Positions 1 to 64,000 of a stretch of 64,000 nucleotides of DNA are shown one piece after another. The position numbers and the translations under genes are program-made. The notes under the pieces are model-generated. The model saw only the letters and a program-made list of their open reading frames with translations, was not told where the DNA came from and searched no databases. How positions within the stretch are numbered: position 1 is the first letter of the stretch; every line of letters starts with the position of its first letter. This DNA comes from Solimonas terrae. Lineage in GTDB: Bacteria > Pseudomonadota > Gammaproteobacteria > Nevskiales > Nevskiaceae. The stretch lies in assembly GCF_011067135.1 (NCBI RefSeq), contig NZ_JAAMOW010000004.1:372001-436000 (forward strand). Direction: 5' to 3'.

Positions 1-16
1 CTGTGCAGCGCGTCGG

Positions 17-1300
17 TCATTTCGCTGCGGCGAAAGCCTCGACGGCTGCGTCCAGCGTGCGCTGGATCTCGGCTTCGCCGTGTCGCGACGACACGAAGCC
101 GGCTTCAAATGCCGAAGGTGCGAGATAGACGCCGCGCGCGAGCATCGCGTGGAAGAAGCGCTTGAAACGCTCGGCATCGCTGCGCATGACGTCGGCAAAG
201 CTGGTGATCTGCGTCGCATCGTTGAAGTACAGGCCGAACATGCTGCCGACCTGCGTGGTGGTGAAGGCGATGCCGGCTGCCTGCGCTCGCTCGCGCAAAC
301 CGGCGAGCAGGCCCGTGGTGGCCCGTTCGAGTCGCGCGTACAGATCCGCATCGTCGAGCTTGCGCAGAATCGCCAGTCCGGCCGCCATCGCCAGTGGATT
401 TCCGGACAGCGTGCCAGCCTGATAGACCGGTCCGAGCGGCGCGAGCTTTTCCATGATCGCGCGTCGTCCGCCGAAGGCGCCGACCGGCAGGCCACCGCCG
501 ATGATCTTGCCGAGCGTGATCAGATCGGCTTCGATGCCGTACAGGCCGCAGGCGCCGCGCGGACCGACGCGAAAGCCGGTCATCACTTCGTCGACGATCA
601 TCAGCGCGCCTTCACGCGTGCACAGCTGGCGCAGGCCGGCCAGAAAGCCCTCGACCGGCGGCACGCAATTCATGTTGCCGGCGACCGGTTCGAGAATGAC
701 GGCGGCAATCTCGCCGGGGTGATCGGCGAACAAGGCCTCGACCGAGGCCAGATCGTTGTACTGCGCAGTCAGCGTGTACCTGGCGAGATCGGCCGGCACG
801 CCCGGCGAGGTCGGCACGCCGAAGGTCAGCAGACCGGAGCCTGCTTTCACCAGCAGGGCATCGCCGTGGCCGTGATAGCAGCCCTCGAACTTGAGGATGT
901 AATCGCGACCGGTCGCCCCGCGCGCGAGACGCAGCGCCGACATCGTCGCCTCGGTGCCGCTGTTGCACATGCGCACCATGTCGAGGCCGGGCACGCGTGC
1001 GCACAGCAACTCGGCCATCTCGATCTCGAGTTCGGTCGGCGCGCCGTACGAGACGCCGATCTTGAGCTGGCGCTCGATGGCGGCGACGACCTCCGGATCC
1101 CGGTGACCGGTGATCATCGGCCCCCAGGAGCCAACGTAATCGATGTAACGCTGGCCGTCGGCGTCGACCAGATAGGCGCCGTCTGCCGATGCGACGAAGC
1201 GCGGCGTGCCACCGACGGCGCGAAATGCACGGACCGGCGAGTTGACCCCGCCCGGTATCGTTCGGCCGGCGCGTTCGAACAGGTCTTCCGATCGGCTCAT
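17..1300 (-). CDS. hemL: Glutamate-1-semialdehyde 2,1-aminomutase
   Basis: Converts glutamate-1-semialdehyde to 5-aminolevulinate, the last step of the C5 route to tetrapyrroles, in the cytoplasm with PLP. The 427-residue product has the usual family length. It opens with [25 protein letters not shown]-type sequence, has the [16 protein letters not shown] segment near residue 115, the [10 protein letters not shown] aspartate motif, and the PLP lysine in [17 protein letters not shown]. The ATG at 1300 fits the family N-terminus. It lies 133 bp downstream of thiE on the same strand and could be read through from thiD-thiE or have its own promoter; no hairpin terminator is evident in the gap. 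Confidence 0.97.
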
Positions 1301-1433
1301 CGGCAGACTCCGCCGATCGGTGCGACAACGCTGCAGGTGTCCGTTCTTGCGACAGGTCGGCGGGGCCCGCGCGGTGCGGACAGTACGGAGTCAGGCATGT
1401 CGTCGATGAGCAGGTGAAAGCGGAACGGGGATT

Positions 1434-2084
1434 CTACGGGATGCGCGTGTCCGATCCCGGCCACAGCGACACATACGCACGCGCCGCCGCTTCGACATCG
1501 GCCGCGCCGAACACGCCCTCCACCGCGGCGACCAGGTCTGCTCCAGCGGCGAGCACCTGCGTGGCGTTGTCGGCCGTGATGCCGCCGATCGCGCAGATCG
1601 CGAGGTCCAGTTCGCGCCTGGCGGCGGTCAGCGTCCGCAGATCGGCAGGTGGTGCATCGGGCTTCGTCGTCGACGCGAAGAAGCGACCGAACGCGACATA
1701 GTCCGCGCCGGCGGCGCGTGCCTGGCGCGCGCGTTCGAGCGAGTTGCCGCAGCTGGCTCCGATCAGCGCCCGTGGCCCCAGACGAGCGCGCGCATCGGCG
1801 AGCGATCCGTCACCGGCACCGAGATGGACGCCATCGGCCCCGATCGACTGCGCGAGTTCCGCGTCGTCGTTGACGATCAGGCGCGCGCCGGCTGCACGAC
1901 AGGTCTGCAGCAGCGCGCGTGCCAGCGCCAGGCGTTCGGCGCCGAAGTGATGTTTGTCGCGATACTGGATCAGGCGCGCGCCGCCGCGCGCCGCGGCGGT
2001 GACGGCATCGAGCAGGCGCGCCGGCTCGCGCAGCAGGGCATCCGGCGTGATCGCGTACAGGCCGGACAATGTCGGCTCCTTCAT
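1434..2084 (-). CDS. thiE: Thiamine-phosphate synthase
   Basis: Joins HMP-pyrophosphate and the thiazole phosphate to make thiamine monophosphate. The 216-residue TIM barrel shows the family landmarks: GLYAITPD at the start, LIQYRDK, LIVNDD, GVHLG, ADYVAFGRFFASTTK (the phosphate-binding threonines, in place of the commoner GPIFPTxTK form) and AIGGI near the C-terminus. The ATG overlaps the thiD stop by 4 bp, so the two are translationally coupled as thiD-thiE. No riboswitch is visible before this operon, unlike thiC at 38 kb. Confidence 0.95.
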   Translation of the reverse strand: MKEPTLSGLYAITPDALLREPARLLDAVTAAARGGARLIQYRDKHHFGAERLALARALLQTCRAAGARLIVNDDAELAQSIGADGVHLGAGDGSLADARARLGPRALIGASCGNSLERARQARAAGADYVAFGRFFASTTKPDAPPADLRTLTAARRELDLAICAIGGITADNATQVLAAGADLVAAVEGVFGAADVEAAARAYVSLWPGSDTRIP

Positions 2085-2860
2085 GTCGTGCGCCTCGGAA
2101 TCAGACGCCCGCTGCCGCTGCGATACGCGCGCGCCAGCGCCGTATGCGTATAGCGTTGCCCCTGCTCGATCGCCCGCGGCCAGTCGTCGCCGACTGCGAT
2201 CCGTCCGGCGATCGCGGAGGCCAGCGTGCAGCCGGCCCCGTGAAAGCCTGCGTGCAGGCGCGGCCAGTGAAAGGTCTGCACATCGCCGTCCAGCCGTCGC
2301 CAGAGATTGCGGACCTCGTCGCCATCCGGCTCGTCACCGCCGGTGACGAGGACCTGTCGGCAACCGGCAGCGGCCAGCGCAGCGGCGGCCTCGACCAGAT
2401 CAGCCATGCCCGGTGCCAGCCGCCGCGCTTCGGCGGCGTTCGGCGTCAGCAGATCGATCAACGGGAACAGCTGTTCGCGAAGCGCCGCCACCGTCGCTGC
2501 CGCCGCCAGATTCGAGCCGCCGCCGGCACGCAGCACCGGATCGCAGATCACCGGTACGCCGAGCTGCCGGATCGCATCAGCGATCACCGGCAGTTGCCCG
2601 GCGTCGCCGATCAAGCCCAGCTTGACGGCGTCGATGCGGCTGTCGGCCATCAGGCACTCGAGTTGCGCGGCAAGCAGCGCTGCCGCCACGGGCTGCACGC
2701 GATGGACATTGTGGCTGTCCTGCACGGTCAGTGCCGTGATCACGGTCAGCGCGTGCGCACCTTGCGCGGCGACGGCCTCGATGTCGGCGTGCACGCCGGC
2801 GCCGCCGGCCGGATCATGGCCGGAGAGACACAATACGCTTGGCGTTATGGCATGCATCAT
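2081..2860 (-). CDS. thiD: Hydroxymethylpyrimidine/phosphomethylpyrimidine kinase
   Basis: Phosphorylates HMP and then HMP-P to give HMP-PP for ThiE. The 259-residue ribokinase-fold protein carries LSGHDPAGGAGVHADI near the N-terminus, VICDPVLRAGGGSNL, LLTPNAAEARRL, VLVTGGDE and the anion-hole segment HGAGCTLASAIAG. It is first gene of thiD-thiE. The start at 2860 places it next to the AT-rich gap 2861-3187, where its promoter should lie. The alternative ATG one codon in (the protein begins MMHA) cannot be separated. Confidence 0.95.
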   Translation of the reverse strand: MMHAITPSVLCLSGHDPAGGAGVHADIEAVAAQGAHALTVITALTVQDSHNVHRVQPVAAALLAAQLECLMADSRIDAVKLGLIGDAGQLPVIADAIRQLGVPVICDPVLRAGGGSNLAAAATVAALREQLFPLIDLLTPNAAEARRLAPGMADLVEAAAALAAAGCRQVLVTGGDEPDGDEVRNLWRRLDGDVQTFHWPRLHAGFHGAGCTLASAIAGRIAVGDDWPRAIEQGQRYTHTALARAYRSGSGRLIPRRTT

Positions 2861-3187
2861 CGGCGAATTCGGTGCTTGACAGAGCGAGTGGATTTACGCT
2901 GCGCTGCGGCATCTTATGCACAGAGTTGGTGCCCGTCTGGCGTCAGCCCGCCTGCCAGCGACATTTTTCCGTCAAAATCCCGCAGAAAATAGGCAAGCTC
3001 ATGTTTTTGATTTGAAAATTGGCATGAACACAAACTGGCCCCGCAGCAAAAAGCAGCGCAATTACGGCCACTTATGAAGTTGGCCCGCGTATTGTGCACA
3101 AAGATATCCACAGAGATTGTGGGCAAAATATACTTTTCCTTTTAATGCCAGTTAATTGCCAGATAAAGCTCAAGTGAAATCGCGAAT
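2861..3187. other. AT-rich divergent intergenic region with DnaA-box-like sites
   Basis: A 327-bp gap between the divergent thiD and the exported-protein gene. Positions 3001-3180 count at about 41% GC against mid-60s around it. It contains one exact TTATNCACA match (TTATGCACA, 2914-2922) and two single-mismatch matches (TTGTGCACA 3092-3100; ATATCCACA 3104-3112). A 70-codon minus-strand open frame exists at 2914-3126 but has no recognisable motif and is cysteine-rich in an unstructured way; I do not call it. Both flanking genes must have promoters here, but no convincing -35/-10 pair was found. Confidence 0.5.
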
Positions 3188-4093
3188 ATGACAACGATGA
3201 CGGCCTGGCGCTTCCGGCGGGGCTGCGCGCTGCTGCTGCTCGCGGGCCTGCCGAGCGTGCGAGCTGCGGTCCCGGCGGCGGTTACCGATACCCGCCTGCC
3301 GGAGCTTTCAGGCTGCTCGCGATCGAGACTCGATCCGCAACGACTCTGGGTTCACAACGATAGCGGCAATCCGGCGCAGCTGTACGCCATCGATCTGCGG
3401 GGGCAGGTGCGGCAGACGGTCGCGGTCGCCGGTGCCGAAGCGCGAGACTGGGAGGATATCGCGAGTTTTCGCTGGCACGGGATGCCGTACCTGGCACTGG
3501 CCGATACCGGCGACAACTTCGCATGGCGCGACGATGTGGCGGTGCTGCTGTTGCAGGAGCCGGCTGCCGGTGCCCGGCGCGCGACGCCATTGCGCACGAT
3601 CCGCTTCCGCTACCCGGACGGTGCCCATGACGTTGAATCGCTGGCCGTCGATCCGGTGTCCGACGATATCCTGCTGCTCGAAAAGCGCCGGCCGCCGGCG
3701 CGGCTCTATCGCCTTGCTCTCGACGGTCCGGAACGCCAGCAGGCCGAGCCGATCGCGGTCCTGCCCGACTGGTGGCCCGAGCCGCCGACTCCGGTCGAGA
3801 CCTTGGGTGCGCAGCACTATCGCGGCGCGGTCGCGGCCATGGACCTGTCGGACGACGGCCTGCATCTGGCGATGCTGACGTCGACGCATTGGATGGTTTT
3901 CACGCGTACGGTCAGCGAAAGCTGGGCCAGCGCGCTGGCGCGGGCCCCGCAGATTGCGCGCCTGCCCGAGCCGGCGGCGCGCGGTGACACCTTGTTCGAG
4001 GCCCTGTGCTGGGCGGCAGACGGCGGTTTGTGGATCAGCGGTGAACGCTTGCCGGCGCCGCTGCTGCATCTCGACCCGGAATCGCCGCGCTGA
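3188..4093 (+). CDS. Exported protein of unknown function (possible beta-propeller)
   Basis: The 301-residue product begins with a clear signal peptide (WRFRRGCALLLLAGLPSVRAA), so it is exported. The rest is rich in short Trp/Asp-containing repeats typical of beta-propeller or phytase-like esterase folds: LWVHNDSGNPAQLYAID, ARDWEDIASFRW, LALADTGDNF, DVESLAVDPVSDDILLLEK, and a late CWAADGGLWISGE. These resemble secreted proteins of the esterase-like phytase group, but no catalytic residue can be named. A second in-frame ATG lies three codons downstream; the Shine-Dalgarno is weak for both. The gene ends 5 bp before the MITE-like element. Confidence 0.7.
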   Translation: MTTMTAWRFRRGCALLLLAGLPSVRAAVPAAVTDTRLPELSGCSRSRLDPQRLWVHNDSGNPAQLYAIDLRGQVRQTVAVAGAEARDWEDIASFRWHGMPYLALADTGDNFAWRDDVAVLLLQEPAAGARRATPLRTIRFRYPDGAHDVESLAVDPVSDDILLLEKRRPPARLYRLALDGPERQQAEPIAVLPDWWPEPPTPVETLGAQHYRGAVAAMDLSDDGLHLAMLTSTHWMVFTRTVSESWASALARAPQIARLPEPAARGDTLFEALCWAADGGLWISGERLPAPLLHLDPESPR

Positions 4094-4097
4094 AGTT

Positions 4098-4369
4098 CTA
4101 GGACCTGTTAACGCTAATGGTGTCGCTGTGGTGGTGCTTGGCAAGCCGCCAGGCAAGGCGCGAGACGCGCACTTGGGTAATCCCCAAGAAGCGGCTCGCA
4201 ACGCCGCATGGCGGCTTGCCAGGCACCACCCCGAAGGGGCCGGGCCGTTTTGCCGCATCGCGGCGTCTCTCGTCGCTCATGTACGTCAAGTACACCTCAC
4301 TCCTCGTTCCTTGCGCTGCGGCAAAACAACCTCGGCCACAGTGACGCCATTAGCGTTGACAGGCCCTAG
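4098..4369. mobile_element. MITE-like element with nested inverted repeats
   Basis: The two ends are imperfect inverted repeats: 4098-4131 matches the reverse complement of 4336-4369 at 30 of 34 positions, with the core GTTAACGCTAATGG at the left. Both edges carry CTAG, which may be the target duplication. Inside lie further inverted repeats: 4131-4151 with 4209-4229 (one mismatch), and 4248-4257 with 4317-4326 (perfect, TTTTGCCGCA). There is no transposase frame. CTAG fits the YTAR/TA-type targets known for IS5-superfamily elements, but the parent is not identified. It sits between two convergent genes, where its stems could also stop transcription. Confidence 0.75.
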
Positions 4370-5256
4370 GATGCCGAGGCGTCGCCATCCGGCTCGCCGG
4401 CCGCGCCGGTGGGCGGCGGCGCAGGAGGTGGCGGCAATACCGGCACCGGTTCCGGCTCGTCGTCCGGGTCCAGTTGCGGATGCGACGGCGCCGCTGCGGC
4501 GGGCGATGCCGGCGCCGGTTCGGCGGACGATTCGCCGTCGTCGTCCTCGATCTGCTGACGCAGTTCATCCGGCATGTCCGGCTCGGGTTCGCTGTCCGGT
4601 CGTTGCGTGCCATAGCCCATCTGGCCGACGATCCAGTTCACGCGGCGCTGCACGTAGCTGCCGGGATGCGTGACGCTCCAGTGCCGCGGGCTCGGCAATA
4701 CCGACGCCAGATGTGCGGCTTCGGTTGCCGTCAGCGTTGCTGCCGAATGATGGAAGTAGGCCTGCGATGCGGCCTCGACGCCGTAAATGCCCGGCCCGAA
4801 CTCGGCGATGTTGAGATACATCTCGAGTATGCGCTGCTTGGGCCAGAGCGCTTCGATCAGGATCGTGTAGCCCGCTTCGATGCCCTTGCGGAAGTAGCCG
4901 CCGCCGGACCAGAGGAACAGGTTCTTGGCAGTTTGCTGGCTGATGGTCGACGCGCCGCGGGTGTGCTTCGAATGCCGGTTGTGCTCGCGTGCCTTTTCGA
5001 TCGCATCGAGATCGAAGCCGTTGTGGGTGTAGAACTTCTGGTCTTCGGACGCGACGACCGCGCGCCCCGCCAGATCGCTGATCTTCTCGCGTGGCATCCA
5101 GTGGTAGCGCACCGGCTTGACCGGGCTTTGCAGCATGTACGAGGTCGTCGGTGGCGGTATCCAGCGCAGCAGTATCACGGGCAGCACGGTGAGGGCGAGC
5201 GCGCCGAGCAGCAAGCTCGGCAGCAGACGGAGACCGCGTCGGCGTTTGCCCTTCAT
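4366..5256 (-). CDS. mtgA: Monofunctional biosynthetic peptidoglycan transglycosylase
   Basis: Polymerises lipid II glycan strands at the inner membrane. The 296-residue product starts MKGKRRRG, followed by one membrane anchor (LLPSLLLGALALTVLPVILL), then the GT51 domain with the catalytic glutamate in VASEDQKFYTHNGFD, RGASTISQQTAKNLFLW, and RILEMYLNIAEFGPGIYG. The ATG at 5256 overlaps the preceding channel gene by 4 bp. After the catalytic domain there is an unusual tail of roughly 80 residues rich in Pro, Glu and Asp, which MtgA proteins usually lack. Its TAG stop lies inside the CTAG edge of the MITE-like element, so the tail may once have been longer. Confidence 0.93.
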   Translation of the reverse strand: MKGKRRRGLRLLPSLLLGALALTVLPVILLRWIPPPTTSYMLQSPVKPVRYHWMPREKISDLAGRAVVASEDQKFYTHNGFDLDAIEKAREHNRHSKHTRGASTISQQTAKNLFLWSGGGYFRKGIEAGYTILIEALWPKQRILEMYLNIAEFGPGIYGVEAASQAYFHHSAATLTATEAAHLASVLPSPRHWSVTHPGSYVQRRVNWIVGQMGYGTQRPDSEPEPDMPDELRQQIEDDDGESSAEPAPASPAAAAPSHPQLDPDDEPEPVPVLPPPPAPPPTGAAGEPDGDASAS

Positions 5257-5879
5257 TTGCGCCCTCGATGATGTTCGAGATCGAAGATCGGCAGGCGCAG
5301 GTTCCACCAGATCGCCGCCAGCCGCAGGCCGGCGATCGTCGCCATCCCGCCATAGCTCGCGAGGTCGCGGTTCAGGCCGGCGTGCTGCACAAGCACATAC
5401 AGACTGGTGCCGGCCACGACGGCGCTGGCGTAAATGCGCCCACGTTGCAGGATCATCGGAATATCGTTGCACAGCACGTCGCGCAGGACGCCGCCGAAGG
5501 TGCCGGTGATGACGGCGATGACGACGACGATCAGATCGGGAAGTCGTTCCTGCTCGGCGATGCGGGCGCCGGAGATCGAAAACATCGCCAGTCCGATCGC
5601 GTCGGCGACGTCGAGCTGGCGTTCCGGCGGGTGGCGATAACGCACGTACAGCATGGTCAGCGCGGCGGCGGCGAAGATCGCGATCAGGTAGGCCGGATCG
5701 ATGAACCAGAAGATCGTGCGGTTCATCAGCAGATCGCGCAGCGTGCCGCCGCCGATCGCCGTGACTGTGGCGATGACGACGACGCCGACGACGTCGAGGC
5801 GCTTGCGTCCAGCGGCGAGCGCGCCTGATACGGCGAATACGCCAACGCCGATGAAGTCGAGGACACGGACGAGTTGCAT
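5253..5879 (-). CDS. TRIC-type/UPF0126 membrane channel or transporter
   Basis: A 208-residue integral membrane protein made of two similar halves, each with a glycine-rich TM segment ending in a conserved RD motif: IGGGTLRDLL near residue 45 and FGGVLRDVL near residue 130. This is the UPF0126/YadS-YicG family, related to trimeric intracellular cation channels; E. coli members have been linked to glycine transport. It has about seven hydrophobic segments. It overlaps mtgA by 4 bp, forming a two-gene operon. Upstream lies the repeated metF tail, so readthrough from metF is possible. Confidence 0.88.
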   Translation of the reverse strand: MQLVRVLDFIGVGVFAVSGALAAGRKRLDVVGVVVIATVTAIGGGTLRDLLMNRTIFWFIDPAYLIAIFAAAALTMLYVRYRHPPERQLDVADAIGLAMFSISGARIAEQERLPDLIVVVIAVITGTFGGVLRDVLCNDIPMILQRGRIYASAVVAGTSLYVLVQHAGLNRDLASYGGMATIAGLRLAAIWWNLRLPIFDLEHHRGRK

Positions 5880-5888
5880 GCCCCGAGC

Positions 5889-6260
5889 TTACGTCGCCAC
5901 CGGCAAGCCCGGATTCTTCCACAGCCGCAGCGTCGGTTCAGACTGGTTGAGCGTGCGGAAATGCCGGCGGCGGCGCGCATCACGTGCAGGGGCCCCACGC
6001 AGTGGGGATGTCAGCGGCATGAGTCGGTGCCCGGGCCGTGCGGGACTGGCAGTCCGAGATTCTTCCACAGCCGCAGCGTCGGCTCCGACTGGTTGAGCGG
6101 TGTAGAACTGCAGGCGGCAGCGCGAATAGCGTGCAGGGGCCCCACGCAGTGGGGATGTCAGCGTCATGAGTCGGTGCCCGGGCCGTGCGGGACCGGCAGT
6201 CCGAGGTTCTTCCACAACCGCAGCGTCGGCTCCGACTGGTTGAGCGTGTAGAAATGCAGG
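5889..6260 (-). repeat. Tandem degenerate copies of the metF 3' end
   Basis: The last ~95 bp of metF plus ~48 bp of spacer occur repeatedly with a period of 146-147 bp. The same segment (TTCTTCCACARCCGCAGCG) begins at about 5914, 6060 and 6207. The copy at 6164-6260 is the genuine metF terminus; the copies near 6012-6112 and 5889-5967 are non-coding remnants. Each spacer (5984-6015 and 6131-6163) contains the perfect hairpin CCCCAC-GCA-GTGGGG. The most distant copy still encodes TLNQSEPTLRLWKNPGLP in the metF frame. It separates metF from the channel gene. Confidence 0.9.
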
Positions 6261-7054
6261 CCCGGGGCGCCGTTTTTCAACAGGGTTTCGCCGAGACGCG
6301 TGACCACATCGAGACCGAAGGCCTGCAGCGCCGGCTTGTCGTCCTGCAGTTGTTCGAGCCTGAGCCGGATCCAGCGCGGAATCTCGGCGCCGCACGCGGC
6401 CGAGAAGCGCAGCAGCTGCGCGGTGTTGAGGATCGGCATGATGCCCGGCACGACCGGCACATCCAGACCGGCGCGTTCGCTGCGCTCGACGAAATCGAAG
6501 TACGCGTCGGCGTTGTAGAAATACTGCGTGACCACGCCATGCGCGCCGGCCTTGACCTTGCGCACGTAGGCATCGAAATCCGCCTGCGGGTTCGCCGCCT
6601 GCGGGTGCATTTCCGGATAGCCGGCAACCTCCAGCCGGAAATGTTCGCCGTGGGTCGCGCGAATGAATTCGATCAGCTCGTTGGCGTAGCGGAACTCGCC
6701 GGGCGCGGCATTGCTCATGGCCGTTGCCGGCAGGTCGCCGCGCAGTCCGACGATGCGCTTTACGCCAGCCGCCTTGTACTGCTCGAGCAGCGCGGCAATG
6801 TTGGCGCGCGTCGATCCGACGCAGGTCAGATGCGGGGCCGCCTCGATGCCGGTCTGTTCGATGACCTTGATGATGGTGTCGTAGGTGCCGTTCTGTTCGC
6901 TGCCACCCGCGCCATAGGTGACGCTGAAGAACGCCGGCTGCACGTTGGCCAGTTCGCTGATCAGCTGCGGCAGTTTCTCCCAGCCTTGCGGCGTCCGCGG
7001 CGGGAACAGTTCGAACGAAAAATGGAGGTCTTGGTTGTTCATGGTGATCTTCAT
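6164..7054 (-). CDS. metF: 5,10-methylenetetrahydrofolate reductase
   Basis: Reduces 5,10-methylene-THF to 5-methyl-THF using FAD, supplying the methyl group for methionine. The 296-residue product has SFELFPPRT near the N-terminus, FFSVTYGAGGSEQNGT, HLTCVGSTRANI, RIVGLRGDLP, VAGYPEMHPQA, TQYFYNADAYFDF and VPGIMPILN, all MetF landmarks. The ATG at 7054 overlaps the MBL hydrolase stop by 4 bp; an alternative ATG at 7042 (MNNQD) is also reasonable. The C-terminal coding segment TLNQSEPTLRLWKNLGLP is the sequence duplicated downstream. Confidence 0.96.
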   Translation of the reverse strand: MKITMNNQDLHFSFELFPPRTPQGWEKLPQLISELANVQPAFFSVTYGAGGSEQNGTYDTIIKVIEQTGIEAAPHLTCVGSTRANIAALLEQYKAAGVKRIVGLRGDLPATAMSNAAPGEFRYANELIEFIRATHGEHFRLEVAGYPEMHPQAANPQADFDAYVRKVKAGAHGVVTQYFYNADAYFDFVERSERAGLDVPVVPGIMPILNTAQLLRFSAACGAEIPRWIRLRLEQLQDDKPALQAFGLDVVTRLGETLLKNGAPGLHFYTLNQSEPTLRLWKNLGLPVPHGPGTDS

Positions 7055-7860
7055 GCAGCGGCGCCGCGTGCCAGTTCGTGCGGGCAGTGCGCGCTGTTGA
7101 GCGCGACACCACCTTCGGCATTGAGCTCGCGCAGCCGGCGCCGGTTGGTCTTGCGGGCGGCGTTGTCGACGGCCAGCAGGTTCTGGAAGACCTTCAGGCC
7201 GGTCGGGCAGTGTCCGTCGCCTTCGACCTCGGTGTGAAAGAAATAGGCATCGCCGCAATGCAGGCGCCAGCGATCGCCGTCCCGGGCCGCGACACCGGCG
7301 TGGCCCCGCGTGTGGCCGGCCAGCGGCACCAGCAGGATTTCGTCGTCGCTGTCGCCGAGCGCGCGTACGGCCTCGAAGCCGTTCCAGCGCTCGCCGGCCG
7401 GCTGGTGCGTTTGCCATTTCGGCCCGTGCGCCCATAGGCGCGCTTCATAGCGCTGCTTCTCGATCAATGACAGCGGTGTGCGCGCGGCCTGCAGCTCCGG
7501 GGCATGCAGATGGACACGCGCATCGGGGAAGTCGGCGAGCGCGCCCGCGTGATCGAAGTCGAGATGCGTGAGGACGATGTCGCGGACATCGTCGGCGGCG
7601 AAGCCGAGCGCCTCGATCTGCGCGAGCGCCGTTTCCGCAAGGCTCAGTTTCGGGCGCATCAAGGCCTTCAGATGCCCGTGCACCATGCCATTGACCTGTG
7701 CGGTACCGAGCCCGGTATCGACCAGCGTCAGGCCGTTGCGGCCCTCGATCAGCCAGCAGTGGCAGACGATCCGCGCGGCTTCCAGCCAGCGTCCTTCGCC
7801 CTGGATCAGGCGACGGCCGTGCGGACACATGGAGCCGCAGTTCAGATGATGGATGCGCAT
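7051..7860 (-). CDS. MBL-fold metallo-hydrolase, AHL-lactonase-like
   Basis: A 269-residue metallo-beta-lactamase-fold protein with the di-metal motif in VLTHLDFDHAG (residues ~98-108), a later metal histidine in PLAGHTRGHAG (~180) and an acidic/His segment in LHCGDAYFFHTE. This THLDxDHAG arrangement is shared with N-acyl-homoserine-lactone lactonases of the AttM/AiiA group and with uncharacterised hydrolases, so the substrate is not settled. It overlaps metF by 4 bp and is first gene of a two-gene operon downstream of the ahcY terminator. Co-transcription with metF suggests a role near folate or SAM metabolism, which is inference. Confidence 0.85.
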   Translation of the reverse strand: MRIHHLNCGSMCPHGRRLIQGEGRWLEAARIVCHCWLIEGRNGLTLVDTGLGTAQVNGMVHGHLKALMRPKLSLAETALAQIEALGFAADDVRDIVLTHLDFDHAGALADFPDARVHLHAPELQAARTPLSLIEKQRYEARLWAHGPKWQTHQPAGERWNGFEAVRALGDSDDEILLVPLAGHTRGHAGVAARDGDRWRLHCGDAYFFHTEVEGDGHCPTGLKVFQNLLAVDNAARKTNRRRLRELNAEGGVALNSAHCPHELARGAAA

Positions 7861-7875
7861 GATGTCGGTCCCTTT

Positions 7876-7911
7876 GAAAAAGGCGACGGGGCGTGTGCGG
7901 CACCCGTCGCC
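7876..7911 (-). terminator. Intrinsic terminator after ahcY
   Basis: Read on the minus strand, GGCGACGGG pairs with CCCGTCGCC-type sequence and is followed by TTTTTC. It lies between the ahcY stop (7934) and the start of the MBL hydrolase (7860), so it separates ahcY from the MBL-metF unit. Stem of about 8-9 bp with a loop of some 13 nt. Confidence 0.8.
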
Positions 7912-7933
7912 TCGATGCTGCGGCCGCCGCGTC

Positions 7934-9373
<1,440 letters not shown>

Positions 9374-9412
9374 GTGGCGTTCCTGACAGTCGGATCAGTT
9401 GAAATCGGGATC

Positions 9413-9482
9413 GGGCGCGGTTGCGTCTGCTGTCCGCCAAGCCTGGTCCGCGCATCGGCGGATCGCAGCGCCCCTTGGCGGA
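9413..9482 (-). promoter_or_regulatory. S-adenosylhomocysteine (SAH) riboswitch
   Basis: On the minus strand the ahcY leader matches the SAH aptamer: P1 CCGCCAAG (from 9474-9481) pairs perfectly with CTTGGCGG (from 9434-9441); the conserved GGGGCGCTGCGA follows P1; a P2 hairpin TCCGC/GCGGA follows; then ACCAGGCTTGG; and the distal GCGCCC (from 9413-9418) can pair with GGGCGC (from 9468-9473) as the pseudoknot. The known class turns ahcY expression on when SAH accumulates. It starts just downstream of a TATAAT box and ends about 40 nt before the ATG. Confidence 0.92.
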
Positions 9483-9495
9483 AACGCGAGCCGGC

Positions 9496-9516
9496 ATTAT
9501 ATCCGCTTATGCGGAT
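9496..9516 (-). promoter_or_regulatory. ahcY -10 box and overlapping palindromic operator candidate
   Basis: The minus strand reads TATAAT at 9501-9496, a consensus -10, with transcription expected to begin just before the riboswitch. Overlapping it at 9499-9516 is an inverted repeat, ATCCGC-TTAT-GCGGAT on the plus strand. The same motif (15 of 18 positions) occurs before metK at 10828-10845. A repressor binding here would block RNA polymerase. No good -35 is seen. Confidence 0.6.
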
Positions 9517-9554
9517 GAAGGGATATGGAAATGTTGCAATGAGGGGCAACCAAG

Positions 9555-9581
9555 AAAAAAGCCGCCTCGCGGCGGCTTTTT
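9555..9581 (-). terminator. Intrinsic terminator after metK
   Basis: A perfect 6-bp GC stem (GCCGCC / GGCGGC) with a 4-nt loop, flanked by A6 and T5 tracts so that it reads as a terminator on either strand. It lies 17 bp beyond the metK stop and separates metK from the ahcY promoter. Confidence 0.9.
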
Positions 9582-9597
9582 CGATGGCGGTGCAGAC

Positions 9598-10797
9598 TTA
9601 CTTCAGCTTCCTGGCGTCCGCCTTCAGCGCTTCGGCCTTGTCGGTCTTCTCCCACGAGAACGCGGTGAAAGTTTCGCCCTTGACCGTCATTTCAAACGGT
9701 TTGCGACCGAAGTGGCCGTAGGCGGCCGTCAGCTGGTACATCGGATGCACGAGGTCGAGCATCCTGGTGATGCCGTACGGGCGCAGATCGAAGTGCTTGC
9801 GCACCAGCTTTTCCATCGCTGCATCGCTGATCGTGCCGGTGCCGAAGGTCGTTACCATGATCGAGGTCGGCTCGGCGACGCCGATCGCGTAGGAGACCTG
9901 CACTTCGCATCGCTTGGCCAGGCCAGCCGCGACGATGTTCTTGGCAACGTAACGCGCGGCGTAGGCGGCCGAGCGGTCGACCTTGGACGGGTCCTTGCCG
10001 GAGAACGCGCCGCCACCGTGGCGCGCCCAGCCGCCGTAGGTGTCGACGATGATCTTGCGGCCGGTCAGTCCGCAGTCGCCCACGGGACCGCCGATCACGA
10101 AATTGCCGGTCGGATTGATATGGAACTTGGTCTTCTTGTCGATCCACTTGGCCGGCAGCACCGGCTTCAGGATCTCTTCCATCACGCCTTCGCGCAGGGT
10201 CTTCAGCTTCACGCTCGGATCATGCTGGGTCGACAGCACGACGGCGTCGATGCCGACGGCCACGCCGTCCTTGTAGCGCAGGGTCACCTGGCTCTTGGCG
10301 TCCGGGCGCAACCACGGCAATGCCGACTTTTTCGCCTTGCGCACCTTCGACTGCTGTTCGACGATGCGGTGCGAGTAGTAGATCGGCGCCGGCATCAGTT
10401 CTTTGGTCTCGTCGCAGGCGTAGCCGAACATCAGTCCCTGGTCGCCGGCACCCTGTTCTTCAGGCTTGGCGCGGTCGACACCCATCGCGATGTCCGGCGA
10501 CTGCTTGCCGATCAGGTTGAGCACGCCGCAGGTCGCGCCGTCGAAGCCGACTTCGGAGTTGGTGTAGCCGATGTCGGTGATGACCTTGCGGGTCAGCGCT
10601 TCCAGATCGACCCAGGCGCTGGTCGTGATCTCGCCGGCGACGATCGCGACGCCGGTCTTGACCATCGTTTCGCAGGCGACGCGCGCCTTCTTGTCCTGGA
10701 TGAGGATCGCATCGAGCACGGCATCCGAAATCTGGTCGGCGACCTTGTCGGGATGACCTTCGGAAACGGACTCGGACGTGAACAGGTATTCGGACAT
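9598..10797 (-). CDS. metK: S-adenosylmethionine synthase
   Basis: Makes SAM from methionine and ATP. The 399-residue product begins with [19 protein letters not shown], has [39 protein letters not shown], the P-loop-like [16 protein letters not shown] and a C-terminal GHFGR. All are diagnostic. It is about 15 residues longer than the E. coli enzyme at the C-terminal side. Start ATG at 10797. It is monocistronic, with its own terminator, and lies upstream of ahcY on the same strand. Confidence 0.98.
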
Positions 10798-11102
10798 CTA
10801 ATGGACCCTCGGAAAGAAAATCTGTCTATACGGATAAACGGATATTGTAGAGCAGCCGACCCGGTCAGCATAGAGGCGGCCGCCGGCAGGCTCGACGATC
10901 ACCATGTCGAGCCGATGACAATCCCGGCGAAAACCGCTGCGGGCGTTCTGCGGCCGGCAGCGAAGACGCGGGGCGCGGCATGCCCGGCCGCGGGCGTCGG
11001 CGAGTGTGCGCAAGACGATGCCGATGCGCGTCGCGAGTTGTTGCCCGCGTCCGGTCAAACCCGGACAATACGCGCCCTTTCGCCCAGCCTGCCGGGTAAA
11101 TC
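10798..11102. promoter_or_regulatory. Divergent metK/tkt control region
   Basis: A 305-bp gap. On the metK side, TACAAT (minus strand, 10849-10844) could be a -10 box and directly abuts an 18-bp motif at 10828-10845 shared with the ahcY promoter. On the tkt side, TTGCCC (about 11040) with 17-bp spacing to GACAAT is a plausible but imperfect sigma-70 promoter. No SAM riboswitch aptamer was recognised in the metK leader. The middle (10860-11030) is GC-rich with no recognised feature. Confidence 0.45.
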
Positions 11103-13103
11103 ATGCCGACCCGTTTCGAATTAGCCAACGCGATCCGCGCGCTGGCGATGGATGCCGTCCAGAAAGCCAACATTGGCCACCCGGGCATGCCGATGGGCAT
11201 GGCCGACATCGCCGAGGTGCTCTGGAACGACTTTCTCGTCCACAACCCGGCCAACCCGAAGTGGGTCAACCGCGACCGCTTCGTGGTGTCCAACGGTCAT
11301 GGTTCGATGCTGCTGTACGCCTTGCTGAACCTGAGCGGCTATGCGCTGCCGATGTCGGAGCTGCAGAACTTCCGCCAACTCAAGAGCAAGACGCCGGGCC
11401 ACCCGGAAAACTTCGTGACCCCGGGCGTCGAGACCACCACCGGCCCGCTCGGCCAGGGTCTGGCCAATGCGGTCGGCATGGCGATCGCCGAGCGCGTGCT
11501 CGCGGCGCGCTACAACCGCGACGGCCTCGACATCGTCGATCACCACACCTATGTCTTCACCGGCGACGGATGCCTGATGGAAGGCATTTCCCACGAGGCC
11601 TGCTCGCTGGCCGGTGTGCTCGGTCTCGACAAGCTCATCGTGCTGTACGACGACAACAACATCTCCATCGACGGCGAAGTCGGCGGCTGGTTCGGCGATG
11701 ACACGCCGGCGCGTTTCGAGGCCTATGGCTGGAACGTCGTGCGCAATGTCGACGGGCACAAGCCGGAAGCCGTCAAGCAGGCGATCGACATCGCCCGTGC
11801 CAGCACCGGCAAGCCGACACTGATCTGCTGCAAGACCATCATCGGCTTCGGCTCTCCGAACAAGCAGGGCACCGCCGCATCGCACGGCTCGGCGCTTGGC
11901 GAGGCGGAAGTAGCGCTGGTTCGCGAGAAGCTGAACTGGCCGTACGCGCCGTTCGAGATTCCCGAAGCGATCCGCGCCGGCTGGGACGCCAAGGCCAGGG
12001 GCGCGGCCGCCGAACAGGACTGGAACGTCCGTTTCAAGGACTACGCCGTCAAGTATCCGGTCGAAGCGGCCGAGTTCGAGCAGCGCATGCGCGGCGAGCT
12101 GCCGACCGCCTGGACCGCTGCGATCGCCAAGGCGCTCGCCGACGCCGCGAAAGCCGACAAGCCGAACGCCACGCGCAAGGCCAGCAAGGCGGTGCTCGAC
12201 ACCGTTGCCGGGGTGCTGCCGGAGCTGATCGGCGGCTCGGCCGATCTGGGCGAGTCGAACTGCACGGATTTCAAGGGCCATGTTGCCCTGCGTGCCGGCC
12301 AGTTCGCCGGCAACTACATCAACTATGGCGTGCGCGAGTTCGGCATGGTCGCGGCGATGAACGGCCTGGCGCTGCACGGCGGCCTGATTCCGTTCGGCGG
12401 CACCTTCCTGGTGTTCTCCGACTACGCGCGCAACGGCATCCGCATGGCGGCGCTGATGAAACAGCGCAGCATCTACGTGCTGACACACGATTCGATCGGC
12501 CTCGGCGAGGATGGCCCGACGCACCAGCCGGTCGAGCACGTCGCGTCGCTGCGCCTGATCCCGAACGTGCACGTCTGGCGTCCTGCCGATGCCTTCGAGA
12601 CCGCGCTGGCCTGGAAGGCGGCGATCGAGCGCGCGAGCGGGCCGACGGCGCTTGCGCTGACGCGCCAGAACGTCGATCCGCAGCCGCGCAACGAACGGCA
12701 GCAGGCCGATGCCGCGCGGGGCGCCTACGTGCTCTGGGAGCCGAAGTCGGCACCGGAGGCGGTGATCATCGCCACCGGCTCGGAAGTGCAGCTGGCGGTG
12801 AAGGCCGCCGCCCAGCTCGCCGACAAGGGGCGCGCGGTGCGCGTGGTGTCCATGCCTTGTGCCGAGGTGTTCGCGCAGCAGGATGCCGCCTACCGCGACA
12901 CCGTGCTGCCGCCGGAACTGCGCAAGCGTCTCGCCATCGAGGCCGGCGTCAGCAGCTACTGGCGCGCGTTCGTCGGTCTCGACGGCGACGTGCTCGGCAT
13001 CGACAGTTTCGGCGAATCGGCGCCCGCCAGCGCGGTGTTCAAGCATTTCGGGTTCACGGTTGAAAATCTCGTCGAGCGAACCGAAAAGCTGCTTTCCCGG
13101 TAA
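11103..13103 (+). CDS. tkt: Transketolase
   Basis: TPP-dependent transfer of two-carbon units in the pentose phosphate (and, if present, Calvin) pathway. The 666-residue length equals the family norm. It starts [19 protein letters not shown], has [38 protein letters not shown], the TPP motif GDGCLMEG...DDNN, and in the second half RYF-like [31 protein letters not shown]. It opens the tkt-gap-pgk block, an order seen in many proteobacteria, and is followed by its own terminator. Confidence 0.97.
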
Positions 13104-13116
13104 ATCTGTAAAATAA

Positions 13117-14229
<1,113 letters not shown>

Positions 14230-14247
14230 TCGCGACCTCATCAAGGG

Positions 14248-14270
14248 AAGCCCCGTTCGCGGGGCTTTTC
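14248..14270 (+). terminator. Hairpin terminator/attenuator between gap and pgk
   Basis: AAGCCCC-GTTCG-CGGGGCTTTT: a 7-bp stem with a T-rich 3' side, 19 bp past the gap stop and about 30 bp before the pgk ATG. With so little room for a full pgk promoter, it may act as a partial terminator that lowers pgk relative to gap. Confidence 0.8.
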
Positions 14271-14300
14271 GTTTTCTGGAACTCGAAACGGAAGCTCACC

Positions 14301-15479
14301 ATGACTGTCCTTCGCATGACCGACCTCGATCTCGCCGGCAAGCGCGTCCTGATCCGCCAGGATCTGAACGTGCCGATCCTCGGCGGCAGGATCACGTCCG
14401 ACGCGCGCCTGCGCGCGTCGCTGCCGACCTTGAAGCGCGCGCTGGAAATGGGCGCATCGGTGCTCGTCATCTCGCATCTCGGGCGGCCGAAAGCCGGCAA
14501 GCTCGATCCGGACGCGTCGCTGACGCTGGTGGCCGGCTGGCTGTCGGCGGCGCTCGGCCGTACCGTGCCGCTGGTCTCGAACTGGATCGACGGCGTCGAG
14601 CTGGAGCCCGGTCAGATCGCGCTCGGCGAGAACACGCGCTTTCTGAAAGGCGAGAAGAGCGACGACGAATCACTCGCCCGCAAGATGGCGGCGCTGTGCG
14701 ATGTCTACGTGATGGACGCATTCGGTACTGCGCACCGCGCCGAAGCCTCGACACATGGCGTCGCGAAGTTCGCGCCGGTCGCCTGCGCCGGCCCGCTGCT
14801 CGCGGCCGAACTCGAAGCGCTCGGCAAGGCGCTGGCCGCGCCGAAGCGACCGCTTGCCGTGATCGTCGGCGGCAGCAAGGTCTCGACCAAGCTCGATCTG
14901 CTCAACAATCTCGCCGACAAGGCCGATCAGTTGATCATCGGCGGCGGCATCGCCAACACCTTTCTCGCGGCCGCCGGCTACAAGGTCGGCAAGTCGCTGT
15001 GCGAGATGGACATGCTCGATACCGCGAAGCAGATCCGCGCCAAGATACAGTCGCGTGGTGGTGATATTCCGCTGCCGGAAGACGTGGTCTGCGCGACCGA
15101 GTTTTCCGCCGAGGCGCATGCCGTCGTGCGCAAGGTGGACGAAGTCGAAGACGACGAGATGATTCTCGACATCGGCCCGAAATCGCGTGCCAAGCTCGCC
15201 GCGCAACTCAAGAGCGCGGGCACCGTGGTCTGGAACGGTCCGGTCGGTGTCTTCGAATACGACGCCTTCGCCGGCGGCACGCAGGCGCTGGCCGAGGCGA
15301 TTGCCAACAGCGACGCGTTTTCGCTGGCCGGCGGCGGTGACACGCTGGCAGCCATCGACAAGTTCCATGTCGCCGACCAGATCGGCTATATCTCCACCGG
15401 CGGCGGCGCCTTTCTCGAATTTCTCGAAGGCAAGACCCTGCCGGCCGTGGCGATGCTCGAGACGCGCGCGAAGGACTGA
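14301..15479 (+). CDS. pgk: Phosphoglycerate kinase
   Basis: Transfers phosphate from 1,3-bisphosphoglycerate to ADP. The 392-residue product starts at [19 protein letters not shown], has the substrate loop [62 protein letters not shown] and the C-terminal [11 protein letters not shown] and [17 protein letters not shown]. The ATG at 14301 has GGAAG upstream. Pyruvate kinase and aldolase, often next in such clusters, are absent; an unrelated NAD(P)-binding gene follows a strong terminator. Confidence 0.97.
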
Positions 15480-15514
15480 CGCTGCTTGCGTTGCGAGGAT
15501 GATCGGTTAAGGTG

Positions 15515-15548
15515 CGGGCGGACCCGGGGCATCGGGTCCGCCCGTTTT
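15515..15548 (+). terminator. Strong intrinsic terminator after pgk
   Basis: A perfect 12-bp stem (CGGGCGGACCCG / CGGGTCCGCCCG) with a 6-nt loop followed by TTTT. It overlaps the nearest upstream ATG of the next open frame (15512), which argues that the next gene starts after it. Confidence 0.93.
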
Positions 15549-15565
15549 CCTTTGGGGGACCGAGA

Positions 15566-16204
15566 TTGAAGATCGGGGTGCTGGGTTCCGGCATCGTCGC
15601 GCGGACGCTGGCGAGCGGCATGCGCCGGCACGACCACGAGGTCGTGCTCGGCACCCGTGATCCGTCGCGGCTCGGCGACTGGAATCGCGAACAACTGGAT
15701 ATCGGCGTGGCCAGCTTTGCCGAGGCCGCGGCCTTCGGCGATCTGCTCCTGCTCGCAGTTAAGGGCTCGGTGGCGAGTCGCGCGCTGCGCCTGGCCGGTA
15801 CCCCGAACCTGTCGGGCAAGGTCGTGATCGACGCCTGCAATCCGCTTGCCGAGACGGCGCCGTCCAACGGCGTCGTGCGCTACTTCACCTCGCACGACGA
15901 CTCGCTGATGGAGCGCCTGCAGAAGGAATTTCCCACCGCACGCTTCGTCAAGGCCTTCAATTCGGTGGGGCATGCGCAGCTGATCGATCCGGCGGTGCCG
16001 GGCGGACCACCGAGCATGTTCATCTGCGGCAACGATGCCGACGCCAAACGCGAGGTCGGCAGTCTGCTCGCGACCCTTGGCTGGGACCCGGTCGACATGG
16101 GCGCCGCCGAGGCGGCGCGCGCGATCGAGCCCCTGTTCATGTTGTGGAACATCCAGGCCCTGACCGCCGGTGAAACCGCGCATGCCTTCAAGTGGCTGCG
16201 CTGA
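15566..16204 (+). CDS. NAD(P)-binding protein, F420-dependent-reductase-like
   Basis: About 212 residues from a TTG start at 15566 (GGGGGAC upstream); the ATG at 15512 lies inside the pgk terminator and is unlikely. The start gives KIGVLGSGIVARTLASGM, a Rossmann GxGxxA motif at the very N-terminus, followed by VVLGTRDPSRL and VVIDACNPL, typical of the F420-oxidoreductase/NADP-reductase-like Rossmann family (PF03807). Proteobacterial members usually use NADP with an unknown substrate. It stands alone between the pgk terminator and lemA. Confidence 0.8.
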   Translation: MKIGVLGSGIVARTLASGMRRHDHEVVLGTRDPSRLGDWNREQLDIGVASFAEAAAFGDLLLLAVKGSVASRALRLAGTPNLSGKVVIDACNPLAETAPSNGVVRYFTSHDDSLMERLQKEFPTARFVKAFNSVGHAQLIDPAVPGGPPSMFICGNDADAKREVGSLLATLGWDPVDMGAAEAARAIEPLFMLWNIQALTAGETAHAFKWLR

Positions 16205-16277
16205 ACCCACGCGAGGCGCGGTATCCTGCGCGCGGTTTTCCGCAAGCTTTCGTTCTGCAATCGATTCGGAGCCTGTC

Positions 16278-16868
16278 ATGAAATATTGTCTGATTCTGCT
16301 GTCGCTGCTGTCGGTCACGCTGCTGAGTGGCTGCGGCTACAACACGCTGCAAAGCCAGGACGAACAGATCAAGGCGTCGTGGGCCGAGGTCCTGAACCAG
16401 TACCAGCGCCGTGCCGACCTCGTGCCGAATCTGGTCAATACCGTGAAGGGCTACGCGCAGCACGAAGAGAAAGTCCTGACCGAAGTCACCGACGCCCGCG
16501 CCCGGGTCGGCCAGGTCAATGTCGGCAATGACAGCTACAACGACGGCGACAAGCTCAAGCAGTTCGCCGCCGCGCAGGGCCAGCTGAGCTCGGCGCTGTC
16601 GCGGCTGCTGGTCGTCTCCGAGAACTATCCGCAGCTCAAGGCCGACGGCCTGTTCCGCGATCTGCAGGCGCAACTGGAAGGCACCGAGAACCGCATCACC
16701 GTGGCGCGCAACCGCTATATCCAGGCAGTGCAGCGGTACAACACCACGGTGCGCTCGTTCCCGACCAACCTGACAGCCCGATTCACCGGGGCGCAGCTCA
16801 AGCCGAGCTTCACCGTCGAGAACGAAAAGGCGATCTCGACCGCGCCGACCGTCGATTTCGGCAAGTAG
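16278..16868 (+). CDS. LemA family lipoprotein
   Basis: A 196-residue protein with a lipoprotein signal (LLSVTLLSGCGYN, cysteine at residue 19). The remainder is a LemA helical domain: SWAEVLNQYQRRADLVPNLV, VKGYAQHEEKVLTEVTDARA, LSSALSRLLVVSENYPQLKA and GTENRITVARNRYIQAVQRYN. LemA proteins are of unclear function and often sit beside TPM-domain proteins, as here. It is first gene of a LemA-TPM-TPM group with 9- and 34-bp gaps. Confidence 0.92.
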   Translation: MKYCLILLSLLSVTLLSGCGYNTLQSQDEQIKASWAEVLNQYQRRADLVPNLVNTVKGYAQHEEKVLTEVTDARARVGQVNVGNDSYNDGDKLKQFAAAQGQLSSALSRLLVVSENYPQLKADGLFRDLQAQLEGTENRITVARNRYIQAVQRYNTTVRSFPTNLTARFTGAQLKPSFTVENEKAISTAPTVDFGK

Positions 16869-16877
16869 GAGCGCGCC

Positions 16878-17750
16878 TTGCGCGCGACCGCCATGGTCTG
16901 GCTGCGCCGCAGCGTTGCTGCGTGCGCGCTGCTCTTCGTCTGCAGCCTGCCGGCGCAGGCCGACGTGGCGGTGCCGGCGCTTGCGGCGCGCGTTACCGAT
17001 CTGGGCAGCACGCTGGACGCCACGCAACGCGGTGCGCTGGAAGCCAAACTCGCGGCTTTCGAACAGGCCAAGGGCAGTCAGATCGCGGTGTTGATCGTGC
17101 CGACCACCGAGCCGGAAACCATCGAGCAGTATTCGATCCGCGTCACCGATGCCTGGAAGCTGGGCCGCAAGGGGGTTGATGACGGCGTGCTGATCCTGGT
17201 CGCGCGCAACGACCACACGATCCGCATCGAAGTCGGCTACGGCCTCGAAGGCGTGGTGCCGGACGCGATCGCCAATCGCATCATCGATGAAACCATCGTG
17301 CCGCGCTTCAAGGCGGGTGACTACTACGGTGGACTCGATGCCGGCATCACGCAGCTGATCGGTGTGATCAATGGCGAGGCGCTGCCGCCACCGCCGCGGA
17401 CATCGCGGGCGCAAGGCGACCATCGCGTCGGTGCGGTAATGCCGCTGCTGTTCTTCGTGCTGGTCGGCGCACAGTTTCTGCGCCGCGTGCTGGGCAGCGG
17501 CCTCGGTTCCGTGGTCGCCGGTGGCGCCGTGTTCGCGATCGCCTGGCTGCTGTCGGGCACGCTGCTGATCGCCATCTTTTTCGGCATCGTCGCCTTGCTG
17601 CTGACCTTGCTCGGCATCGTCCCGCTCGGCGGCTTCGGCGGCGGTTTTGGCGGGGGTGGTTTCGGCGGTGGTGGAGGGGGCTTCGGCGGTGGCGGCTTCA
17701 GCGGCGGCGGCGGCGGTTTCGGCGGCGGCGGCGCATCGGGGCGATGGTGA
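16878..17750 (+). CDS. TPM-domain membrane protein with Gly-rich tail
   Basis: A 290-residue exported and membrane-bound protein: signal peptide (VAACALLFVCSLPAQA), a TPM domain (PF04536; VTDLGSTLDATQRGALEAKL, GSQIAVLIVPTT, RKGVDDGVLILVARNDHTIR, GYGLEGVVPDAIANRII), then two or three TM helices and a C-terminal tail of FGGGG repeats. I chose the TTG at 16878 because AGGAG lies 7 nt upstream; ATG at 16893 is the alternative. Some TPM members are reported to be acid phosphatases or photosystem repair factors; here the role is unknown. Confidence 0.88.
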   Translation: MRATAMVWLRRSVAACALLFVCSLPAQADVAVPALAARVTDLGSTLDATQRGALEAKLAAFEQAKGSQIAVLIVPTTEPETIEQYSIRVTDAWKLGRKGVDDGVLILVARNDHTIRIEVGYGLEGVVPDAIANRIIDETIVPRFKAGDYYGGLDAGITQLIGVINGEALPPPPRTSRAQGDHRVGAVMPLLFFVLVGAQFLRRVLGSGLGSVVAGGAVFAIAWLLSGTLLIAIFFGIVALLLTLLGIVPLGGFGGGFGGGGFGGGGGGFGGGGFSGGGGGFGGGGASGRW

Positions 17751-17784
17751 TGCCGATCATGATCAAGCGGTTCCGGAGTCGGCG

Positions 17785-18285
17785 ATGAGCCTTGCGCGCT
17801 GTCTGCGCCATCTGACGATGACGCCGTGGGCCCTGCGTCGTGCGTTCCCGCCAGCGACGCTGGCGGCAATTCAGGACGCGGTGCGCGCCTGCGAATCGCA
17901 GCACCCCGGCGAGATCCGTTTCGCGGTCGAAGGCGCGTGGCCCTTGAGCCGCTTGTGGCGAGCGCAAACGCCGCGGGCTCGTGCGATCGAGGTGTTTTCC
18001 GAATTGCATGTCTGGGACACCGAGCACAACAACGGCGTGCTGATCTACGTGCTGTTGGCCGATCGCAGTGTCGAGATCGTCGCCGACCGCGGTGTCGGCG
18101 ATGCGCGCGTGCCGTCCGATGAGTGGCCGGCGTGCTGCCGGCAGGCCGAACGCCAGTTTGCACATGGCCGCTACGCGGACGGTGCGATCGCGGCGGTCAC
18201 GGCGGTGGCTTCGGTGCTGGCCCGTTATCCGCCGGCACGCCCGGATGTCGGCAACGAATTGCCGGACGAACCGGTACTTTTGTAG
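17785..18285 (+). CDS. Second TPM-domain protein, cytoplasmic
   Basis: A 166-residue protein lacking a signal peptide. It has a TPM domain: PPATLAAIQDAVRACESQHPG, IRFAVEGAWP, ARAIEVFSELHVWDTEHNNG, VLIYVLLADRSVEIVADRGV. It follows the first TPM gene by 34 bp and completes the common LemA-TPM-TPM trio. The ATG at 17785 follows the CGGAG of CCGGAGTCGGCG. Confidence 0.87.
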   Translation: MSLARCLRHLTMTPWALRRAFPPATLAAIQDAVRACESQHPGEIRFAVEGAWPLSRLWRAQTPRARAIEVFSELHVWDTEHNNGVLIYVLLADRSVEIVADRGVGDARVPSDEWPACCRQAERQFAHGRYADGAIAAVTAVASVLARYPPARPDVGNELPDEPVLL

Positions 18286-18336
18286 CCCCTCGCGACAGGC
18301 TCTACACTGACAGTCTTTTGACTGCAGGAACGCCTG

Positions 18337-18407
18337 ATGCGCGTCATCGCCGCGCAAGACCTCTTGGCCCTCGAGCGACGGCCCGCGCCTTCGGGACGCG
18401 GCGGCTG

Positions 18408-18408
<1 letters not shown>
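18337..18408 (+). CDS. Possible 23-codon leader or frameshifted N-terminus of the SNF2 gene
   Basis: ATG at 18337 has a good ribosome site (CAGGAA, 7 nt upstream) and encodes 23 residues (starting MRVIAAQDLLALERR) before a TGA that overlaps the ATG of the helicase (18408) as TGATG. It is either a coupled leader peptide or the true helicase N-terminus in which one frameshift has occurred. The region before the helicase ATG otherwise has no good ribosome site. Confidence 0.35.
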
Positions 18409-21347
<2,939 letters not shown>

Positions 21348-21424
21348 ATCCGCCCGATTGGCGCTCCGGCCCTTCCGCATAGCAAACTCACGCTTTCCAC
21401 TGATGACCCGCACGGACTCCCAAG

Positions 21425-22267
21425 ATGCGCTTTGAAGGCACCGATACCTACGTCGCCACCGACGATCTGATGATGGCAGTCAACGCCGCCGTGACCTTGC
21501 AGCGGCCGCTGCTGGTCAAGGGCGAACCCGGCACCGGCAAGACGCAGCTCGCGCGCGAGATCGCGCGAGCCTTGAATCGTCCGATGCTCGACTGGGCGAT
21601 CAAGTCGACGACCAAGGCGCAGCACGGGTTGTACGAATACGACGCGGTTTCGCGTCTGCGCGATTCGCAGCTCGGCGAAGAAAAGGTTCGCGACATTTCC
21701 AACTACATCATCAAGGGCAAGCTCTGGGAGGCATTCGAGGCCGACACGCAGCCGGTGTTGCTGATCGATGAAATCGACAAGGCGGACATCGAATTTCCGA
21801 ACGATCTGCTGCGCGAGCTCGACCAGATGGAGTTCTACGTCTACGAGACGCGTACCACCGTGAAGGCCAGGAACCGGCCGATCATCATCATCACGTCGAA
21901 CAACGAAAAGGAATTGCCGGATGCATTCCTGCGCCGTTGTTTCTTCCACTACATCCGCTTTCCGGAGAAGGAGACGATGCAGAAGATCGTCGACGTGCAC
22001 TTCCCGGATCTGAAGAAGAACCTGACCAAGGAAGCGATGGAAGTGTTCTTCGGCCTGCGCGACCTGCCGGGTCTGAAGAAGAAGCCGTCGACATCGGAAC
22101 TGCTCGACTGGCTGAAGCTGCTGCTGGCGGAAGACATCGATCCGGCCGTGCTGCGCGAGGCCAGCACCAAGAAATCGTTGCCACCGCTGTACGGGGCGCT
22201 GCTGAAGAACGAGTCCGACGTGCATCTGTTCGAGCGCGTGGCGTTCATGGCGCGGCGTTCGAGCTGA
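21425..22267 (+). CDS. MoxR-type AAA+ ATPase
   Basis: A 280-residue AAA+ chaperone-like ATPase with Walker A in VKGEPGTGKTQLAREIA (residues ~30-46), Walker B LLIDEIDKAD (~115), sensor 1 ITSNNEKELPDAFLRR (~157-172) and a lid rich in Lys. It belongs to the MoxR family branch usually paired with a downstream von Willebrand A-domain protein for assembly of metal or membrane complexes. No VWA gene follows; otsB does. The partner must be elsewhere or lost. Confidence 0.9.
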   Translation: MRFEGTDTYVATDDLMMAVNAAVTLQRPLLVKGEPGTGKTQLAREIARALNRPMLDWAIKSTTKAQHGLYEYDAVSRLRDSQLGEEKVRDISNYIIKGKLWEAFEADTQPVLLIDEIDKADIEFPNDLLRELDQMEFYVYETRTTVKARNRPIIIITSNNEKELPDAFLRRCFFHYIRFPEKETMQKIVDVHFPDLKKNLTKEAMEVFFGLRDLPGLKKKPSTSELLDWLKLLLAEDIDPAVLREASTKKSLPPLYGALLKNESDVHLFERVAFMARRSS

Positions 22268-22364
22268 TCGCTTTCGCAACATCGGCCGCGCATCTGAATG
22301 CGCGCTGAACTCTTTGAAATCAAAAGCGTTGTTCTTGCGGTGCTGATGGGCCACACTGGCCCGG

Positions 22365-23138
22365 ATGCCATTTCACGACGCTGTAGAAAAACGCGCACCG
22401 CCGCTGCTTGCGGGGCGTGAAGCACTGTTCCTCGATTTCGACGGCACGCTTACCGAGATCGTTGCGCGACCCGAACTGGTCTTCATCGAGCCAACGCTGA
22501 TCGCGCTGATCGAACGCGCGCAGCGCCGGCTCGGAGGGGCGCTCGCGGTGATCAGCGGTCGGCCGCTGCGCGAAATCGATGCGTATCTGCTGCCGCTGCA
22601 GCTGCCCGGCGGCGGACAGCATGGCGCGGAGTTGCGGGTACACGGCAACGCGACACCGCAGCGTCGCGTCTGGCCGGGTGTTGCTGCAGCCGCCGAGCAG
22701 ATCCGTCGCCGATTCGGCGAGGACCGGCAACTGATCGTCGAAAACAAGGGCGCGTCGGTGGCCGTGCATTACCGGGCGGCGCCGGAGCGGGCGGCCGAGT
22801 GCCAGGCATTCATGCGCGAAATCGCCGTGCAGTTCGAACTCGGCGTGCTGGTCGGCAAGATGGTGGTCGAGGTCCGGCCGCGCGATCTGCACAAGGGACA
22901 CGCGGTGGAAACCCTGATGCGGCGGCCTTTGTTCGCGACGCGGACGCCGGTGTTCGTTGGCGACGACACGACCGACGAAGACGGGTTTTCCTGGGTGCAG
23001 GCGCACGGCGGCTACGGCATCAAGGTCGGTTCCGGCGACAGCGTCGCGGCGTTCCGGCTCGACGGCGTTCATGCCGTACACAGCTGGCTTGCGGATAGTA
23101 CGGCGACAGTATCGAGCCCGGGAGTAGGCAGGAGATGA
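22365..23138 (+). CDS. otsB: Trehalose-6-phosphate phosphatase
   Basis: A 257-residue HAD-family phosphatase with motif I ALFLDFDGTLTEI (nucleophile and acid aspartates), LAVISGRPLREID (motif II), GGQHGAELR, and motif IV VFVGDDTTDEDGF. It releases trehalose from trehalose-6-phosphate. It overlaps otsA by 4 bp, giving an otsB-otsA operon for osmoprotectant synthesis. The 97-bp upstream gap is relatively AT-rich, with no confident promoter. Confidence 0.95.
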   Translation: MPFHDAVEKRAPPLLAGREALFLDFDGTLTEIVARPELVFIEPTLIALIERAQRRLGGALAVISGRPLREIDAYLLPLQLPGGGQHGAELRVHGNATPQRRVWPGVAAAAEQIRRRFGEDRQLIVENKGASVAVHYRAAPERAAECQAFMREIAVQFELGVLVGKMVVEVRPRDLHKGHAVETLMRRPLFATRTPVFVGDDTTDEDGFSWVQAHGGYGIKVGSGDSVAAFRLDGVHAVHSWLADSTATVSSPGVGRR

Positions 23139-24520
23139 GTCGTCTGGTCGCCGTTTCGAATCGTGTCGGCAGCCTGCGCGGTGCGACACGTGCCGGCGGC
23201 CTGGCCGTGGCGCTGGCAGAGGCGCTGCAGACGCGCCGCGGACTCTGGTTCGGCTGGAGCGGTGAAGTCGTCGAGCAGTCCGCCGACCAGGTCCGCCGGC
23301 AGACGGCGGGCGGCGTCACGCGCGCCACCGTCGATCTGACCACGGTCGAACACGACGACTACTACAACGGTTTTGCCAATGCCTGTTTGTGGCCCTTGTT
23401 CCACTATCGACTCGATCTCACGTCCTTCGACCGGCGCTTCTACGACAGCTATCAGCGCGTCAACCGGCGTTTTGCGCACGCGCTGATCCCGTTACTGCGC
23501 GACGACGATCTGGTCTGGGTGCACGACTATCACCTGCTGCCTTTCGGCGACATGCTGCGCGACGCCGGCTGCGAGCAGAAGCTCGGCTTTTTCCTGCACA
23601 TCCCGTTTCCCGTGCGTGAAGTCTTCACCACGCTACCGATGCACGATCGACTCGCGAGAGCGTTGATGGCGTACGACCTGATCGGCTTCCAGACCGACGG
23701 CGACGTGCAGCGTTTCCGCGATTACGTGTTGCGTGAGGCTGGCGGACGTCGTGACGGCGACACGTTGACGGCCTACGGCCGGACCGTGACGGTGAAGGCG
23801 TTTCCGATCGGCATCGACGCCGAACAGTTCGCGGAAATGGCGGCGAGCGACGAGGCGGGCCGGGACGCGGCGCGCCTGAAGGCGGCGATTTTCAACCGCG
23901 TGCAGATCATCGGCGTCGACCGGCTCGATTACACCAAGGGCATTCCGGAACGCTTTCACGCCTACCAGACCCTGCTCGAGAACTATCCCGACACGCACGG
24001 CCAGATCAGCTTCCTGCAGATCGCACCGACTTCGCGCGGCGAGGTTCCCGAGTACATCCACCTGCGGCACGAGCTGGAAACGCTGGCGGGTCACATCAAC
24101 GGCCGCTTTGCGCAGCTGGACTGGACGCCCCTGCGCTACATCAACCGTGCGATCACGCGACGCCAGCTCGCCGGCCTTTACCGCATGAGTCGCATCGGCT
24201 TCGTCACGCCCCTGCGCGACGGCATGAATCTGGTCGCCAAGGAATACGTTGCGGCGCAGGATCCCGACGATCCGGGCGTGCTCGTGCTGTCGCGCTTTGC
24301 CGGCAGCGTCAAGCAGATGCCGGCCGCGCTGATCGTCAATCCGTACGATACCGCCGGCGTTGCCGAGACCCTGCAAAAGGCGCGGCACATGCCGCTCGCA
24401 GAGCGGTGCGCGCGGTATCAGGAGCTGATGAAGGGCCTGATCGAGAACAACGTCGGCAAATGGAGCGATGACTTCGTCGGCACGCTGGAGCGGCTCGGCG
24501 CCGAGATGGCGCTCGCGTAG
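23135..24520 (+). CDS. otsA: Trehalose-6-phosphate synthase
   Basis: A 461-residue GT20 glycosyltransferase that joins UDP-glucose and glucose-6-phosphate. It has LVAVSNRVG and RAGGLAVAL at the start, WFGWSGE, YYNGFANACLWPLFHY, VWVHDYHLLPFGDMLRD, LGFFLHIPFPVREVF, RLDYTKGIPERFHAYQTLL and TPLRDGMNLVAKEYVAAQ with the nucleotide-sugar-binding residues. Length is typical. Translation is coupled to otsB. Confidence 0.96.
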   Translation: MSRLVAVSNRVGSLRGATRAGGLAVALAEALQTRRGLWFGWSGEVVEQSADQVRRQTAGGVTRATVDLTTVEHDDYYNGFANACLWPLFHYRLDLTSFDRRFYDSYQRVNRRFAHALIPLLRDDDLVWVHDYHLLPFGDMLRDAGCEQKLGFFLHIPFPVREVFTTLPMHDRLARALMAYDLIGFQTDGDVQRFRDYVLREAGGRRDGDTLTAYGRTVTVKAFPIGIDAEQFAEMAASDEAGRDAARLKAAIFNRVQIIGVDRLDYTKGIPERFHAYQTLLENYPDTHGQISFLQIAPTSRGEVPEYIHLRHELETLAGHINGRFAQLDWTPLRYINRAITRRQLAGLYRMSRIGFVTPLRDGMNLVAKEYVAAQDPDDPGVLVLSRFAGSVKQMPAALIVNPYDTAGVAETLQKARHMPLAERCARYQELMKGLIENNVGKWSDDFVGTLERLGAEMALA

Positions 24521-24586
24521 CCGGCCGTTGCCGGACACGGACGGAAAGCAGGAAGGCCCGTTGCGGACCCTCCCGCAAATCCGGAT

Positions 24587-26554
<1,968 letters not shown>

Positions 26555-26716
26555 TCATTTCTCCCGATCGCGCAGCGCGGCCTTGCGCGCCATTTTGTTC
26601 TTGCGCATCCGCGCAGGCGGCAGATTATTCCGCAAAGTGCGCGAAAAGTATGTCGGGCGTGTCGAGTCTGGCGCCGCCGCCAGACGGACGAGTCGTGCGC
26701 GACAATCGGCAGTCAC

Positions 26717-26750
26717 AAAAAAGCGCGACCACCCTGCGGGCGATCGCGCC
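26717..26750 (-). terminator. Intrinsic terminator after the LpqC-like gene
   Basis: On the minus strand GCGCGA pairs with TCGCGC around a 15-nt loop that can extend the stem (CCC/GGG), followed by T6. It lies 19 bp beyond the stop at 26769 and before acs. Confidence 0.75.
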
Positions 26751-26768
26751 GTTTCGATGCGCGGGATC

Positions 26769-27794
26769 TCAGAGCGGATGGGCGCTGAAGAAGCTCCAGA
26801 TTTCGTCGTTGGCATTCATGTCGGCGCTGGTCTTGCCGATCATCGACTCGGGCAGGTACTGACTGCCACCGGGCCAAGTGTGGCCGCCATTGGTGACGGT
26901 ATAGAGGCGGACTTCGCCGCCGCTGCCGCAACCGGCGTTGCGTGCGACCGAAATCGTCGTCCCGTCATTGGCCACATCCGGCAGCGCCGTGTTCATCGTG
27001 CTCGAAGCGGTGCAGTTGTGACGGCTCAGCCAGAAGGAGAAGGCATCCGGCGCCGACATCACGCCGAGGCGACCACCGTCATAGGGCACGATCGGGTCGG
27101 CCGTGCCGTCGATGAACATGATCGGACGCGGCGTCGCCGGCTCGCAGGCCGATGACAGGCCGTTCGACATCGTGCCGGCGACCAGCGCGACGGCGGCGAT
27201 GCGGTCCGACAGTTCGCATCCCAGGCGCTCGGCCATGAACGCACCATCGGACAGGCCGCTGACGAACACGCGCTTCGCGTCGAGGTGCAGATAGCCGGTG
27301 ACAATGTCGATGACCTTGGCGTTGAAGCCGACATCGTCGACGCCGGTCGAGTAGCCCGGATTGTCGTTCCATTCGTTGTCGAGCGATTCCGGCAGCACGG
27401 CCCAGAAGCCGTCGGCGACCACGGCATTGCCGATCGACGTCAGATTGGCCTGCGCTTCCGGCGTGCCGCCGCTGCCGTGCAGCATCATGAACGCGGCCGC
27501 CCCACTGTTGGCCGGCTCCGGGCGCACGACCAGAAAGCGCCGCGTCGCGCCGCCGTCGGTGAAGCTGATGTCGAAGCCGGCGGTTCCGCGCGGCAGCACC
27601 AGCCAGTGACCGCCGATGCTGACCAGCGTATTGGCCGTGTATTTGCCCGCCACTTTCGGGTCGGAAACGGTGAGGGTGCCGATCGGGCCGGTATGCGCGC
27701 CGACGAACGACGGAACGGTGGCGGCTTGTGCCGGCAGGACCTGGGCGAGCGAGAGCGCCAGCGACAGCGCGATGAAGATTCTGAAATTGACCAT
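26769..27794 (-). CDS. Exported LpqC/PHB-depolymerase-like alpha/beta hydrolase
   Basis: A 341-residue protein with a signal peptide (IFIALSLALSLAQVLPAQAA). The catalytic domain begins near residue 75: RFLVVRPEP, FMMLHGSGGTPEA (oxyanion region), the nucleophile elbow VSGLSDGAFMAERLGCEL with Ser, PIMFIDGTADPIVPYDGG (Asp) and TNGGHTWPGGSQY (His). This is the family of PHB depolymerase-like and feruloyl-esterase-like LpqC hydrolases. Several cysteines probably form disulfides in the periplasm or outside. The ATG at 27794 has GGGAG upstream. The substrate is not known. Confidence 0.87.
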   Translation of the reverse strand: MVNFRIFIALSLALSLAQVLPAQAATVPSFVGAHTGPIGTLTVSDPKVAGKYTANTLVSIGGHWLVLPRGTAGFDISFTDGGATRRFLVVRPEPANSGAAAFMMLHGSGGTPEAQANLTSIGNAVVADGFWAVLPESLDNEWNDNPGYSTGVDDVGFNAKVIDIVTGYLHLDAKRVFVSGLSDGAFMAERLGCELSDRIAAVALVAGTMSNGLSSACEPATPRPIMFIDGTADPIVPYDGGRLGVMSAPDAFSFWLSRHNCTASSTMNTALPDVANDGTTISVARNAGCGSGGEVRLYTVTNGGHTWPGGSQYLPESMIGKTSADMNANDEIWSFFSAHPL

Positions 27795-28003
27795 GGATAA
27801 GAACTCCCTAAGTGCTGTGGAACTGTAGTTCGCCGGGAGCTCGGTGACGGCGCCGTTGATCCGCCAGAATCGACAGTTGAGCGACTCCGGAACCGGCCCG
27901 CTCCGTTCGTCGCCGAAATGCGACCGTTCGCGGCGCGAGCCGACGTCCGAGCGCGTGGCCGAGCGGGTGATCGGGACGGGCGTGTGCCGCCGCCGTTCGC
28001 GGA

Positions 28004-30805
28004 TCAGGTACTGACGGGTGGGTGGCCGGCGGCTTCCGGCGCGCGTGCACTGTCGATCAGTTCCGCCGTGCGGATGCTGAGGCTGTGCCGTGCGCCAAAG
28101 TTGTGGGCGAAGAGCCGGTGCGCCTGCCGCAGGTGGGGAAGCGCGTCGGCAGGGCGCTGCTCGCTGAGCAGCACGCGGGCGAGCGCATATTCGGCGTGTG
28201 CGGTGCGGTTGTTGTTGTTCGGCATGCGTTCTGGTGCAAGCGCGATGACATGGCGCAGGCGCGCTTCGGCCTGTGCGAGTTCGCCGTCCGCGGCTTCGGC
28301 CTCGGCCAGCAGGCGCGCGATGTCGATCGAGTGCGGATGATCTTCGCCGAGGGTCTTGATCGAGCTTGCGAGTGCGTCAGCCAGGGTCCGTCGCGCGCGG
28401 GCGGCGTGACCGGTGTGAATGTCGACCTCGCCGAGTCGCGTGAGCATGCGTCTCGTACGATAGTTCTCGTCGCCGAACACGGTCCGGTATCTGGCGAGCG
28501 CGGTTTCGAAATAGCGGCGTGCCTCGTCGTAACGACCCTGCCGCATGCGAATGGTGCCGAGATGGTTGTAGCAGGCGATCGTCAGCGGATGATTTTCGCC
28601 GAGCCTGTCTCGTGCCTTTCGCAGCACGCCCTGCGTCAGGGCCTCCGCATCGTCCCATTGCTCGAGCATGCGCAGGATGTAGACCTTGCTGAGCGTGGGC
28701 CACAGGGCATCGACGCTGTCGGCGCCATGGCGTATCGCCACGCGCGTCAACACGTCGTCGACGGTGCGTCGGGCGAGTGCCCAGCGCTGTGTCTCGACAT
28801 AGACCTCGACCAGATTGGCGTCGATCTGCAGCAGCAGGTCGGCGGATTCCGGACGCTCGCGCCGGACGTCGGCACGCAGTGCTTCAAGCGCGGACTGCGC
28901 CTGCGCAAAATAGCCGTTCTCGAAACGCTCCCATGCCAGCGCGCGGCGCAGCGACAGGCGCTCCGGGTCGTCGGCCGGGAGCCTGGCCTGCGTCCAGCGG
29001 TCGAGCCGCCGGTAGAGCGCGCGTGCGCCGCCCGGATCGGCGAGTCGCAATTCCAGCGCCGCCAGCGCCGACATGATGCTGCGCAGGTCGGCATCGTCTT
29101 CGATGCCGGCGGCCGGGGCATTGCCGAGCGCGGCCCGCAAGGTGTCGCGCGCCTGTTCTTCCAGGCCGAGCTGGGTATAGGCGCGGGCAATGGTCAGCGT
29201 CAGGCGTGCACGGATCTGTGCCTGCCGGGCAAACCGTGTCTGCAGTTTGCTGGCGGCCGTGTCGAGGATCGAGGCGATCGTGACGCTGCGGCCGCCGCCC
29301 GGCACATAGGGGTTGGCGGCACCGAGCAGGTCATCGTTGACGAAGCTGTTGACGGCGCGCAGCGTGCCGGCCTCGATCTGCGTCTGCCGTTCGCTGGCGC
29401 GTGCACGAAGATACAGTGCGGTGCTGACCATGAAGCCCGCGCACAGCGACGCCAGGACGGCCGCCTGCCAGCGGCGGCGATGGCGCAGTTTCTCGATCGC
29501 GGCCTGCGCCGCCTCCCCCGCCTTCAGTGCCGCCGCGCGTTCGCTCTCGAGCTGCTGCCGCTGTCGGCGGGTTTCCCGGCGCGCCGGCAGATTGCGCAGT
29601 CGCAGCGCAAGCTGCGCGGCATCGCCAAGACGGTGCGCGGGGTTGAAATCCGCGGCCGAGGCGATGTCTTCCTGCAGCAGCGGATCGTCGATCTCACGTT
29701 CCCAGCCCGGCGCGAGCGGTCGCAGCAGATCGCCGGCCGCCAGCTGATAGGCCATCACGCCGAGCGCGTAGATGTCGGAGCGCGTGGTCGGCGCTGCGCC
29801 AGCCAGCAGTTCCGGCGCGACATAGAGCGATGTGCTGCCGCCGTCGCCGGCAACCAGATCGACGCGCGGCAGGCCGATCTGCGTGAGTTTGAGCTTTTCG
29901 AGAATGCTTGCATCGACGCCGGCGCTGCCGAAATCGGCGAGGCGCACCTGCGGGATTTCATCACCGTCCTCGTTGCGCAGCAGGATGTTGTCCGGCTTCA
30001 GATCCTTGTGGAGCACGCCGAGCGCATGTGCCGTCGCGACCGCATCCGCCATCCGCGCCGCGAGCTCGAGCCGCTGGGCCAGTGGCAGCGCCGAAGCCCC
30101 GCCGCGGCTTTCCAGCCAGCGCCGCAGGTTGCCGAGCGGTTCGTAGCGCATCTCGATGAAGTACGGGTGCTGCTCGAGATTCCAGTCGAGGATTTCGACC
30201 ACCGGAATCTGCCGCTCGCTGTCCCGGGCCAGGATCCGGAAGACGGCAATCTCCCGTTTCAGCGCGGCGAGCGCGTCGCTGTCGTGCGCGAACTTGAAGG
30301 CCCGCCATTGCCCCGTCGTGCGATGCCGTGCGCGCCAGACACGCCCCAGATCGTCCAGCGCGGTTTCCAGCATCCAGTTGGGCCGGCCGGGTGGCCGGTC
30401 GCCGCTGCGCGGCGTGGCAGCCGTCGGCAGCGATGTCGGCATGTTCTCGAGCCGGCAGTCGCCGACGAAGCGATAGCCGTAGCCGTGAACGGTGACGATA
30501 CGGCTTGCGCCCTCGTCGCCAAGCGCCTCGCGAAGCTTGGCGACGCAGCGGGCGATCACATTCTCGGTCACCACGCGGCCGACCCAGATGGTGTCGATCA
30601 GATCCCGCTTGGCGACCAGTTCGCCCGACTGGCGCAGCAGCAACAACAAGAGGTCCAGTGGCTTGGGTTCGAGTTTGACGAGCACGCCGTCGCGCCGCAG
30701 TTCGCGGCTCGCCTCGTCGAGCACAAAACGCCCGAACGACCAGCGCTGCGATCGTTTGCCAGGGCCCCCACCCTTGGCCGAGCCTGGAGTCAGCCGCTCA
30801 GTCAT
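28004..30805 (-). CDS. Winged-helix / Ser-Thr kinase / TM / TPR fusion regulator
   Basis: A 933-residue protein from the ATG at 30805 (a TTG 36 bp upstream is in frame). Order: an OmpR/CadC-type winged helix (~20-115; GRFVLDEASRELRRDG, IVTVHGYGYRFVGD); a Hanks-type kinase (~125-430) with the beta-3 lysine in RAFKFA, a degenerate glycine loop (DLGRVWRA), LHKDLKPDNILL (~265; HKD rather than HRD), ADFGSAG (~292) and YVAPELL; a basic coiled segment; one TM helix (~447-468); then TPRs to the end (several GENHPLTIACYNHLGTIR-like units). Each part is known; all in one chain is unusual. It is divergent from a large lipoprotein gene. Confidence 0.88.
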   Translation of the reverse strand: MTERLTPGSAKGGGPGKRSQRWSFGRFVLDEASRELRRDGVLVKLEPKPLDLLLLLLRQSGELVAKRDLIDTIWVGRVVTENVIARCVAKLREALGDEGASRIVTVHGYGYRFVGDCRLENMPTSLPTAATPRSGDRPPGRPNWMLETALDDLGRVWRARHRTTGQWRAFKFAHDSDALAALKREIAVFRILARDSERQIPVVEILDWNLEQHPYFIEMRYEPLGNLRRWLESRGGASALPLAQRLELAARMADAVATAHALGVLHKDLKPDNILLRNEDGDEIPQVRLADFGSAGVDASILEKLKLTQIGLPRVDLVAGDGGSTSLYVAPELLAGAAPTTRSDIYALGVMAYQLAAGDLLRPLAPGWEREIDDPLLQEDIASAADFNPAHRLGDAAQLALRLRNLPARRETRRQRQQLESERAAALKAGEAAQAAIEKLRHRRRWQAAVLASLCAGFMVSTALYLRARASERQTQIEAGTLRAVNSFVNDDLLGAANPYVPGGGRSVTIASILDTAASKLQTRFARQAQIRARLTLTIARAYTQLGLEEQARDTLRAALGNAPAAGIEDDADLRSIMSALAALELRLADPGGARALYRRLDRWTQARLPADDPERLSLRRALAWERFENGYFAQAQSALEALRADVRRERPESADLLLQIDANLVEVYVETQRWALARRTVDDVLTRVAIRHGADSVDALWPTLSKVYILRMLEQWDDAEALTQGVLRKARDRLGENHPLTIACYNHLGTIRMRQGRYDEARRYFETALARYRTVFGDENYRTRRMLTRLGEVDIHTGHAARARRTLADALASSIKTLGEDHPHSIDIARLLAEAEAADGELAQAEARLRHVIALAPERMPNNNNRTAHAEYALARVLLSEQRPADALPHLRQAHRLFAHNFGARHSLSIRTAELIDSARAPEAAGHPPVST

Positions 30806-30974
30806 GCCGCGATCTTGCTCGAAACGACAGTCGGGCGACAAGCCGCATGGTCATGAATCCGTCAGAACTTGATCAGGACATGCGAAGGACATCGGCGCGT
30901 TGTGCCTCCTATCGTCTACCGATGCCGGCGATCCACAGGGCGATCACGGCGGTTCGCCAAACAGGGGGAGCATC

Positions 30975-32975
30975 ATGAAATTTCCATACGAAGCGGCGCG
31001 GTCGGGTCGACTGCTGCTGATCGGCAGTCTGTTCATCGTCGCGCAGCTGGCGGCGTGCGGTGGCGGCGGCCACGACGACGGTGGTGACGGGGGCACGCCG
31101 CCACCGACGACTGTCAAACTGAAGTTGAAGGGCGCAGTCACGGATGCGCCGGTCGCCAACGCGGTCGTCACGGTACATGTCGGCGATCAGAGCTTTGCCG
31201 CCACGGCAGATGCCAACGGTACGTACGAGGCCGATGTCGAAGTCGACGAGAGCCAGACCGGTGCTTTCGTCAGCATCGACGCCAAGGGGACGGATGGCCA
31301 GGAATTCGTCGAATTCAGCAGCCTGCTCGGGTCGCTGGCGACGCTGGCGAGTCAGGCCGGTGGCGACGGCGTGCTGACGCCGGACGAAAACTTCGCGACG
31401 CAGGTGACCAATGTCAGCACCGCGGAAGCGGCTCTGCTGGTTCGCGCCAACGGTGGCAATCCGGTGAGTTCGGAAGCGGCCTTGAAAGCGCTGGGTGCGG
31501 CGGTCAACGGCCAGGCCGTGCTCGATCTGGCGACAGCGATCAAGCTCGCAGTCGATTCGGCGGCCGAGCATCCTCTGCCGTCCGGCTTCAGCTCGACGCT
31601 GGCGCTCGCAAATGACGCCGACGCCAGCGACGCCTTTGTCGCGGACACCCAGGCCCAGAATCCCGAGATGTTCGCGCAGGCCCAGGCGTCGATCGTCGAC
31701 GATCCGACGCTGACCAAGCCGGTGGTTGCCGGCGACATTCCCGCCAGCCTGACAGCGGCGATCCTGTCGACCGACGCCGGCTTCACCTTCAACTACACGA
31801 ACCGCGTCGTCACCTACGAGTTCGATCAAAGTGGCAGCGGCGTGGTCGCGGGCGGTTCGTACAACGTGGGCATGCACTGGGTCGCCAGCGGCTCCGGCGT
31901 GGCGGTGACTTACAACGAGCCGATACGGACCGTGAGCTACGACACCGAAGACTGCGACGGCACGGTCCGCCAGGTCGAGGCTCATTACACGACCAACGGT
32001 GCGACGCTGTCGCTGCTCAGCGGCCGCACACTGGCGTCCAAGGAGACGGCGACGATCCACTACGCCGATTGCCCGAGCCTTGCGGACCGCACACAGACCA
32101 CCACTTCGGCCTCGACCATACTCGGCGATGACGACTTCGAGCAGCTGACGGCCGGCGATCTCGCGGACACCCGGCAGTCCTTCTACGTCTATGACGCCGC
32201 GCAGCAGCAGGTCGTGGCCGATGTTGCGCAGCTCAACGCCGACGGCAGTGGCATCGCCATGGTGTCCGGCGAAGCCTTCAGCTGGACCGTCGACGCACAA
32301 GGTGCCGTCAACGTCAGCTTCGCCGGCGGTGTCGTCGGACGTTATCGCGAATTGCGCGCGGTCGACGCCTTCACATCGGACCTGTTCTATGACCTGCAGA
32401 CCGACGACGGCCGTTTTGTCGATGCCGGCGCGTCGGTCGAGGTCGATCCGGCGTTCGCGACCGAGATCGATGTCGCCGATCTGCCCGGCCGTTACTACCA
32501 GTTCGGCATCGGCAACGAGCTGAACCCGGGTTCCGGTACCAAGGACTTCCGCCTGCGCTTCGATCCGAGCGGCACCGGCGCCCAGGAAAACGACTTCATC
32601 GACGGCAACGGCAATCTCGTGACCGTCGACGAGAACCGCGATCCTTCCGTGGCGTTCCGCTGGGTGCTCGACGACAACATGATCGTCGTGCAACGGACCT
32701 TCAATACCGACAACGGCGCCTACAACTGTGTCGCCGGCAGCGCGAACTGCGTGCTGTTCGACCAGCGCACGATCATTCCGCTGGTTGACGAAAACGGGCG
32801 CTACTACGTGCTCGAAAGACGGCAGGTCGCGACCTACGGCATCACGGCGCAGACGCCGACGACCGGACTGATTCGGTACTACGACTACGAGCCGCTGGAC
32901 GCGCCGGCTGCCGGCGCAGCGCCGCCGGCCCGGGTCGGGAAGCTGGCGCCGGCGCGCGGGCCATCCCTGCATTGA
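30975..32975 (+). CDS. Large lipoprotein of unknown function
   Basis: A 666-residue protein with a lipoprotein signal (LIGSLFIVAQLAACGGGG, cysteine ~28) followed by a Gly/Asp linker and a carboxypeptidase-regulatory-like Ig fold (KLKGAVTDAPVANAVVTVHV ... ATADANGTYEADV). The rest is unrecognised, with beta-rich segments such as TFNYTNRVVTYEFDQSGSG and LPGRYYQFGIGN, and paired cysteines in the C-terminal half. The ATG at 30975 has AGGGGGA upstream. Likely on the outer membrane. It is divergent from the kinase fusion gene, 169 bp apart, so the two may share control. Confidence 0.72.
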   Translation: MKFPYEAARSGRLLLIGSLFIVAQLAACGGGGHDDGGDGGTPPPTTVKLKLKGAVTDAPVANAVVTVHVGDQSFAATADANGTYEADVEVDESQTGAFVSIDAKGTDGQEFVEFSSLLGSLATLASQAGGDGVLTPDENFATQVTNVSTAEAALLVRANGGNPVSSEAALKALGAAVNGQAVLDLATAIKLAVDSAAEHPLPSGFSSTLALANDADASDAFVADTQAQNPEMFAQAQASIVDDPTLTKPVVAGDIPASLTAAILSTDAGFTFNYTNRVVTYEFDQSGSGVVAGGSYNVGMHWVASGSGVAVTYNEPIRTVSYDTEDCDGTVRQVEAHYTTNGATLSLLSGRTLASKETATIHYADCPSLADRTQTTTSASTILGDDDFEQLTAGDLADTRQSFYVYDAAQQQVVADVAQLNADGSGIAMVSGEAFSWTVDAQGAVNVSFAGGVVGRYRELRAVDAFTSDLFYDLQTDDGRFVDAGASVEVDPAFATEIDVADLPGRYYQFGIGNELNPGSGTKDFRLRFDPSGTGAQENDFIDGNGNLVTVDENRDPSVAFRWVLDDNMIVVQRTFNTDNGAYNCVAGSANCVLFDQRTIIPLVDENGRYYVLERRQVATYGITAQTPTTGLIRYYDYEPLDAPAAGAAPPARVGKLAPARGPSLH

Positions 32976-32993
32976 TCGCGACATGAATGAAAG

Positions 32994-33018
32994 GGGGGCG
33001 GCGCGAGCCGCCCCTTTT
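32994..33018 (+). terminator. Intrinsic terminator after the lipoprotein gene
   Basis: GGGGCGGC-GCGA-GCCGCCCC followed by TTTT, a perfect 8-bp stem with a stable tetraloop, about 20 bp past the lipoprotein stop. Confidence 0.9.
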
Positions 33019-33086
33019 GCCTGACACCATGCCGGCCATTCCGCATCCGGCTTCGCCTTCGGCATCGGCGCACGGGATAATGTGCC

Positions 33087-33926
33087 GTGCACTACCAACA
33101 TCGCTTTCACGCCGGCAATTTCGCGGACGTCCACAAGCACGTCATCCTGTGCGGCCTGCTGCGCGCCCTGTCCCGCAAGGAAGCGCCATGGGCGTATCTG
33201 GAAACGCATGCCGGCGGCGGTGCCTACGATCTCGCCGACGAAGCCGCGAGCCGCACGGCAGAGTTCCATGACGGCATCGAGCGGCTGTACGGCGCAATCG
33301 CTGCGCCCGAGCCAGTCTCGGCGTACCTTGAAATCGTTCGGACGATGAACGCGCACGCGGCCTTGCGCCGTTATCCCGGCTCGCCGTTGTTTGCTGCGCA
33401 CTATGCGCGGGCGTTCGATCGCATCCTGCTTTGCGAGCGCGAGCCGGCGATCGTCACGACGCTGAAGGCCGAACTGGGCGCCGATCCGCATGTAGCCGTC
33501 CATCACCGTGATGGCTACGAGGCGCATGCCCTGCTGCCGCCACGCGAGAAACGCGGGCTGGTGCTGATCGATCCGCCGTTCGAACGGCCGGACGAGTTCG
33601 ACGCGGTGACCGGATTCGTGACGCGCGCCCTCGGTCGCTTCAGCAACGGCGTGATTGCGGTCTGGTATCCGTACAAGAAGCGCTTCGACACCGAGCGCTT
33701 CCTGCGCCGCCTGCGCCGCGACTGCGCGCGCGAGGCAATCAACTATGTCCTCGAAACCGGCGCCGCCAGCGAGGGCCGGATGCACGCCTGCGGGATGGTC
33801 GTCATCAATCCGCCGTTTTCGTTCGTCGGCGAGATGTCAGCGGCGCTGCCGTGGCTCGCCGACATGCTGTCGCGAGGCGCCAGGGCGCAGTCCCGCGTCG
33901 AGTCCTGGGTGCCGGGCAAACTCTGA
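33087..33926 (+). CDS. rlmJ: 23S rRNA (adenine(2030)-N(6))-methyltransferase
   Basis: A 279-residue SAM-dependent methyltransferase that modifies A2030 of 23S rRNA. It starts at a GTG giving MHYQHRFHAGNFADVHKH, nearly the canonical RlmJ N-terminus. The catalytic DPPF motif is in LVLIDPPFERPDEFD, and YPYKKRFDTERF, ETGAASEGRMHACGMVVINPP follow. Its stop overlaps the ATG of the nudix gene (TGATG), so they are coupled. Confidence 0.94.
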   Translation: MHYQHRFHAGNFADVHKHVILCGLLRALSRKEAPWAYLETHAGGGAYDLADEAASRTAEFHDGIERLYGAIAAPEPVSAYLEIVRTMNAHAALRRYPGSPLFAAHYARAFDRILLCEREPAIVTTLKAELGADPHVAVHHRDGYEAHALLPPREKRGLVLIDPPFERPDEFDAVTGFVTRALGRFSNGVIAVWYPYKKRFDTERFLRRLRRDCAREAINYVLETGAASEGRMHACGMVVINPPFSFVGEMSAALPWLADMLSRGARAQSRVESWVPGKL

Positions 33927-34480
33927 TGGGCGGCAAAATGAACATGAACGACAGCCCCGAAATCGAAGAACTGCATCGCGGTCGCTTTCTGCGACTGGTC
34001 CGCGATCGCCATTGGGAATACGTCACGCGTGTCAACAGCAGCGGTGCCGGCTTCATCGCCGCGCTGACCGATGCCGGTGAAGTCGTGCTGGTCGAGCAGT
34101 ACCGACTGCCGCTGCATGCCCGCACCATCGAATTGCCGGCCGGCATGATCGGCGACGAGGCGGCGTTCCAGGACGAAAGCATCGAGGCGTCGGCCTTGCG
34201 AGAGCTCGAAGAGGAAACCGGCTTTCGCGGCACGCATGCGCAGATTCTGATGTCCGGTCCGGTTGCCGCCGGCCTGACCAGCGAGATGCTGCACCTCGTG
34301 CGCATCCGCGGTCTGCAGCGCGTCGGCGCCGGCGGTGGTGTCGATGGCGAAGACATTACCGTGCATCTCGTGCCGCTTGCCGACGTCGACGGATGGCTGC
34401 GGCGCAAGCAGGGCGACGGCCTGCTGATCGAACCGCGCATTTATGCGGCCCTGTATTTCCTGTCGCGTGACGGCTGCTGA
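33926..34480 (+). CDS. NUDIX hydrolase, ADP-ribose-pyrophosphatase-like
   Basis: A 184-residue protein, start ATG overlapping the rlmJ stop by one base. The Nudix box is recognisable as SIEASALRELEEETGF with the glycine loop extended by two residues (IGDEAAFQDE). The upstream VVLVEQYRLPL and IELPAGMIGDEA resemble ADP-ribose/GDP-mannose pyrophosphatases of the NudF/NudK group. Its TGA is directly adjacent to the convergent PAS-GGDEF-EAL stop with no base between. Confidence 0.87.
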   Translation: MGGKMNMNDSPEIEELHRGRFLRLVRDRHWEYVTRVNSSGAGFIAALTDAGEVVLVEQYRLPLHARTIELPAGMIGDEAAFQDESIEASALRELEEETGFRGTHAQILMSGPVAAGLTSEMLHLVRIRGLQRVGAGGGVDGEDITVHLVPLADVDGWLRRKQGDGLLIEPRIYAALYFLSRDGC

Positions 34481-37000
34481 CTACGCGGCGCGCGGCGGCT
34501 CCAGCAGACGCGCGAAATCCTCTGCGCGAACACCGGGGCTGTAGCGGAATCCCTGCACCTCGTCGCAGCCGCGATCCAGCAAGTATTGCTCCTGCTCCTC
34601 CGTTTCCACGCCTTCGGCGATCACCCGGATGTCGAGGCTGCGCGCCATCGCGATGATGGCATTGACGACTGCGGCATCGGCGGCGTCGTTGGCGATGTCG
34701 CGCACGAATGATCGGTCGATCTTGATCTTGTCGATCGGGAAGCGCGTCAGATAGGCGAGGCTCGAATACCCCGTGCCGAAGTCGTCGACGACGATGGCGA
34801 TGCCGAGCCGACGCAGCTCGCGCAGCACTTCCGCGCTTTCCTCCGGGCTTTGCATCAGCATGCCTTCGGTGATTTCCAGTTCCATGCAATGCGCCGGCAG
34901 ACCGCTTTCCGTGAGCACTCTTTGCAGCAACTGTGGCAGATCCTTCTGCTGGAACTGCCGCGGCGACACGTTGACAGCCAGACGCAGATTGCGACCGGCG
35001 GTGCGCTGCAGTGCCACACATTCCCGGCAGGCGCTGTGCAGCACCCATTCGCCGAGCGTCAGGATCAGGCCGGTCTCCTCGGCAACCGGAATGAAACGAT
35101 CCGGCGATACCTCGCCGTGGCGTGGACTGGACCAGCGTACCAGCGCTTCCATGCCGACGATGCGGCCATCGCGCAGCGAGATCTCCGGCTGATAGACGAT
35201 GGTCAGTTCGCTGCTCTCGATTGCGCGACGCAATGCGGTGCCGAGCGCCAGTTTCTCTTCGGTCTGCTGCAGCATGGCCGTCGTGAACCAGTGGAAATTG
35301 CTGCGGCCGCTGGCCTTGGCGTGGTACATCGCGGTGTCGGCATTCTTCAGCAGCGCGCCGGGGTCGCTGCCGTCGGCCGGAAACATGCAGCCGCCGATGC
35401 TCGTCGTCACCAGCAGTTCGTGCCCGTCGAACGACATCGGCGCCGAGATCGTCCGCATCAGTTCATTGATCAGCGGCTGGACGTCGCTGGCCGAATGGAT
35501 GCCGGTCAGCACGATGACGAATTCGTCGCCCCCCAATCGCGCCACCGTGTCGACATCGCGTACGCGGCGCTGCAGGCGTTGCGAAATCTTCAGCAGCAGC
35601 TTGTCGCCGATCTGATGACCGAGTGAATCATTGATGCGCTTGAAGTGATCGAGATCGAGCATCAGCACGACGACACCGCCACCGCTGCGGCGGGCCTGAC
35701 GGATCGCGCTTTCGAGGCGGTCCAGCAGCAGCGTCCGGTTCGGCAGATTGGTCAGGGCGTCGTGATGTGCCATGTGGCGGATGAAGGCCTCGGCACGGCG
35801 GCGTTCGGTGATGTCGTAGGCCACCTTGAGGAAGCCGTTGACACGGCCGCTCTCGTCGCGCATCGCGGTGATCGCGATGTTGACCGGCACCCGCGAACCG
35901 TCGCGATGCACATAGGTCCACTCGCGCTCGTCGGCTGTGGTGCGGCTGCCGGAAGCGACGATGACCTGGAAGTTGGCGGGAATGTGCAGCCCGGTCTGGG
36001 TCGACAGCTCCTCGGCGCGGCGCTCGACCTCTGCCGGTTCGTGCATGACCATCGCCGACTGGCCGACCAGCGCCTGCGGCGGATAGCCGAGCAACTGTTC
36101 GGCCGCCGGATTGATCGCGACGATCTGCCCTTCGGTGTCGGTCGCGATGACGCTGAACGGCAGGCTGTCGAGGATGGCCTGGCGCAGGACACCGGCCTGC
36201 AACGAGCGCTGCAGACGGTCGGCGCTCAGGCGTTCGGTGATGTCGATCACCGAGGCGAGCACGAACTGCGCCTGCTCGATGCGCAGCGGATTGAGCCCGA
36301 TCTCGATCGGCACTTCGCTGCCGTTCTTGCGCAGGCCGTAAAGATCGCGGCCGGCCCCCATCGCGCGGGCGTCCGGCTGGCTGAAGAAACCGTTGCGCGA
36401 GCGCTCATGCTGATGCCGGAAGCGCTTCGGGATCAGTGACTCGATCGTCAGCTCCAGCAACTCCTGGCGGCTGTAACCGAACAGCTTCTCGGCCTGCGAG
36501 TTGACCAGCACGATGCCACCGCCGGCGTTGACCATCAGCATGGCATTCGGCGCCGCCTCGATGACCAGACGCAGGCGTTCCTCGCTGCGCTTGCGCTCGG
36601 TGATGTCGATGATCGACGCCAGCACGAACACGCCTTCCGGCATCTTCAGCGGATTGAGGCCGATCTCGATCGGCACCTCGCTGCCGTCCTTGCGTACGCC
36701 ATACAGGTCGCGACCTGCGCCCATGGATCGGGTATCGGGGTGCGCGAAGAAGCCACGTCGATAGCCGTGATGTGCGCCGCGAAAGCGTTGCGGCACCAGC
36801 ATTTCCACGGACTGGCCGAGCATTTCGCTGCGCAGGTGACCGAACAGGCGTTCCGTCTGCGAATTGACGAGGATGATCGTGCCCTGCTGGTCGACCATGA
36901 TCATCGCGTTCGGGGTCGCTTCGATGACCAGCCGCAGGCGCTGCTCTTCGCCGAGGGCGGGCAGGGGCCCGGGCGTTTCAGCGTGCACGTCGTTAGGCAT
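34481..37000 (-). CDS. PAS-PAS-PAS-GGDEF-EAL cyclic-di-GMP enzyme
   Basis: An 839-residue cytoplasmic protein without TM segments. Two similar PAS domains (~20-135 and ~140-258) share the segment DLYGxRKxGSEVPIEIGLNP, then a third PAS (~275-400). GGDEF at ~405-565 has ALTNLPNRTLLLDRL and RLGGDEFVIVL intact, so cyclase activity is possible. EAL at ~580-830 has GMEALVRW, LEITEG, DDFGTGYSSLAYL, KIDRSFV and VIAEGVET, so the metal sites look complete and phosphodiesterase activity is likely. One or other activity may dominate; sequence cannot say. Confidence 0.93.
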   Translation of the reverse strand: MPNDVHAETPGPLPALGEEQRLRLVIEATPNAMIMVDQQGTIILVNSQTERLFGHLRSEMLGQSVEMLVPQRFRGAHHGYRRGFFAHPDTRSMGAGRDLYGVRKDGSEVPIEIGLNPLKMPEGVFVLASIIDITERKRSEERLRLVIEAAPNAMLMVNAGGGIVLVNSQAEKLFGYSRQELLELTIESLIPKRFRHQHERSRNGFFSQPDARAMGAGRDLYGLRKNGSEVPIEIGLNPLRIEQAQFVLASVIDITERLSADRLQRSLQAGVLRQAILDSLPFSVIATDTEGQIVAINPAAEQLLGYPPQALVGQSAMVMHEPAEVERRAEELSTQTGLHIPANFQVIVASGSRTTADEREWTYVHRDGSRVPVNIAITAMRDESGRVNGFLKVAYDITERRRAEAFIRHMAHHDALTNLPNRTLLLDRLESAIRQARRSGGGVVVLMLDLDHFKRINDSLGHQIGDKLLLKISQRLQRRVRDVDTVARLGGDEFVIVLTGIHSASDVQPLINELMRTISAPMSFDGHELLVTTSIGGCMFPADGSDPGALLKNADTAMYHAKASGRSNFHWFTTAMLQQTEEKLALGTALRRAIESSELTIVYQPEISLRDGRIVGMEALVRWSSPRHGEVSPDRFIPVAEETGLILTLGEWVLHSACRECVALQRTAGRNLRLAVNVSPRQFQQKDLPQLLQRVLTESGLPAHCMELEITEGMLMQSPEESAEVLRELRRLGIAIVVDDFGTGYSSLAYLTRFPIDKIKIDRSFVRDIANDAADAAVVNAIIAMARSLDIRVIAEGVETEEQEQYLLDRGCDEVQGFRYSPGVRAEDFARLLEPPRAA

Positions 37001-37124
37001 GTCGGCGGCCAGAGGCGGGAATCGTCCGGAATTTAGGCCGCCAGCACCCCTCGCGCGGGCGCGCGGGCGCCGAACGTATCGAATCGGCCGACCGGCGAGT
37101 GGGCGGCCGGCAGGTCGGCTGCCG

Positions 37125-37715
37125 TCAGGGCGCGAACAGCAGGGTCAGTTCCAGGCCGACGGTCTTGCCCTCGATGGTGGGTGTCAGGCTGACGCGCTGC
37201 CTGCCTTGATACGGCGTGGTGATCAATTTGGAGATGCCGTAGGAAAGCGCACAGCCGGCGATGACGTCGCGCAGGTGGTGGTAGTGCTCGTCGACACGCG
37301 AGTAGCCGGTGAATATCGCGGTGCCGTACAGCGGCAGGCTGTATTGCCAGCCGTAGCGATCACTGATGAACGCGGCCGCCGAACAGGCTGCCGAGGTGTG
37401 GCCGGACGGAAACGATTCATTTCCGCCGTTCGGACGCTTGCCCCAGGCGGTGTGATCGAAGCTGTATTTCAGAACCTCGGTGGCTGCAAAGCTCGCGGCA
37501 AAATCGTAGGCGTACTGCCTGGTGCCCTGATAGTCGCCCTTGTACAAGGTCACGCCGGTGGCGACCAGCGGGTTGAGCACCTGGAAGATATCGCCTGCGG
37601 CGAGGTCCGGATCGTCGTGCAGTTCGCTGACGATGCCACCGGCCTGCGCAGTCGGTGTGCAGAGCACGGTCAGTGACAGTGCCACGCCAGCCGCGCCCGC
37701 GCCTATCGCCCGCAT
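37125..37715 (-). CDS. Exported PAP2-family acid phosphatase
   Basis: A 196-residue protein with a signal peptide (AGAAGVALSLTVLCTPTAQA) and the three PAP2 phosphatase blocks: KRPNGGNESFPSGHTSAAC (motifs 1 and 2, residues ~92-110) and SRVDEHYHHLRDVIAG (motif 3, ~138-153). The active-site Arg and both His are present. It may act on lipid phosphates or periplasmic phosphomonoesters. It is divergent from thiC. Confidence 0.88.
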   Translation of the reverse strand: MRAIGAGAAGVALSLTVLCTPTAQAGGIVSELHDDPDLAAGDIFQVLNPLVATGVTLYKGDYQGTRQYAYDFAASFAATEVLKYSFDHTAWGKRPNGGNESFPSGHTSAACSAAAFISDRYGWQYSLPLYGTAIFTGYSRVDEHYHHLRDVIAGCALSYGISKLITTPYQGRQRVSLTPTIEGKTVGLELTLLFAP

Positions 37716-37736
37716 TCCACCGTTCCTCGCAAGTAG

Positions 37737-39908
<2,172 letters not shown>

Positions 39909-39988
39909 CGGGGGTGCTTCCGGAGATCCGGTATCGCGCGTTGCATTAGTACTAGAGCCGGACTCGTCCGGCGCCGGAGCACGGACCG

Positions 39989-41761
39989 ATGAGAAGATCG
40001 ATGTGGTTGCGCCTGCCGATCACGCTGCTGCTGGCAGCCGGAATGGTCACGCCGGTGCTCGCCGACGGACCGGTATCGATCTCCGCGCGCGCGCTCGATG
40101 CGACTGCGCCCCCGACGACGATGGCGGCGCTGGCCGATGCCAGACCGGTGGTCGCGCCGCACGCGATGGTGGTCTCGGCCCAGCATCTGGCGACCGAAGT
40201 CGGGGTGCAGATCCTGAAGCGCGGCGGCAATGCGATCGACGCCGCCGTTGCTGTCGGTTACGCGCTGGCGGTCGTGCATCCCTGCTGCGGCAATATCGGC
40301 GGCGGCGGCTTCATGCTGATTCATCTTGCCGACGGTCAAGACGTTTTCCTCGACTTCCGCGAGAAGGCGCCGGGCAAGGCAACGCCGACGATGTTCCAGG
40401 ACGACAACGGCACCGTCGTCAGTGGGCGCAGCACCATGACCTGGCTCGGCGTCGGTGTGCCCGGCACGGTGATGGGCCTGGAGGCAGCGCGGACGAAGTA
40501 CGGCAGCCTGAGCCGCAGCCAGCTGATGCAGCCGGCGATCGATCTCGCCCGCAAGGGTTATGTGCTGCAGCAGGGCGACATCAACATTCTCGGTAGCCGC
40601 ACGGCCGACTTCGCGAAGTCGCCGAACGTAGCGGCGATTTTCCTCAAACAGGGGCAAGCCCTGCAGGTCGGCGAGCGGCTGGTGCAGCCGCAGCTCGCGC
40701 ACACGCTGGAGCTGATCGAAAAATCCGGCCCCGATGCGTTCTATCACGGGCCGATCGCCCACTCGCTGGTGATGGCGAGCATCGCCCACGGTGGCATTCT
40801 GTCGATGCAGGATCTCGCCGACTACCGGGTGCAATGGGACGCGCCGGTGGCCTGCAGCTATCATGGCTACCGCATCGTCTCCGCGCCGCCGCCGAGCTCC
40901 GGCGGCACCACGATCTGCCAGATCCTGCAGATTCTCGAACCCTATCCGCTCCAGCAATGGGGCTATGGTGCCGCGCCGAGCGTGCACGTCATCGCCGAGG
41001 CCGAGCGCCGCGCGTTCGCAGATCGCAACACGTATCTCGGCGATCCGGCCTTCGTGAAGAATCCGCTCGATCAGCTGCTCTCGAGCGCGCACGCCGAGCA
41101 GCTTCGCAGCACGATCAGGGCCGACCGCGCGACGCCTTCGAGCGAGATCCACGGCAGCCTGCCGGCCGATGAAGGCCAGCACACGACGCACTATTCGATC
41201 GTCGATGCCAGCGGCAATGCGGTCAGCGTGACATACACGATCAACTATCTGTTCGGCATCGCGCAGATCGCCGGCGACACCGGGTTCTTCCTCAACAACG
41301 AGATGGACGACTTCACCGCCAAGCCCGGCGTGCCGAACGGCTTCGGGCTCGTGCAGGGCAAGGTCAATCAGGTCGAGGCCGGCAAGCGGCCGCTCAGTTC
41401 GATGTCGCCGACCATCGTGCTGAAGGACGGCAAGCTCTACATGGTGACCGGCAGCCCCGGCGGTTCGACCATCATCTCGACCACCCTGCAGAGCTTTCTC
41501 AATGTCGCGGCTTTCGGCATGAACATGCAGCAGTCGGTCGATGCGCCGCGCCTGCACATGCAGTGGCTGCCGGACCTGATCGCCGTCGAACCCGGCTTGC
41601 TGACGCCGGACGTGCAGGCGCGGCTCGAAGCGATGGGCCACACGATCCACGAGGTGAAATCCTGGGGCGCCGACGAGGCCATCCTCGTCGATCCGCAGGG
41701 CGGCACCCTGCACGGCGCCAACGACCGGCGGCGTCCGGCCGGACTGGCGGCGGGCTACTGA
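39989..41761 (+). CDS. ggt: Gamma-glutamyltransferase
   Basis: A 590-residue periplasmic enzyme that cleaves glutathione and other gamma-glutamyl compounds. Signal peptide (LPITLLLAAGMVTPVLA), then the large subunit with QHLATEVGVQILKRGGNAID, CCGNIGGGGFMLIH, LDFREKAPGKATP. The autoprocessing site and nucleophile are Thr399 in GQHTTHYSIVD, followed by NNEMDDF and MSPTIVLKDGKLYMVTGSPGG in the small subunit. Convergent with rarD, 10 bp apart. Confidence 0.95.
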   Translation: MRRSMWLRLPITLLLAAGMVTPVLADGPVSISARALDATAPPTTMAALADARPVVAPHAMVVSAQHLATEVGVQILKRGGNAIDAAVAVGYALAVVHPCCGNIGGGGFMLIHLADGQDVFLDFREKAPGKATPTMFQDDNGTVVSGRSTMTWLGVGVPGTVMGLEAARTKYGSLSRSQLMQPAIDLARKGYVLQQGDINILGSRTADFAKSPNVAAIFLKQGQALQVGERLVQPQLAHTLELIEKSGPDAFYHGPIAHSLVMASIAHGGILSMQDLADYRVQWDAPVACSYHGYRIVSAPPPSSGGTTICQILQILEPYPLQQWGYGAAPSVHVIAEAERRAFADRNTYLGDPAFVKNPLDQLLSSAHAEQLRSTIRADRATPSSEIHGSLPADEGQHTTHYSIVDASGNAVSVTYTINYLFGIAQIAGDTGFFLNNEMDDFTAKPGVPNGFGLVQGKVNQVEAGKRPLSSMSPTIVLKDGKLYMVTGSPGGSTIISTTLQSFLNVAAFGMNMQQSVDAPRLHMQWLPDLIAVEPGLLTPDVQARLEAMGHTIHEVKSWGADEAILVDPQGGTLHGANDRRRPAGLAAGY

Positions 41762-41771
41762 GCCGAGCGCT

Positions 41772-42683
41772 TCAAGCCGTTGCCAGCTGCACTCGCGGCC
41801 GGCGCGCGCGCCAGAGACCGTCGCCGGCGTAGACCACCAGCGCCAGCCAGATCAGGCCGAAGCCGATCGCCTGCACGTGCGTGAACGCCTCGTGGAACAC
41901 GAAGATGCCGCCGAGGAACTGCATGGTCGGCGCCACGTACTGCATCAGGCCGATCGTCGACAGCGGCACGCGACGCACGCCGTACGCGAACAACACCAGC
42001 GGTACCGCCGTGATGACGCCGCCGGCGATCAGCAGAACGGCGAGCAGCGGGCCATGCGCCGCGAACTGCAGCGTCCCCGCATGCGCCGCCCAGGCCAGAT
42101 ACGCGAACATCAGCGGCGTGATCAGCAGGGTCTCGACGCCGAGGCCGGCGACCGCATCGACGACCACCATCTTGCGCACGAGGCCGTAGGTGCCGAACGA
42201 CACGGCGAGCGTCAAGGCGATCCACGGCGGCCGGCCGACCTGCCAGCTTAGCCAGGCGACTCCCAGCGCGGCGATCGACACGGCCAGCCACTGTGCACGG
42301 TTCAGGCGCTCGCTCAGCACGAATACGCCAAGCAGCACGCTGACCAGCGGATTGATGAAATAGCCGAGGCTGGATTCGAGCACATGGCCGTTGCCGACGG
42401 CCCAGACATAGACCAGCCAGTTGATGCTGATCAGCGAGGCCGAAGCGGCGAGCCGTATGGCGACGGTCCGGTCACGCAGCGCGGCGGTGATCTTGCCGAG
42501 CTCGCCGCGCCACGCCAGGTAGCCGAACACGAACAGGCAGGCCCAGACCACACGGTGCGCCATGATCTCGATCGAGCCGGCCGGCTTGAGCAGGCTGATG
42601 TAGAGCGGCAGCAGCCCCCAGGTCAGGAACGCCGCGAACGCAGCCATGAAGCCGCGCCGGTAGGTGGTTTCGTCTTCGCTCAT
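41772..42683 (-). CDS. rarD: EamA-family transporter RarD
   Basis: A 303-residue integral membrane protein with about ten TM helices in two EamA halves. FLTWGLLPLYISLLKPAGSIEIMAHR is the RarD signature at the N-terminus, with SINWLVYVWAVGNGHVLESSLGYF and NPLVSVLLGVFVLSERLNRAQW next, as in chloramphenicol-sensitivity RarD. Substrate unknown; probably a metabolite exporter. It overlaps the GST gene by 4 bp. Confidence 0.9.
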   Translation of the reverse strand: MSEDETTYRRGFMAAFAAFLTWGLLPLYISLLKPAGSIEIMAHRVVWACLFVFGYLAWRGELGKITAALRDRTVAIRLAASASLISINWLVYVWAVGNGHVLESSLGYFINPLVSVLLGVFVLSERLNRAQWLAVSIAALGVAWLSWQVGRPPWIALTLAVSFGTYGLVRKMVVVDAVAGLGVETLLITPLMFAYLAWAAHAGTLQFAAHGPLLAVLLIAGGVITAVPLVLFAYGVRRVPLSTIGLMQYVAPTMQFLGGIFVFHEAFTHVQAIGFGLIWLALVVYAGDGLWRARRPRVQLATA

Positions 42684-43402
42684 GCCGCGTGCTCCCGGAA
42701 CGGGGTGGGTGCCGGCCGCGCCGGCAGGGGGTCATCGAGGTTCACACCTTCGTCGGCGAAGGCTTGGCGAACGCTGTCACGTGCGAGCGTGCGCTGTGTC
42801 AGAGCCGTCCAGCGCGGGTACTGATGCTCTGGCGCAAAGCCATAGCGCTTCGCCCAGCGGTAAAACACGATCAGATAGGCGTCGACGACACTGAATCGGC
42901 CGACGCTGAAGTCCGCCTCGAGTACCTGCTCGGGCAGCCGCGATTCGAGATCGCTCCAGTCGCGCTTCAGCAGTGCGCGGCCGCTGGATTCCACGGCGGC
43001 CTGTGCGCCGGGGTCCTGCGCATAGCGCGCCGGATAGAAAACCTGCATGAACGCATGGGCGTGCACGTCGGTGGCGAGCCACGACAGCCACTCCCAGGCC
43101 TGCGCCGCGCGTGCCGGTTCGGCCGGCAGGAGTCGGGCCTGCGGGTGGCGGGAGGCGAGAAACTGCAGGATCGCGAGATTTTCCGTCAGCACGCCTTCCT
43201 GACCGTCGAGTCGATACCGCAGCACCGGCACATGCCCGCGCGGATTGAGCGCCAGGAATTCCGGCCGACGCTGGTCGCCGGACGGCAGCAGCAAGCGCGT
43301 CGTCGCGTAGTCGGCGAGGCCGGCGCGGCGAATCTCTTCGAGCGCAATGTGCGCCGCCAGCGAGCAGGCGCCGGGCGCGTAATAGAGTCGGTAATGGGTC
43401 AT
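42680..43402 (-). CDS. Glutathione S-transferase family protein
   Basis: A 240-residue protein with an N-terminal thioredoxin-like GST domain: YRLYYAPGACSLAAHIALEE (residues 4-23), the VPVLRYRLDGQEGVLTENLAIL segment with the glutathione-binding Pro and the Glu-Asn pair in place of Glu-Ser, then the all-helical C-terminal domain. The ATG at 43402 is preceded by GGAGG, so I prefer it to a start 54 bp upstream. First gene of GST-rarD, divergent from a LysR regulator. Confidence 0.88.
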   Translation of the reverse strand: MTHYRLYYAPGACSLAAHIALEEIRRAGLADYATTRLLLPSGDQRRPEFLALNPRGHVPVLRYRLDGQEGVLTENLAILQFLASRHPQARLLPAEPARAAQAWEWLSWLATDVHAHAFMQVFYPARYAQDPGAQAAVESSGRALLKRDWSDLESRLPEQVLEADFSVGRFSVVDAYLIVFYRWAKRYGFAPEHQYPRWTALTQRTLARDSVRQAFADEGVNLDDPLPARPAPTPFREHAA

Positions 43403-43480
43403 CGCGGAGCCTCCGGCTCTTGAACGGCGCGCAGTCTGCGCGAGCGCCCACGCCAAGGGAATCGAAGTCTTTTGCGATCA

Positions 43481-43501
43481 ACTGTGAGCGGAATTCACAG
43501 T
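43481..43501. promoter_or_regulatory. Perfect palindrome, candidate LysR-type operator
   Basis: ACTGTGA-N7-TCACAGT: perfect 7-bp arms, 20 bp upstream of the LysR ATG and within the 119-bp gap to the GST gene. It contains the T-N11-A pattern expected for LysR regulators. The N7 spacing is wrong for a CRP site (TGTGA-N6-TCACA). Confidence 0.65.
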
Positions 43502-43521
43502 GGACGGCATACACTGCCGGC

Positions 43522-44400
43522 ATGGCCATTCGCCTTCCACCGCTCGCCAGCTTGCAGGCCTTCGAGGCCGCCATGCGGCATCGCTCGTATACGCGTGCGG
43601 CACGGGAACTGGCGCTGACGCACGGCGCCATCAGCCATCACATCGCGACGCTGGAAGAACGACTCGGCGTACGCCTGTTCGAACGCGAAGGCCGGCAGAT
43701 GATGCCGACCGAACACGGCCGCATCCTCGTCGTCAAAGTGCGCCAGGCGCTGGGCTTGCTCGAACGCAGCTTTGCGCACGCGACGCCGACCGAACACCGG
43801 ACCCTGAATCTCAGCGTGTTGCCGTCACTCGCGAGCCGCTGGCTGGTGCCGCGGCTCGGCGGCTTCAACGCGCGCCATCCACAGATCGATCTGTGTCTGG
43901 ATGTGCGCGCCGAACTGGCCGACCTTGCGGCCGGCGACGCCGACGCCGCAATCCGCTTCGGTGCCGGCGGCTGGCCCGACGTACAGCAGGTGCGCCTGAT
44001 GGGCGACGAACTGTTCTGCGTCTGCGCCCCGGCCTACAACAACGGGGCCCTGCCGACGAGTCCGGCGGAACTGGCCGGACATACGTTGCTGCGCAATCCC
44101 TGGCTGCCGTGGGAGCCGTGGCTGCACGCCGCGAATCTCGATTTTCGCGAGCCGAAGCGTGGGCCGGTGTTCACCGACTCGGCCGTACTGCTCGACGCCG
44201 CGGCCGCCGGCCTGGGAATCGCGCTCGCGCGGCGCACGCTGGTCGAGGGCGATCTGCAAAGCGGACGGCTGCAGCGCCTGTTCGATCTCAGTGTCACCGA
44301 TCCGTCGTCGTACTTCTTCGTCTGGCGCGCCGACCATCCGAGACTCGATGCCCTGTTCGCGCTGCGCGACTGGCTGCTGGAACAGAATCAGGCGCACTAG
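43522..44400 (+). CDS. LysR-family regulator, GcvA-like
   Basis: A 292-residue LTTR with the N-terminal winged helix PLASLQAFEAAMRHRSYTRAA, LALTHGAISHHIATLEERLGV and LFEREGRQMMPTEHGR (residues ~6-70), then the substrate-binding domain starting NLSVLPSLASRWLVPRLGGF, which resembles the GcvA/AmpR-type effector domain. Starting at ATG 43522 avoids running the start through the palindrome. Divergent from GST-rarD, which it probably controls along with itself. The effector is unknown. Confidence 0.9.
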   Translation: MAIRLPPLASLQAFEAAMRHRSYTRAARELALTHGAISHHIATLEERLGVRLFEREGRQMMPTEHGRILVVKVRQALGLLERSFAHATPTEHRTLNLSVLPSLASRWLVPRLGGFNARHPQIDLCLDVRAELADLAAGDADAAIRFGAGGWPDVQQVRLMGDELFCVCAPAYNNGALPTSPAELAGHTLLRNPWLPWEPWLHAANLDFREPKRGPVFTDSAVLLDAAAAGLGIALARRTLVEGDLQSGRLQRLFDLSVTDPSSYFFVWRADHPRLDALFALRDWLLEQNQAH

Positions 44401-44424
44401 CTCATGAGCGGTGCGTTTCGATGA

Positions 44425-44973
44425 TCACGACCCCGTTGCGGATTGTCCCGCAGAGGGCGGCGCATTCAGCAACTCGTTGATCTCGTCTATGAAGTGGTCG
44501 AGGCTCTTTTCGGAATAGCCAACATGATGCTCAGCGATGCGGCCGTCCTTGCCGATGATGAACATATTGGGAATGCTTTTCACGCCGTATTTTCCAGTCA
44601 AGCCCGTGCTTGCCCAGCCGAGCGTCAGAGGGAGCGTCTTGAAGACAATTTTGATCCGTCGAAATAGGTCCCAGCTTTCGTGGTAGTTCATGGCGACAAT
44701 CGCAAGTTTGCCCTGTGCGGCCGGCACTTGTGCGAGCCGGCCCAGAGTGTCCATTTCATTCAGACATGGACCGCACCAAGATGCCCAGAACGTCAGCACA
44801 ACGACTTGCCCGTGCAGAGCATTGAGATCGATCGGCTCGCCATGCTGGTCGTTGCCGAAGTCATTCAGCGCTATCGGCATGTCGCCAATCTGCGGCACCG
44901 CCGATTCGGATGCATGGGCGCCCGAAACAATAAATGCCGCCCAAAGCGCGGCCACGACCACACTTTTTTTCAT
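44425..44973 (-). CDS. TlpA-like exported thioredoxin-fold protein
   Basis: A 182-residue protein with a signal peptide (VVVAALWAAFIVSGAHA) and a thioredoxin fold carrying WASWCGPC (residues ~68-75), so a reducing or disulfide-handling role outside the cytoplasm is likely. NYHESWDLFRRIK and SIPNMFIIGKDGRIAEHHVG are the cis-Pro region. A hand count of 44521-44820 gives about 55% GC, below its neighbours near 68%, so it may be a recent acquisition. It stands alone, 24 bp past the convergent LysR gene. The 175 bp between its start and lhr hold nothing I recognise. Confidence 0.88.
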   Translation of the reverse strand: MKKSVVVAALWAAFIVSGAHASESAVPQIGDMPIALNDFGNDQHGEPIDLNALHGQVVVLTFWASWCGPCLNEMDTLGRLAQVPAAQGKLAIVAMNYHESWDLFRRIKIVFKTLPLTLGWASTGLTGKYGVKSIPNMFIIGKDGRIAEHHVGYSEKSLDHFIDEINELLNAPPSAGQSATGS

Positions 44974-45148
44974 CGATCTACTTCTCCTTGGCCATCGGTG
45001 AGCGTTCGCTCGTCCACTGTGCCCGGCCCAAATCCGCGGTGCTGGCGATGACGCCTTGTATCACGGCTCGCAGGATCGGTTTCGCGACAGGGATCACATC
45101 AACTTGCAGCCTGGATGGCATCCATGATGCCGGCCTGCGTGATCGATG

Positions 45149-49696
<4,548 letters not shown>

Positions 49697-49901
49697 ATGG
49701 GCCTAGCTTAGAGCGTTTGGGGCTCAGGAAATGCGCCTCGGCGTTCGCGCGAGCCAGGCGTCTCCTCCGACCGACTGCCGCCGGTGCCGGCCGCGTGCCC
49801 GCTCGTCACGCCGACGAACGGCGAGGTGACTTCCGATGGCCATCGTTTGCTATGGTCGCCAAAGATTCACGCAAACGTCACAAGAAGGACACACGAACGT
49901 C

Positions 49902-50807
49902 ATGAAGCTGTGTTGGTCCGCCGGCAGCGCCTGCGTCAATGGCCTGCAACTGAACTGGGAAGAAGCCGGACCGGCGCAGGGTGAACCGCTGCTGCTGATC
50001 ATGGGGCTGGGCGGCCAACTGATCCACTGGCCGGACGCACTGTGCGCGCCGCTGGTGGCGCAGGGCTTTCGCGTGATCCGCTTCGACAACCGCGATGCCG
50101 GTCTTTCGGGCGACGGCGATCGCGGCATCAAGGTCAATCTGCCGCAGGCGTGGCTCGCCAGTCGCCTCGGGCGCTCGGCGGCGTCGAACTACACGCTGCA
50201 TGACAGCGCCGACGATGTGGTCGGCCTGCTCGATACGCTGGGAATCTCCAGGGCACATATCGCCGGCGCGTCGATGGGGGGCATGATCGCGCAGATCGTC
50301 GCTGCCCGGCATGCGCGTCGCGTGCGTTCGCTGACCTCGATCATGTCGAGCACCAATCATCCGAAGCTGCCGCCGGCGCGTTTCGACGTGCTGTGGCGGA
50401 TGGCCGGCGTCGGGCCGAAGCCGAAAACCCGCGAGGCCGTCATCCGCCGTTCGACGGCGATGCTGAATCGCGTCGGCAGCCCGGCCTATCCGACTCCGAC
50501 CGCGTACCGCACCGCGTTGGCCGGCCGCGCCTACGATCGCGCATTCCGCCCCGCCGGTGTGGTGCGGCAGACGCAGGCGATACTCGCGACCGGCAGCTTC
50601 GAATCGCTGCTGCCGCAGATCAAGGCGCCGACGCAGATCATCCACGGTCTTGCCGATCCGCTGCTGCGCCCTGTCTGCGGTCAGCGCAGCGCGCAGCTGA
50701 TCCGCGGCGCCAAACTCGAACTGATCGCCGGCATGGGTCACGACATCGCCCTGCCGCTGATGCCGCGCTGGGCCGGATTGATCACCGGCAATGCGGCGCG
50801 CGCCTGA
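49902..50807 (+). CDS. Alpha/beta-fold hydrolase
   Basis: A 301-residue cytoplasmic protein with the classic fold: LLLIMGLGGQLIHWP (oxyanion), FRVIRFDNRDAGLSGD, nucleophile elbow IAGASMGGMIAQIVAARH (Ser at ~127), THIHGLADPLLRP-like QIIHGLADPLLRP (Asp) and GMGHDIALPLMPRW (His). Resembles TAP-like or epoxide-hydrolase-like esterases. I chose the ATG at 49902; ATG 49836 would add 22 residues. Divergent from lhr, 205 bp apart; that gap has no clear promoter. Confidence 0.88.
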   Translation: MKLCWSAGSACVNGLQLNWEEAGPAQGEPLLLIMGLGGQLIHWPDALCAPLVAQGFRVIRFDNRDAGLSGDGDRGIKVNLPQAWLASRLGRSAASNYTLHDSADDVVGLLDTLGISRAHIAGASMGGMIAQIVAARHARRVRSLTSIMSSTNHPKLPPARFDVLWRMAGVGPKPKTREAVIRRSTAMLNRVGSPAYPTPTAYRTALAGRAYDRAFRPAGVVRQTQAILATGSFESLLPQIKAPTQIIHGLADPLLRPVCGQRSAQLIRGAKLELIAGMGHDIALPLMPRWAGLITGNAARA

Positions 50808-50818
50808 GGTGCGCGGCG

Positions 50819-51865
50819 TCAGTCGCTGCCGTTCGCCGTCAGCAGATACGCCCAGGCTTTGACGCGATCTTCGGGGTAACGGCCGTAGGGGTCGTTGGCG
50901 GCGGTGCTGTCGTGCTGGGTCAGGGAGGAACCGGCGCTGTTCAGCACGAGCCGGTGTGTCAGCGCGGCGATGCCGAAGTCGCCGAGCAGGATCTCCAGAC
51001 TGTTGGGGCCGCCGACACCCAGTCCGCCGAGATTCAGCCAGTTCAGCGACACGTATTGGCCGTAAGTGCCTTCGTCCTGCGCGTGCATGCCCCAGAATTT
51101 CGCCGGCGGCGTTGCGGAGGGGCCGGCGATCCAACTCGCGCTGCCGCCGCCGATCGAATCGTTCGGTGCCGAAAACAGCACGACGCGACGCGCCGGCGTC
51201 GACGCCGGCAGATGCATGGCGATGAACGCGGCATCCCCGCCACCCTGCGAATGCCCGGCGATCACGATCTTCGACCAGTTCGGATAGGCCTTGCCGCTGC
51301 CACTCGTGCTGTATGGCGAGTTGGCATTCGCCGTTAGGAACTGGGCCCAGTACGCGCGATCCAGGCTTGCGTTGTGGGCCAGATAATCGATCAGATTGAC
51401 GACGCGACTGACGATCGAATTGTCGGCGTCGACGAGCGTCGCCGTCGAATTGAAGCTCGCCATGCCCGGCGCGTACGCAACGCGGGCGCCGAAGCTGGTT
51501 TCGCCGCGCAGATTGGTGAAGCAGGCGTCGCTGAGCATGCAGGTGGTGCCAACCGCCAGGCCGTTCGGGTATTGCAGATCGAGCACGCCATAGCCGAGGC
51601 TGGCCGCGTATTCGGCAAACGTCGAATAGTCGGACGGCGTGCTGCCGGAGCCGCCGAGGAAGATCACCAGCACGTTCTTGCGGCCGGCCTTGTCCGGTTG
51701 CAGCACGTAATGCTTCGCGTTCTGGCTGTAGACCCGCGAAATGCCGGCGCCGGTATCGGCCGGCTGCACATACAGGCTGTCGACCGCCGCGAACGCCCGA
51801 TTGCCAAAACCCAGCAGCACGATTGCTGCAATGCACCATCGTAGACCTGCGCGTATCACCGACAT
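50819..51865 (-). CDS. Exported alpha/beta hydrolase of the BPSS1187-like type
   Basis: A 348-residue protein with a signal peptide (GLRWCIAAIVLLGFGNRAFA), VLVIFLGGSGSTPSDY (oxyanion), and a nucleophile elbow IVIAGHSQGGGDAAFIAMHL (Ser at ~193). ACFTNLRGETSFG and QHDSTAANDPYGRYPEDRVKA suggest a secreted lipase/esterase with disulfides. It resembles the BPSS1187 family; the substrate is not known. The stop is 11 bp past the convergent hydrolase. Confidence 0.83.
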   Translation of the reverse strand: MSVIRAGLRWCIAAIVLLGFGNRAFAAVDSLYVQPADTGAGISRVYSQNAKHYVLQPDKAGRKNVLVIFLGGSGSTPSDYSTFAEYAASLGYGVLDLQYPNGLAVGTTCMLSDACFTNLRGETSFGARVAYAPGMASFNSTATLVDADNSIVSRVVNLIDYLAHNASLDRAYWAQFLTANANSPYSTSGSGKAYPNWSKIVIAGHSQGGGDAAFIAMHLPASTPARRVVLFSAPNDSIGGGSASWIAGPSATPPAKFWGMHAQDEGTYGQYVSLNWLNLGGLGVGGPNSLEILLGDFGIAALTHRLVLNSAGSSLTQHDSTAANDPYGRYPEDRVKAWAYLLTANGSD

Positions 51866-52003
51866 GCCCTATCTGCCCTGATTTGAATCGTGTGGAGTCC
51901 GTGCCAGACGGCGCCGGCGAAAAATCGGCGGGCCGAGGACATCAGGCGCACGTTTCGAGCCAAAGTCGCGAGACAATGGCGACCTCGAAAAACGGAGCGC
52001 CGG

Positions 52004-52915
52004 ATGGGCGTCAATCTTGAAAACAAGCTGGTCGTTGCGTTGTCGTCGCGCGCCCTGTTCGATTTCGAAGCCGAGAACCAGGTCTTCGATGAACAGGGTG
52101 ACGACGCCTACGAACGCCTGCAGCTCGAACGGGCCGACCTGCCGGCCAAACCCGGCGTTGCCTTCCCGCTCGTCAAGAAGCTGCTCGCCTTCAACGACGA
52201 TGGCGAGCATCGCGTCGAGGTCGTCATTCTCTCACGGAACGATCCGGTTTCCGGGCTGCGCGTATTCAAATCCGCGAAGGCCGCCGGCATCAACGTCCAG
52301 CGTGGCGTGTTCACGCGCGGCGCACCGCCTTTCCGCTATCTGAAACCTCTGGGTGCGCACCTGTTCCTGTCGGCCAACGACGCCGATGTCGGTGGTGCGC
52401 TCGATGCGCAGTTCCCGGCCGCGCGCGTGTTCTCGCAGTCGGTGGTCGACGCAGTGCGGCATCCGAACGAGTTGCGCATCGCGTTCGACGGTGACGCCGT
52501 GCTGTTTTCCGACGAAGCCGAGCGTGTATTCCAGAGCGGCGGACTCGACGCGTTCCAGAATCACGAAACCGCTCACGCAGCGCGGCCACTGCCGCCCGGC
52601 CCGTTCAAGCCCTTGCTTGAAGCCCTGCACCGTCTGCAGCGCGCCGCCGGCGAGAAGGTCGCCATCAAGCTGCGCACGGCGCTGGTTACCGCGCGCAGCG
52701 CGCCGGCGCACGAGCGCGCGATCCGCACCTTGATCGAGTGGGGAATCGGGGTCGACGAAGCGATGTTCCTCGGCGGGCTGCAGAAAGGCCCGTTCCTCAA
52801 GGAGTTCGAGCCGGACTTCTTCTTCGACGACCAGCTCACGCACTGCGAGTCCGCCGCGCTGGCGGGCCCGACCGGGCATGTATCGGCGGGCGTGGTGAAT
52901 ATCCGGCGCGCGTGA
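52004..52915 (+). CDS. 5'-nucleotidase, cN-I family
   Basis: A 303-residue protein from ATG 52004 (GGAGCG upstream). The eukaryotic-like 5'-nucleotidase family PF06189 is shown by LVVALSSRALFDFEAENQVF, FPLVKKLLAFNDD, VVILSRNDPVSGLRVFKSA, LHLFLSAND-like HLFLSANDADVGGAL and AFDGDAVLFSDEAERVF, a HAD nucleophile region. It should dephosphorylate nucleoside monophosphates. Downstream lies the decayed DUF3883 gene. Confidence 0.88.
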   Translation: MGVNLENKLVVALSSRALFDFEAENQVFDEQGDDAYERLQLERADLPAKPGVAFPLVKKLLAFNDDGEHRVEVVILSRNDPVSGLRVFKSAKAAGINVQRGVFTRGAPPFRYLKPLGAHLFLSANDADVGGALDAQFPAARVFSQSVVDAVRHPNELRIAFDGDAVLFSDEAERVFQSGGLDAFQNHETAHAARPLPPGPFKPLLEALHRLQRAAGEKVAIKLRTALVTARSAPAHERAIRTLIEWGIGVDEAMFLGGLQKGPFLKEFEPDFFFDDQLTHCESAALAGPTGHVSAGVVNIRRA

Positions 52916-52968
52916 GTCACTATCGAGGCGGAACCAGGCGAAGGGGATACCCGGAATGCGAGGCTGGC

Positions 52969-53800
52969 GTGCCCGAATTCGCCGACTGGCCACGTGACGA
53001 AGTCGAGGCAATTGTCGCCGACTGTTTCCATATGCTGACGCTGGAGCTTGCAGCTCGGCGTTACGGCAGGTCGACTCATCGCGCGCCGCCGAAGGCGAAG
53101 CTGAAGTCGCGTTCGGACGAATCGGTCGGGCGAAAGCATCAGAACATCAGCGCCGCGATGATCGCGCACGGATACCCGTTTATTCGAGGGTGCAAGTCGC
53201 CGGCAAATTGTCAGGCGCTGTTGTCCGGCGTCGTCGCAAGCCGGCCTGAGCAAGACACGCTGTTCGATAATGGCAATGACGGCTACGGAGCGGCTGGCTG
53301 CATTGCCGTTGCGGATCACGCTCGAATCACTGTTGATCGACGCGCCGCGGTCGAGCGTGATCGGTGTGCAAGAGCCGGAAGCGGCCTGTGACGCCCATGC
53401 GCCCGGTGTTGTCCGGGACTGTCGTGCGCGCGAAACGCGCAATCGCCCGCTCGGTGCGGCAGGAGGAGAATTTTTCCTCGCCTGCGCTCGCTGGGCGAGA
53501 AACGCCTCGGCGAAAAGGTCGAGTACGTCGCCGGATCGAGGGGCGATGGGCTGCGATGTGCTGTCGTTCGAAACGGGAGGCAAGGAGCGCCTGATTGAGG
53601 TCAGGACGACGGCGTCCGGCAGGGAAGCGCCGTTTTGTCTCAGCAATCGCGAACTGGCGGCTTCAAAGCAGTTCGGCGAACAGTTCGCTCTTTATCGGCC
53701 GCTCGGCTTTCGACGGCTGCCGCGCCTGTCTGCCCTTGTCGGTGCCGTTGGCCGGCACTGCGCGCTCGGTTCGGTGAGCGATCCGGCGCGCTATCTCTGA
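52969..53800 (+). pseudogene. Decayed DUF3883-domain gene
   Basis: The 5' part, in one frame from a GTG at 52969, reads VPEFADWPRDEVEAIVADC, then SVGRKHQNISAAMI and AHGYPFIRGCKSPANCQALL, matching the N-terminus of DUF3883 proteins. At about 53270 the match moves to the next frame (TERLAALPLRITLESLLIDA ... ARETRNRPLGAAGGEF), near 53480 to the third frame (LRSLGEKRLGEKVEYVAGSR) and near 53545 back to the second (MGCDVLSFETGGKERLIEVR ... FRRLPRLSAL). At least three frameshifts break it. DUF3883 is a nuclease-like domain often found near defence and restriction genes. Confidence 0.85.
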
Positions 53801-53817
53801 TCGCGCGCCGCGCCTGG

Positions 53818-53949
53818 TCAGGCTTTCGTTTGCAGCTTCGCCATCGCGCGCGAGCGCTGCAGGGCAACGAATTCGAGCGCGCCGAGCACGGCGACGCCGC
53901 CGATCGTGACCGGTGCGGAGGTCATCAGTTTGCGAACGATGCGGGCCAT
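53818..53949 (-). CDS. Small hydrophobic protein, 43 residues
   Basis: ATG at 53949 with AGGAG six nt upstream gives MARIVRKLMTSAPVTIGGVA... and a short hydrophobic segment (VTIGGVAVLGALEFVAL) flanked by basic residues, ending QTKA. It looks like a small membrane-associated protein. A perfect hairpin (CCTGCAC-GCT-GTGCAGG, 53973-53989) lies in its leader, 23 nt from the ATG. Too short for family assignment. It immediately follows the decayed DUF3883 gene on the opposite strand. Confidence 0.55.
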   Translation of the reverse strand: MARIVRKLMTSAPVTIGGVAVLGALEFVALQRSRAMAKLQTKA

Positions 53950-54105
53950 GGGATGCTCCTGTACTTTGATCGCCTGCACGCTGTGCAGGAACCGGATGCT
54001 TCACCCTAGCCCGACTCTGTTACGCGAACATGGCAAGGCGATGACAGCGGTGCCGTGTCGCGGCCGTCAAAGCCTTGTCATCTGCGCGGCGCATAATCCC
54101 GCGCC

Positions 54106-55152
54106 GTGGTTTCCCCCCTCTCTCCTGTCAGCGACACCGTTCTGCCGGAACTGGCGGAGTTGCAGGCGCTGATCGATCAGGGTGCGCCGTATCTCGAAGC
54201 GCGGGTGCTCTGTGAAGTGGAAGCCGGCACGCATCGTTTCCCTGTTCATGCCTTGACGCTTGGCAACCCGTCGCCTGAAGCGCCGGCGATCGGCTTCTTC
54301 GGCGGCGTTCACGGGCTTGAACGGATCGGCGCCGAAGTGGTGATGGCCTATCTGCGCAGCCTGGTGATGCGGCTGTCCTGGGACAACGCGCTGCACCAGC
54401 AGTTGCAGCATGTGCGCATGGTCTTCATGCCGCTGGTCAATCCCGGTGGACTGTGGCGCGGGACGCGGGCGAATCCGCGCGGTGTCGACCTGATGCGCAA
54501 TGCGCCGGTCGATGCCAGCGAGCCGGTGCCGTTCATGATCGGCGGCCAGCGCGTCAGCGCCGGTCTGCCCTGGTATCGCGGCCGCAGCGGCGCGGCGATG
54601 GAAGTCGAAAGCGCGGCGCTGTGCGAGCTGGTCGAAGCCGAGATGCTGGGCCGTGCGTTCAGTCTCGCGGTCGACTGTCATTCCGGCTTCGGCGTCGACG
54701 ACCGCATCTGGTTTCCGTACGCACACACGCGTCGGCCGATCCCGCACCTGCCGGAAGTGCACGCCTTGCGGACGATTTTCGACACCAGCCACGCGCACCA
54801 TCGTTATGTGTTCGAGCCGCAGAGCCTGCAGTATCTGACACATGGCGACCTCTGGGATCACCTCTATCTGCGCGCGCAGGAACGTGATGAATCGGTGTTC
54901 CTGCCGCTGACGCTGGAGATGGGTTCCTGGCTGTGGATCAAGAAGAACCCGCGGCAGATCTTCTCGCGCTACGGCATCTTCAATCCGCTGATCGCACACC
55001 GCCAGCAGCGCGTCATGCGGCGCCATATCGCGCTGCTCGACTTCTTCACGCGGGCCGCGATCAGCTATACGCGCTGGCTGCCGGACGGGGTCGCCCGCGA
55101 ACAGCACTATGCGCAGGCGATGGCGCGATGGTATGCGAAAGTAGCGGGATGA
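54106..55152 (+). CDS. M14-family zinc carboxypeptidase-like protein
   Basis: A 348-residue protein from a GTG. M14 ligands are visible: FFGGVHGLERIGAEV (His and Glu, HxxE, ~70), LVNPGGLWRGTRANPRGVDL (~110-130), MRNAP, VDCHSGFG (His, ~185) and TLEMGSWLW (likely the general-base Glu, ~270). Related bacterial members remove amino-acid or acyl groups, and include succinylglutamate desuccinylase-type enzymes; the substrate is unknown. It overlaps the next hydrolase by 4 bp. Confidence 0.85.
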   Translation: MVSPLSPVSDTVLPELAELQALIDQGAPYLEARVLCEVEAGTHRFPVHALTLGNPSPEAPAIGFFGGVHGLERIGAEVVMAYLRSLVMRLSWDNALHQQLQHVRMVFMPLVNPGGLWRGTRANPRGVDLMRNAPVDASEPVPFMIGGQRVSAGLPWYRGRSGAAMEVESAALCELVEAEMLGRAFSLAVDCHSGFGVDDRIWFPYAHTRRPIPHLPEVHALRTIFDTSHAHHRYVFEPQSLQYLTHGDLWDHLYLRAQERDESVFLPLTLEMGSWLWIKKNPRQIFSRYGIFNPLIAHRQQRVMRRHIALLDFFTRAAISYTRWLPDGVAREQHYAQAMARWYAKVAG

Positions 55153-55898
55153 CCGATTCGGCGCCGTGGATCTTCCTGCGTGGCCTGACGCGCGACAGCC
55201 ATCACTGGGGCGGCTTTTCCGACGCGTTCCAGCGCGCGTTTCCGGCCGCCCCGATCGTCATGCTCGATCTGCCGGGCAATGGCGTGCTGCATCGTGAAGC
55301 GAGTCCGGCCAGCGTCGCCGCGATGATGGCCTGCTGTCGCCGCGAGCTGGCGGTACGCAAGCTTGCGCCGCCGTATCACCTGCTGGCGATCTCGCTCGGC
55401 GGCATGGTCGCCGCCGCCTGGGCGGCTGCGCACGCCGAGGAACTGCGCGCCTGCGTCCTGATCAATACCAGCATGCGCCCCTTCAGTCCCGTGCACTGGC
55501 GCTTGCAGCCCGCGGTGTACGGCACGATCCTGCGACTGTTTGCCGAGCACGACGAACGTGCCAGCGAGGCGCTCATCCTGCGCATGACCAGCAACAATCG
55601 CGAGCATGCGCGTGAAGTACTGGACGACTGGGCAGCATGGCGGCGCCGGTATCCGGTATCGCCGAAAAACGCCCTGCGCCAGCTGTACGCGGCGGCGCGG
55701 TTTCGCGCGCCGCTGCAGGCGCCGGCCACGCGGCTGCTGGTACTCGCGAGTGCCGGCGATCACCTCGTCGATCCACGCTGTTCACGCCGCCTCGCCGAAG
55801 CCTGGGATTGTCCACTGTTCGAACATCCGCATGCCGGACACGATCTGCCCCTGGACGACGGCGACTGGATCGTCGAGCAGGTGCAGCGCTGGTATTGA
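55149..55898 (+). CDS. Alpha/beta-fold hydrolase
   Basis: A 249-residue protein whose ATG overlaps the M14 stop. It opens PWIFLRGLTRDSHHWGGF, has VMLDLPGNG, nucleophile elbow LLAISLGGMVAAAWAAAH (Ser at ~80), LLVLASAGDHLVDPRC (Asp) and HPHAGHDLPLDDG (His), a complete triad. Translational coupling with the M14 peptidase points to a joint pathway, but the substrate is unknown. Confidence 0.87.
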   Translation: MTDSAPWIFLRGLTRDSHHWGGFSDAFQRAFPAAPIVMLDLPGNGVLHREASPASVAAMMACCRRELAVRKLAPPYHLLAISLGGMVAAAWAAAHAEELRACVLINTSMRPFSPVHWRLQPAVYGTILRLFAEHDERASEALILRMTSNNREHAREVLDDWAAWRRRYPVSPKNALRQLYAAARFRAPLQAPATRLLVLASAGDHLVDPRCSRRLAEAWDCPLFEHPHAGHDLPLDDGDWIVEQVQRWY

Positions 55899-55937
55899 AG
55901 GCTTGCATTGCCGTGGCGCGCAGCCGAAGCTCGGCGC

Positions 55938-56534
55938 ATGCGCGACAAACCCCATGCACCGTCCTGTGACCGCAATCGCGAGCCGATACTCGCGGTCCTG
56001 AAAACGCAGTTCGCCGATCGGCGTCGCGTGCTGGAAATCGGCAGCGGCACCGGCCAGCACGCGGTCTATTTCGCGGCAGCAATGCCGCAGCTGCAGTGGC
56101 AGACCTCGGAGCGCGTCGAGCACCACGACGGCATTCGCGCGTGGCTGGACGAGGCGAAGCTGGAAAATGCCCTGCCGCCGATCGCGCTCGATGTCGCCGC
56201 CGATGTCTGGCCGTCGCGAAGCCACGACGCCGCGTTCACCGCCAATACCCTGCACATCATGAGCTGGCCGGAAGTGGAAGCGACGTTTGCCGGTCTGCAC
56301 CGGGCGCTGCAGGACGATGCCACAGTCGTCGCGTATGGGCCGTTCAATTACGGCGGCGAGTTCACGAGCGCGAGCAACGCCGATTTCGATCAATGGCTGA
56401 AGGCGCGCGGTGCGCACATGGGCATTCGCGATGCCGAGGTGGTCGATGCGCTGGCGCGCCGCTGCGGCTTCGTGCTGATCGACGATGTCGCGATGCCGTC
56501 CAACAACCGCTGCCGGATCTGGCGACGCGACTGA
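55938..56534 (+). CDS. DUF938 family SAM-dependent methyltransferase-like protein
   Basis: A 198-residue protein. I chose ATG 55938 (MRDKPHAPSCDRNREPI) over a TTG 30 bp upstream because DUF938 proteins begin with this A-x-x-R-N-x-x-P-I motif. VLEIGSGTGQHAVYFAAAMP is motif I of class I methyltransferases, followed by ERVEHHDGIRAWL and ANTLHIMSWPEVEA, also typical. Substrate unknown. Confidence 0.88.
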   Translation: MRDKPHAPSCDRNREPILAVLKTQFADRRRVLEIGSGTGQHAVYFAAAMPQLQWQTSERVEHHDGIRAWLDEAKLENALPPIALDVAADVWPSRSHDAAFTANTLHIMSWPEVEATFAGLHRALQDDATVVAYGPFNYGGEFTSASNADFDQWLKARGAHMGIRDAEVVDALARRCGFVLIDDVAMPSNNRCRIWRRD

Positions 56535-56626
56535 GCGGCCGACGCAAGGTTGCTGCAGTGCATGAATGATCTATTGCCGGCATGCGGGCAGACTAGCCGG
56601 ACAAGAACAACGACCGGGGAGAATGC

Positions 56627-57736
56627 ATGCAGCCCGTTGACAATCCTTCGTGGTTGACGCGGCTGGGCGACGCTTTCGCCTGGCCGCTGCGCACCTCGCA
56701 CTATCTGGAATTGGTCAATCCCCTGTGGACCACGCATGCCTTGCAGGCGCGCGTCGAGAAGGTCTGGGACGAAACCGCCGATGCGCGCACGATCACCTTG
56801 CGGCCGGGTCGCAACTGGCGCAGCCATCGCCCGGGACAGCATTTGCGAATCGGCGTGCCGATCGGCGGCATGCATTACACGCGGACCTATTCCATCAGCT
56901 CCGCCCCCGAGGCCAGCGACGAGTTGATCACGATTACCGTCAAGGCCATCACCGGCGGTCGCATGTCGCATCATCTGGTGCGCAACATCAAGCCGGGAGA
57001 TCATCTGCCGATCGGCGTGCCCCAGGGCGATTTCTACCTTCCCGACGCCAATCCGGTGCAACCGCTGTTCATCAGCGCCGGCAGCGGGATTACGCCGATC
57101 ATCAGCATGTTGCGCAGTCTGGTTGCACAGGAGCGTTTGCCGGACGTGGTCCACCTGCACTATGCGCCACATGCCTACGACGTGATCTTCGGCAACGAAC
57201 TGCGGGCGCTCGCGGCGCGGCATCCGCAATACCGCCTGCATCTGCTGTACACCCGCGAGCCCGGCGCGGCGCCGACCGCGGCGGCAGCCGGCCGGCGTCA
57301 TTTCAGCGCCGAGCAACTTGGCGAGGTCTGTCCCGACTGGCGTGACCGCGACGTCTTCGCCTGCGGTCCTCAGGGGCTGCTGGATGCCCTCGAATCGCAC
57401 TGGGATCGGGCGGGACTGTCCCGGCAATTGCACAGCGAACGCTTTCGCGCGCAGGTGGCGGCGACGCCGGCGCAGGTGAGCAGTGGTACGGTGCGTTTCG
57501 CACGCAGCGGCGTGGTCGCGAGTTCGGACGGCGTCGTCAATCTGCTGCGGCTGGCCGAGGACCACGGGCTCAATCCGGCGCATGGTTGCCGCATGGGTAT
57601 CTGCCACGGCTGCGATGCCGTGCTGAAGTCGGGTTGCGTACGAGACCTGCGCACGAACGCGATGCTGAACGAAGCGGATCAGATCGTGCAGATTTGTGTC
57701 TGCGCGGCTGCGGGCGACGCCGAGCTCGAACTCTAG
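56627..57736 (+). CDS. Ferredoxin-type oxidoreductase (FNR plus 2Fe-2S), desaturase partner
   Basis: A 369-residue protein with FAD- and NAD-binding halves of the ferredoxin reductase fold (RTYSISSAPEASDELITITV, HLPIGVPQGDFYLP, LFISAGSGITPIISML, DVFACGPQGLLDAL) and a C-terminal plant-type 2Fe-2S domain with CRMGICHGCDAVLKSG (C-x4-C-x2-C) and a fourth Cys in QICVCAA. This order fits the electron-donating partner of fatty-acid desaturases. It is followed 17 bp later by a desaturase. Confidence 0.92.
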   Translation: MQPVDNPSWLTRLGDAFAWPLRTSHYLELVNPLWTTHALQARVEKVWDETADARTITLRPGRNWRSHRPGQHLRIGVPIGGMHYTRTYSISSAPEASDELITITVKAITGGRMSHHLVRNIKPGDHLPIGVPQGDFYLPDANPVQPLFISAGSGITPIISMLRSLVAQERLPDVVHLHYAPHAYDVIFGNELRALAARHPQYRLHLLYTREPGAAPTAAAAGRRHFSAEQLGEVCPDWRDRDVFACGPQGLLDALESHWDRAGLSRQLHSERFRAQVAATPAQVSSGTVRFARSGVVASSDGVVNLLRLAEDHGLNPAHGCRMGICHGCDAVLKSGCVRDLRTNAMLNEADQIVQICVCAAAGDAELEL

Positions 57737-57753
57737 GATTCAGGAGCAAGCAC

Positions 57754-58935
57754 ATGGGTATTCCTTCTCATCTGAGCGCCGGCGACATAGAGGAATTCGG
57801 ACGCGAAATGGACGCGATCCGCAATGAGGTCATGGACTCGCGTGGCGATCGCGATCGCGCCTATATCCTGCGCGTCATCCGCTGGCAGCGCAGTCTGGCG
57901 CTGGGCGGTCGCATCGTCATGTTCATCAGCCTGCTGGCGCTGCCGCTCAGTGGCTTGCCCTACGCCGGCTGGCCACAGTTTCTGGTGGTGCTGGCGCTGG
58001 GATCGATCATGCTCGGCATCGCCAAGATCATCGAGAACATGGAGATCGGTCACAACGTCATGCACGCCCAGTGGGACTGGATGCGTGACCCGAACATCCA
58101 GAGCAACACCTGGGAGTGGGACAACGTCTGTCCGTCCGATCAGTGGAAACACAGCCACAACGTCGTGCATCACACCTGGACCAACGTGATCGGCAAGGAC
58201 CCGGACATCGGCTACGGCGTGCTGCGGGTGACGCCGGTCCAGCATTGGCGGCCCAAGTTTCTCGCGCAGCCGCTCATCAACTTCTTTCTCAACATCCTGT
58301 TCCAGTGGGGCGTGGCCATCCACGATCTCGAAGTCGACAAGATCCTCGAAGGCGAGAAGTCGCTGGCCTCGGTTCGGCCGATGCTGCGGCGTATCGTCTG
58401 GAAGGCGTCGCGACAGCTCCTGAAGGACTACGTCCTGTGGCCTGCGCTCGGCGCTTTGCTGACGCTGCCGGCAGCGCTCGTGCTGCAAGTGAACCCGGCA
58501 GCTGTCGCGCTGGCCGCTTTCCTGCTTGTCGCGGGCGGCAACATGTTCGCCAATCTGATGCGGAATGTCTGGTCGAACGTGATCATCTTCTGCGGACATT
58601 TTCCGAGCGGGGTCCATCACTTCAGCAAGCAGGACGTCGAGGGCGAGACACGCGCGCGCTGGTATATCCGCCAGCTGCTTGGCAGCGCCAACATCGGCGG
58701 CGGCAAACTGTTTCATGTCCTCAGCGGCAATCTCAGCCACCAGATCGAACACCACTTGTTTCCCGACATGCCGAGCAATCGCTATCCGGAGGTGGCGCCG
58801 CGCGTCCGGGCGCTGGCCGCCCGCTACCGGCTGCCGTACAACACCGCGTCTCTGACGCGCCAGTTCGGCAGTACGACCTGGACGATCTGGCGGCTCGCGT
58901 TTCCCGGCGGCCGGATCAAGGCCGCGACCGCGTGA
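57754..58935 (+). CDS. Membrane fatty-acid desaturase
   Basis: A 393-residue membrane protein with the three histidine boxes of the acyl-desaturase/hydroxylase superfamily: EIGHNVMHAQWD (~100), HSHNVVHH (~129) and HQIEHHLFPDMPSN (~328), plus paired TM segments (VMFISLLALPLSG and ALLTLPAALVL). The ATG at 57754 has AGGAG upstream. It inserts a double bond into acyl lipids with electrons from the preceding gene. Confidence 0.93.
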   Translation: MGIPSHLSAGDIEEFGREMDAIRNEVMDSRGDRDRAYILRVIRWQRSLALGGRIVMFISLLALPLSGLPYAGWPQFLVVLALGSIMLGIAKIIENMEIGHNVMHAQWDWMRDPNIQSNTWEWDNVCPSDQWKHSHNVVHHTWTNVIGKDPDIGYGVLRVTPVQHWRPKFLAQPLINFFLNILFQWGVAIHDLEVDKILEGEKSLASVRPMLRRIVWKASRQLLKDYVLWPALGALLTLPAALVLQVNPAAVALAAFLLVAGGNMFANLMRNVWSNVIIFCGHFPSGVHHFSKQDVEGETRARWYIRQLLGSANIGGGKLFHVLSGNLSHQIEHHLFPDMPSNRYPEVAPRVRALAARYRLPYNTASLTRQFGSTTWTIWRLAFPGGRIKAATA

Positions 58936-58992
58936 GATTTTTCCGGCAGGTGCTGACAGCATGCTGAGCCGGTCCGGTACGGCGGTCTGCGC

Positions 58993-59751
58993 ATGAGCGA
59001 CGCGCAACGGCAGGAGATTCCCGACTACGGTATCGACGCGCCCGACGTCGTGCGGCGTTTCCTGATGATCGGCACGGTGGCGCTGGTCGTGAACTTCGCC
59101 GCACCGTCGCTGGTGGCGCTGTTGCCCGTCGCGACGGCCGAAAGCGCGCTCGGCATCGCCCGGTCGCTGGGCTGGATGGGGTGGTCGTTCGTCGCCACTG
59201 CCTGCGTGATGCTCTGGGGCAGCAAGGTCGGAAAGTTTCGCCTGCGCGACAAGCTGCTGGCGGCGATGCCTTGGCGTGGTGATGAACGCGTGCTCGATAT
59301 CGGCTGCGGACATGGGCTCATGCTGGCCGGCATCGCGCAGCGTTTGAGCAGCGGTCGCGCGATCGGCATCGATATCTGGCGCAACGAAGATCAGTCGCGC
59401 AACAGCCCGGAAGCGACCTTGCGCAACATGCGACTCGAGGGCGTTGGCGAACGTGTCGAAGTGCGTACGGCGGACGCGCGCGAACTGCCGTTCGATGCGG
59501 CCAGTTTCGATGTCGTGGTTTCGAGTTGGGCCCTGCACAACATGGCGTCGCGTGAAGACCGGCGTCGGGCGCTGGCCGAGATCGTGCGCGTGCTCAGGCC
59601 CGGCGGACGCGTCTGTCTGGTCGATATCCGGCACGGCCCGGAATACGCCGCGTTCCTGCGCGATGCCGGCCTGCCGGCAGTACAGCTCAGCGCACCGAAT
59701 TTCCTGTTCGTGATGCCGACGCGCACCGTGACCGCCAGCAAGGCAGGATAG
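58993..59751 (+). CDS. Membrane-anchored class I methyltransferase
   Basis: A 252-residue protein with two N-terminal TM segments (MIGTVALVVNFAAPSLVALL and SLGWMGWSFVATACVMLW), then a SAM domain: VLDIGCGHGLMLAGIA (motif I), FDVVVSSWALHNM and GGRVCLVDIRHG. It follows the desaturase by 57 bp and could modify membrane lipids; the substrate is not known. Confidence 0.88.
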   Translation: MSDAQRQEIPDYGIDAPDVVRRFLMIGTVALVVNFAAPSLVALLPVATAESALGIARSLGWMGWSFVATACVMLWGSKVGKFRLRDKLLAAMPWRGDERVLDIGCGHGLMLAGIAQRLSSGRAIGIDIWRNEDQSRNSPEATLRNMRLEGVGERVEVRTADARELPFDAASFDVVVSSWALHNMASREDRRRALAEIVRVLRPGGRVCLVDIRHGPEYAAFLRDAGLPAVQLSAPNFLFVMPTRTVTASKAG

Positions 59752-59832
59752 ACCGCGGCAGTGATCGCGCGGTGCGGATCCGGCGGGTGCGGCCAGTCGA
59801 TGCCGGCCGTGGCGGATCGCGGCGCTCCCCGG

Positions 59833-61395
59833 TCAGCGGAAGCAGTAGACGATGATCGCGGTCGCGATCAGCACGACAAGCGCGGCGACGCGGGCATCGA
59901 CGGGCACGCGCGGCAGGTCATGACTGTGACTGATGACGGCGATCCGCGCGTCGTCGGCGCTCGGGCGATCGGCGGCCCCGAGCACGCGCATCCAGATCAG
60001 CGTGAAGATCGCGGTGGCGGCGAACACGACCCCGGCGATGATCGTGAAGTGCAGGCCGAACAGCTTGGCCTCGCGCGCCGCGAACAGGGCCGCGCTGAAC
60101 AGGTGACCGCAGACCAGGCCGCGCAGCGCGGCGCGTGCGCCGAGTCCACGCAGCCACAGGCCCATCAGGAAGATCGCCACCAGCGGCGAGGCGACGAAGG
60201 CGAAAACCTGCTGCAGATAGGCCCACAAGCCCTGGAAGTGCCGGATCATCGGCGCCCAGGTCGCGGCCAGCAGGGTAATCGCCAGCGTCGCGATGCGGCC
60301 GGTCCAGACCAGCTGGTTCTGCGTCATGGCCGGTCGATGCGGCTGCACGAAGTCGAGCGTGATCAGCGTCGCCGCGGAGTTCAGTGTTGCCGAACAGGTC
60401 GACATCAATGCCGCGACCAGACCGGCGAGGATCAGACCGGCGAGGCCGGCCGGTGCGAAATGCGTGACCATGGCCGGGAAGACCTGATCCGGATGTTCGA
60501 GTCCGGGCAGCAGGGTAATCGCCATCACGCCGGGCATCGTCATCAGGAACAGCGGCAGCAGTTTCAGCGCGGCGGCGATCACCGAGGCGTGGCTCGCCGC
60601 GCGTATGTCGCGCGCGCCGAGCACGCGCTGCACGACGTACTGGTTCATGGTCCAGTAGTAGAAGCCGACGATCGGCAGGCCGGTCAGCAGGCCCAGCCAG
60701 GGTACGCCCTGATCGTCGAGCGGGCGGATCAATGACAAGTGCTCCGGCGACACCGATGCGGCGACTGCCGACCAGGAATGATCGAACTTGCCGAAGACGA
60801 TCCACGACAGCGCCGCCGAGCCGATCAGCAGCACCAGCGCCTGCATCACGTCGGTGTAGACCACAGCGCGCAAACCGCCGGCGGCCGTGTAGAGGCCGGT
60901 GAAGATCGCGATCGCGTAGGTCGTTTCCCACAGTCCCAGCGACGGCACGAAGGTGGTGATGATCAGCGCACCGGCATACAGCGTGCCGGCCGTATCGAGA
61001 ATGATCGACAGGAACAGGGTGATGGCCGACAGGTATTTTCGCAGTCGCGGATCGAAGCGCCGCTCCATCAGCTCCGGCATGGTCGTGACACGCGCGCGCA
61101 TCAGTACCGGCAGCACGAAGAAGACGGTGAACATCAGCACGACGCCGGCCATCCACTCGTAGTTCGCGGCGGAGATGCCGGTGCGGTAGGCCGCACCGGG
61201 CAGGCCGATCATCGTGTCGGTCGACACATTGGCCGCGAACAGCGAGAAACCGACGGCGATCGGCCCCAGCGTGCGACCGGCCAGGAACAGGTCTTCGGAC
61301 GTGGTCTTGCCGCGCGCGGCCCAGATGGCGATGGCGAGGGTGGCAACGAAGTAGAGCGCGATCGCAAGATAGTCGAGCGCCGAAAGCTGAATCAT
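59833..61395 (-). CDS. Sodium/solute symporter, SGLT type
   Basis: A 520-residue membrane protein with about fourteen hydrophobic segments. The SSS family is shown by EDLFLAGRTLGPIAVGFSLF, ANVSTDTMIGLPGAAYRTG, ITGLYTAAGGLRAVVYTDV-like FTGLYTAAGGLRAVVYTDV, MNQYVVQRVLGARDIRAASH, AGLVAALMSTCSATLNSAAT. Resembles the sodium-glucose/galactose branch. I chose ATG 61395. Convergent with the methyltransferase gene; 81 bp between hold no clear terminator. Confidence 0.92.
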   Translation of the reverse strand: MIQLSALDYLAIALYFVATLAIAIWAARGKTTSEDLFLAGRTLGPIAVGFSLFAANVSTDTMIGLPGAAYRTGISAANYEWMAGVVLMFTVFFVLPVLMRARVTTMPELMERRFDPRLRKYLSAITLFLSIILDTAGTLYAGALIITTFVPSLGLWETTYAIAIFTGLYTAAGGLRAVVYTDVMQALVLLIGSAALSWIVFGKFDHSWSAVAASVSPEHLSLIRPLDDQGVPWLGLLTGLPIVGFYYWTMNQYVVQRVLGARDIRAASHASVIAAALKLLPLFLMTMPGVMAITLLPGLEHPDQVFPAMVTHFAPAGLAGLILAGLVAALMSTCSATLNSAATLITLDFVQPHRPAMTQNQLVWTGRIATLAITLLAATWAPMIRHFQGLWAYLQQVFAFVASPLVAIFLMGLWLRGLGARAALRGLVCGHLFSAALFAAREAKLFGLHFTIIAGVVFAATAIFTLIWMRVLGAADRPSADDARIAVISHSHDLPRVPVDARVAALVVLIATAIIVYCFR

Positions 61396-61559
61396 GAGTC
61401 CGTGACTGGCTGAATCCCTTTCTAGGGAAACATGCTGGCGACGATGATGCAAACGCCGACGGCGGCGCATCGCCGCGAAACCGGACGATCGTCAAGGCGC
61501 TTGTCGCCGTCTCGCGGGCGGCATACGCTGCGCCGCATCGTCCAGAGGGGAGGCGTGAA

Positions 61560-61961
61560 ATGATCGTGACACCGCTGTATGCCGGTCTGCTTGGCCTGTG
61601 GTTTTTCGTGCTCAGCGTACGCGTCGTGCAGGGACGGGGGCGCTTCGGCATCAATCTCGGCGACGGCGGCAACGTCCTGATGATCCGGCGCATACGTGGT
61701 CATGCGAACTTCGTCGAGTACGTGCCCCTGACGCTGTTGCTGATCGCGATTCTCGAATTCAGTCATTTCTCGATCTATCTGATTCATGCGCTAGGGCTGG
61801 CACTGCTGATCGGGCGCGTATTGCACGGCTACGCCTTCGGCTTCACCGAACATTCGCGATTCGGCCGCATGTGGGGCACGGCGCTGAGCTTCCTCGTGCT
61901 GCTGATCGCAGCCGGGCTGTGCACGTATCAGGGACTGCGCGCATCGGCACTGTGGTACTGA
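61560..61961 (+). CDS. MAPEG-family membrane protein
   Basis: A 133-residue protein with four TM helices and the MAPEG pattern: VRVVQGRGRFGINLGDGGN, MIRRIRGHANFVEYVPLTLL and LIGRVLHGYAFGF. Bacterial members are often annotated as glutathione-metabolism membrane proteins, without proven activity. 164 bp upstream of it is divergent to the symporter. A YchJ-like gene follows after 4 bp. Confidence 0.88.
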   Translation: MIVTPLYAGLLGLWFFVLSVRVVQGRGRFGINLGDGGNVLMIRRIRGHANFVEYVPLTLLLIAILEFSHFSIYLIHALGLALLIGRVLHGYAFGFTEHSRFGRMWGTALSFLVLLIAAGLCTYQGLRASALWY

Positions 61962-61965
61962 GCCG

Positions 61966-62379
61966 GTGGCGAGACCGGCCCCGGTGCCGCAGGGCTGTCC
62001 CTGCGGCTCGAAATACCGCTACACGGAGTGCTGCAAGCCGCTGCATGACGGTGCGCCGGCAGCCACGGCGGAGGCGCTGATGCGTTCGCGCTACAGCGCC
62101 TACGCCTTGTGTCTCGTGCCCTACCTGCTCGACAGTTGGCACCGATCGACACGGCCGGCACTCGGTCTTGACGACCTCGACCCTGCGACGCGGTGGCTGG
62201 GACTGCGCATCGTCGACCACGCGATCGATGCCGGCGATCCGGAAGCTGCGACCGTCGAATTCATCGCCCGCTTCCGTGTCGGCGGGGGCAGCGCCCGGCG
62301 GTTGCATGAGCGCAGTCGCTTTCGACGTGTCGATGGCCGCTGGCAATATCTCGACGGCGAAATCCTGAAGCCGGCATAA
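61966..62379 (+). CDS. YchJ-like SEC-C zinc-motif protein
   Basis: A 137-residue protein from a GTG. The zinc-binding SEC-C block is at the N-terminus (CPCGSKYRYTECCKPLHDG, ~11-29), followed by ALMRSRYSAYALCLVPYLLD and the NTF2-like domain with VEFIARFRVGG, matching UPF0225/YchJ proteins. Function unknown. It forms an apparent operon with the MAPEG gene. Confidence 0.9.
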   Translation: MARPAPVPQGCPCGSKYRYTECCKPLHDGAPAATAEALMRSRYSAYALCLVPYLLDSWHRSTRPALGLDDLDPATRWLGLRIVDHAIDAGDPEAATVEFIARFRVGGGSARRLHERSRFRRVDGRWQYLDGEILKPA

Positions 62380-62428
62380 GGGCAGCGCCGGGTGCCGATC
62401 GCGCCTTGATCGCGCGACGCGCGCAACG

Positions 62429-62461
62429 AAAAAGGGCTGCGCCGAAGCGCAGCCCTTTTTT
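62429..62461. terminator. Bidirectional intrinsic terminator
   Basis: GGGCTGCGC-CGAA-GCGCAGCCC, a perfect 9-bp stem with a CGAA loop, A5 before and T6 after, so it ends transcription from both sides: the YchJ gene (stop 62379) and the convergent lipoprotein (stop 62477). Confidence 0.93.
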
Positions 62462-62476
62462 CATGCGTAAGGCTGG

Positions 62477-63595
62477 TCAGCCGCCGAGATAGCTCAGCAG
62501 ATCGAAGCCCTGCAGCGTCGCGTCGAAGCCCTTGGTGACCGGACCGAACAGGTCGACCGGCAGGACGTCGAAGTTGCGATTGAGGCCCGGCCAGCTGTGG
62601 CCGCCGCCGTCGATCGTCACCAGGGCGCTGCCCAGTCCGCTGCTGCACGGTGCGGTGTAGGCGACGTCGATGCCGCTGATCAGCTCGCCGCTCGGCACCG
62701 GCATGGAAGCGTGCTTGACGTCCGCGTCCGTGCAGCCGTTGTTGGTCAGCAGACCTTCAAATGCAGCCTGGGTGTTGGCGTACGAGCCCAGGGGATCGCT
62801 GGTCCCCTGCACCTGAACCGAGGCGAGCGGCTGCGACGGATGGCAGGCGCTGAGGTCGTCCGGCATGATTTCCGCCGCCACCAGTTCGACGCCATCCACG
62901 ACGTCGGCGTGATCGCAGCTGTATTCGTAGGCGAGCACGGCGCCACCAGAGACGCCCACCATGATCAGCGGTGTCGTGCTGCCGGCCTTCGCCGTGCCCT
63001 TGACCTGCGCGATCAGCGCATCGATCAAGGCTTCGCGATCGGCGCGCGTACTGACCGGGGCCACCACCGAATTGCCCCAGGTCCGGAACGGATACGCATC
63101 GGGTGCCGTCGGCAGCACGATCGTGACGTTGCGGGCCTTGGCCAGTTCCGACATGCGCATGTGGTTCGCCATCGATTCGCCGGTGCCGTTCGACCAGTGC
63201 AGGGCGATGATCAGGGCCGCGCTGCCGGCGTCGGCCTTGGCGGTTGATGTCGGCGTCAGGACTTCGTAGTTCGAGGTCAGCCCGTTGGCGGTGACGCTCC
63301 CCGGCGTCACGGCAACGCCGTCGCAGGCGCCGACGGTCGAGTCGTTGAGCACGGTCGGCGAGGTCGCGTCCGGGCAGTAGGTGTTGTAGCTTGGCGTGCA
63401 GTCGTCGCCGGCGGCTGCATCGTCCGGGTTGAATTGCTGGTTGCAGGCCAGCGTCGTGCCGCCGCCGCCATCCCCGCCGCCGTCGCCGGAGCCGTTGCTG
63501 GACCCGTTATGCCCACCACCGCTGCAGGCCGTCGCGAGCATCAGCACGAGCAGCGCGCCGAATGTCAGGCGTAGCCATTGCTGGATCAACTTCAT
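62477..63595 (-). CDS. LpqC/PHB-depolymerase-like lipoprotein hydrolase
   Basis: A 372-residue lipoprotein (LLVLMLATACSGGG, cysteine ~24), a Gly/Ser linker, then an alpha/beta hydrolase domain: ALIIALHWSNGTGESMANHM (oxyanion), nucleophile elbow IMVGVSGGAVLAYEYSCDHA (Ser at ~216), VQVQGTSDPLGSYA (Asp region) and TIDGGGHSWPGLN (His). GVSGG is a variant of GxSxG as in LpqC proteins. Cysteines are paired. It resembles the 26769-27794 gene in fold and ending, not in sequence detail. ATG at 63595. Confidence 0.86.
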   Translation of the reverse strand: MKLIQQWLRLTFGALLVLMLATACSGGGHNGSSNGSGDGGGDGGGGTTLACNQQFNPDDAAAGDDCTPSYNTYCPDATSPTVLNDSTVGACDGVAVTPGSVTANGLTSNYEVLTPTSTAKADAGSAALIIALHWSNGTGESMANHMRMSELAKARNVTIVLPTAPDAYPFRTWGNSVVAPVSTRADREALIDALIAQVKGTAKAGSTTPLIMVGVSGGAVLAYEYSCDHADVVDGVELVAAEIMPDDLSACHPSQPLASVQVQGTSDPLGSYANTQAAFEGLLTNNGCTDADVKHASMPVPSGELISGIDVAYTAPCSSGLGSALVTIDGGGHSWPGLNRNFDVLPVDLFGPVTKGFDATLQGFDLLSYLGG

Positions 63596-63790
63596 TCAAA
63601 TTCCCCAAGTCTCGTCAAAGGTCTGCGCCGTGCGGACGGCCCATAACAGCAGTTTAGCGGCAGGCGCATTATTTAGAAAACGGCCGTTCCCCGACCCCCG
63701 CGTAGGCGATTGACCCGTGCGCGGGGCTTTTAGTTCAGGTTCCAGTGATTATCATGCGAGGCCTTCGTCTCGCCCCGGACCCTCCCCGAC

Positions 63791-64000
63791 ATGCTTTTCC
63801 TTCAGCATTTCCTCCAGCAGAAGCTGTTCGAAAATTCCATTCAGGAATGGCTGATCGCATTCGGCATCGCGACCGCCGTGGTGCTGGTCGTCGGCCTGAT
63901 CCGCTCGCTGGTCGTACGCCGACTGGCGGCATTGGCAAAGCGTACGTCGACGATGGTCGACGATCTGCTGGTATTCGTGGTGCGGCAGACACATCTGCTG
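63791..64000 (+). CDS. MscS-family mechanosensitive channel, N-terminal part
   Basis: An open frame from ATG 63791 continues past the window end. The 70 visible residues begin MLFLQHFLQQKLFENSIQEW and have a TM segment (LIAFGIATAVVLVVGLIRSLV) followed by a basic stretch and KRTSTMVDDLLVFVVRQT, the pattern that precedes the pore domain of MscS-type channels. The 195 bp before it have a weak hairpin (CCCCGCG/CGCGGGG then TTTT, near 63696-63731). Confidence 0.7.
   Translation, partial: MLFLQHFLQQKLFENSIQEWLIAFGIATAVVLVVGLIRSLVVRRLAALAKRTSTMVDDLLVFVVRQTHLL

Follow-up and report, generated by a model that had tools for sequence, protein, structure and literature searches.

A membrane-bound Hanks kinase with its own winged helix probably controls an adjacent surface-protein gene through a three-part DNA site

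In a 64-kb stretch of Solimonas terrae DNA (henceforth the window), a single open reading frame encodes a winged helix, a Hanks-type kinase, a transmembrane (TM) helix and tetratricopeptide repeats (TPRs). We consider it likely that the encoded protein acts as a single-chain membrane receptor and as local transcription regulator of a lipoprotein gene, which is divergently oriented across a shared gap of 169 bp (30806-30974). The computation supports the architecture, the intact catalytic residues, an operator and its link to divergent gene order, covariation of this operator with the winged helix and, as a family-wide average, a favored -10 distance towards the divergent gene.

Architecture and distribution of the receptor family

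The earlier note had read all four modules into one chain, and the ORF, Pfam matches and an AlphaFold2 model bear this out (Table 1). Pfam returned Trans_reg_C at residues 43-113 (E 1.6e-13), Pkinase at residues 153-361 (E 2.2e-22) and TPR_12 in four stretches (E 1.3e-27), each over the curated cut-off, while a receiver domain (Response_reg), HisKA and HATPase_c gave no match up to E 0.1. Kinases of the PDB aligned to residues 131-389 and KLC1 to residues 715-803 in sequence searches, and the top PDB matches of the model in Foldseek included PknA, PDK1, KLC1 and an APPBP2 complex. With a mean pLDDT of 84.8 and a pTM of 0.52, the model is confident for the single domains and not for their mutual arrangement. 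A TM-like segment is found at the corresponding place in 97 of 98 family members; in the window protein, RHRRR immediately precedes it, which suggests that the TPR array faces the periplasm.

Table 1. Features of the locus (strand relative to the window)
Feature	Position	Strand	Extent or sequence	Basis
Winged helix-Hanks kinase-TM-TPR protein	28004..30805	-	933 aa, ATG start	ORF, Pfam, AlphaFold2 model
Winged helix, OmpR/CadC-type	30440..30751	-	Residues 19-122	Pfam, AlphaFold2 model
Presumed recognition helix	30521-30565	-	Residues 81-95, ENVIARCVAKLREAL	Taken by us from the OmpR-family fold
Hanks-type kinase domain	29594..30376	-	Residues 144-404	Pfam, AlphaFold2 model, catalytic residues
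Single transmembrane segment	29408..29470	-	Residues 446-466	Hydrophobicity, model
TPR-type helical array, predicted periplasmic	28043..29278	-	Residues 510-921	Pfam, model
Predicted operator	30849..30880	-	Three 11-bp units, TGTCCTGATCAAGTTCTGACGGATTCATGACC	TGA at three 11-bp steps
Possible lipoprotein promoter	30886..30915	+	AGGACA (30886-30891), 18-nt spacer, TATCGT (30910-30915)	Suggested by eye
Divergent lipoprotein, putative transcriptional target	30975..32975	+	666 aa, mostly beta-sheet	Model

Matches to the protein, some of them fragments, occurred in 28 of 61 clade genomes, its own included, with up to eight per genome. Moreover, 79 of the best 80 named loci matched from the winged helix onward, although these loci, the top 80 out of at least 544, are biased towards the query. 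The fusion had been expected to be uncommon; among close relatives these counts rule this out and thereby bear out a refuting condition named in the earlier note, an architecture common in this clade, yet across the phylum the full architecture was seen at E 1e-60 in only one of 120 genomes, the window's own, in a search that also revealed kinase-TM-TPR relatives without the winged helix. This large receptor family is without a description in the literature that we searched for a fusion of the four modules. Plasmid carriage was ruled out, as a plasmid collection gave no match at E 1e-20. A role in anti-phage defence was likewise rejected: the 25 PADLOC matches listed (of 32) cover the kinase domain, with one (MkoA) extending past it, and none of them is to the lipoprotein.

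A tandem-repeat operator and its link to the divergent gene

Among 98 upstream regions of family members (127 minus near-duplicates), 21 contained exact 7-mer direct repeats at an 11-bp lag, as compared with 21 of 490 random windows (Fisher p 1.8e-7), and an EM search of the upstream regions yielded a motif of three tandem 11-bp units. The position weight matrix (PWM) was built from these 98 regions themselves; only its five-fold cross-validation is held-out, unlike its uses for -10 offsets, the gene-order table, lipoprotein places, the window scan and winged-helix covariation. Cross-validation placed a site upstream of 34 of the 98 members at a false-positive rate of 1% and of 51 at 5% (Mann-Whitney U p 1.8e-20), leaving 47 without a site even at the latter rate. 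In addition, a stricter exact pattern had 13 matches in the 61 genomes versus one for its reverse, and six of the 13 were situated within 200 bp upstream of one of the matches to the protein in these genomes. The literature searched on 11-bp repeats yielded nothing.

The operator of the window reached a held-out PWM score of 27.3, with the 1% threshold at 16.9, and no other PWM site in the 64 kb scores over 12. It agrees without mismatch with a genome pattern that tolerates one mismatch, and it does not match the stricter pattern used across the 61 genomes. Its repeat is imperfect, and the gap contains neither exact 8-mer repeats nor inverted repeats with 6-bp arms. With up to one mismatch allowed, the pattern has three matches in the own genome and is not enriched by number alone, as the reversed control has two; what counts is therefore location, two of the three lying directly upstream of the genome's two winged-helix kinases.

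Changes in operator sequence go together with changes in the winged helix and not with those in the kinase domain. Operator distance correlated with winged-helix distance when kinase and TPR distances were controlled (partial Mantel 0.367, p 0.0002), whereas the correlation with kinase distance, given winged helix and TPR, was 0.001 (p 0.49). A small correlation with TPR distance persisted after control for winged helix and kinase (0.17, p 0.0006), so that shared ancestry may account for part of the covariation. Judging from the family operator, the divergent gene order and the covariation, the winged helix very probably functions in DNA binding and has its site in the shared gap, in line with the suggestion of the earlier note that such a chain could bind DNA itself.

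The sites also follow gene order. Among 62 classifiable loci (site threshold 15), 30 of the 42 whose upstream gene is divergent had a site, as against three of the 20 in which it is co-directional (p 3.5e-5). On the divergent side, the mean -10-like score attained z 5.8 at offset 17 from the operator, versus a best value of 2.6 on the kinase side; this signal is an average, and only five of 49 sites have a strict TAnnnT at offsets 17-18 and six of 49 at 28-31. The -10-like hexamer of the window is at offset 29, and a scan of the gap for sigma-70 consensus promoters found none.

Of 47 divergent neighbours within 600 bp, 30 began with a sequence resembling that of a signal peptide or a lipoprotein, compared with 235 of 673 other genes (p 1.3e-4), in classes that are heuristic and with some starts wrong, since neighbourhood genes were called with an in-house codon model. 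The neighbour table retained 72 of the 80 loci, after removal of L071 and L102 (kinase ORF not selected), four loci lacking an upstream gene and two at a contig edge; as the ORFs of L034 and L055 extend far upstream, their neighbour is misassigned. Alignment A1 was made without L024, L026, L027 and L028. One conserved partner family was ruled out: clustering of neighbour ORFs, which were chosen by length and may thus have displaced real genes, revealed no family besides the kinase common to more than six of 80 loci. One cluster, of five loci, consisted of antisense shadow ORFs. Twelve of 20 upstream-neighbour proteins, hand-chosen from 54 divergent ones, were without a Pfam hit at E 0.001.

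The ORFs confirm the 666-residue lipoprotein across the shared gap, and its lipoprotein signal is an LAAC ending at Cys28. Foldseek returned only weak TbpB- and lipocalin-like matches with low TM-scores, and a function of either kind was set aside. The lipoprotein had been advanced as a partner of the kinase, a role that can now be sharpened: operator, divergent gene order and winged-helix covariation point to its promoter as the likely target. Co-conservation of the two, the absence of which the earlier note had named in a refuting condition, is partial. Lipoprotein homologues occupy 10 places in the 61 genomes (own included), three of them directly divergent from such a kinase and two more within about 5 kb, with neither arrangement at the other five.

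Alternatively, the operator may serve the promoter of the kinase gene itself, in autorepression, with the lipoprotein gene a mere neighbour. Consistent with such autoregulation, all 34 held-out sites point the same way with respect to the kinase gene, even though scoring covered both strands, the window operator is 43 bp from the kinase start versus 94 bp from the lipoprotein start, and six of the 10 lipoprotein-family places lack an operator site over 17. However, sites are largely missing where the upstream gene is co-directional, the strongest promoter-like signal is on the divergent side, and in one genome (G045) a lipoprotein homologue away from the kinase is preceded by an operator of its own (score 21.6), in addition to that of the kinase (27.7). 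We therefore regard autoregulation as an unlikely explanation of the site.

The kinase domain and a model of signalling

The window kinase contains Lys171, Glu185, His266-Lys-Asp268, Asn273, DFG (291-293) and APE (330-332), and thus matches the active-looking kinase with a degenerate glycine loop that the earlier note had described. Its loop, LDDLGRVWR, is not glycine-rich, and throughout the family this element is loose, being GxGxxG-like in only part of the members. This departure, the lack of the complete six-residue catalytic set in two of 98 members and the loss of the HxD motif in member L026 would fit a CadC/ToxR-like regulator in which the kinase fold serves as a spacer without catalysis or as a nucleotide-binding switch. 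Such a regulator is nevertheless quite improbable, as 96 of 98 members combine Lys, Glu, the HxD Asp, Asn, the DFG Asp and the APE Glu, and T308 and T325 of the activation loop stay Thr in 91 and 93 of the 98, respectively. From its sequence, the window kinase looks catalytically competent.

These intact residues, the relatives without a winged helix and the precedent of PknS from Xanthomonas citri, whose kinase, TM helix and periplasmic TPRs serve to phosphorylate a sigma factor (PMC13147305, in the portions consulted), would also suit a receptor kinase that phosphorylates other proteins while its winged helix is docking or vestigial, but this is highly improbable, since the family operator and its covariation speak for a winged helix that continues to read DNA, and Pfam detected no sigma-factor domain in seven neighbouring ORFs (23135 to 37715), one of which had no Pfam match at all.

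We thus favor the single-chain receptor and regulator, which could operate as follows. The cytoplasmic winged helix would bind the three head-to-tail repeats at 30849-30880, and the bound receptor would control the lipoprotein promoter, most likely as an activator rather than a repressor, and possibly tune its own promoter too. The TPR array would sense a protein in the periplasm, possibly the lipoprotein or its cargo, and the kinase, if active, may relay the TPR state through phosphorylation of itself, of the DNA-binding head on the same chain or of a different protein. Tentatively, and with somewhat less than even confidence, we suggest that the protein's own winged helix is both output domain and kinase substrate, such that an outside signal read by the TPRs would change phosphorylation of the chain and thereby its grip on the operator of the secreted-protein gene.

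If correct, this model would make the protein a Ser/Thr-based equivalent of a two-component system within one polypeptide; the code that links recognition helix to DNA could be read family-wide, and some genomes would contain several private receptor-target pairs. Bacterial Ser/Thr kinases are hard to tie to genes, because they have many substrates and their target promoters are unknown. Each receptor of this family seems to bring along a DNA reader of its own and, with an operator adjoining in 34 to 51 of 98 members, receptor, site and candidate target can be named from sequence. How a Hanks kinase passes its signal to a promoter thereby becomes testable in one purified chain, and the natural series of winged helix-operator pairs could yield an OmpR-family recognition code.

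Comparison with known systems

OmpR-family winged helices bind direct repeats with an 11-bp period, as in PhoB and CtrA boxes. The family operator differs from these boxes in sequence, in usually comprising three units and in adjoining the regulator's own gene.

As far as the portions consulted of PMC13147305 describe it, the PknS-EcfK system of X. citri resembles the window protein in its Hanks kinase, single TM helix, periplasmic TPRs and signal to transcription. PknS phosphorylates a separate ECF sigma factor, whereas the window protein has an OmpR-type DNA-binding domain fused to the kinase, and the seven neighbouring ORFs scanned include no sigma factor, unlike the neighbourhood of ECF43-associated (PknS-type) kinases with its ECF sigma-factor gene. 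Chain 9eed_A, identified as PknS in the same source, scored best of the bacterial kinases in the 60 PDB sequence matches listed (E 1.8e-11).

Regulators of the CadC/ToxR type, as treated in the consulted text of a regulator survey (PMC10269533), likewise comprise a winged helix, a single TM helix and an extracytoplasmic part. The window protein has such a DNA-binding domain, matched by CadC (PDB 5ju7) at residues 25-113 (E 2.2e-10), and a TM helix leading to a predicted extracytoplasmic part, but it differs in the Hanks kinase inserted between winged helix and TM helix. The main text of the survey, as consulted, does not use the terms TPR or tetratricopeptide, and its kinase passages concern histidine kinases. 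Hybrid regulators of Bacteroides, covered in the same text, also have a single chain that comprises a membrane sensor, a kinase and a DNA-binding domain; they employ a histidine kinase and receiver domains, in contrast to the Hanks kinase of the window protein, which has no HisKA, HATPase_c or receiver matches up to E 0.1. Finally, phosphorylation of GraR by Stk1 raises GraR promoter binding, according to the consulted part of a review (PMC4601284). In that system, too, a Ser/Thr kinase acts on an OmpR-type DNA-binding domain, with kinase and regulator as separate proteins, whereas the window protein combines both in one chain.

Domain architecture and spread of the family

Pfam searches of the wHTH-kinase, the 933-residue chain encoded beside the lipoprotein gene, assign Trans_reg_C to residues 43–113 and Pkinase to residues 153–361, followed by a run of TPRs; the single hydrophobic segment lies at residues 446–466. 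In an AlphaFold2 model built on a 26-sequence alignment (mean pLDDT 84.8), the secondary structure is as expected for the winged helix, the kinase and a helical array of TPRs, with one long helix crossing the membrane segment; a pTM of 0.52 leaves the relative placement of these domains unsettled. The catalytic residues Lys171, Glu185, H266-K-D268, Asn273, D291 and E332 are all present. Among 98 non-redundant family members (median length 924 residues), the six checked catalytic residues are retained together in 96, and the full set is absent in two aligned members; the second HRD position is Lys in 88, the activation loop keeps Thr at T308 in 91 and at T325 in 93, and a TM-like segment occupies the same position in 97. 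The degenerate glycine loop that the earlier note ascribed to the window kinase holds up, as one extreme of a looseness seen across the family. One member (L026, 1414–4125, minus strand) has HGALSPDS in place of HKDLKPxN and keeps its winged helix; from its sequence it is a candidate pseudokinase.

A search of the window's genome together with 60 relatives found matches to the chain at E 1e-30 or better, a few of them fragments, in 28 of the 61, at 1 to 8 places per genome, and 28 of 30 loci fetched from this search encode a chain of at least 850 residues. A scan of named genomes yielded at least 544 stretches encoding relatives, with records from Nevskia, Solimonas, Hydrocarboniphaga, Dokdonella, Pseudoxanthomonas, Sphingopyxis, Caulobacter, Brevundimonas, Janthinobacterium and Granulicella, among others. 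In 79 of the best 80 of these loci the ORF match starts within the first 20 model positions and so includes the winged helix; the exception, from a Planctomycetota MAG (L105), begins at position 131. Among 120 phylum-wide genomes (E 1e-60), the full chain was found only in the window's own, and two further genomes gave matches from positions 131–143, covering kinase, TM segment and TPRs only. Taken together, these counts describe a discrete and sizeable family of chains some 920 residues long, frequent among close relatives of the window's genome and sparse elsewhere.

The window's genome has seven Pkinase matches, two of them within winged-helix chains. It also encodes a kinase of 802 residues (L146, 5999–8407), a family-model match at E 9.6e-82 whose chain starts at the kinase domain; its gene adjoins a response-regulator-like gene, identified by eye. 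In another genome (G012; L141, 3807–14215), three wHTH-kinase genes lie in tandem, and behind each comes a gene whose product, of 99–119 residues, is predicted to be secreted; both 99-residue products show NG repeats such as LNGIVLNG. This array may possibly represent receptor-ligand pairs.

A triple direct repeat upstream of many kinase genes

The shared gap of an orthologue (G001) and that of a distant member (G018) contain direct repeats with an 11-bp period; a search of the window's own gap for exact 8-mer repeats found none. In an alignment-free count of exact 7-mers at lags of 7 to 44, lag 11 ranked first (21 of 98 upstream regions), ahead of lag 18 (15 regions). Of 490 windows drawn at random from these loci, 21 gave such a repeat at lag 11; lags divisible by three were raised in these controls, as expected of coding DNA, and 11 is not among them. 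Expectation-maximisation recovered a motif of about three 11-bp units, roughly AGTCCTgACGgA-nTTCTnAaGAA-tTTCTnAaG, with a log-likelihood of 491 in the real upstream regions and 87 in shuffled ones. Random windows reached 294 with a different motif present in nearly every window.

In five-fold cross-validation against 431 upstream regions of other genes from the same loci (200 drawn per fold), sites were found in 34 of the 98 members at 1% and in 51 at 5% false positives, where chance predicts 1 and 5. Although both strands were scored, all 34 sites at 1% have the same orientation relative to the kinase gene. Of 48 sites that score above 17 in 1.25 Mb of named loci, the same loci on which the PWM was trained, 43 are no more than 700 bp away from the 5' end of a kinase ORF. 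The window site, with its imperfect third unit, fails a stricter exact pattern that gave 13 matches in the 61 genomes and one when reversed. Six of the 13 lie at most 200 bp upstream of a wHTH-kinase match, one (G045, 40742) precedes a lipoprotein-family gene near a wHTH-kinase, one, in G025, lies upstream of a wHTH-kinase at a distance of 2.5 kb, and five are elsewhere. A strong operator (25.7) at L055, 16930–16957, lies far from the locus's kinase gene and possibly marks a distant target.

The window copy has a held-out score of 27.3 (threshold 16.9); no other site in the 64-kb window scores above 12. Allowing up to one mismatch, the pattern occurs three times in the window's genome and its reversed control twice, so that the evidence here lies in position rather than number: two of the three immediately precede the genome's two wHTH-kinase genes.

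Features of the window discussed in the text
Feature	Position	Strand	Remarks
wHTH-kinase ORF	28004–30805	-	933 residues, ATG start
Operator copy	30880 to 30849	-	reads TGTCCTGATCAAGTTCTGACGGATTCATGACC; TGA at three 11-bp steps
AGGACA preceding the -10 candidate	30886–30891	+	read by eye
Likely lipoprotein -10, TATCGT	30910–30915	+	read by eye; offset 29, roughly one repeat beyond offset 17
Lipoprotein ORF	30975–32975	+	666 residues; model mostly beta-sheet

Over 44 sites, operator distance correlated with the distance between winged helices (Mantel 0.585), kinases (0.409) and TPR regions (0.501). The winged-helix correlation persisted with kinase and TPR held constant (0.367, p 0.0002) and that of the kinase vanished given the other two (0.001, p 0.49), while a residual TPR correlation given winged helix and kinase (0.17, p 0.0006) indicates that common ancestry was only partly removed. 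On these sequence comparisons, operator specificity appears to follow the winged helix. By eye, helix type HVLATAVGKLRKAL is paired with TTCAAG, NVLANAVAKLRKAL with CTAACG or ATCACG, GSLATAVSKLRKAL with CTAAAG, CTTAAG or CTCAAG, NVIARCVAKLREAL with CTGACG and ASLTKCVARLRQAI with CCGAAA.

Divergent genes and the lipoprotein family

Of 72 named loci, 54 have a divergent upstream neighbour (p 1.3e-5 against one half). The operator is present in 30 of 42 loci where the upstream gene is divergent and in 3 of 20 where it is co-directional. The best-conserved positions outside the repeats lie on the divergent-gene side, where the mean -10-like score, an average over sites, peaks at offset 17 (z 5.8; kinase-side best 2.6). 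Such spacing would put the outermost unit, AGGACt on the divergent-gene strand, at the -35 position. A strict TAnnnT falls at offsets 17–18 in 5 and at 28–31 in 6 of 49 sites; a consensus scan of the window gap found no promoter.

Divergent neighbours within 600 bp are spread over many unrelated families. Secreted- or lipoprotein-like products make up 30 of 47, versus 235 of 673 other locus genes, and lipoprotein-like products alone 12 of 47 versus 50 of 673. Among 20 neighbour proteins scanned for domains, 12 had no match; the matches in the others included Calx-beta, fn3 (below cut-off) and OmpA domains.

The lipoprotein family itself occupies ten places in 9 of the 61 genomes. Its gene is directly divergent from a wHTH-kinase gene in G000, G001 and G018; in G045 an extra small lipoprotein gene sits between the kinase and the family gene, which has its own operator. 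In G025 the family gene lies about 4 kb from a wHTH-kinase and has no site, and G014 has a mere fragment near its kinases. In G003 (L130, 6936–8903) the gene, like that of the window, has an rlmJ-like gene next to it; no kinase gene is adjacent there, and the operator scores a sub-threshold 14.1, as if it were decaying. The other four places score at most 9.8. The two G045 operators (L135, 8742 and 10276) are similar and separated by 1.5 kb; one precedes the lipoprotein-family gene and the other lies between the kinase and small lipoprotein genes, possibly forming a two-target regulon. Structure comparison of the window lipoprotein model matched TbpB and lipocalins weakly, at a best E of 1.7e-5 and TM-scores of about 0.2.

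Predicted regulation and related systems

In our reading the wHTH-kinase is a one-component regulator that sits in the membrane and contains a Hanks kinase of its own; the triple direct repeat would be the place from which it acts on the divergent promoter. We hold with considerable confidence that it binds the window operator; it is very probably an active kinase, and it probably controls the lipoprotein gene. These estimates draw on the held-out operator sites, the gene-order and -10 data and the partial correlation between operator and winged helix. That the kinase governs DNA binding by its own chain is a more tentative proposal, to which we give somewhat less than even odds.

At PhoB and CtrA boxes, OmpR-family winged helices bind direct repeats with an 11-bp period. 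No description of the wHTH-Hanks kinase-TM-TPR architecture was found in the literature searched, which mostly left out subscription papers, so one may exist. A Ser/Thr kinase acting in trans is known to phosphorylate an OmpR-type DNA-binding domain, as Stk1 does with GraR (PMC4601284). A survey of transmembrane transcription regulators covers hybrids with histidine kinases, and "TPR" and "tetratricopeptide" are absent from its main text (PMC10269533). "Winged helix", "HTH" and "DNA-binding" are likewise absent from the main text of the paper on PknS, which gives that kinase an N-terminal extension of 83 residues. As described there, PknS shares the kinase-TM-TPR part with the wHTH-kinase but directs its output through a separate sigma factor (PMC13147305).
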